From the NCBI GenBank assembly GCA_026993265.1, contig JALWTY010000175.1:1-35685 (forward strand): 35,685 bases of DNA. The letters are read 5' to 3'. Below, piece after piece: positions 1-35,685 of the stretch. The position numbers were made by a program, and so were the translations under genes. The notes beneath the pieces were generated by a model. The model searched no databases and was not told where the DNA came from. It was given only the letters and a program-made list of their open reading frames with translations. The stretch's first letter is position 1, and every line of letters begins with the position of its first letter. This stretch comes from Desulfobacterales bacterium (GTDB taxonomy: Bacteria; Desulfobacterota; Desulfobulbia; Desulfobulbales; JAJRZW01).

Positions 1-79
1 CAAAAGCAGAAAGGCAAAAATATCGCAAGGTTAAACGAGGTATTGCCTTCAGTATCCAGGCAGTTTTTACGATGCCGTC
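1..79 (+). repeat. Degenerate copy of the CGTAAAAA terminal-repeat element (copy A)
   Basis: This stretch resembles the internal and right-hand part of the element seen complete at 3355-3495 and 21068-21201: an A-rich start with GGCAAAAA, then TATCGCAAGGTT, then the right end TTTTTACGATGCCGTC. Its left end may lie outside the window. It is the most diverged of the recognisable copies. The assignment rests on visual alignment. Confidence 0.5.
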
Positions 80-80
80 A

Positions 81-228
81 ATGATGGACTCGTAACAACG
101 GGTCCATCATCCGCCGCAGGACGCGGAGGCGAAATTGCGCTGTTTGAAAAACTGCGTAATTTCGAGAGGAAAGCCGAAGCTACGCTTTGGCTTTCCGTTG
201 AGTAACAACGGCAGGAAGCCGTTGTTAC
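81..228 (+). repeat. Cluster of four consecutive hairpins
   Basis: Four inverted repeats follow one another. 81-89 pairs with 102-110 (ATGATGGAC/GTCCATCAT). 130-140 pairs with 154-164 (CGAAATTGCGC/GCGTAATTTCG, one G-U). 168-180 pairs with 184-196 (13 bp, one G-U). 202-212 pairs with 218-228 (GTAACAACGGC/GCCGTTGTTAC). Almost every base from 81 to 228 lies in or beside a stem. The first hairpin carries the ACTCGTAAC motif of the mobile repeat family found elsewhere in the window. It could be a REP-like cluster, a terminator region for the gene to the left, or a structured leader for the gene at 271. Confidence 0.75.
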
Positions 229-270
229 GATTTCATCATCAATTGTCAGGTAAAAATATAAAGGACAGAG

Positions 271-1005
271 GTGCGAACATTGCGGGAAGTAATAAGGAAT
301 CTCGTGCAGTTGCAGGCGGTTGATCTTGAGATAAAGAAGATCGACGAGGAACTGGCCGCGGCCAGCTCCGAGCTTGAAGCCATGCGCAAAAGCGTCGCCG
401 ACCACCAGGAGGCCATTGCCGAATACACCGCCAGGCTTGAGGAGGGCGAGGCCCGCCGCAAGGAGCTCGAGGCTGCGGTGGAAGAGGCCCAGGCCATGAT
501 CAAGGACCGGCAGAACAAGCTGATGAGCGTCCAGACCAACCGGGAGTACCAGTCCCTGCTCAAGGAGATCGACGACGCCAAGGCCGCCAACAAGGAGCGC
601 GAGGACGAGATCGTCCGGATCCTTGAGGAGGCCGAGTACGTCCAGGCCCGGCTGGACGAGCGCCGCGAGGTCTGCGAAAAGGAGGAGAAGGCCCTGGCCG
701 CGGCCGAGAAGGAGGCGGTGGACAAGGAGAAGAAGCTGAACGGGTCTCGCGAGAAGATCCTCAAGAAGCGGGATGCCGCAGCCAAAAAACTCGACGAGAA
801 ACGCCTCGGCCGCTACGAGAAGATCCGCGAGGTCCGCGACGGGGTCGCGGTGGTCGGGGTGAGGGACGGGGTATGCTACGGCTGTTACATGAACGTGCCC
901 CCGCAGCTCTACAACAACCTGCTCAAGGAGGACGCCCTGCTCTCCTGCCCCACCTGCAACCGGATGATATACTACATGCCCGAGCCCGAGACCACGGAAG
1001 GGTAG
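271..1005 (+). CDS. Coiled-coil C4-type zinc-ribbon protein
   Basis: The 244-residue protein is almost entirely charged and helical for its first 185 residues, a long coiled coil rich in Glu, Lys and Ala. It ends in a four-cysteine zinc ribbon: CYGC, then about 25 residues later CPTC. This architecture is that of the zf-RING_7 family (formerly DUF164), which is widespread in bacteria. The family is thought to bind nucleic acid or act as a scaffold, and its role is poorly defined. The start is GTG, chosen because AAGGA lies 6 bases upstream and the helical domain begins at once. The next gene starts 6 bp downstream and encodes an RNase H-fold protein, so the two are very likely co-transcribed. 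The family assignment is firm and the molecular role is not known. Confidence 0.85.
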   Translation: MRTLREVIRNLVQLQAVDLEIKKIDEELAAASSELEAMRKSVADHQEAIAEYTARLEEGEARRKELEAAVEEAQAMIKDRQNKLMSVQTNREYQSLLKEIDDAKAANKEREDEIVRILEEAEYVQARLDERREVCEKEEKALAAAEKEAVDKEKKLNGSREKILKKRDAAAKKLDEKRLGRYEKIREVRDGVAVVGVRDGVCYGCYMNVPPQLYNNLLKEDALLSCPTCNRMIYYMPEPETTEG

Positions 1006-1010
1006 GGTGA

Positions 1011-1607
1011 GTGAATCCGTTACGGTCACAATCGTATTCCCGGGTGCTTGCCGCCCTGGCGGAAAACCTTGGCGACGCCGAGATCCGGGCCGCGGTTCCG
1101 GATGCTGATCCGGCTGAAGTGAGGAAAATCCTGCGGGAGCTGGCCGGAAGGTTCCGGCCGGCGGTGGAGGGGGACAGCCGCAGTGCTGCTGACGCGGTCC
1201 CTGACGCCGCGGTCCTGTTCACCGACGGCGCAAGCCGCGGCAACCCCGGCGAGGCCGGGGCCGGGGCGGTGCTCACCGGGCCGGACGGCCGGGAGATCGC
1301 GTCCGGGCGCTGGTATCTCGGCCGGGTCACCAACAACGCGGCCGAGTACCTGGCCCTGATCCACGGCCTGGAAGAGGCCGCGGCCCGGGGGATAAAAAGA
1401 CTCGAGGTCCGCATGGACTCGGAACTGGTGGTCAGGCAGCTCAACGGCCGGTACCGGGTGAAGGACGCGGGTCTGAAGAAACTTTTCAGTCAGGTGCAGG
1501 AGTTGCGGCAGCGTTTCAGCCGGATTACCTTTACCCATGTGCGGCGGGAACAGAACCGCCGCGCCGACCGGCTCGCCAACGAGGCCATCGACCGGAAGGG
1601 CCGGTGA
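1011..1607 (+). CDS. Ribonuclease HI family protein
   Basis: The C-terminal two thirds (about residues 65-195) form an RNase H domain. The four acidic catalytic positions are recognisable: Asp in FTDGASRGNPG, Glu in NNAAEYLAL, Asp in RMDSELVVRQL, and Asp in NRRADRLANEA. Such enzymes cut the RNA strand of RNA-DNA hybrids. The extra N-terminal 60 residues are helical and resemble no domain I can name. The spacing pattern and the short basic loop place it with the RnhA-like/YpdQ group rather than classical E. coli RnhA. The GTG start lies 6 bp after the zinc-ribbon gene, so this is the second gene of a two-gene unit. The RNase P RNA gene follows on the same strand. Confidence 0.82.
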   Translation: MNPLRSQSYSRVLAALAENLGDAEIRAAVPDADPAEVRKILRELAGRFRPAVEGDSRSAADAVPDAAVLFTDGASRGNPGEAGAGAVLTGPDGREIASGRWYLGRVTNNAAEYLALIHGLEEAAARGIKRLEVRMDSELVVRQLNGRYRVKDAGLKKLFSQVQELRQRFSRITFTHVRREQNRRADRLANEAIDRKGR

Positions 1608-1611
1608 CAGA

Positions 1612-1650
1612 CGCAATTTCCGCGACGCGGATGGCTAAGCAGAAATTGCG
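1612..1650 (+). repeat. Inverted repeat after the RNase HI gene
   Basis: CGCAATTTC at 1612-1620 pairs with GAAATTGCG at 1642-1650, a perfect 9-bp stem with a 21-nt loop, starting 5 bases after the RNase HI stop codon. No T-run follows, so it is not a classic intrinsic terminator. The right arm is part of a 14-bp sequence repeated beyond the RNase P RNA gene at 2073-2086. A similar GAAATTGCG stem occurs at 130-164. Confidence 0.55.
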
Positions 1651-1695
1651 ATTGCAAGGAGTCAGCGTGGAGCGAAAGCGAAAAATATCCGGAAA

Positions 1696-2048
1696 GGCGC
1701 AGTGGCTGCGTGGCCGCTGCCTGCCCGCGCAGGCAGAGGAAAGTCCGAACTCCGCAGGGCAGGATGGTTCGTAACGCGAACGCCGGGCGACCGGGGGAAA
1801 GTGCCACAGAAAAGATACCGCCCCTTTCGAGGGGTAAGGGTGAAATGGCGAGGTAAGAGCTCACCGCTTTCATGGCGACATGAAAGGCATGGCAAACCCC
1901 ATCCGGAGCAAGACCAAATAGGGAGACGTTCGAGGGCGGCCCGTCCGATGTCTCCGGGTAGGTCGCAGGAGGGGCCGGGCGACCGGTCTCCAAGATAAAT
2001 GGCCACACCCCTTTGGGGCACAGAATTCGGCTTACAGGTCGCTGCGTC
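1696..2048 (+). ncRNA. rnpB: RNase P RNA, bacterial type A
   Basis: This is the catalytic RNA of RNase P, which removes 5' leaders from tRNA precursors. The universally conserved core is visible: AGAGGAAAGTCCGAACTCC from 1735, AGAGCTCACCGC near 1856, and the GGAGCAAGACCAAATAGGG region near 1905-1923. The 3' segment GGCTTACAGGTC sits just before the end. P1 is formed by 1696-1707 with 2037-2048, which sets the ends proposed here (353 nt, normal for type A). The same helix continues without a break for another 15 bp outside these ends (1681-1695 with 2049-2063). The true transcript may therefore be longer, or the extension may be a terminator and processing stem. Confidence 0.95.
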
Positions 2049-2072
2049 TTTCCGGGTATTTTTGATGGCGCC

Positions 2073-2086
2073 GCAGAAATTGCGAT
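2073..2086 (+). repeat. 14-bp direct repeat flanking rnpB (right copy)
   Basis: GCAGAAATTGCGAT at 2073-2086 is identical to 1639-1652, so the RNase P RNA gene lies between two direct copies. The surrounding 2050-2197 holds no gene. It includes a weak resemblance (2108-2197) to the dispersed element at 3355-3495, ending in GGTTTTTTACGGATTCCC just before the ispDF start codon. Confidence 0.6.
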
Positions 2087-2197
2087 CTGCGTGTCACAGC
2101 GGGGTCGCGCAATACTCGGCGTACCTGAACCCCTGCATTCCTTGTGATCCTTCGCTGCCTGTCCATGGGGCATGGCTGCGGTTTTTTACGGATTCCC

Positions 2198-3418
2198 ATG
2201 GCCGATATAAAAGAACTCACCGTGGCCGCGGTCATTCCTGCCGGCGGGGCCGGTCTGCGCATGGGCGCGGACCGGCCCAAGCAGTTTCTGCCCCTAGCCG
2301 GGGCGCCGCTGCTTGCGCGGACAGTGGCGGTGTTCGCGGCGATGGAGGAGATAAGCGAGGTGGTGGTGGCGCTTCCGGCCGCCCATCTCGATGAGGGGCG
2401 GCGGCTGCTCGCCGGTATTCCCGGTCTGCGCCTGGTCACGGGCGGCGTTACCCGGCAGGAATCGGTGGCCCGCGGCCTTGCCGCGCTGGATGACAGGGTT
2501 GATGTCGTCCTGGTCCACGACGGGGCCCGGCCGCTGGTCTCCGCTGAACTGGTGCGCGCGTGCATCGAGGCCGCGGCCGGGGACGGCGCGGCCGTGGCTG
2601 CGGTGCCGGTGGCCGACACCCTGAAGCGGGTGGAAGACGGCCGGATCGTGGCCACGGTGGAGCGCGACGGGCTCTGGCGGGCCCAGACTCCGCAGGCGGC
2701 GCGTCTCTCCCTCTTGCGTCGGGCCATGGCCGCCGCGGACGAGGAAGGCTTCACCGGCACGGACGAGTGTTCGCTCCTCGAGCGCGCCGGCGTTCCGGTG
2801 ACCGTGGTGCCTGGCGCGGAGAGCAACCTCAAGGTGACCAGACCGGAGGACATGATGATAGCCGAAGCCATGCTTGGCCGGGCAGAACCCCCGAGGATCG
2901 GCCACGGTTACGACGCTCACCGTTTCGCCGCCGGCCGCGAACTCGTCCTCGGTGGGGTGCGGATAGACTGGGACCTTGGCCTCGACGGCCATTCCGACGC
3001 CGACGTCCTCTGCCACGCGGTCTGCGACGCCATCCTCGGCGCCCTGGCCGCGGGCGACATCGGCAGCCACTTCCCGGACAGCGATCCCGCCTACCGTGGG
3101 ATATCGAGCCTGAAACTCCTGGAGGAGGTGGCGGCAATGGCCGGGAAGAGGGGCTGGATGGTGGCCGGTCTCGATGCCACTGTCATCGCCCAGGCCCCTA
3201 AGCTTGCGCCCCACATCAGCGCCATGCGTGAAAACCTGGCCAGGAGCGCCGGAATATCCCCGGACCGGGTCAGCGTCAAGGCCACCACCACCGAAAAGAT
3301 GGGGTTCTGCGGCCGTGGCGAAGGCATCGCCGCCCATGCGGTGGTCATGCTTGACCGGCTCGTAAAAGGCCCGCTTTTGCGGCATTTTTACGAGCCGGAA
3401 GGCAAAAGTCAAAAGTAA
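2198..3418 (+). CDS. ispDF: Bifunctional IspD/IspF enzyme of the MEP isoprenoid pathway
   Basis: The protein fuses two enzymes of the non-mevalonate route. The N-terminal part (about residues 8-225) is 2-C-methylerythritol 4-phosphate cytidylyltransferase. It shows the nucleotide-binding signature PAGGAGLRMG followed by PKQF, and VHDGARPLV. The C-terminal part is 2-C-methylerythritol 2,4-cyclodiphosphate synthase, with metal-binding Asp and His in GYDAHRF, the conserved DGHSDADVLCHA, and the closing KATTTEKMGFCGRGEGIAAHA. I start at ATG 2198 because the IspD fold begins there; an upstream in-frame start at 2144 would add 18 residues of unlikely sequence. The last roughly 21 codons come from an inserted repeat element (3355 onward), and the stop codon is formed by its heptad array. 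The IspF core is complete before that point, so the enzyme should work. Confidence 0.93.
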   Translation: MADIKELTVAAVIPAGGAGLRMGADRPKQFLPLAGAPLLARTVAVFAAMEEISEVVVALPAAHLDEGRRLLAGIPGLRLVTGGVTRQESVARGLAALDDRVDVVLVHDGARPLVSAELVRACIEAAAGDGAAVAAVPVADTLKRVEDGRIVATVERDGLWRAQTPQAARLSLLRRAMAAADEEGFTGTDECSLLERAGVPVTVVPGAESNLKVTRPEDMMIAEAMLGRAEPPRIGHGYDAHRFAAGRELVLGGVRIDWDLGLDGHSDADVLCHAVCDAILGALAAGDIGSHFPDSDPAYRGISSLKLLEEVAAMAGKRGWMVAGLDATVIAQAPKLAPHISAMRENLARSAGISPDRVSVKATTTEKMGFCGRGEGIAAHAVVMLDRLVKGPLLRHFYEPEGKSQK

Positions 3419-3495
3419 AAAGTCAAAAGTATCGGTAGGTTACGAATCAGGCATTTTGTGCCTTCGGTGCTGTCCCGGGTTTTTACGAGGCCATC
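3355..3495 (+). mobile_element. Short terminal-inverted-repeat element, full copy (copy B)
   Basis: The left end CCGGCTCGTAAAA begins a hairpin closed by TTTTTACGAGCCGG (3355-3398). Four heptads follow (CAAAAGT, CAAAAGT, AAAAAGT, CAAAAGT at 3403-3430), then a unique part with ATCGGTAGGTTACGAATCAG, and the right end TTTTTACGAGGCCATC. The right end is the inverted complement of the left end. ATGCTTGA occurs just outside both ends (3347-3354 and 3496-3503), with two further matching bases (TC) before each copy. This is the pattern of a target-site duplication. There is no coding capacity, so if mobile it needs enzymes in trans. Confidence 0.75.
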
Positions 3496-3516
3496 ATGCT
3501 TGAGGGGTTTAGGGAC

Positions 3517-4065
3517 TTAGGGGGCGGTGGCCCCGTAGCTTGCGATTTTGCTGTGGATCGCCCCGCCCGGGGCAAGGCGGCTCTCGTAGAGGTGGAAACG
3601 CTCCACGGTGAAGGCCGGGCTGGCAAGGCCGCCGTGGAGGGCGAGGAAGTCGCGCACCTGCCTGGTGACCGGTCTCTTGAGCCTTGCGAGGGTGAGGTGG
3701 GGGTGATACCTTCTTCCCTCCGGCGCGATCCCGGCCCGGTTGACCAGGCGGGTCTCGATCCTTGCCTGGAGGGCGAAGAGTTCCTCCGACCTGGCCAGCC
3801 CGGCCCAGAGAATCCGGGGCATGCCCCTGGGCGGGAAGACGCCGCAGCCGGCAAGGGAGATGGAGAAGGGCGCGAACTGGAGTTCGCGCAGGACCTCGTC
3901 GATCCTCCTGGTGGTGAGCCGGTCCACCTCGCCGATGAAGCGCAGGGTCAGGTGGATCTGTTCCTCCGGGGTCCAGCGGACTCCTTTCAGCCCGAAACAG
4001 ATGCGGGCCAGGCCGGCGCGGATGTTGTCCGGCGGATCGATGGCGATGAAGAGACGGTCGAGCAT
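3517..4065 (-). CDS. thpR: RNA 2',3'-cyclic phosphodiesterase (2H phosphoesterase)
   Basis: The 182-residue protein starts MLDRLFIAIDPP and carries the two HxTx motifs of the 2H phosphoesterase family: HLTL at residues 38-41 and HLTL at 123-126. These motifs form the active site in LigT/ThpR enzymes, which open 2',3'-cyclic phosphates on RNA ends. The length is typical. The reading frame is open for 127 codons further upstream, but that part overlaps aroD in antisense and lacks family sequence, so I take the ATG at 4065. It is transcribed toward ispDF and away from aroD, with only 24 bp between the two divergent start codons. No promoter is obvious there. Confidence 0.9.
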   Translation of the reverse strand: MLDRLFIAIDPPDNIRAGLARICFGLKGVRWTPEEQIHLTLRFIGEVDRLTTRRIDEVLRELQFAPFSISLAGCGVFPPRGMPRILWAGLARSEELFALQARIETRLVNRAGIAPEGRRYHPHLTLARLKRPVTRQVRDFLALHGGLASPAFTVERFHLYESRLAPGGAIHSKIASYGATAP

Positions 4066-4089
4066 GGCAGGCCTGCCGAAAGGGATGAG

Positions 4090-4773
4090 ATGACCGGAAA
4101 GATCTGTGTCTCCATAGCCGCGGCCACCCCGGCGGAGGTGGCGTCCGCGGCCGCGGCCGCGGCCTCGGCCGACGTGATCGAGGTGCGCCTCGACGCCCTC
4201 GCCTCCCGGGTGAGTATAGACGATTTCGCCGCCGCCGGAAACGGGGGCCGCGAGCTCCTCTTCACCAACCGGCCCCCCTGGGAAGGCGGCGGCTTCTCCG
4301 GCAGCGAGGAGGAGCGGACCGCGCCCCTGATCGAGGCGGCGGGCCGCGGGTTCTGGGCCGACATCGAGCTTTCCGCCCCGGAGGCGAGCCGCCGGGCCGT
4401 GATCGGGGCCGCGGCCCCGGACGCCAGGGTGATCGTATCCTGGCACGACTTCTCATCCACCCCGGACCCGCGGGAGCTTTCCGCCATCCTGGCCCGGATG
4501 GCCGAGAGCGGCGCCCATGTGGGCAAGATCGTGACCACGGCCCACGGCCCGAACGATGTCCTGCGGGTGTTGTCCCTGCTGGAAGAGGCCGCGGCCCGGG
4601 ATTTTCCCCTGATCGCCTTCTGCATGGGCGAGGCGGGCCGGATAAGCCGGGTGGCCACCCTGTTCCTCGGCGGTTTCATGAGCTACGTTGCCCCGGACGA
4701 GGGCGGCGGGGCCACCGCGCCGGGGCAGCTCACCCTTTCCGCCATGCGGCGGATCATCGGGGAGATGGCATGA
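4090..4773 (+). CDS. aroD: Type I 3-dehydroquinate dehydratase
   Basis: This enzyme dehydrates 3-dehydroquinate to 3-dehydroshikimate through a lysine Schiff base. The 227-residue protein shows the type I features: EVRLDAL near the N-terminus, catalytic His in VSWHDF, the Schiff-base Lys in GKIVTTAH, the Arg of MGEAGRISRV, and the late GQ in APGQLTL. The start is ATG 4090 with AGGGATGAG just upstream. The frame is open far upstream (to 3496) only because it lies antisense to thpR. Its stop overlaps the aroE start (ATGA), and aroE in turn overlaps aroA, so three steps of the shikimate pathway are translationally coupled. Confidence 0.93.
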   Translation: MTGKICVSIAAATPAEVASAAAAAASADVIEVRLDALASRVSIDDFAAAGNGGRELLFTNRPPWEGGGFSGSEEERTAPLIEAAGRGFWADIELSAPEASRRAVIGAAAPDARVIVSWHDFSSTPDPRELSAILARMAESGAHVGKIVTTAHGPNDVLRVLSLLEEAAARDFPLIAFCMGEAGRISRVATLFLGGFMSYVAPDEGGGATAPGQLTLSAMRRIIGEMA

Positions 4774-5582
4774 AGATAGACGGCGCCACCCTGGTCCACG
4801 GCATCATCGGCAAGCCCGTGGCCCACAGCCTGAGCCCGGCCATGCACAACAGCGCCTTTGCGGCCCTGGGCATGAACCGGGTCTACGTCGCCTTCGAGGT
4901 CAGCGACCTGCCCCGGGCCGTGGCCGGGATCCGCGGCCTCGGCCTGGCCGGGCTCAGCGTCACCATTCCCCACAAGGAGGCGATAATCCCCCATCTCGAC
5001 GAGGTCGAGCCGGTGGCCGCGGCCATCGGCGCGGTCAACACCGTGGTCTGCCGCGGCGGCAGGCTCGTGGGGCACAACACCGACTGGACCGGCGCCAACC
5101 GGGCCCTGGCCCGGGAGATGGAGCTTGCCGGCAGCCGGGTGGTTCTCATCGGCGCGGGCGGCGCGGCCCGGGCCATAGGCTTTGGACTGATCGAGGCCGG
5201 GGCCGGGGTGGTGGTGGCCAACCGCGGCCGCGAGCGGGGCGAGGCCCTGGCCCGCGACCTTGGCTGCGGTTTCGTCCCCCTTGAGGAGATGGAAGATGTC
5301 AGCGGCGACGCCCTGGTGAACGCGACCAGCGTGGGCATGGAGCCTGATGTGGAAAAGTGCCCGGTCCCGGCGGCGGCCGTGAAGAGATTCCCCGTGGTCA
5401 TGGACATCGTGTACGCGCCGGTGCGCACCCGGCTCCTTGCCGAGGCCGAGGCGGCCGGGTGCCGGGTGGTGAACGGCCTCGAGATGCTGCTTTACCAGGG
5501 CATGGCCCAGTTCGAGCTCTGGACCGGGGAGAAGGCCCCGGAGGAGGTCATGCGCGGGGTGCTGGAGGAGAGGTTCGGATGA
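4770..5582 (+). CDS. aroE: Shikimate dehydrogenase (NADP+)
   Basis: The 270-residue protein reduces 3-dehydroshikimate to shikimate. The substrate domain has GKPVAHSLSPAMHNSAF and the catalytic Lys in VTIPHKE, followed by the partner Asp in GHNTDWTG. The Rossmann domain starts with VVLIGAGGAARA, and NRGRERGEAL supplies the basic residues that favour the NADP phosphate. NATSVGM and the C-terminal GLEMLLYQGMAQFELWTG helix are family hallmarks. It overlaps aroD by ATGA at the start and aroA by ATGA at the end. Nothing is missing relative to the family. Confidence 0.95.
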   Translation: MKIDGATLVHGIIGKPVAHSLSPAMHNSAFAALGMNRVYVAFEVSDLPRAVAGIRGLGLAGLSVTIPHKEAIIPHLDEVEPVAAAIGAVNTVVCRGGRLVGHNTDWTGANRALAREMELAGSRVVLIGAGGAARAIGFGLIEAGAGVVVANRGRERGEALARDLGCGFVPLEEMEDVSGDALVNATSVGMEPDVEKCPVPAAAVKRFPVVMDIVYAPVRTRLLAEAEAAGCRVVNGLEMLLYQGMAQFELWTGEKAPEEVMRGVLEERFG

Positions 5583-6853
5583 AGAGACTTGCGACCGCAG
5601 GCCGGCCGGTGGACGCGGAGGTCCGCGTGCCCGGCTCCAAGAGCATAACCCAGCGGGCCCTGGTGGCAGCGGCCCTGGCCGAGGGCGAGAGCCTGATCCA
5701 CGGCCCCCTGGCCAGCGAGGACACCGAATACACCGCCCGGGCGCTCGCGCTGATGGGGATCGGCGTGGACCGGGAAGGGGACCCCTGGCGGATAAAAGGT
5801 TCCGGCGGCAGGATATCCGCTCCGGACCGGGAGATATACCTGGGCAACAACGGCACCGCCACCCGCATCCTCACCTCCATCGCCGCCCTCGGCCGCGGCC
5901 GCATCGTTATCACCGGCAACGACCGCTTGAGGGAACGGCCCATCCTGCCGCTGGTCCGGGCCCTGCGCGGCTGGGGAGTGGAGATAGACTGCGCTCCCGG
6001 CGGCTGCCCGCCGGTGGAGATAAAGGCCGGCGGCATCGAGGGCGGGGTCACCACGCTCGCGCCCGGGCTTTCGAGCCAGTACCTCTCCTCCCTGCTGCTC
6101 GCGGCTCCCTGCTGCCGCCGTCCCTGCGAGATCAGGATCGAGGGCGAGGTCCTTTCCCGGCCGTACGTGCGCATGACCCTGAAGGTTATGGAACAGTTCG
6201 GCGCCAGGGTGGAGGCGGCGGAGGACCTGTCCTGTTTCCGGGTCCAGCCCTGCGGTTATGCGGCCCGCGACTACCGGGTGGAGGGCGACGCCTCGGGCGC
6301 GTCCTACTTCTGGGCCGCTGCCGCGGTCACCGGCGGCCGGGTGCGGGTTGAGAACGTGCCTGCGGACTCCATGCAGGGCGACGCGGTCTTCGTGGACATC
6401 CTCGCCCGGATGGGCTGCCGGGTGGAGAAGGACCCGGACGGGATAACCGTGTCAGCCCCGCGGCCCCTGCAGGGAATCGAGGTGGACATGGGCGACTGCC
6501 CGGACGTGGTCCCCACCCTGGCGGTGGTGGCCGCCGTTGCCCGCGGCGATACCCGCATCACCAACATCGCCCATCTCCGGGTCAAGGAATGCGACCGGCT
6601 CGCGGTCATGGCCGGGGAACTGGCCAGGGTCGGGATCAAAACCGTGGAGGGGGATGACTGTCTCGTGGTCCGCGGCTGCGGCAAGAGCGGCCTGCCGGAG
6701 CGGGGCACAACGGTTAAGACCCACGACGACCATCGCATCGCCATGAGTTTCGCGGTTCTTGGTCTTGCGGTGCCGGGAATGGCGGTGGACGATCCCGGCT
6801 GCGTGGCCAAGTCTTTTCCTGATTTCTGGGATAGGTTTTCGCGGCTGCTTTGA
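5579..6853 (+). CDS. aroA: 3-phosphoshikimate 1-carboxyvinyltransferase (EPSP synthase)
   Basis: The 424-residue enzyme joins phosphoenolpyruvate to shikimate 3-phosphate. Visible signatures are GSKSITQRALVAAAL near the N-terminus, LGNNGTATRIL, RERPI, and the substrate-binding VKECDRLAVMAGEL and KTHDDHRIAMSFAV near the C-terminus. The position usually occupied by NAGTAMR reads NNGTATR here, a mild departure from the common enterobacterial form. The start ATG 5579 overlaps the aroE stop (ATGA). It is the last gene of the aroD-aroE-aroA unit. A second-family repeat begins 2 bases after the stop codon, and the next gene faces it with 25 bp between. Confidence 0.95.
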   Translation: MKRLATAGRPVDAEVRVPGSKSITQRALVAAALAEGESLIHGPLASEDTEYTARALALMGIGVDREGDPWRIKGSGGRISAPDREIYLGNNGTATRILTSIAALGRGRIVITGNDRLRERPILPLVRALRGWGVEIDCAPGGCPPVEIKAGGIEGGVTTLAPGLSSQYLSSLLLAAPCCRRPCEIRIEGEVLSRPYVRMTLKVMEQFGARVEAAEDLSCFRVQPCGYAARDYRVEGDASGASYFWAAAAVTGGRVRVENVPADSMQGDAVFVDILARMGCRVEKDPDGITVSAPRPLQGIEVDMGDCPDVVPTLAVVAAVARGDTRITNIAHLRVKECDRLAVMAGELARVGIKTVEGDDCLVVRGCGKSGLPERGTTVKTHDDHRIAMSFAVLGLAVPGMAVDDPGCVAKSFPDFWDRFSRLL

Positions 6854-6854
6854 A

Positions 6855-6881
6855 CCTGAATCCGTGAGCGGCGGCGGTTCA
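6855..6881 (+). repeat. CTGAATCCGTGAG-family repeat with a hairpin, between aroA and the PilZ gene
   Basis: CCTGAATCCGTGAGCG starts two bases after the aroA stop. CCTGAA at 6855-6860 pairs with TTCAGG at 6878-6883, giving a hairpin between two converging genes. The PilZ stop codon lies inside the right arm. Related copies occur at 9169, 28563 and 29287. Confidence 0.5.
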
Positions 6882-7241
6882 GGCCTTGCCGTTCTCGTCG
6901 TTGAAGGCGCGGAGGTAGCGCCGCAGGACGCGGCGGTCGTTGTCGGTCATCTCGAGGAACTCGATCCCGGCGCAGCACTTTTCCGCGTCGGTGCGGCAGC
7001 ATTCGGAATGGGTGACCCGGCCCTTGATCTCGACCAGGTCGTCGTCGAGGCCGAGGGTGATGAGCATCATCTGTCCCGGCGGGATTTCCATATGAGTCTC
7101 GAGCAGGATGCCCTTCTCGCTGACGTTCAGGGTCCTGGCCATGGCCCGGTTGTAGGGCTTGCCCTCCGGGTCGAGCAGGACGTAGTCCAGGAGGTTCAGG
7201 CTCGGCTTCCTTTCGCTCTCCCTCTTGTCGGCTCCGCTCAT
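6879..7241 (-). CDS. PilZ-domain protein, probable c-di-GMP receptor
   Basis: The 120-residue protein is a single PilZ domain. Both c-di-GMP binding motifs are present in order: RxxxR as RESER at residues 7-11, and the [D/N]xSxxG motif as NVSEKG about 30 residues later. It has no membrane segment or partner domain, so it would act as a small cytoplasmic adaptor. The cysteine-rich stretch ECCRTDAEKCC in the middle of the domain is unusual, but whether it binds anything is unknown. The start ATG at 7241 has AAGGG 3-7 bases upstream. It converges on aroA, and no flagellar or pilus gene is nearby to suggest a target. Confidence 0.88.
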   Translation of the reverse strand: MSGADKRESERKPSLNLLDYVLLDPEGKPYNRAMARTLNVSEKGILLETHMEIPPGQMMLITLGLDDDLVEIKGRVTHSECCRTDAEKCCAGIEFLEMTDNDRRVLRRYLRAFNDENGKA

Positions 7242-7384
7242 ATACCCTTTTCTCCGCTGTTGGTCTTTCCTTGTCCTGCCCTGTAGTTAAAAACTTCCTA
7301 AAATTAGCGGCAATGGCCTGATTTTGCAAGTTCCATCTCCATGAAATCGCGGGCGTTCGGGAACGGGCCTGGTGCAAGGGGATG
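7242..7384. repeat. Intergenic region with a second-family repeat (7349-7381)
   Basis: The 143 bp between the pgi stop and the PilZ start hold no gene. GCGTTCGGGAACGGGCCTGGTGCAA at 7353-7377 matches the latter half of the repeat at 9169-9210 (TTCGGGAGCGGGCC, then GCAAGG). GTTCGGGAAC within it is nearly palindromic. No clear promoter for the PilZ gene was recognised. Confidence 0.45.
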
Positions 7385-8980
7385 TCATATCCCTGCCGCC
7401 TCCATCATCGCGCCGGACAGCGGCCCGGGTTTTTCCCGGCCGCTGAGCGCGGCGAGGATGGTGTTTGCGAGCTTTTTCCCCAGCTGCACCCCTTCCTGGT
7501 CGAAGGAGTTGATGTTCCAGACAAAGCCCTGGAAGGCGATCTTGTTTTCGTAGATGGCGAGCAGCTCGCCCATGGTCTCCGGGTCGAGGCGGTCGGCGAC
7601 GAGGATGAGGCTTGGCCGGTTGCCGGGGAAGTCTTTGTTCGGGTTGTCGTCCCTCTTCCCCGCGGCCAGGGCCAGGGACTGGGCCAGGAGGTTGGCGAGC
7701 AGTTTTTCCCGCGAGGTGGTGGCCTCGATCCTGCGGTCGAGATCGAGGGAGTTTTGCCGGAAACCGATGAACTCCACCGGCGCCACCGTGGTCCCCTGGT
7801 GCAGCAGCTGGAAAAAGGCGTGCTGGCCGTTGGTGCCGGCCTGGCCCCAGAGGACCGGCCCGGTTTCATAGGAAAGGCGTTCGCCGCGGACGTTCACCGA
7901 CTTGCCGTTGCTCTCCATGTCGCACTGCTGCAGGTGGGCGGGAAACAGGGAAAGAAGCTCGCTGTAGGGGATGACCGCCAGGGTGGAGTGGCCCAGGTAG
8001 TTGCGGTTCCAGATGCCGAGCATGGCCATCATCAGGGGGATGTTCTCCCGCAGGGAGGGGTTCTCCGCGGCCCGGTCGATGCGGTTGGCCCCTTTCAGGA
8101 AGGCGCGGAAGTTGTCCGTTCCCAGGCCGAAGGAGAGGCTGACCCCGCCGACCATGGAGCTTACGCTGTAGCGTCCGCCGACGTAGTCGAACATATGGAA
8201 GCTCGCCAGGTAGCGGTCCGGGTTGTCCATGGGGCTGCCCTTGCCGGTGACCGCGATGAAGTGTCTTTCCGGCACGAGCCCGGCGGCGGTGAAGAGCCCC
8301 CGGGCCAGGGCCTCGTTGGTCAGGGTCTCCAGGGTGGTGCCGCTCTTGGAGACCACGTTTACCAGGGTGTGTTTCAGATCCAGATCCGCGAACACGCCTG
8401 CGGCGTCGTCGGGATCGACGTTGGCCACGAACCTCACCGTCCTGCCCGGGACGCGGAACGGCGCAAGGGCGTGGTACACCGCCCTCGGCCCCAGGTCGGA
8501 GCCGCCGATGCCGATGTTGACCAGGGTGGTGAAGGGGGCCCCGTCCGGGCCGCAGATTTCCTTGTTCTCCAGGGCGTTCAGAAAGGCGGCGAGTTTTTCC
8601 AGTTCGTCGGCCGCGGCCTGGCTTGCTTCCCGGTGACAGGGAGGATCGCCGAAGAGGTCGCGGCAGGCGGTGTGCAGAACCTGGCGGTTTTCACTTTCGA
8701 ACCCCTCGATGCGGTTGATCACCTCGCCACTTTTCATGGCCACGAACTTTTCCACCGCCTTGGCCTGGCCGGCCAGGGCCTGGAGCGCGTCGATGACCTC
8801 CGGGGTCACCCGCTCGCAGCCGTAGATCAGGCGGAAGGAGGCGTTGTCTACGGTCATGGATGATATGCGCTCGGGCGTGAGAGTCCCTTGCGCGGAAAGG
8901 TCCGGCGGGGATGCCGCCAGCCGGGTGAGCAGCCCGTGGGCCGGGAGTTCGTCCATGTTTGCGGTGCGGAGCATAGTCAT
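7385..8980 (-). CDS. pgi: Glucose-6-phosphate isomerase
   Basis: The 531-residue enzyme interconverts glucose 6-phosphate and fructose 6-phosphate. It has the SIS-type sugar-binding loops VNIGIGGSDLGPRAVYHAL and VSKSGTTLETLTNEA, the QQCDMESNGKSV region with the catalytic Glu, and the C-terminal signature SFDQEGVQLGKKL. The length is between the short and long bacterial forms and the chain is complete. The start is ATG 8980; an ATG two codons later is an alternative. It stands alone, followed by a repeat-bearing gap at the 3' side and a repeat element at its 5' side (9009-9101), so its promoter probably lies beyond or inside that element. Confidence 0.95.
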   Translation of the reverse strand: MTMLRTANMDELPAHGLLTRLAASPPDLSAQGTLTPERISSMTVDNASFRLIYGCERVTPEVIDALQALAGQAKAVEKFVAMKSGEVINRIEGFESENRQVLHTACRDLFGDPPCHREASQAAADELEKLAAFLNALENKEICGPDGAPFTTLVNIGIGGSDLGPRAVYHALAPFRVPGRTVRFVANVDPDDAAGVFADLDLKHTLVNVVSKSGTTLETLTNEALARGLFTAAGLVPERHFIAVTGKGSPMDNPDRYLASFHMFDYVGGRYSVSSMVGGVSLSFGLGTDNFRAFLKGANRIDRAAENPSLRENIPLMMAMLGIWNRNYLGHSTLAVIPYSELLSLFPAHLQQCDMESNGKSVNVRGERLSYETGPVLWGQAGTNGQHAFFQLLHQGTTVAPVEFIGFRQNSLDLDRRIEATTSREKLLANLLAQSLALAAGKRDDNPNKDFPGNRPSLILVADRLDPETMGELLAIYENKIAFQGFVWNINSFDQEGVQLGKKLANTILAALSGREKPGPLSGAMMEAAGI

Positions 8981-9008
8981 GGCAAGTTCCGTTTGCAGGT
9001 GGCAGGGT

Positions 9009-9101
9009 CGGAAGGCAAAAGTTAAAAATCAAAAGTATCGGCAGGTTACGAATCATACATCCTGTGCCGCAGGAACTGTTCCGGTTTTTTACGAATACAT
9101 C
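9009..9101 (+). repeat. Terminal-repeat element, left hairpin missing (copy C)
   Basis: CGGAAGGCAAAAG starts the copy. Three heptads follow (CAAAAGT, TAAAAAT, CAAAAGT at 9016-9036), then ATCGGCAGGTTACGAATCAT, CCTGTGCC and the right end GGTTTTTTACGAATACATC, followed directly by ATG. Compared with copies at 3355 and 21068 the left hairpin is absent and the heptad array is one unit shorter. No flanking duplication is visible. Confidence 0.7.
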
Positions 9102-9131
9102 ATGTTATGGGGGAAATTACTATATATGGAG

Positions 9132-9160
9132 TTGTAAGAGGGCAAGCGCTACTATATATT
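9132..9160 (+). promoter_or_regulatory. Probable sigma-70 promoter for the J-domain/M48/cobO unit
   Basis: TTGTAA at 9132-9137, a 17-bp spacer and TATATT at 9155-9160 fit the vegetative consensus (4/6 and 5/6) with ideal spacing, in an AT-rich patch of an otherwise GC-rich region. Transcription would start near 9167 and leave a leader of about 150 nt before the gene at 9316. Confidence 0.6.
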
Positions 9161-9168
9161 GTATTAAA

Positions 9169-9210
9169 CCTGAATTCGTGAGAGTTCGGGAGCGGGCCGC
9201 ATGCAAGGAG
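9169..9210 (+). repeat. CTGAATTCGTGAG-family repeat, fullest copy
   Basis: CCTGAATTCGTGAGAGTTCGG continues to AGCGGGCC and GCAAGGAG. The same order of motifs recurs at 29287 onward, and parts of it occur at 6855, 7349 and 28563. The 3' end provides AAGGAGG, a strong ribosome-binding sequence ahead of the tiny frame at 9217. Confidence 0.55.
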
Positions 9211-9216
9211 GCAACG

Positions 9217-9315
9217 ATGTTGATTGTGCTTCGGTGTAGCAACGAGCCGCCCCCCTCGGACAGACGAGTTTTCTGACGCGTCAGGCGCGGCTCCCTTATC
9301 CGGAAGCCGCCGAAG
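9217..9315 (+). promoter_or_regulatory. Leader with a 19-codon open frame and base-paired region
   Basis: ATG 9217 follows AAGGAGG with a 5-base gap, the best ribosome-binding site in the area, yet its frame ends after 19 codons at 9276. The stretch also contains GAGCCGC (9244-9250) and a matching GCGGCTC about 40 bases later, the palindrome CTGACGCGTCAG between them, and an outer CTTCGG/CCGAAG pair whose right arm touches the next start codon. A leader peptide or structured 5' UTR controlling the J-domain gene is possible but unproven. The frame could also be chance. Confidence 0.4.
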
Positions 9316-10092
9316 ATGCCTCAGGACCAGTTACGAGACTATCATAACAAGGGAGCGTCCATCAAAGCCATGCTTCCCGCCGCCCAGGAAGAAGAGCTTT
9401 TCCGCGCCTGCCGGGTGCTGTTCGGCGACGGACTCAACCTGTCCAGGGAATTTCTCGATTACATCCAGTGGTCCGGGGTCAAGAGCGCCTACCGCCGCAG
9501 GGTGCACGAGTTTCACCCTGACAAGTCCGGCGGCAACAGCGATGATTTCATCGCCCTGCAGCGCGCCTATGAGGAACTGGGCGAATTCCTCGCCGCCCGC
9601 AAGAAAGGAGAGCGGGCCGGCAAGACGTCTGCCGCCGGGAAAGATAACGGAAACAGGCGGCCCGGCAGGCGCAACGGCGGGGGCGGCCGTGACAACCCGC
9701 GCTTGCCGCGGCGGCCCCTGCTTCTTGGTCACTATCTCTACTATTCCGGCCTGATCGACTGGCGCACCATTGTCCGCGCCCTGGTGTGGCAGCGGCAGAA
9801 CCGGCCCCGCCTGGGTGAGATTGCCCGCGAGGCGGGAATGCTCTCCGCAGAACAGGTGCGGACCATCCTCTCCCGCCGCCGGACCCTCGAGCCCTTCGGC
9901 GCCGCCGCGGTCAAGCTCGGCCTTCTCGACCGCGGCCAGGTGGATGAACTGCTACGGCGGCAGCGTCTTATGCAGCGGCGGTTCGGGGAGTACTTCGTGG
10001 AGAAGGGGATTTTTTCACGGGAAGAGATGCTCCGGCTCGTCATCGGGCTTGAGCGCCACAACGCCCTGGCCCGTAACGGCCGATCCCGGTAG
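9316..10092 (+). CDS. J-domain protein with tandem helical C-terminal repeats
   Basis: Residues about 25-95 form a J domain with the HPD motif at residues 67-69 (EFHPDKSGG), the element that stimulates DnaK ATPase. No glycine/phenylalanine linker, zinc centre or DnaJ C-terminal domain follows, so it is a specialised co-chaperone and not DnaJ itself. A basic, glycine-rich linker (about 97-130) leads to a C-terminal region with three similar helical units: LGEIAREAGMLSAEQVRTIL, the unit after FGAAAVKLGLLDRGQVDELL, and FGEYFVEKGIFSREEMLRLV. They resemble the N-terminal MshEN-like repeats of secretion ATPases. The start at 9316 is weakly supported by a ribosome-binding site. The M48 protease gene follows after 5 bp, suggesting joint work in protein quality control. 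Confidence 0.75.
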   Translation: MPQDQLRDYHNKGASIKAMLPAAQEEELFRACRVLFGDGLNLSREFLDYIQWSGVKSAYRRRVHEFHPDKSGGNSDDFIALQRAYEELGEFLAARKKGERAGKTSAAGKDNGNRRPGRRNGGGGRDNPRLPRRPLLLGHYLYYSGLIDWRTIVRALVWQRQNRPRLGEIAREAGMLSAEQVRTILSRRRTLEPFGAAAVKLGLLDRGQVDELLRRQRLMQRRFGEYFVEKGIFSREEMLRLVIGLERHNALARNGRSR

Positions 10093-10097
10093 CGGAG

Positions 10098-11885
10098 GTG
10101 ATCTACGCCAATCTCATAGGGCTGATGGTGGTGATCCTCGTCCTTTCCACCGGCGGGATTCCGGCCATGCCGCAGCTCCCTCCCGTCCTGACCGCCGCCG
10201 TGGTCGCCGGCAAGTTCGTCCTCTTCCTGTTGTCGGGCCGGGTCATGGTCCGCAGGACGCCGGTGTCGCCTTCCGGTTATTCCCGGCTGCTGGTCCGCCT
10301 TAACCTTGCCGCCATAGTATTTTTTGCCGTTGACATCTATCTCCTCGCCATAAAACGTTTTTTCGCCGCCCTGCCTCTGGCCGCGGCCTTTCCCGCCGTG
10401 GCCGATCTGGCCGGGATAATCTTTTTTCATTTCTACCTCATAGCCGCATGGTGGCTGGCCATGCCCCTGTACCGGCGGGCGTTCCGGACGGAAACAGGGT
10501 TCGCGGCCCATGCGGGCCGGCAGCTTTCGGTCAACCTCTCCCTGATCCTGCCGTGGATCCTTTTCTCCCTGATCTACGACGGTCTCGAGTTTTTGCCGTC
10601 AGGGCCGGTGCGGGATGTGATCGACAGCTGGTGGGGGGGGATGCTGTTCTTTGCCGCGGTGTTTCTGCTCATGGCCGTTTTTTTCCCCATCGTCCTGGTG
10701 CGGCTTTGGGGCTGCCGCAGCCTTCAGCAGGGTCCGGCGCGGCGGGCCATTGAACAGATGCTCGCTGACATGGGGCTCGCCGTCCGCGACATATGCCTGT
10801 GGCCGGTGATGGAGGGCAGGGCGCTCACCGCCGGAATCATGGGCCTGGTGCGCCGGGCCAGGTTCCTGCTCGTTACCCCGGCCCTGCTCGAGAACCTGAC
10901 CGCCGAGGAGCTCCGCGCCGTGGTTGCGCACGAGTACGGCCATGTCCGTTACCGGCACCTGTGGCTGTACCTTCTGGTGTTCGCAGGCTTTGCCTTTCTC
11001 GCCCAGGCGCTGATGCCGGTGACGGTGTACTGGCTGCTCGGCACCGACACCTTTTACCGGCTCATCGAGAGTTCCGGCGCCGATCCGGGAGAGATGCTGA
11101 GCTTTCTCGGCAGTGTGCCCATGTTCGTCGTTTTGCTTCTCTACTTCCGCTACCTGTTCGGTTTCTTCATGCGCAACTTCGAACGCCAGGCCGACCTCGC
11201 CGCCCTGGAAGAGACCGGCAGCGGCCGCGTCCTTGCCGCTGTGCTTGAAAAGATCGCCATCCTGGCGGGCAACATCCGCGACGAGGCCAACTGGCATCAC
11301 TTCGGCATCGGCGAGCGGATCGATTTCCTCCTCCGGGCCGAGGCCGACTGCAGGGTGGCGGCCCGTCACCACCTCAAGGTCAGGGCCGCGGTCGCGCTTC
11401 TCGTCCTGGCCATGGCCGCAGGTTTTTTCCTCTACTCCCGGGCCATGCCCGCGGTGGCGCGCACCGACGCGGCCAGATTCAGCGAGGCGGTGGTCAGATA
11501 CCGGATGCGGGTTGAGCCGGACAACCCGGTGTGGATCCAGTCGTACGCCGATTTTCTCCAGGATCGTCACCGCGAGCGGGAGGCCTTGGCCATGTATGAG
11601 CAGGCCCTGGCCCTGGATCCGGACAATCCGGATATCATGAACAACCTGGCCTGGCTGCTGCTCATCTCCCGGGCTCCATGGATAAGGGACGAGAAAAGGG
11701 CGCTGGAGCTTGCCGAAAGGGCCGCGGCCATATCCAGGAAGGGGTACATCCTCGATACCCTGGCCCTGGCGCTTTTTGCCAACGGCCGGCAGGAGGAGGC
11801 GGTCAGGCTCGAGGATGAGGCCATCGCCCTCGATCCCTCCGGGGCCGATTATTACGAGAGCCAGAAGAGACGTTTCGGAGGGTGA
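10098..11885 (+). CDS. Membrane-bound M48 family metalloprotease with C-terminal TPRs
   Basis: The 595-residue protein has about five hydrophobic segments in its first 200 residues, then a zincin domain with the HExxH motif as HEYGH at residues 278-282 and a further pair of membrane segments. The downstream NFERQADLAAL carries the likely third zinc ligand. A last membrane segment near residue 440 precedes two or three TPR units (PDNPVWIQSYADFL, EALAMYEQALALDPDNPDIM, EEAVRLEDEAIALDPSGADY). M48 proteases of the HtpX/BepA type act in envelope protein quality control. The start is uncertain: GTG 10098 overlaps a GGAGGTGATC sequence, and ATG 10125 is 21 bases past it. The stop overlaps the next start (GTGA). 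Confidence 0.82.
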   Translation: MIYANLIGLMVVILVLSTGGIPAMPQLPPVLTAAVVAGKFVLFLLSGRVMVRRTPVSPSGYSRLLVRLNLAAIVFFAVDIYLLAIKRFFAALPLAAAFPAVADLAGIIFFHFYLIAAWWLAMPLYRRAFRTETGFAAHAGRQLSVNLSLILPWILFSLIYDGLEFLPSGPVRDVIDSWWGGMLFFAAVFLLMAVFFPIVLVRLWGCRSLQQGPARRAIEQMLADMGLAVRDICLWPVMEGRALTAGIMGLVRRARFLLVTPALLENLTAEELRAVVAHEYGHVRYRHLWLYLLVFAGFAFLAQALMPVTVYWLLGTDTFYRLIESSGADPGEMLSFLGSVPMFVVLLLYFRYLFGFFMRNFERQADLAALEETGSGRVLAAVLEKIAILAGNIRDEANWHHFGIGERIDFLLRAEADCRVAARHHLKVRAAVALLVLAMAAGFFLYSRAMPAVARTDAARFSEAVVRYRMRVEPDNPVWIQSYADFLQDRHREREALAMYEQALALDPDNPDIMNNLAWLLLISRAPWIRDEKRALELAERAAAISRKGYILDTLALALFANGRQEEAVRLEDEAIALDPSGADYYESQKRRFGG

Positions 11886-12424
11886 AGGTGGCCGGAGGGG
11901 AAAGGGAAAAAAAGGGGCTCCTGATGGTGAACACCGGCAACGGCAAGGGCAAGACCACCGCCGCCTTCGGCCAGGCCCTGCGGGTGGCGGGCCACGGCGG
12001 CCGGGTGGCGGTGGTCCAGTTCATCAAGGGGAAATGGCCGACCGGCGAGGCGGAGGCGGTGGCGCGGCTGGGAGACGCGGTGGCGGTTCACCGGGTGGGA
12101 AGCGGTTTCACCTGGAAGAGCGCGCCGGACGAGGTGGCGGCCGCGGCCAGGCGCGGCTGGCGGCTGGCCTGCGAGCTGATGAACTCGGGGGACTTTGCCC
12201 TGGTGGTCCTCGACGAGCTTACCTACCTGCTTAACTACGGAATCCTGTCGGAGGACGAGGTCGTTCGGGCCTTGCGCGAGCGTCCGGCTTCAGTGCACGT
12301 GGTGGTCACCGGCCGGGACGCGCCCGCGGCCCTGCTCGGCATGGCCGACACCGTGACCGAGATGCGCGAGATCCGCCACCATTTCCGCAAGGGAATCAAG
12401 GCAGCGGCCGGGGTGGAATACTGA
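11882..12424 (+). CDS. cobO: Corrinoid adenosyltransferase (CobO/BtuR family)
   Basis: The 180-residue protein transfers the adenosyl group of ATP to cob(I)alamin or its precursor, forming the coenzyme B12 carbon-cobalt bond. The P-loop is VNTGNGKGKTTAAFG at the N-terminus. VVQFIKGKWPTGE, the GSGFTWK segment and LVVLDELTYLLNYG are the usual CobA/CobO/BtuR landmarks. The C-terminus EIRHHFRKGIKAAAGVEY matches the family's ending. The GTG start overlaps the M48 stop, so it is translationally coupled to that gene, an unusual partner. No cobalamin riboswitch was recognised upstream. The last 29 bp overlap the converging flavodoxin-like gene. Confidence 0.92.
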   Translation: MKVAGGEREKKGLLMVNTGNGKGKTTAAFGQALRVAGHGGRVAVVQFIKGKWPTGEAEAVARLGDAVAVHRVGSGFTWKSAPDEVAAAARRGWRLACELMNSGDFALVVLDELTYLLNYGILSEDEVVRALRERPASVHVVVTGRDAPAALLGMADTVTEMREIRHHFRKGIKAAAGVEY

Positions 12425-13079
12425 TGTCTTCCGGCCAGCGGCCAGCGGCCAGCTCCCCGCCGATCCGCCGGCCGGTTTCCTCCATCCTTCTCATCTGTTC
12501 ATGGCTGTGGCCGAAACGGGGATACCTTTTGCCGAGAAAACGGGATCTTTCCGGGGTGCGGCCGGCGATCTTGAGAAACACGCCAATGGTGCGCCACGGT
12601 TCCCTTGCCGGATGGGTGACCACCAGGGGCGCGAGCGCGGTGGCGCCGCAGCGGTTGAGCAGCCTTTTAAGCCCGGCTGCGTGCATGCGCCAGTATCCCC
12701 GGCAGGATATGAGCGGCAGCACGGTCCGGCCGCCGAGCCATTTGCGGCCGTAGCGGTCGATAAACGACAGGACCGGTCCGCTGGGGTTGTATGACCAGGT
12801 CGGGCCCGCGAGTATGGTGAGGTCCGGTTCCGGGCCGGCGGTCTCCGGCGGCTTGATGGGAATCCTCCGCCGGAAAAGGGTGGTAAGCATCATCTTGACC
12901 GTCACCGGGATCGAGCACAGGGGGAAGCGCAGGGGCGCGGCCGGAACCAGGCGCACCTTTTCCACCCGCACCCCGCTGTCCTCCATGCCGCGGGCCAGGG
13001 CCCGGACCAGGGATGCGGTCTGGGCGCTGAAAGAGTAATATATGATGCGTACCGCGGGCTGTTTTTTTTTGTTCATCAT
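12396..13079 (-). CDS. Flavodoxin-fold protein
   Basis: The 227-residue protein opens with RIIYYSFSAQTASLVRALA, the first beta strand and phosphate loop of a flavodoxin-like FMN domain. A second conserved strand and loop reads LTILAGPTWSYNPSGPVLSFIDRYG. This pattern fits flavodoxin or NADPH-dependent FMN reductase-like proteins, which carry electrons or reduce quinones. The insert rich in Arg and Pro after VTVKMMLTTLF is not typical of small flavodoxins. I start at the ATG pair at 13079/13076; upstream frame to 13256 has no family sequence. No ribosome-binding site is clear. It converges on cobO with a 29-bp overlap and diverges from hemY. Confidence 0.72.
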   Translation of the reverse strand: MMNKKKQPAVRIIYYSFSAQTASLVRALARGMEDSGVRVEKVRLVPAAPLRFPLCSIPVTVKMMLTTLFRRRIPIKPPETAGPEPDLTILAGPTWSYNPSGPVLSFIDRYGRKWLGGRTVLPLISCRGYWRMHAAGLKRLLNRCGATALAPLVVTHPAREPWRTIGVFLKIAGRTPERSRFLGKRYPRFGHSHEQMRRMEETGRRIGGELAAGRWPEDISIPPRPLP

Positions 13080-13292
13080 TGGCTGTGAAGGGTGACGGCC
13101 GCGGCCGGTCCGGCGTTGCCGGTTGCCGGGCCCGCAACCAACGGCAAGCCGGGAGCGGCTCCACGCAAGCTCAACCGGGGCGGGCGCGATTCCCGTTGGC
13201 CCGTAACTTGCCGCAGGGCCAACAAGATTACGACAATATCGCCGGAACCGCAACACAGCAGGGCACGGCGTCTCCGGGAGGTTTCTTGCGAT

Positions 13293-14657
13293 ATGGATCA
13301 GGCAGACATAGTCATCATCGGCGCGGGGCTTTCAGGGCTGAGCGTGGCCCATTTCCTTTCCCGCCTGTCGCCGGATCGCAGCGTAATCCTGTTCGAGGGT
13401 TCGTCCCGGCCGGGCGGCGCGGTGCGTTCCTTTGCCAGAGACGGCTACCGGGGTGAGTGGGGGCCGCACGGCTTTCTCGACAACAACCCTTCCAGCCGCA
13501 AGATTCTTGCACACACCGGCCTGGACAAACGGGTCCAGGCCGCGCCGCTCGGCGATTTCAAGCGCTACATCTGCTCCGGAGGCCGGCTCGTGGCCCTGCC
13601 CCAGTCGCCGCCGGCCCTGATGTCCTCGCCGCTTCTTTCCCTTCGGGGCAAGCTGCGCCTGCTTGGCGACCTGTTCATAAAACCAGATCCGGCGGAGCAG
13701 AGCGTGGCCGCCTGGGCCGCCCGCCGTTTCGGCCGTGGGGTTCTGCCGATGGTGGACGCCGCGGTCACCGGCACGTTCGCCGGCGACATGGAACGGCTCT
13801 CCATCGACGCGGTCATGCCCGGCGTGCGGGCCCTGGAGAAGGAGCACGGCTCGGTCCTGCGCGGACTTGTCGGAAAGAAGAAAAAGGGCGGCGGCAGCGG
13901 CCTGCCTTCCATGCTCAACTTTCCTGGCGGCATGGAAGAGTTGATCGACGCCCTGGCCGCGGACCGGAACATAGTCTATGACGCCGCAGCTGTCGCGGTG
14001 CGGCGTGAGGCCTGCGGCTGGACAGTGGAATGCGAAGGCGGGAGCGTCCGGGCCGGAACCGTGGTCTGCGCCCTGCCGGTCAACCGGGCCCTGGCCCTGC
14101 TTTCTTCCCTTTCCCCGCCGCCTGTGCGTGAGATCCCCGAAGCGGTTATCGTGAACGTCCTTTTCGGGGTTGACCGCGGCCGGCTTGAGCTGCCAAAGGC
14201 ATTCGGATATCTGGCCCCGGAGCGGGAGAAACGTTTCGCCCTCGGCGCCATGTTCACCTCCAGCATGTTTCCGGATCGCTGCCCTGGGGACCGGGTCTTG
14301 CTCGAGGTACTGGTGGGCGGCCGCCGTCATCCGGAGCGGGCCGGCATGGACGACGCCGAAATGGTGGCCGCGGTCGGTCGCGACCTTGGCGATATTCTCG
14401 GGTTTGACGGCCGTCCCGATTTTGTCGAGGTGCTGCGGCCAGCTTCCGGAATCCCGCAGATGGAAATGGGCCACACGGCGCTTCTTGCCTGGCGGCGGCA
14501 ACTGGAAGAGACGCAGCCTGGGCTTCTGGTCTGCGGTTTCGGTTGGGATGGAATCGGCATGAACGAGATGATGGCCGCGGCGGAACGGACGGCGCAACGC
14601 ATCGCCGCAGGCGGGGCCGCGGCCGGCGGGCCCGAGTTAAAACCGGTGTACTTCTGA
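13293..14657 (+). CDS. hemY: Protoporphyrinogen/coproporphyrinogen oxidase, HemY type
   Basis: The 454-residue FAD enzyme oxidises a porphyrinogen to a porphyrin in haem synthesis. The dinucleotide-binding motif VIIGAGLSGLSVA is at the N-terminus, followed by EGSSRPGGAVRS. The substrate region has WGPHGFLDN and FPGGMEELIDALA. The C-terminal FAD signature is GFGWDGIGMNEMMAAAERTA. I start at ATG 13293 because the fold begins there and GGGAGG lies 11 bases upstream; the frame upstream is open for 67 codons without family sequence. HemY-type enzymes use oxygen or other acceptors depending on the organism, and the sequence does not decide this. The 45-bp repeat element begins at the base after the stop codon. 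Confidence 0.88.
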   Translation: MDQADIVIIGAGLSGLSVAHFLSRLSPDRSVILFEGSSRPGGAVRSFARDGYRGEWGPHGFLDNNPSSRKILAHTGLDKRVQAAPLGDFKRYICSGGRLVALPQSPPALMSSPLLSLRGKLRLLGDLFIKPDPAEQSVAAWAARRFGRGVLPMVDAAVTGTFAGDMERLSIDAVMPGVRALEKEHGSVLRGLVGKKKKGGGSGLPSMLNFPGGMEELIDALAADRNIVYDAAAVAVRREACGWTVECEGGSVRAGTVVCALPVNRALALLSSLSPPPVREIPEAVIVNVLFGVDRGRLELPKAFGYLAPEREKRFALGAMFTSSMFPDRCPGDRVLLEVLVGGRRHPERAGMDDAEMVAAVGRDLGDILGFDGRPDFVEVLRPASGIPQMEMGHTALLAWRRQLEETQPGLLVCGFGWDGIGMNEMMAAAERTAQRIAAGGAAAGGPELKPVYF

Positions 14658-14702
14658 CCGGCTCGTAACAAGCCCGCGATGCGGTCTTTTTACGAGTCCA
14701 TC
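14658..14702 (+). mobile_element. Minimal 45-bp copy of the terminal-inverted-repeat element (copy G)
   Basis: The copy consists of little more than the two ends: CCGGCTCGTAACAAGCCCGC followed by GATGCGG and TCTTTTTACGAGTCCATC. It can fold as a hairpin through CTCGTAA/TTACGAG. ACTTCTGA stands directly before (14650-14657) and directly after (14703-14710), extended by CC in both cases. The left copy contains the hemY stop codon. The duplication is the strongest sign in the window that this family inserts into DNA. Confidence 0.75.
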
Positions 14703-14774
14703 ACTTCTGACCAAGCCGTCTTCCAGGCGGCACGTGAAAACCTGCGGCGCTCGTTCCGTTTTTTCAACGGGCTG

Positions 14775-14966
14775 TCAGATCCCCGAGCTCCTTATCCACT
14801 TCTGGTGCAGGCGGTTGCGCATGGTCTTTTCCATCATGATCCGGAAACAGTCGGGACAGTATCCGTGCGACACCGGCTCCGGCGGCCTTTTCTCCACCGG
14901 CGGCGCGACGATCCAGACGTCGTCGCCTATCCGGCGGCGCTGGCAGATGCAGCAGACGGTCTTCAT
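14775..14966 (-). CDS. 63-residue protein with two cysteine pairs, probable zinc binder
   Basis: The protein begins MKTVCCICQRRRIGDDVW and ends with SHGYCPDCFRIMMEKTMRNR and a short basic tail. CxxC and CPDC pairs 33 residues apart can hold one metal ion. The order of motifs (Cys pair, basic residues, D-x-W, then SHGxCPxC) matches the small cysteine motif often attached to sensor and response-regulator proteins in Desulfobacterota; here it stands alone. It starts 8 bases after the dnaA-like stop with AGGAAGGAGA upstream, an excellent ribosome-binding site, so it is expressed with that gene. Its function is unknown. Confidence 0.72.
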   Translation of the reverse strand: MKTVCCICQRRRIGDDVWIVAPPVEKRPPEPVSHGYCPDCFRIMMEKTMRNRLHQKWIRSSGI

Positions 14967-14974
14967 TCTCCTTC

Positions 14975-16288
14975 CTACCCTTCTCCGGCAAGTTTGCGGT
15001 CGATGAGTTCCACCTGTTCCCTGATGCTGGTTGAGCGGTTCATCTGCTCGGTGACCGCCCGGACCGCGTGGACCACGGTGGAGTGGTCGCGGTTGAAGGC
15101 GCGGCCGATGGCGGCGAGCCCCTCGTCGGTGTGTTTGCGGGCCAGGTACATGCCGATCTGCCGCGGCAGGGCCACGGCCCGTTTGCGGGTGCGGGATCTG
15201 AGGGTCTGCACCGGAATCCTGAACTGGTCGGCGATGAAGTCGCGGATGGTTTCCGCGGTCATGCGGCGCTGGCGGCCGAGGATGTCCCTGAGCACCGATT
15301 CGACCAGGTTCTGATCCGGTTTCTTCTTCTCCAGGCTTGCTCTGGCCTTGATGGTGGCGATGGCGCTTTCCACCCGGCGGATGTCGCCGGTGAGATCGCG
15401 GGCGAGCATCTCCACCAGCTCTTCGGACAGGGAGAGCCCGCAGTTCTTAGCCTTGCGGCGGACGATGTGGATCCGGGTGAGGCGGTCTGGCGGGTTGATG
15501 GTGGCGATCAGCGCGCTCGACAGCTTTGATTTCAGCTCCGGATCAATGCCGTCGATATCGAGCGGGGCCAGGTTGCCGGTGTAGATGATGCGTTTGCCGC
15601 GTTCGGTCAGGGTGTCTATGGCCTGGACGATTATCTCCTGGCTCTTGGTCCTGCCGCTCAGGGCCGGCAGGTTTTCGAGGAGCAGGATGTCGCAGCCGTG
15701 GTAGGTGCGGTTGAAACTGTCCATGTCGCCGGTACGGATGGACCTGACCATGTCGGCGGTGAACTGGTGCGCGGTGCGGTAGACGATGACCTCGCCCCGC
15801 CGGTTCCTGAGCACGTGGTGGGCCACGGCCTGGGTCAGGTGGCTCTTGCCCAGCCCGTGACCCGCCTTTAGGTACACCGCCTGGCCCAGGCTGGTGTCGC
15901 CGTTGGCGATGGCGTCGCAGGCGGTGCGGGCCATGGCGTTCGACTCGCCGGTCATGAATTCGTCAAAGGTGAAACGGGGATGCAGGGTTCTGACCACCGA
16001 TTCCCTGGCCTCGGGCATGTGGGGCAGGGCCAGCTGGGCGGACGCGGCCCCGCCTTCGTCCGCGGCCCTTATCACAAGCTCGGTTTCGCTGCGGCCGAGT
16101 TCGGTGAGCCTGTTTCTGAGCTCTCTTGCGTAGCGATCCGAGACCCAGCGGGCGAAAAAAGCGTTCTCGGCTGCGAGAACCAGCCGTTCGCGGCTGCTTT
16201 CAAGGCAGACGAGCGGCTTTATCCACAATTCGAATTCGTTTGCCGGAAGACTGCGGCTCAGAGCTTTTTTGATGTTTTCCCAGGCCAT
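14975..16288 (-). CDS. dnaA: DnaA-like replication initiator, divergent
   Basis: The 437-residue protein has all four DnaA domains. Domain I is intact (WENIKKALSRSLPANEFELWIKPL). The AAA+ domain has Walker A as KAGHGLGKSHLTQAV. Domain IV carries the DNA-binding helix with the signature RDHSTVVHA. Three AAA+ features differ from standard DnaA. The Walker B LLIDDIQ reads LLLENLP, losing the two aspartates. The box VII arginine finger (SRF) reads SKL. The Walker A threonine is serine. The start ATG 16288 has GGAAGGGGA upstream. No dnaN, recF or gyrB is adjacent. It may be a second DnaA-family regulator, or the lineage's only DnaA with unusual ATP handling. Confidence 0.8.
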   Translation of the reverse strand: MAWENIKKALSRSLPANEFELWIKPLVCLESSRERLVLAAENAFFARWVSDRYARELRNRLTELGRSETELVIRAADEGGAASAQLALPHMPEARESVVRTLHPRFTFDEFMTGESNAMARTACDAIANGDTSLGQAVYLKAGHGLGKSHLTQAVAHHVLRNRRGEVIVYRTAHQFTADMVRSIRTGDMDSFNRTYHGCDILLLENLPALSGRTKSQEIIVQAIDTLTERGKRIIYTGNLAPLDIDGIDPELKSKLSSALIATINPPDRLTRIHIVRRKAKNCGLSLSEELVEMLARDLTGDIRRVESAIATIKARASLEKKKPDQNLVESVLRDILGRQRRMTAETIRDFIADQFRIPVQTLRSRTRKRAVALPRQIGMYLARKHTDEGLAAIGRAFNRDHSTVVHAVRAVTEQMNRSTSIREQVELIDRKLAGEG

Positions 16289-16439
16289 TCCCCTTCCCTT
16301 TCCTGATGTAATTTTCCCTGGAGGCCTGCGGGCGTTGCGCCTTAGGCCGAATGTCATTTCCCCAAAAGATGTCCCGCTTGCAGACGGCTGGACGGAAAGG
16401 CCGCAGGAAGCGGCGTGTCCGCGGGGCATGGGATGACGA

Positions 16440-16985
16440 TGCCAGATATCTAATTGGCGGCCGGGCTTTAAGTCAAAAGGGGTTTTGCCGGAATTTTCCG
16501 GTTGCGCCGTTCCCCCTGGCCGCGGGTTGTCAAGAAGTTATCAACAGGAAAAAATGACGGTCAATCAAATGGTTGGGGTGGCGCGTCCGGCTAACGGCCT
16601 GATATAAGGCCTCTTTGGCCGAAGGGCTGGAAGTTGTTGGATTTTCCCGGTGTTAGAGAAGCGCGCCCTTGGGATGACAAAAAACATTCTGTGGAAAGAA
16701 CTCTGTTTTTCTCGTTTTTCCTGTTTTTTTCTTCCGTTTTCTTCTGTTTTTATCCAACGCCTTGAACTGCCTTGAAAAAAAATATGGCGGAAAAAATTTC
16801 TCCGTCTTTTTCTGATTTCCTGTTTTGCAGGGTCAGGTTTTTTTCCTTTGCCCGTAAAGTTTACAGGGAGGTTTTGCAGACGCATTCGCAGGTTGGGGTG
16901 GCCGATTGTCCGCCGCCGGGCGATTGCCGTTTTTCCTGAAAAATACCGGTTTATGAGGGGAGTTTTACGGGAAATGGGGTGATTG
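16440..16985. other. AT-rich intergenic region upstream of the dnaA-like gene
   Basis: No gene is supported between 16289 and 17003. From 16660 to 16880 the base composition turns strongly AT-rich against a GC-rich background. T-tracts begin at 16706, 16715, 16724, 16737 and 16747, roughly one per helical turn, predicting curved DNA. DnaA-box-like sequences are TTATCAACA (16538-16546) and TTATCCAAC (16750-16758), each imperfect. GGTTGGGGTGGC occurs at 16571-16582 and 16891-16902, bracketing the AT-rich block. This could be a promoter/operator region of the dnaA-like gene or an origin-like site. No perfect DnaA box lies here. Confidence 0.45.
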
Positions 16986-17003
16986 GGGGGGCAGAATCAC
17001 CTT

Positions 17004-18344
17004 TTATTTGCGGTAGAGAGGACGGATCTCGCGTTCGATGAAGCGGTCCAGCCGCTGGCGGTTGCGGCCGTGGGCTGCGAAGATTTCTTTAACCTTCAGG
17101 TCGCTTATGTGGCTCAGTGCCGCCTCGCGCAGCCGCTGCCATTGGCTCCGCCTGAACTGCGAGCCGGTGCGGACCAGGGCGTCAGGGTCTTCGGCCAGCC
17201 GTTTTTTCACGCTGCCGAAGCCGAAGCGGTTGAACCAGAATATCCCGACGACAAAGGGGATGACCGCGAGCGCGGCCGGGGTGATGAGCGACGCGGCCCC
17301 TGCCTTGCCGTTGAGCATTGCGGACAGAAGCGGCGGGTCGGGCCAGCCGGTGAAGGCGCGGAGGACGATGTCGCCGAAAAGGAACAGGGCCGCGGCGAGA
17401 ACCGCGCATGCCCTCAATGTCTGGCCGAGGAGTTTTCTGGCCCGCCTGGCGAAGGTCTCCACCGCCTCCACGGTCATGGCCAGGTCGCCCACCTGTTTTT
17501 CAATGTGTTCGAGCATGTGGCTGAACCGCAGGGCCGGGGCCGAGAGAATCTTCTGTTTGAGTTCCTCCCGTTCGGCCAGCCATTCGGAAAGGCCGGGGGT
17601 GTCGTTTCTCGCCAGGGCCGGGGCATAGGTCATGAATATCCTGGGGATGTCCTTGCGGCCGGTCATCTGCGAGAGGTTCCAGCACAGGGTGCCGTATGAG
17701 CGCACGAGATCGCCGAGGTTGTCGCATTCGTCTATGCGGCTCATGACAAAGACGATGCGGTCCTCGCCCGCGTTCTCCGGCAGGGTGTCGCGGATGGTGC
17801 GGTAAACCTCGCGGATGGTTCCGGCCTTGTGGGGATCGAACATGAGAACGATGAGATCGGCCAGGCGGGCGAACTCGCCCACCACCCGGTCGTAGGCGTA
17901 GCCCCGGTCCTTCTCGGTTACCGCGTCGAGCATGCCGGGGGTGTCGATGACGGCCAGATCGTCGGGCAGGTCGCAGTCCACGGTGAGCATGCGGAAGTGG
18001 GAGATGAAGTTCTCGCCGTGGGCCCTGAGCCCCGAAAAGGGCAGGCTCTCGTCCGCCACCAGGCTCGCGCCGGTGGTCTCGGTCGGCTCCATGCCCGGAT
18101 CCGGCCGGGTTATGACGGTGAAGGAGTCGTCGGTCGGGCTCTGGCCGGTTCTCTGGATGTCGCAGCCGGTCAGCTCGTTTATCAGGGTGGACTTGCCGGA
18201 TGAGAAGTTGCCGAGCACCAGGACCAGGGACTTCCACTTCAGGGTGGCGTCCAGGTCGGAAAGGCTGCGGCCGTAACGCTCGAACAGCGGCGCCAGCCGC
18301 TTGACCTTTTTTCTTATGCTCTGGCGTTCCCTGGATGGCTCCAT
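17004..18344 (-). CDS. Dynamin-like membrane GTPase
   Basis: The 446-residue protein has a GTPase domain with P-loop GNFSSGKSTLINEL (residues 45 on), a TGQSPTDDS switch I region, DTPGMLD as G3 and SRID as a G4-like motif. This is the pattern of the dynamin/YfjP-like GTPase family. Two hydrophobic segments follow at about residues 320-340 and 360-385 (ACAVLAAALFLFGDIVL and ITPAALAVIPFVVGIFWF), so the C-terminal half is probably anchored in the inner membrane. Bacterial dynamin-like proteins often come in pairs; only one is present here. I start at ATG 18344, since the extra 19 residues from a TTG at 18401 lack family sequence. It stands alone between the dnaA-like region and feoAB. Confidence 0.78.
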   Translation of the reverse strand: MEPSRERQSIRKKVKRLAPLFERYGRSLSDLDATLKWKSLVLVLGNFSSGKSTLINELTGCDIQRTGQSPTDDSFTVITRPDPGMEPTETTGASLVADESLPFSGLRAHGENFISHFRMLTVDCDLPDDLAVIDTPGMLDAVTEKDRGYAYDRVVGEFARLADLIVLMFDPHKAGTIREVYRTIRDTLPENAGEDRIVFVMSRIDECDNLGDLVRSYGTLCWNLSQMTGRKDIPRIFMTYAPALARNDTPGLSEWLAEREELKQKILSAPALRFSHMLEHIEKQVGDLAMTVEAVETFARRARKLLGQTLRACAVLAAALFLFGDIVLRAFTGWPDPPLLSAMLNGKAGAASLITPAALAVIPFVVGIFWFNRFGFGSVKKRLAEDPDALVRTGSQFRRSQWQRLREAALSHISDLKVKEIFAAHGRNRQRLDRFIEREIRPLYRK

Positions 18345-18449
18345 GACATGTTTCCGGTTCGGGTTGGCGGGAGACGCATGGCTTCCCCTCGAAGGGAACA
18401 ATAACGGTAAATCCCTTGCTGTAAAGGGGAAATTGCCTGCGCCTTGCGG

Positions 18450-18478
18450 TTGACAGTGTCCGGGGCTGCCCTTATATA
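18450..18478 (+). promoter_or_regulatory. Probable sigma-70 promoter of feoAB
   Basis: TTGACA at 18450-18455 is a perfect -35 box. After a 17-bp spacer TATATA (18473-18478) serves as -10. It lies about 130 bp before the feoA start and just upstream of the attenuator-like hairpin. No clear Fur or FNR box was recognised around it. Confidence 0.65.
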
Positions 18479-18507
18479 GAGTAGATGCGGCGGTTGCGGC
18501 TCGTGGG

Positions 18508-18538
18508 CCCGGGTTGAGACTCGGGTCGATTTTTTTTT
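18508..18538 (+). terminator. Attenuator-like hairpin with T-run in the feoA leader
   Basis: CCCGGGT (18508-18514) pairs with ACTCGGG (18519-18525) around a TGAG loop, with one G-T pair. Nine T residues follow at 18530-18538. It lies about 30 bp downstream of the -10 box and about 70 bp before feoA, so readthrough would be needed to express the iron transporter. A second possible stem, TTGCC/GGCAA, lies further on. Confidence 0.6.
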
Positions 18539-18606
18539 GCGGCTGCGAACATCTCTTTGCCCGCCGTCGGCAAGAATCCGTATTTCAAGTCAAGCGAGGC
18601 CGGAAT

Positions 18607-18852
18607 TTGAGCGCCAGGAAGATCCTTTTGCGAAACATGGCCCGGGACCAGGCCGGGACGGTCAGCGCCGTCAAGGTGGGCGGCGACCTGGGGCTGCGCA
18701 TCCGGGAGATGGGAATCGTGCCCGGCGCGCGGATAAAGGTCCAGGGCCGGGCGCCGCTCTATGACCCGGTGGCGGTCAAGGTGATGGGCGCGGTGGTGAG
18801 CCTGCGCAACAACGAGGCCGATTACATCGAGGTGGAGGTGGAGGATGGCTGA
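18607..18852 (+). CDS. feoA: FeoA-family protein
   Basis: FeoA is a small SH3-like cytoplasmic partner of the ferrous iron channel FeoB. Most of the family consensus is present: AGTVSAVKVGG, LRIREMGIVPGARIKV, and the closing DPVAVKVMGAVVSLRNNEADYIEVEVE. The start is not certain. I place it at TTG 18607, which has GAGG about 8 bases upstream and gives 81 residues, close to the family length. ATG 18637 would give 71. An earlier TTG at 18514 lies inside the attenuator hairpin and is unlikely. The stop overlaps the feoB start by 8 bp, so the two are translated together. Confidence 0.85.
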   Translation: MSARKILLRNMARDQAGTVSAVKVGGDLGLRIREMGIVPGARIKVQGRAPLYDPVAVKVMGAVVSLRNNEADYIEVEVEDG

Positions 18853-21067
18853 CAGCGCCGGCGCGCGGAATCCGGAGCGTATAGAGATAGCTCTCGCCGG
18901 CAATCCCAACGCCGGCAAGACCACGCTCTTCAACCGCCTCACCGGCGCAAACCAGCACGTGGGCAATTATCCCGGAGTCACGGTTGAGAAAAAGGAGGGC
19001 CTTTGCTCCTTTGACGGCGTCACCGTGTCCGTGGTCGATCTCCCCGGCACCTATTCCCTCACCGCCTACTCCGAGGAGGAGGTGGTGGCCCGCGACTACC
19101 TGGTCAGGAACCGCCCCCAGGCCGTGGTCAACATCGTTGACGCCTCCAACCTCGAGCGCAACCTCTATCTCACCTGTCAGCTCCTCGAGCTGGGGCTGCC
19201 GGTGGTCCTGGCCCTGAACATGATCGACGTCGCCCGCGACCGCGGCATCGAGGTGAATGTGGAAAAGCTGGGCCGCATCCTCGGGGTGCGGGTGGTTCCC
19301 CTGGTGGCCCGCCGCGGCGAGGGGGTGCGGGAGGTTCTTGCCGCCGCCGTGGCCGAGGCCCGCGACCCTTCCCCGCCCAGATCCCGCCCGGTCTCCTATG
19401 GTGACGATCTCGACCGCGCCATTCTCAACCTCGCCGGACTCGTCGAGGAGAAAGGGATCCTCGCCGGAACCTATCCCCCGGCCTGGTTGGCGATGAAGCT
19501 GCTCGAGGGCGACAAACGGGTCCATGAGCAGGTGCGGGATGCGGTGCGCGACGCCGCGGTTCTCGAAACCATTGAACAGGCTGTTTCCTCCCTGGCCGCG
19601 CACCTTTCCGCCACGCTCGACTCAACCCCCGAGGCGGTGATAGCCGATCATCGTTACGGATTTGTCCGCTCGGTGGTCAGGCAGGGGGTGATGGTGCGTT
19701 TGTCCGACGAGGACCGCATCTACGCCTCCGACCGTATTGACCGGGTGGTGACCCACCGGGTGGCCGGGCCGGTGATCATGCTCGCCATCCTCTTTGCCCT
19801 CTACCAATTCACCTTCACCTGGAGCGAGGCCCCGGTCGCCTGGCTCGGCGCCGGGTTCGACTGGCTCGCGGAGACCGCCGGCGACCTGCTGCCCGACGGC
19901 CACCTGAGATCCCTGCTGGTCTCGGGCATCATCCGCGGGGTCGGCGGGGTCTTCGGCTTCGTGCCCATCATCATGTTCATGTTCTTCGGCATCGCCATCC
20001 TCGAGGATTCGGGCTATCTCGCCCGGGTCGCCTTCATGATGGACCGCGTCTTCCGCACCTTTGGCCTGCACGGAAGTTCTGTCATGAGTTTTATCATCTC
20101 CGGCGGCATCGCCGGCGGCTGCGCCGTGCCCGGCGTGCTCGCCACCCGCACCCTGCGTTCGCCCAGGGAGCGGATGGCCACCCTGCTGACCACCCCGTTC
20201 ATGAACTGCGGGGCCAAGATGCCGGTGCTGGCCCTCCTGATATCGGCCTTCTTCACCACCGGCAAGGCGAGGATGATGCTTTTTCTCACCATGATTTCCT
20301 GGGCCGGCGCCCTGCTGGTGGCGCGGCTTCTCAGGAGCACCATCCTCAAGGGGCTGCCGACTCCGTTCGTCATGGAGCTGCCGCCTTACCGGGTGCCGAC
20401 CCTGCGCGGGCTCCTGCTTCATACCTGGGAACGCACCCGCGACTACCTGCGCAAGGCCGGCTCGGTGATCCTGGCCGCTTCGATTCTGATCTGGGCGACC
20501 ATGACCTTTCCGTCCCTTCCCGCGGCCGAGAAAATGGCGTTTGCCGAAAAACGGCAGGCGGTCATGGCCGCGGCCGGGATTGGCGATGCGGCCCAGGAGG
20601 CGCTGCCGGCCGCGGTGAGAGAGGAGATCGCCAGGATCAACGCCGAGGAGGGAGAGGCCGCCCTGGAATACTCCATCGCCGGACGGGTGGGCCGGGCCCT
20701 GGAGCGGCTCAGCCGCCTCTCCGGTTTTGACTGGCGTACCAATATCGCCCTCATGGGCGGGGTCGCGGCCAAGGAGATCATCATCTCCACCCTGGGAACC
20801 GCCTACTCCCTCGGCGAGCTGAACGCCGGTGAAGACCAGCCCCTGGCCGAGGCGCTTAAAAACAGTCCGGGATGGAACCGTGTCTCGGCCTTCAGTCTTA
20901 TCCTCTTTGTCATGTTCTATTCCCCCTGCCTCGCCACCGTGGCCTGCATCATACGGGAGTCCGGATCGTGGCGGTGGGGAGCCTTTGCCATGGGGTTCAA
21001 TACCCTGTTCGCCTTTTTGCTCTCGTGCCTGGTGTACCAGGCCGGGATGTTTCTGGGGCTGGGATGA
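18845..21067 (+). CDS. feoB: Ferrous iron transporter FeoB
   Basis: The 740-residue protein moves Fe2+ across the inner membrane under control of an N-terminal G domain. G-protein motifs are GNPNAGKTTLFN (G1), DLPGTYSL (G3) and NMID (G4), followed by the helical GDI-like domain. The membrane part has the two Gate motifs with their cysteines, GCAVPG and MNCGAKMPV, plus FFGIAILEDSGYLARVAFMMDR between them. The length is normal for the family. feoA overlaps its start. No feoC follows; the 134-bp repeat element starts at the base after the stop codon and a mechanosensitive channel gene comes next. Confidence 0.96.
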   Translation: MADSAGARNPERIEIALAGNPNAGKTTLFNRLTGANQHVGNYPGVTVEKKEGLCSFDGVTVSVVDLPGTYSLTAYSEEEVVARDYLVRNRPQAVVNIVDASNLERNLYLTCQLLELGLPVVLALNMIDVARDRGIEVNVEKLGRILGVRVVPLVARRGEGVREVLAAAVAEARDPSPPRSRPVSYGDDLDRAILNLAGLVEEKGILAGTYPPAWLAMKLLEGDKRVHEQVRDAVRDAAVLETIEQAVSSLAAHLSATLDSTPEAVIADHRYGFVRSVVRQGVMVRLSDEDRIYASDRIDRVVTHRVAGPVIMLAILFALYQFTFTWSEAPVAWLGAGFDWLAETAGDLLPDGHLRSLLVSGIIRGVGGVFGFVPIIMFMFFGIAILEDSGYLARVAFMMDRVFRTFGLHGSSVMSFIISGGIAGGCAVPGVLATRTLRSPRERMATLLTTPFMNCGAKMPVLALLISAFFTTGKARMMLFLTMISWAGALLVARLLRSTILKGLPTPFVMELPPYRVPTLRGLLLHTWERTRDYLRKAGSVILAASILIWATMTFPSLPAAEKMAFAEKRQAVMAAAGIGDAAQEALPAAVREEIARINAEEGEAALEYSIAGRVGRALERLSRLSGFDWRTNIALMGGVAAKEIIISTLGTAYSLGELNAGEDQPLAEALKNSPGWNRVSAFSLILFVMFYSPCLATVACIIRESGSWRWGAFAMGFNTLFAFLLSCLVYQAGMFLGLG

Positions 21068-21201
21068 CCGTCTCGTAAGGCCGCATCGCGGCCTTGCGAG
21101 ACGGAAGGCAAAAGTCAAAAGTTAAAAGGCAAAAGTATCGGTGGGTTGCCAATCAGATATCTTGTGCCTTTTGAGCCCTTCCGGGTTTTTACGAGGCCGA
21201 C
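21068..21201 (+). mobile_element. Short terminal-inverted-repeat element, full copy (copy D)
   Basis: CCGTCTCGTAAGGCCGC pairs with GCGGCCTTGCGAGACGG (21068-21104) as a strong left hairpin. Four heptads follow at 21109-21136, then ATCGGTGGGTTGCCAATCAG, CTTGTGCC and the right end TTTTTACGAGGCCGAC. It fills exactly the space between the feoB stop and the mscS start. The 8-bp flanks (TGGGATGA and ATGTTTGA) agree at only half the positions, so a duplication is not evident here. The hairpin could also end feoB transcription, though no T-run follows directly. Confidence 0.7.
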
Positions 21202-22461
21202 ATGTTTGATCTTCTCTTCGAGCTCGCGCGCACCTACGGGATGCCGGAAACCCCGGCCCGGCTCGCGGCCCTGGCCGGGACCGCGGCCCTTATCATCTTT
21301 CTGCTCTGGGCCGCGGCCGCGGTCTCCCGCCGGGCCCTGATCCCGCTTCTGGAAAAGGCGGTGGAGAAAAGCTCCAACCGCTGGGACGACGTCCTGGCGG
21401 CCCACGGCGTGTTCCGCGCCTCGGGCTGGCTGCCGCCGGTGGTGGGGCTGTACTTCGCGGCCGAGATCTTTCTGCCGGCAGGGCCGCTCGCCGACGCGGT
21501 CCGCCGTCTTTCCATGGCCGCCTTTGTCTTGCTGATGACCGGGGTCGTCCGCCGCGTCGTCGATGCCGCCGCAGAGCTGATCCGGCAGCGCCGCGGCGCG
21601 GAGATCTCCTGGCAGAGCTATCTCGACACCCTCAAGATAGCGGTCTACATCTTAAGCTTCGTCTTTCTCGTCTCCGTGCTGACCGACAAGTCGCCCTGGG
21701 GGGTTCTGACCCTGTTCGGCGGGCTCACCGCGGTGCTGATCCTGGTCTTCCGGGACACCATCCTCGGTTTCGTCGCCAGCATGCAGCTTGCGGCCCGGGA
21801 CATGGTCCGGGTGGGCGACTGGATCGAGATGCCCTCCCACGGCGCCGACGGCGACGTCATCGAGGTCTCCATCCACACGGTCAAGGTCAGGAACTGGGAC
21901 AAGACCATCACCACCATCCCCACCCACGCCCTGGTCTCGGGCAGCTTCAAGAACTGGCGGGGCATGAGCGAGTCCGGCGGCAGGCGGATCAAGCGGGCCC
22001 TCTACATCGACCTCAACTCCATCCGCTTCTGCACCCCGGAGATGATCGAGCGTTTTTCCAACTATCCCCTGCTTGCGGACTACGTCAGGACCAGGCAGGA
22101 GGAGATAGAGAGACACAACCGGGCCCGCGGCCTGCCGCCGGACGCGGCCGTGGGAGCCCGACGCCAGACCAACATCGGTGTCTTCCGCGCCTATGTCGAG
22201 GCCTACCTCCGCGACCACCCGGTGATAAACGACGATATGACCTTCCTGGTCCGGCAGCTCGCCCCCGGCCCCCAGGGGCTGCCGCTCGAGATCTACGTCT
22301 TCAGCCGGGACCAGCGCTGGGCCAACTACGAGGCCATCCAGGCCGACATCTTCGACCACCTATTCGCGGTTCTGCCCGAGTTCGGACTGCGGCCCTTCCA
22401 GTACCCGTCCGGCCATGACTTGCGCCTTCTTTCCCCGGGCCGGAACGGAGAAACGCAGTGA
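21202..22461 (+). CDS. YbdG-type mechanosensitive channel (MscS family)
   Basis: The 419-residue protein has about five membrane segments and then the MscS pore helix and beta domain ([30 protein letters not shown], then [20 protein letters not shown] and [15 protein letters not shown]). The size and the large C-terminal domain match YbdG, a channel that opens under mild osmotic downshock and lets solutes out. The start ATG 21202 is the base after the repeat element. The only ribosome-binding sequence is ACGAGG inside the element's right end, so the element sets translation of this gene. Its stop overlaps the next start (GTGA). Confidence 0.88.
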
Positions 22462-23246
22462 CCGGCAACGTCGCGCTCGCCTTCGGGCTCACCGTTCTGG
22501 CCGGACTGGCTACCGGCATCGGCAGCCTGATCGCTCTTGCCGCCCGCCGCACCGACGAGGGCTTTCTCGCTGCCTCTCTCGGTTTTTCGGCCGGGGTGAT
22601 GATCTATGTCTCCTTTGTCGAGCTGCTGGCCAACGCCAGAACCTCGCTTGCGGCCGGGCTCGGCCCGGTGGCCGGGGCCTGGGTTGCTGTGGCGGCCTTT
22701 TTCGGCGGCATATTTCTGATCATGGCCATCGATTTCATGGTGCCCTCGTTCGAAAACCCGCACGAGAACATGCGGCTTGCAGACGGGCCTCCGCCCGGGC
22801 TCATGCGCATGGGGGTGATGAGCGCCCTGGCCATCGGCATCCATAACTTTCCCGAAGGCATGGCCACCTTTACCGCCGCCCTGGCCGAGCCGAAACTGGG
22901 CGCGGCCGTTGCCGTTGCCATCGGCATTCACAACATCCCTGAAGGCATCTCGGTGTCGGTGCCCATATACTACGCCACCGGCAGCCGGAAAAAGGCCTTC
23001 TGGTATTCCTTTCTCTCCGGTTGCGCCGAGCCGGTGGGGGCGCTGTTCTGCTACCTCCTGCTCGCGCCCTTCATGGGGCCGGCGATGATGGGGACGATGT
23101 TCGCGGCCGTGGCCGGGGTGATGGTCTTCATTTCCCTTGATGAGCTGCTGCCTGCGGCCCGGGCCCACGGCGCGGGCCACCACGAGGTCTACGGTCTGGT
23201 GGCGGGAATGGCGGTGATGGCGGTCAGCCTGCTGCTCTTCATCTGA
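22458..23246 (+). CDS. zupT: ZIP family metal transporter (ZupT-like)
   Basis: The 262-residue protein has eight predicted membrane helices and the two metal-binding helices of ZIP carriers, [13 protein letters not shown] and [15 protein letters not shown]. This arrangement is that of ZupT, which imports zinc and also iron, manganese and cobalt. [14 protein letters not shown] near the end is also typical, and the loop before helix IV holds PHENMR. The GTG start overlaps the stop of the mechanosensitive channel gene (GTGA), so the two are coupled. Together with feoAB upstream this makes a run of divalent metal import genes. The symbol is by family resemblance. Confidence 0.88.
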
Positions 23247-23278
23247 TGCGGCCGGGAGCGGGAAAGCGGAAAATGCCC

Positions 23279-23307
23279 TTGCCGCCCCGCCCCTTTTCCG
23301 TTATATA
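23279..23307 (+). promoter_or_regulatory. Probable promoter of the tRNA-Arg gene
   Basis: TTGCCG at 23279-23284 and TATATA at 23302-23307 with a 17-bp spacer place the start near 23314, a few bases before the tRNA. The -10 lies in a run of TA steps that stands out from the GC-rich surroundings. Confidence 0.5.
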
Positions 23308-23322
23308 TATCGCTTCACCAAC

Positions 23323-23399
23323 GCACCCGTAGCTCAGCTGGATAGAGTACCTGACTACGAATCAGGCGGTCGCACGTTCGAATCGTGCCGGGTGCGCCA
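23323..23399 (+). tRNA. tRNA-Arg (anticodon ACG)
   Basis: The 77-nt sequence folds as a standard tRNA. The acceptor stem is GCACCCG/CGGGTGC with encoded CCA. The D-arm is AGCTCAGCTGGATAGAGT. The anticodon stem CCTGA/TCAGG encloses the loop CTACGAA with anticodon ACG. The T-arm is GCACGTTCGAATCGTGC. The ACG anticodon is normally edited to ICG and reads CGU, CGC and CGA. Confidence 0.97.
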
Positions 23400-23407
23400 A
23401 TGATCTC

Positions 23408-23445
23408 AAAGGGTTGCCGTGTAGTGCGGCAACCCTTTCTTTTTT
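23408..23445 (+). terminator. Intrinsic terminator after tRNA-Arg
   Basis: AAAGGGTTGCCG (23408-23419) pairs perfectly with CGGCAACCCTTT (23427-23438) around a 7-nt loop, followed by C and six T residues. On the other strand the A-run before the stem reads as T, so it may also end transcripts of the converging histidine kinase gene. Confidence 0.92.
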
Positions 23446-23477
23446 GCACAGGAGCCCGCCCAAGACGCCCGCGGATC

Positions 23478-26337
<2,860 letters not shown>

Positions 26338-26345
<8 letters not shown>

Positions 26346-26747
26346 CGCAGGATATAACCGTGGCGATCACCCGCCTTTCCTCGCGGGGGCCGTCGAATTC
26401 ACAGACAAAGATGTTCTGCCAGCGGGAAAGCCCCAGGCCGCCGTCGATGACCGGAACGGTCTCGGACGGCCCCACCAGCCCGGCCTTGAGGTGGCGTCGC
26501 CGTTGCCGTCCTGGCGGTCGTGTTCCCAGACGCCGCGGGGGGCGAGGCGGCGCAGCAGGGTGATGACGTCGTTCTGGACCGAATCGTCCCAGTTCTCCTG
26601 GATCATGACCGCTGCGGTGGCTCCCTGGACGTAGAGGCTGACGATGCCGTTTTTTATGCCGCTTCCGACCACGCCGTCGCGCACCTGGTTGGTGATGTCG
26701 ATGAGTTCCTCGCGGCTGCGGCTTGAGACCTTTACGGTGAAACGCAT
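26338..26747 (-). pseudogene. yjbQ: YjbQ/UPF0047 family protein, frameshifted
   Basis: The frame from ATG 26747 reads MRFTVKVSSRSREELIDIT and continues through GIVSLYVQGATAAVMIQENWD to RQDGNGDA, all typical of YjbQ. The family sequence then continues in another frame: HLKAGLVGPSETVPVIDG, SRWQNIFVCEFDGPREERR, ending at a TGA at 26338-26340 inside the kinase start region. One base is missing near 26493-26495 (GCCACC where GCCCACC is expected). Restoring it gives 136 residues, the normal length. YjbQ has been linked to thiamine phosphate synthase activity, with an uncertain main role. Either the gene is inactivated or the base was lost in assembly. The start has GGGAGGGG upstream. Confidence 0.82.
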
Positions 26748-26866
26748 GTCTTGCCCCTCCCGGTTGCGGCCTGTTAGAATCCGTGCCGGTTGACGGCGAT
26801 TCCGTCCCGGCAGCCTCTGTGGCCGTGACGGGAATATCTTAGTGAAAAAAAATATGAGGGCCAAGC

Positions 26867-27442
26867 ATGGAGCAGGAAAAAAACCGGTTCGGTCAGGTGT
26901 TTCTCCGTCCGGGGCGCGACAACACCGTTGCCGCCCTCGAGGTGATGCGGCGGGCGGTGGACGAGTTCGGCGTCGGCCAGGTTGTGGTGGCCTCGACCTT
27001 TGGCGACACCGGCCTCATGGCCGCGGAGGTTCTTTCCGGCGCGGCAAGGCTGGTGGTGGTGACTCACAACGTCGGTTTCAGGGAGCCGGGCGGGCTGGAA
27101 ATGCCACCAGAGACCAGGAACATGCTCATGGAGAAGGGCGCCCGGGTGCTCACCGGCACCATGCCGCTGCGCAATATCGGCACCGCGATCCGTTCGCTGC
27201 AGGGCTATTCCCAGCAGGATCTGATCGCCAACACCCTGCGGATATTCGGCCAGGGCGTCAAGGTCTGCGTCGAGATCGCGATGATGGCTGCCGACTGCGG
27301 CATGATAACCACGGATGACGTAATCTGCGTGGCAGGCACCGGCCGCGGGGCCGACACCGTGGCCTTGATCGCGCCGCAGCCATCCAACCGCCTCTTTGAC
27401 CTCAAGATCCGTCAGGTGCTTGTCAAGCCGTTCGATTTTTGA
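26867..27442 (+). CDS. Stand-alone pyruvate kinase C-terminal (alpha/beta) domain protein
   Basis: The 191-residue protein consists of the alpha/beta domain found at the C-terminus of pyruvate kinases, without the catalytic barrel. Recognisable parts are DNTVAALEVMRRAVDEFGVGQVVVAST, TFGDTGLMAAEVL, LVVVTHNVGF, and the late VICVAGTGRGADTVALIAPQPSNRLFDLKIRQVLVKP. Such free-standing domains are common in anaerobic bacteria and archaea. They are annotated as uncharacterised; a ligand-binding or regulatory role is only a guess. It diverges from yjbQ with about 120 bp between, and a small gene follows after 24 bp. Confidence 0.75.
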   Translation: MEQEKNRFGQVFLRPGRDNTVAALEVMRRAVDEFGVGQVVVASTFGDTGLMAAEVLSGAARLVVVTHNVGFREPGGLEMPPETRNMLMEKGARVLTGTMPLRNIGTAIRSLQGYSQQDLIANTLRIFGQGVKVCVEIAMMAADCGMITTDDVICVAGTGRGADTVALIAPQPSNRLFDLKIRQVLVKPFDF

Positions 27443-27466
27443 TTGTTTATGGGCTTAGGGGACGGT

Positions 27467-27685
27467 ATGGAGACCAGGATAAACAACGCCGAAGATGCCG
27501 AGGCCGCGGTGGAAAGGTGGCGCGGCCGCGCCGCCGCGGTCCAGGCCGGGCTCATTCGCGAGGCCGTGGCCCGGCTGGAGCTTGATCAGATGTACTACGA
27601 ACAGAAGGGCAACGGGCAGGGCACGAAACGCTGCGTCACCGCCATCGCGGTCCTGCGGGCGCGTCTCGCGGAGCTGGATGGTTGA
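27467..27685 (+). CDS. Small hypothetical protein (72 aa)
   Basis: The protein starts METRINNAEDAEAAVERW and is predicted to be mostly helical, with alternating Arg, Glu and Ala and a single QMYYEQKGNGQGTKRC segment. I do not recognise a family. ATG 27467 has TTAGGGGA about 5 bases upstream, and the gene follows the pyruvate-kinase-domain gene closely, so it is likely co-transcribed. Its stop lies 2 bp from the end of the converging TlpA-like gene. Codon use resembles its neighbours, which supports a real gene. Confidence 0.55.
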   Translation: METRINNAEDAEAAVERWRGRAAAVQAGLIREAVARLELDQMYYEQKGNGQGTKRCVTAIAVLRARLAELDG

Positions 27686-27687
27686 GG

Positions 27688-28203
27688 TCAGCGCATCCCC
27701 AGAACCGACCGGATGAGATCCCTCGCCCGGGGCGAGTTCCAGTCGTCCGCGCCGATGACCTTTTCCCGCAGGATGCCGTTGCGGTCCACTATGTAGGTTT
27801 CCGGCACCCCGGTGATGCCGTAGGCCTGGCCGGTGGTTCCTTCGGGGTCCATGAGAATGGGGAAGGTGTAGCCTTTTTTCCGCGCCATCATGGCGCCGTT
27901 GGCCGGGGAGTCGTTGACCAGGATGGTGAGCATGCGGAAATCCGGGTCCGGCGGCGCGGTGAAGAGACGCTGCATGGAGCCGAGCTCGGCCCGGCACGGC
28001 GGGCACCATGTGGCCCAGAAGTTTATCATCACCACCTTGCCGCGGTAGTCCGAGAGCCGGTGAGGCTTGCCGGAAAGATCGCGGAGGCTGAAGTCCGGCG
28101 CGGGCTGGCCGATGGATGGGCCTCCGGCCGGGCCGCCGTCCCGGCCGCAGCCTGTGGCGAAGAGGAGTATTACGGCCGCGGCGATGACTGCCAGCCGCCG
28201 CAT
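27688..28203 (-). CDS. TlpA/ResA-like thioredoxin lipoprotein
   Basis: The 171-residue protein begins with a lipoprotein signal peptide (MRRLAVIAAAVILLFATGC), so it is anchored to a membrane on the periplasmic side. The thioredoxin-fold domain has APDFSLRDLSGKPHRLSDY, the active site FWATWCPPCRAEL, and the cis-proline loop GVPETYIVD. TlpA/ResA proteins reduce disulfides in the envelope, often for cytochrome c maturation, but no cytochrome biogenesis gene is beside it. The start ATG 28203 overlaps the stop of the gene before it (TGATG), so the two are translated together. A GTG one codon earlier is an alternative. Confidence 0.88.
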   Translation of the reverse strand: MRRLAVIAAAVILLFATGCGRDGGPAGGPSIGQPAPDFSLRDLSGKPHRLSDYRGKVVMINFWATWCPPCRAELGSMQRLFTAPPDPDFRMLTILVNDSPANGAMMARKKGYTFPILMDPEGTTGQAYGITGVPETYIVDRNGILREKVIGADDWNSPRARDLIRSVLGMR

Positions 28204-28547
28204 CACTGCACCCCTGAGGTGTCGTTTTCGTCAAAGATCAGCTGGCGGTCGCGCTCGAACTGGAGACGGCTTATCTTTTCGCCGATCTCCTCCTCGCGCA
28301 CCCCCAGAACCCGGGCCAGATCCTCTATCCGGTAGCAGACCTCGCCGTTACGGTTCATGCCAGAGGGCTTGAGGTCGGGCAGGCAGTTGCAGGTGGCGGT
28401 CATGGAGGCGTTTTCTATCGCCTCCCTGGCCCAGGCCGGACCGTGGAGCATGAGCCATTCCACCGCCTCGGCCCAGAGGCGGCTGTCCACGGTGGGGCTC
28501 ATCACCACCTCCATAGCGCTTTCGAGGTTCCACTCTTCTCGGTTCAT
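28203..28547 (-). CDS. Hypothetical protein (114 aa), coupled to the TlpA-like gene
   Basis: The protein reads MNREEWNLESAMEVVMSP at the start and has no membrane segment or signal peptide. Its middle has CNC in TATCNCLPDLKPSG and a second part, RIEDLARVLGVREEEIGEKI, that looks like a short helix-turn-helix. I do not recognise the family. It overlaps the TlpA-like start by one base and shares its strand, which suggests a shared transcript. AAGGAG lies 9 bases before ATG 28547. It may be a small regulatory protein, without direct evidence. Confidence 0.65.
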   Translation of the reverse strand: MNREEWNLESAMEVVMSPTVDSRLWAEAVEWLMLHGPAWAREAIENASMTATCNCLPDLKPSGMNRNGEVCYRIEDLARVLGVREEEIGEKISRLQFERDRQLIFDENDTSGVQ

Positions 28548-28803
28548 CTCCGGATGCTCCTTCCTGAATTCGTGACGGCTTCGCGGTTTAATGAATCATC
28601 TCTTTGAAACAGGATGTTTTTCGGGGAAAATGCCTCTTCGCATAATTCACCGCCGTCCACTGGGCGTCCGACAGCGGGGCCAAGGCCTTTGCTTGCGGTT
28701 GCCCAATCTTTGCGGCAGAATAACACTTTGAGACGGTCTTGGCCATATCCCGGCCTTGTTTTTGCCGTCGTTTTGGACGCTGAAACCAGCGGCAGGAGGG
28801 GGC
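28548..28803. other. Intergenic region with a second-family repeat fragment
   Basis: CCTGAATTCGTGACGG at 28563-28578 matches the start of the repeats at 9169 and 29287. The rest of the 256 bp holds no gene. It lies between two divergent genes and so must contain promoters for both, but no convincing pair of hexamers was found. Confidence 0.4.
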
Positions 28804-29298
28804 ATGAAACAGACATCACCCATGTGGTCGGCAATCTTCGGCCGCAAGGAAAAAGAGCGGGACGCGGCCCTGCTCCTGCGGCAGGTTCCGGTGTTCAGCG
28901 GCCTTTCCCGGCGGGAACTAGCCATGCTGGTCGAGATCGGCCACCGCCGCGCCTATGAGTCCGGGGAATACATATTCCGTAAGGGACAGCCGGGCGCGGC
29001 CATGTTCGTGGTCAACCGCGGCCTGGTCCGCATCCTCGACCAGGGACCGGACGGCGAGGTGGAGCTGGCCGAGATCGGCGGACAGGGTTTTTTCGGCGAA
29101 CTGGCCCTGCTGGACGATTCTCCCCGTTCCGCCTCTGCCCGGGCCGAGACCGAGACCGACCTCTACGCCTTTTTCCGGGTCGATCTCGAGGAGTTTCTCG
29201 CCGCCTTTCCCCAGACCGGGCTGCAGGTCTACCGTGGGCTGGCCCATGTGATCGGCGAGCGTTTGCGGGCGATGAACGAGCAGTTGCTGAATCCGTGA
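28804..29298 (+). CDS. Cyclic nucleotide-binding domain protein without a DNA-binding domain
   Basis: The 164-residue protein consists of one cNMP-binding domain of the CRP/FNR fold. It has LLRQVPVFSGLSRRELAMLVEIG, the beta-barrel turn ESGEYIFRKGQPG, and the phosphate-binding cassette GFFGELALLDDSPRSASARAET, with the Glu and Arg that hold the nucleotide. No helix-turn-helix follows, so it is not a transcription factor in itself. It may regulate a partner protein such as the permease encoded downstream. ATG 28804 has GCAGGAGGGGG just upstream. The stop codon falls inside a second-family repeat, which therefore encodes the last residues LLNP. Confidence 0.85.
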   Translation: MKQTSPMWSAIFGRKEKERDAALLLRQVPVFSGLSRRELAMLVEIGHRRAYESGEYIFRKGQPGAAMFVVNRGLVRILDQGPDGEVELAEIGGQGFFGELALLDDSPRSASARAETETDLYAFFRVDLEEFLAAFPQTGLQVYRGLAHVIGERLRAMNEQLLNP

Positions 29299-29341
29299 GC
29301 GTTCCGGATCGGGCCGGGTTGCCGGAGGTTGCCGGAGACGC
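29287..29341 (+). repeat. CTGAATCCGTGAG-family repeat over the cNMP gene stop codon
   Basis: GCTGAATCCGTGAGCGTTCC is followed by GGATCGGGCC and by two GGTTGCCGGAG-like units. The stop codon TGA at 29296-29298 lies inside it. It shares the order CTGAAT-CGTGAG-GTTC-CGGGCC with 9169-9205. Confidence 0.5.
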
Positions 29342-29428
29342 CGGTGGAAACGGTTGTTAAGGGTCTGTCAAACCTGGTGGTAATACATGAAACAACGCAG
29401 CAACGTTCATCGCCCGCGCGAGGCCCTA

Positions 29429-30721
29429 ATGGATTCATGCGGTTGCTTAACGGTTGACGAGGAGCGGGCCCGGCAGCGCCGCAGGAGAATCGTCTTTGCC
29501 CTGACCGCGGCCGCGGCCGCGGCCCTGGCCGTATTCCTGCTGCTCACTCTGCGGCGTCTGATCCTGCCGGTGGTCATCGGCGGCGGTTTCGCCTACATAT
29601 GCAAACCCCTGATAGACTACCTGCGCAGGCGCGGCCTGCCGCGGCCTGTTGCGATAGCCGTCCTCTTTGCCGGCTTCTGTGCGGTGCTGTATACCCTGAT
29701 AAGCCTGGGCGCGCATCTCGTTCCGGACCGCAAGGGAGAGCTTGAGCTGCAGATAAGGGCCCGCTACCGCATCCACCAGCGTTACGAACAGCTCATGGGG
29801 CTTGCGAACGGCGGCAGGGGCAACCTGCTCTATTCACTGGTGGGGCGCGAGGTGGCCCCGCTGATGGCCAGCATTGACCGGGCCCTGAGGCTTTCCGAGG
29901 AAGAGCACGCCCTGGTGGCCCGTATGTATCTGCGCCCTGATGATGGCGGCGGTTTCCCGGAACGGTACTGGCGTTACCATCTGGCCAACCGCAAACGCGA
30001 TCAGGGCGCAACCGCCGCCGTGACGGCCGGCGCCAGGCCGGAGGAAGACGGGGAGCGGCCCGACGCGCATTATGGCGGCGTCATCCTCTCGCTTCTTGAC
30101 GCGGTCAGCCTGTGGCTCGTGACTCCGCTGGTTTTTCTCATCCTGCTGTTCGACCGCGGCAGGCTGCGCAAGGGGGTTGTGCGCATGGTTCCGAACCGCT
30201 ATTTCGAGCCGACCCTGACGGTTATCGCCAGGATCGACCAGGCCCTGGGGAGGTATCTGCGCGGCACCGCGCTCGAGTGTTTCATGGTGGGAGCGAGTCT
30301 GTTCGTCTGCATGGTGTTGGTGGGGCTCGACCTCCGCTGGTCCGCGGCCATCGGCATCATCGCCGGGCTCGCCAACGCCATTCCCTTCCTTGGCCCGGCA
30401 ATCGGCCTTGCCGTAGGGCTCCTGTACGCGATCATGGCCGAGGACGTATCCCCGGTGCTGCCATTTATCTCGGGCGACGACCTGGTCTTCGCGGTGGTGG
30501 CGGCGGTGGGGGTGGTCCAGCTTCTCGACAACGGTCTTTTCCAGCCCTATATCCTGGGCTCCGCCGTTGACCTGCACCCCCTGGCGGTGACCATAGGGGT
30601 CATGGGCGGGGCCATGCTTTTCGGGTTCGGCGGCATGCTCCTGGCCGTGCCGGTGATGATGATCTTCCGGGTGGTGTTGTCAACCCTGTTCGAGCAGATG
30701 CGGGCATATCAGATAATTTGA
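29429..30721 (+). CDS. AI-2E family transporter
   Basis: The 430-residue membrane protein belongs to the PerM/TqsA family. It begins with two adjacent hydrophobic stretches, has a long variable soluble loop (about residues 95-215), then a membrane block with LLFDRGRLRKGVVRMVPNRYF and IGIIAGLANAIPFLGPAIGLAVG, and ends with ILGSAVDLHPLAVTIGVMGGAMLFG. Members export signals such as autoinducer-2 or act as ion carriers; the sequence cannot say which. I choose ATG 29429 because GCGAGG lies 6 bases upstream; an ATG 14 codons earlier has none. The 3' end overlaps the converging receiver-domain gene by 13 bp. The cNMP-binding protein upstream may regulate it. Confidence 0.85.
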   Translation: MDSCGCLTVDEERARQRRRRIVFALTAAAAAALAVFLLLTLRRLILPVVIGGGFAYICKPLIDYLRRRGLPRPVAIAVLFAGFCAVLYTLISLGAHLVPDRKGELELQIRARYRIHQRYEQLMGLANGGRGNLLYSLVGREVAPLMASIDRALRLSEEEHALVARMYLRPDDGGGFPERYWRYHLANRKRDQGATAAVTAGARPEEDGERPDAHYGGVILSLLDAVSLWLVTPLVFLILLFDRGRLRKGVVRMVPNRYFEPTLTVIARIDQALGRYLRGTALECFMVGASLFVCMVLVGLDLRWSAAIGIIAGLANAIPFLGPAIGLAVGLLYAIMAEDVSPVLPFISGDDLVFAVVAAVGVVQLLDNGLFQPYILGSAVDLHPLAVTIGVMGGAMLFGFGGMLLAVPVMMIFRVVLSTLFEQMRAYQII

Positions 30722-31128
30722 CGGTCCTTCCGGTTCCCGTCTTCCGGTTCGTCGGCGTCGAGCACGCTTCTTATCTTGCGGGCCAGTTCCGGTGGGGTAA
30801 CGGGTTTGGCCAGGTAGTGGAGCCCTTGGTCGAGGATACCGTAGTGGGTGATGGTGTTTTCCGTGTAACCGGACATAAAGACCACCCGGAGCCCCGGTTT
30901 CAAGGCCTTCATCGCCTCGGCCAAGGCTCGGCCGTTCATACCCGGCATGACCACGTCGGTCAGGAGGAGATCGATCGCGGCCATTTGTTTTTTGCCTATC
31001 TCCAGGGCTTCGTCCCCGTCCGCGGCCGAAAGGCAGGTGTAGCCCAGGGCCGTGAGAACGTCGGCGATTAACCGGCGGATGTTCGCATCGTCGTCCACCA
31101 CCAGAATGGTTTCATTCCCGCGGGGCAC
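30709..31128 (-). CDS. Receiver domain fragment of the disrupted hybrid kinase
   Basis: This 139-residue frame is a complete receiver: [12 protein letters not shown] with the acidic pocket, the phospho-acceptor Asp in LLLTDVVMPGMNG, the switch Ser in FMSGYTENT and Lys in LAKPVTPPE. It could start at a GTG at 31128. However, the same frame continues upstream with [19 protein letters not shown], the normal end of the HATPase domain encoded in the neighbouring frame. It was therefore the C-terminal part of a hybrid kinase. If translated from its own GTG it could act as a separate single-domain regulator. It overlaps the end of the converging permease gene by 13 bp. Confidence 0.72.
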   Translation of the reverse strand: MPRGNETILVVDDDANIRRLIADVLTALGYTCLSAADGDEALEIGKKQMAAIDLLLTDVVMPGMNGRALAEAMKALKPGLRVVFMSGYTENTITHYGILDQGLHYLAKPVTPPELARKIRSVLDADEPEDGNRKDRQII

Positions 31129-33218
31129 GGGGACGGTGTTTCGTCGGCCCCCGCCTTCCTCCGGCCGCTTGTCGCTGGCCGGGAAGTATATCTTGAAGGT
31201 AGTGCCCCGGCCGGGCTGGGCTCGCTGTACACGTAGATATGGCCGTTGTGCTGTCTGACAATGCCGTACACTGTGGCCAGCCCCAGCCCGGTGCCTTTGC
31301 CCTTTTCCTTGGTGGTGAAGAAGGGGTCGAAGATGTGGTTGAGGGTCTCCCGGTCCATGCCGCTGCCGTTGTCACTCACCGTCAGGCAGACGTAGGCCCC
31401 GGCCGTGACTCCGGGATGGATGCGGACGTAGTCTTCGCCGAGTTCGGTATCTGCGGTCTCGATGAGCAGCGTGCCCCCATCGGGCATGGCGTCGCGGGCG
31501 TTGACCGCGAGATTCATCAGCACCTGCTCGATCTGGCCGGGATCTGCCTCGATCGTGCCCTCTGCCGTGAGCTCGGTGGTGACGCTTATGTCCTCGCCGA
31601 GCATCTTGCCGAGGATCTTCAGGAGGTCGCTGACAACGGTGTTGATCGCCAGCGCCTTTATCTCCAGGATCTGTTTGCGGCTGAAGGCCAGGAGCTGGCG
31701 GGTCAGGGCCGCGGCCTTGCGGCCGGCGCTGCGGATGATTTCGACCTGTTCCCGGCGCGGGTCGGCCTCCTCCATGCCGGCGATAAGCAGCTCGCTGTAA
31801 CCGAGGATAGTGGTGAGGACGTTGTTGAAGTCGTGGGCCACCCCGCCGGCGAGCCTACCGATGGACTCCATCTTCTGGGCTTGGCGGAGCTGTTCCTCCA
31901 GTCGGCGTTGTTCGGTGATGTCGATACCCACCCCGATTAGGAAAATCTTTCCGTCGGTCCTGAGGATGGCGCCGGTGAGGTAATAGGGGATTGTTTTTCC
32001 TCCGAGTTCGAGTTCGGCCTCGACCGCTTCGACCGCCTCGGTCGCACCCTCGCCTCCCTTGAGCAAGGCACTGATTACGTGGGCGACCTTTTCCCGGTCC
32101 TTTTTCACGACCCAGTCCAGGGGATGGCGGCCGCGGATCTCTTCCTCGCTCAGCCCCGATCGCTGGCGAAGATTGCGGTTCCAGCTCAGCATCCGCTTCC
32201 CGTCTTCATAGACGTAGAAGATCCCGGGCAGGGTTTCTATCACCACCTCGATGAACCGTCTGGCCTCTTCCAACTCCCGGGTGCGCAGGGCCACGGCCCG
32301 GCTCAGCCTGCGGTTGAAGAGCAGGAGGAGTACTCCGGCCAGGACCGCGGCCGCGGCCGCGGCCAGCAGTCCCCACAAGATTCTGCGGTCGAGCGGCTGC
32401 GGCCCGGGACGGTAGAGGAACCCCTCGAGCGAATAGCCGGGATCGAGCATCCCCAGCTTGACAAGGGTGTCGGCAATGTGGCGCCAACGGCCCGGGTTCA
32501 TGTGGCCGATTTCGATGAAACGGGGCTGCATCAGTTCCCGCATGGTTTTTGCTTCGTGGAGCAGGGCTGCACGCGACAGGCGGGTGGGATATTTTGCGAT
32601 GATGAGATCGGCGATCTCCTCGGGATGGGTCATGGCGTACTCCCAGCCCCGGAGACTTGCGGCCAGGAACTTTTTTACCAGTTCCGGGTGTTCCCGGATC
32701 TCCTTTTCGGTGGTGAACAGGCAGTCGCCGTAGAAATCGATCCCGTAGGATATCGGCCGGAGCACGGTGAAATCCACTCCCATCTGCCGGAGGATGAAGG
32801 GCCGGTCGGTGAGATACCCGGCCGCGGCCGCCACTCGGCCACTGGTCAGGTCATTTATGTCCCAGGTGTGGGGGACAATCCTCACCCGCCCCTTTTTGAT
32901 TCCCTCGCTCGCGAGCATCGCCCGGATCTCGGCGTTACCGTCCGGCCGGAGCATGATGGTCCGGCCGGCGAGATCGTGGGGATTGGTGATCCCCGAGTCC
33001 TGGAGGGCGAACAGGGCCTCGGGCGAGTGTTGGAAGATTGCCGCCAGGGCCACTATCGGCCGGCCTTTCTGCCGTTCGATGAGCATCGCCGGCATGTCGA
33101 CTGCGAAGTCGGCCCGCCCGGATACGAGTTCATCAGGGATGTCTACCCCCCGGCCATCCCTGCCGCAGCCGTACCCGGAGCCCGGCGGCGGCGTAATACT
33201 TTTGGGCGACGGCTGCAT
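31068..33218 (-). CDS. Main body of the disrupted THI5-like sensor kinase
   Basis: From about residue 25 this frame encodes most of a THI5/NMT1-type binding domain ([21 protein letters not shown] through [15 protein letters not shown]). One membrane helix follows ([22 protein letters not shown]), then a PAS domain ([19 protein letters not shown]), HisKA with [21 protein letters not shown], and HATPase with [21 protein letters not shown] and [13 protein letters not shown]. The first 23 residues are read in the wrong frame. The last 55 residues after YVYSEPSP are out of frame because of the 5-bp duplication. Such kinases are thought to sense small periplasmic ligands through the binding domain; which one is unknown. 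Confidence 0.75.
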
Positions 33219-33351
33219 AGTATCCGGCGAACTGGAATTGGTGCCGCCATTTTAGCTGCAGGGTCACGGTTCCGGGGGGCGCGGCCCGTGACGCCGTAAC
33301 GGGGGAAAGAAGCGCGACGACAAGGAGATATGCGAGAATCTGCCGGCGCAT
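33133..33351 (-). pseudogene. N-terminal fragment of the disrupted sensor kinase
   Basis: The frame begins MRRQILAYLLVVALLSPVTA, a signal peptide, and enters the binding domain with [21 protein letters not shown] and [12 protein letters not shown], a sequence typical of THI5-like proteins. It then stops three codons after a run of six G residues, while the expected continuation [11 protein letters not shown] lies in the next frame. One base fewer in the G-run would join them. The start lies 4 bp past the chemoreceptor stop codon. Confidence 0.75.
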
Positions 33352-33355
33352 GGAG

Positions 33356-34846
33356 TCACCGGGAGTTCCTGTTGATGAGGCGGGATAGGTTTGCAATGTT
33401 GCGGCGCAGGGCCTCCGCCTGCTCGGTGAGCTTTCTCGCGGTGCCGGCGCTCTGATCGGAGCCGGAGGCCATCTGCTGGGCGCCGTGGTCCATTTCCGTT
33501 ATCGCCTTGTTGATCTGTTCGATGCCGGCGGCCTGCTCGTGGGAGGCGGTGACGATCTCCCCCACAAGGGAGGCGGCCCTGGCCGAGCTTTCCGCAACCC
33601 TGGAAAGGGCTTCCACCACCTTCTCGGTATGGGAAAGCCCTTCGTGAACGTTGCGGATTGAACGTTCGACCAGGGCGGCGGTATTGCCCGCCGATTCGCC
33701 GGTTCTGCGGGCAAGGCTCCTGACCTCGTCCGCTACCACGGCGAAGCCGGCCCCGGCCTCTCCGGCCCTGGCCGCTTCCACGGCCGCGTTCAGGGCCAGC
33801 AGGTTGGTCTGAAAGGCGATGTCCTCGATGTCGCGGATGATGCTGCTGATTTCGTCGCTGTCCTTTTTGATCCTGTCCATGCTGGCCCGCATGGCCTTCA
33901 TGGCGCCGCCTGCGTCTTCGGTTACCTGGCGGTTTTCCTGCATGGCCCGGTCCGCTTCGGTGGAGTTGGCGTCGTTCTGCCGGATCATGGCGTTGATCTC
34001 CTCGATCGAGGCGCTGGTCTCTTCGATGGCGGCCGATATCTCGGCCGCCATCTCCGCAAGGGACTGGGCCGCGTCAGATGACGCCGCCGCCTCGCTCGTG
34101 ATCTGGTCGGTGCTCTGGTCCAGGTCGCGCACCACCCGGCCGATGAGCCTGACGGTGGCGTTTGACAGCATCAGGGTTGCGGCGATGACTACCACCACCG
34201 CAAGCACGGCCCCGCCGGTGTAGACAATGCTGATGATCCGCGAGCGCGTGTTGGCCTCGGCCTCTATGGTGTCGGCGGCGGCACGCAGCTGATCTATCAG
34301 TTTCTTGCTGGAGGAGAGAAAGGCCATGTAGCGGTCGTAATATATTTCGTCTACCAGCTCTCCGGCCAGCTCCTCGTTTTCCTTTTCTATTGCGGGAAGC
34401 AGCCTTTTTTTCAGAACCCGGCGCATGTCGTCCCAGCGTTTCTCGCACGCGGCGAGCCCCTTCAGCACCGCCGCGCCGCCGTCCTCATGGCAGTCGGCGC
34501 ACGAGGTGGTGACGCCGCCCCCGCCCTGGTGGTAGGCGCGCAGCCCGGCCAGGAGCTCGTCTATCCTCGCGGTCATCTTGCGCACGGTCTCGGTCTTGTA
34601 GTCTTCGTAACTCCACATGGCGGAGAAGACGTTGCTGTTCAACAGGTTGAGATTCGCCCGGATGCGGGCGAGCTGGTCTACGTATGAGGTCTTTATGGCG
34701 ATGCCGCGGTAGAGCGGGCTGCCGATCCTGACCGTGTGGATGCCGTACACGCCGAGGGCTGCGCCGCAGGCCAGGGAAAAACCGGTGAAGGCGACGATAA
34801 GGAGCAGTTTTTCCTTAAGGGTAAGGCGGGAAAAGAATCCGGACAT
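33356..34846 (-). CDS. Methyl-accepting chemotaxis protein with a periplasmic haem-c motif
   Basis: The 496-residue receptor has membrane helices at about residues 13-35 and 205-228. The periplasmic domain between them is helical and carries CADCH at residues 116-120, the CxxCH motif that binds haem c covalently. The cytoplasmic part is a standard signalling domain with the hairpin tip [38 protein letters not shown]. No HAMP domain is obvious between membrane and signalling parts. Haem-containing chemoreceptors such as DcrA of Desulfovibrio respond to oxygen or redox state, so a similar role is inferred. ATG 34846 has TAGGAGG upstream. The sensor kinase gene begins 4 bp after the stop. Confidence 0.9.
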
Positions 34847-34909
34847 ACAATAAACCTCCTAACGTGTTTTGGCTCTCGTCCCCTGTGTCTTTTGAGACAG
34901 ACGATAATA

Positions 34910-34918
34910 ATTGTACCA
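34910..34918 (-). promoter_or_regulatory. Possible extended -10 promoter for the chemoreceptor operon
   Basis: On the minus strand TGGTACAAT gives an extended -10 (TGn plus TACAAT). No -35 box matches at the usual distance. Transcription would start near 34903 and leave a leader of about 57 nt containing a small TGTCT/AGACA hairpin. Confidence 0.4.
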
Positions 34919-34958
34919 CAGCGTGAATTTGAGAAAGGAAGGCTGCAATTGAGGAAAA

Positions 34959-35685
34959 TCAGGCAAGAACGGACTTGACCGCCCTGGCCACGTCGGGGCC
35001 GGAGAAGGGCTTGGCCAAGGTGGCGGAGAAGCCGAATTCGTCCGGCCTGGCCATTACCGGATCCTCGCTGTAGCCGCTCGATGCGATTACTGTCAGGGAT
35101 GGCAGCCTTTTTTTGAGAAGCCCGCAGAGCTCGTGTCCTCCCAGGCCGCCGGGAATCGTGAGGTCGAGGATGGCGGCGTCGAAGCGTTTTCCCCCATCCA
35201 CTATGGAAAGCGCTTCCCCGCCGTCGGCGCAGGTCACGGTTTCATATCCCATTGAGCCGAGCAGTTCGCTAAGCACCTCGCGGATGATCTCCTCGTCGTC
35301 CACGACCAGTATCCTGCCTTCTCCCTTGGGCAGATCACCGCGGTCCGGGGCGTCGGCCTGCTCGGGCCGGCAGTCCGCCGCCGGTATCAGCAGGTGGAAC
35401 ACCGTTCCCCGGCCGGGCTCGGATTCAACCGTTATCCTGCCGTTGTGATTCTTGATGATGGCGTGGCAAGAGGCCAGGCCAAGACCGCTGCCGTCTTCCT
35501 TGGTGGTGAAGTAGGGGTCGAAGATGCGGGGGAGCAGCTCGGGTTCTATGCCCCGGCCCTGGTCGCTTACGCTGATATGGACGTAATCACCGGCCGCGAG
35601 CGCCGGGTCGTCTTCTATCCTGCGGTTTTCCGCGGTTATGACGATCTCGCCGCCGTCCGGCATGGCCTGGATGGCGTTTATCACC
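34959..35685 (-). CDS. Sensor histidine kinase with C-terminal receiver (5' part outside window)
   Basis: The visible 241 residues start inside the N-box of an HATPase domain (VINAIQAMPDGG at the window edge), followed by DQGRGIEP and DGSGLGLASCHAI, and the end SEPGRGTVFHLLIP. A receiver domain follows with ILVVDDEEIIREV, the phospho-acceptor Asp in AILDLTIPGGLGG, the switch Ser in IASSGYSED and Lys in AKPFSGPD. The gene clearly continues beyond the window, so its sensor part cannot be seen. It is a hybrid kinase of the same type as the disrupted one at 30709-33351. It precedes the chemoreceptor gene on the same strand with a 112-bp gap. Confidence 0.88.
   Translation of the reverse strand, partial: VINAIQAMPDGGEIVITAENRRIEDDPALAAGDYVHISVSDQGRGIEPELLPRIFDPYFTTKEDGSGLGLASCHAIIKNHNGRITVESEPGRGTVFHLLIPAADCRPEQADAPDRGDLPKGEGRILVVDDEEIIREVLSELLGSMGYETVTCADGGEALSIVDGGKRFDAAILDLTIPGGLGGHELCGLLKKRLPSLTVIASSGYSEDPVMARPDEFGFSATLAKPFSGPDVARAVKSVLA

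Follow-up and report, generated by a model that had tools for sequence, protein, structure and literature searches.

The dnaA locus and its product

The window, by which we mean the whole stretch of 35,685 nucleotides that was analysed, carries on its minus strand a dnaA gene whose coding sequence occupies positions 14978-16288, followed by a stop codon at 14975-14977; the gene, its motifs and its neighbouring features are collected in Table 1. Three Pfam families, PF11638 (DnaA_N), PF00308 (Bac_DnaA) and PF08299 (Bac_DnaA_C), match the encoded protein above their curated cut-offs and in the order of domains I, III and IV, and the DnaA equivalog model TIGR00362 is matched over its full length (residues 3-433 on profile positions 1-437) with 358.5 bits against a cut-off of 343.9. 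In domain I, the protein has E18 and F44 at the positions of E. coli E21 and F46, the DnaB/DiaA patch. In domain IV, the four DnaA-box-recognition positions checked in the alignment with the E. coli protein are all kept (R368, R376, D401 and H402, for E. coli R399, R407, D433 and H434). Since the predicted structure is confident (pLDDT 92.8) and the closest solved structures in the PDB are the DnaA proteins of B. subtilis, A. aeolicus and T. maritima, the modelled fold is that of an unaltered DnaA. Furthermore, the comparison with the dnaA of a sister species of the same genus, whose product is 72% identical, gives a dN of ~0.20 and a dS of ~0.99, and the protein is therefore under purifying selection.

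Table 1. Positions in the window of dnaA, of its domains and motifs, and of neighbouring features
Feature	Position	Strand	Remarks
Four-cysteine (zinc-ribbon-like) small ORF, 63 aa, downstream of dnaA	14775..14966	-	Read from sequence
dnaA of the stand-alone "ED-type" (437 aa), the only one in the genome	14975..16288	-	Matches to PF00308, PF08299, PF11638 and TIGR00362
Domain IV, helix-turn-helix	14978..15259	-	PF08299, residues 346-412
Sensor 2, R304 (E. coli R334)	15377..15379	-	Intact; invariant in 109/109 class DnaAs
Box VII, DPELKSKLSSAL	15509..15544	-	E251 = R281; K255 = arginine finger R285; L260 = L290, kept
Sensor 1 position, N239 (E. coli D269)	15572..15574	-	
Walker B, LLLENLP	15665..15685	-	Codons CTG CTC CTC GAA AAC CTG CCG; E205 = D235, N206 = D236
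Walker A, GHGLGKSH	15839..15862	-	K148 (E. coli K178) intact
Domain I (DnaA_N)	16094..16288	-	PF11638, residues 2-62; E18/F44 = E. coli E21/F46
DnaA box of exact consensus sequence, TTATCCACA, within dnaA at its 5' end	16219..16227	+	One of 8 in the genome
DnaA-box-like TTATCAACA, ~250 bp upstream of the dnaA start	16538..16546	+	Also upstream of the sister dnaA
Dynamin-family GTPase, upstream of dnaA	17004..18401	-	PF00350; same neighbour in the sister genome

The surroundings of the gene are in part common to both species. In fact, the sister genome has a similar four-cysteine ORF at the same site (L032, from ~9324), and the conservation of the upstream TTATCAACA box in the two species fits an autoregulation of dnaA, although it proves nothing. 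Elsewhere in the window, on the plus strand, an ORF at 2144-3418 resembles by eye a fused IspD-IspF isoprenoid enzyme, and two ORFs with a few-base overlap at 18514-21067 look like FeoA and FeoB of ferrous iron transport.

Residues of the ATP site and their distribution

Equivalent residues were assigned by aligning the window protein to one E. coli DnaA record and were then tabulated in 109 DnaAs of the class, 31 other divergent DnaAs and 52 canonical ones, the last two sets being separated by relative phmmer score, a division with which the tree agrees save for a few long-branch sequences. The preliminary description of this DNA had reported an aberrant Walker B motif, LLLENLP, and a Lys in place of the box VII arginine finger; both are borne out, the former by its codons and both by the alignment. 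It had missed the replacement of the sensor 1 Asp by N239 and of R281 by E251, as well as the pattern in the class as a whole. Two further replacements are H197 for E. coli R227 and K215 for R245. Of the features of a canonical ATP switch, the protein lacks the Walker B Asp-Asp pair, the sensor 1 Asp and both box VII arginines, R281 and R285, and it keeps the Walker A Lys (K148) and the sensor 2 Arg (R304); the H-motif V181, equivalent to V211, is unchanged. The residues that are absent are nearly invariant in the canonical set, in which D235 and D236 are each found in 51 of 52 proteins, the sensor 1 Asp in 49 and the finger Arg in all 52. In E. coli DnaA, ATP-dependent assembly and the intrinsic ATPase depend on R285, and stable oligomers as well as helicase loading on R281; sensor 1 is required for the very high nucleotide affinity, while the sensor 2 R334 is needed for hydrolysis and is dispensable for functional initiation complexes (PMC5742627).

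Most of these changes are the norm of the class: Glu occupies the first acidic position of Walker B in 106 of the 109 class DnaAs, the sensor 1 Asp is missing from 107 (it is present in 2/109) and R281 from 108. The remaining two are more restricted. At the second Walker B position Asp is found in 106 class proteins, Gly in one and Asn only in the window protein and its sister, and at the finger position 108 proteins have Arg, the window protein alone having Lys, so that, among the 109, the Asn is specific to the genus and the Lys to the species. The impression that the Walker B change is peculiar to this protein is therefore correct for D->N, at the level of the genus, and wrong for D->E; likewise, the tree places the protein among the ordinary DnaAs of its group, which mostly have the same Glu and, the N206 of the sister apart, have neither N206 nor K255.

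These replacements may be read in another way, namely as Glu, Asn and Lys substitutions that are tolerated and compensated elsewhere in a DnaA with ordinary biochemistry, which binds and hydrolyses ATP as the E. coli protein does. Charge is conserved at D->E, R245->K and R285->K, Glu can stand in for Asp as a Mg2+ ligand, and Lys might partly stand in for Arg, bringing hydrolysis nearer to normal; moreover, the protein keeps sensor 2, Walker A and L290, its fold is unchanged and it is under purifying selection. However, four positions of the nucleotide site are altered together, and the finger Arg, kept by every canonical protein and by all but one of the class, is described as essential for the intrinsic ATPase in E. 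coli (PMC5742627), and we consider this reading unlikely, albeit the one to be taken most seriously among the alternatives.

It is improbable that the Lys finger is an error of sequencing or assembly. It is indeed found in one genome only, and a single G->A change in an AGG codon would yield the observed AAG (15524-15526); nevertheless, the codon in the sister (L032) is CGG (Arg), and since CGG and AAG are two changes apart, one wrong base cannot account for the difference from the sister, an AGG intermediate being possible. Moreover, the reading frame is intact, N206 is common to both species, and the finger Arg has also been lost in three other divergent DnaAs of the phylum (L112, L113 and L134).

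As for these three, L112 and L113 are stand-alone DnaAs from genomes that hold another DnaA beside dnaN, and L134 (G193:C18), with Ser at the finger position (NDKLRSSLSSGI), is the sole DnaA detected in a near-complete genome. The DnaAs adjacent to dnaN denoted L111 (G197:C1:1-1485) and L114 (G162:C2) are degenerate, with altered Walker A and sensor 1. In these two genomes, whose stand-alone copies are L112 and L113, roles are possibly split between the two DnaAs.

Copy number and the two DnaA types of the phylum

The preliminary description proposed that this gene could be a second DnaA and that another dnaA should be sought in the genome. A search with PF00308 detects a single DnaA in the genome (a metagenome-assembled genome of 300 contigs, 96.8% complete), with no match of canonical type anywhere in it, and likewise one DnaA in the sister species. 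A DnaA match with E<=1e-20 is found in 112 of the 115 class genomes, with two copies in only 2 of these, and the canonical type was not found in this class sample; the single-contig genomes G011, G044, G045, G053, G067, G087, G102, G113, G118 and G122 each have one DnaA, and in the rare two-copy genomes (G014, G064 and G075) both copies are of the stand-alone type. The orthologue is encoded in all of the 59 sampled genomes of the order.

In the phylum as a whole, the PF00308 scores of 79 genomes fall into two groups, ~205-251 and ~92-190 bits, and about eleven genomes have two copies. The high-scoring type has a DD Walker B, a TSD sensor 1 and an ERLxSR box VII; the low-scoring one for the most part has LLxE and neither the sensor 1 Asp nor R281, and keeps the finger Arg and the sensor 2 Arg. 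With the dnaN of the window's own genome as query, dnaN was found to adjoin the canonical dnaA in ~48 cases and to be absent from the flanks of all 39 stand-alone loci, these counts coming from sequence matching in fetched flanks, some of which are cut by contig ends. In a maximum likelihood tree of 79 proteins, the stand-alone or divergent clade is recovered with a UFBoot support of 99, the ED subclade with 97 and the class with 100, the window protein and its sister (100) being nested in the class clade; a larger FastTree phylogeny agrees. The phylum has, then, two DnaA types, a canonical one beside dnaN and a stand-alone one never beside it, and some genomes have both; the ED-type lineage is old and stand-alone, and coexists with a canonical dnaA-dnaN locus in some relatives.

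As had been observed in the preliminary description, dnaA does not lie next to dnaN, which is on another contig (C38) in a dnaN-gyrB-gyrA cluster devoid of dnaA (genome G000, L044:4080-10389, minus strand). The same orphan cluster is found in the sister and in most of the further class genomes examined, and the class retains only this cluster and the stand-alone type. The simplest history would be that an old dnaA-dnaN-gyrB-gyrA locus lost its dnaA and the stand-alone type stayed, an order of events that we infer.

These data bear on the possibility that the window protein is a second, regulatory DnaA and that a canonical dnaA is absent from the assembly. Two DnaAs, one of them beside dnaN, are indeed present in some relatives in the phylum, two dnaA copies have been reported in Desulfovibrio genomes (as copy counts only; PMC3080875), and in the window's own genome the contig with dnaN ends ~200 bp upstream of that gene. 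Against this, the gene upstream of dnaN-gyrB-gyrA in the sister is of the beta-lactamase family and not dnaA, the single-contig genomes of the class hold the ED type alone, and neither the genome and its sister nor the class sample has a canonical copy, so a second DnaA beside a canonical one was rejected as very improbable. A plasmid or phage origin of the gene was also discarded: the best matches are ordinary DnaAs ~31% identical to it, several of the records are chromosome-sized, and no link with such elements emerged.

No convincing cluster of DnaA boxes was found near dnaA or dnaN, and oriC was not located in this way. The sampled GC skew changes sign near dnaN in G044 (0.75-0.9 Mb, with dnaN at 0.875 and dnaA at 0.61), has its minimum between dnaA and dnaN in G011, and gives too weak a signal in G137, so that the skew in these three genomes points clearly to neither gene as the likely origin. 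In several class genomes the G+C content of the fetched regions around dnaN (L225-L236) is lower than that around dnaA (for instance 0.46 vs 0.59 in G044 and 0.52 vs 0.65 in G011). A chromosome start independent of DnaA, with the window protein turned into a DNA-binding regulator, would agree with the missing box cluster and with the changes in the ATP site, but is very improbable given that the domain I patch (E18, F44), the H-motif V181 and the domain IV residues are retained and that the gene is kept throughout the sampled order.

Proposed role and comparison with known systems

The orthology, the single copy, the gene context, the residues and the purifying selection of dnaA point in the same direction, and the window protein is, judging from these sequence comparisons, very probably the sole, ED-type initiator of chromosome replication; the earlier suggestion of a lineage-specific initiator is thus supported by its position as the only DnaA within an orthologous clade that spans the class. 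To this identity, with weak hydrolysis as the likely form of its mechanism, we assign a probability of about 0.78, the weak-hydrolysis mechanism taken by itself having roughly an even chance of being right.

In such a mechanism, domain IV would bind ordinary DnaA boxes, and ATP held by Walker A and sensor 2 would support head-to-tail assembly. Having lost the Asp pair of Walker B, the Asp of sensor 1 and R281, and having in this species a Lys finger, the protein would probably show weak nucleotide affinity and hydrolysis; the ATP/ADP switch would consequently be relaxed. Assembly would be driven more by the concentration of the DNA-bound protein, and initiation may be limited less by ATP hydrolysis than by the amount and binding of DnaA, perhaps with autoregulation through the upstream box. 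A broader proposal, which we advance only tentatively, is that an ancient stand-alone paralogue displaced the canonical dnaA of the dnaN locus throughout the class, that as the only initiator it drives chromosome replication with an ATP site devoid of the Walker B pair, the sensor 1 Asp and R281, and that initiation in the species without the arginine finger is independent of an ATP-hydrolysis switch of the E. coli type.

Few bacterial proteins are as conserved as DnaA, whose ATP switch is a textbook control of replication timing. A class whose sole DnaA lacks several residues important in E. coli offers a natural test of how much of the switch is really required for initiation, to which a species without the arginine finger adds a further case. 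Furthermore, the replacement of the initiator gene beside dnaN by a distant paralogue would mean, if true, that oriC need not adjoin dnaA in these genomes. In the open-access literature, to which the search was confined, we found neither a description of an ED-type DnaA in this group nor biochemistry on any ED-type DnaA.

Among known systems, Hda, the regulatory inactivator of DnaA, has a DnaA-type AAA+ domain as the window protein does and is devoid of domain IV. The window protein has domain IV and matches the Hda model TIGR03420 with 83.4 bits, far under the cut-off of 194.8, and is not an Hda. With the DnaAs of E. coli and B. subtilis it shares the domain layout, the Walker A Lys, the sensor 2 Arg, the H-motif Val, the domain IV residues checked and the predicted fold, whereas it differs from them in having EN instead of DD in Walker B, Asn instead of Asp in sensor 1, Glu in place of R281, a Lys finger and a gene apart from dnaN. 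The phylum genomes with two DnaAs (among them G137, G174, G197 and G162), each with one ED-type copy away from dnaN, appear to resemble the Desulfovibrio arrangement; unlike the window's class, two-dnaA sulfate reducers also retain a dnaA beside dnaN. With the 109 ED-type DnaAs of its class, finally, the protein has in common its orthology, its usually single copy, the LLxE and sensor 2 GDIRxxES motifs, the loss of the sensor 1 Asp and of R281, and the location away from dnaN, and it departs from them in the Walker B Asn, common to it and its sister, and in the finger Lys. The window DnaA is a variant of a known protein, whose oddity is mostly that of its class, with additional steps at the level of the genus and of the species.
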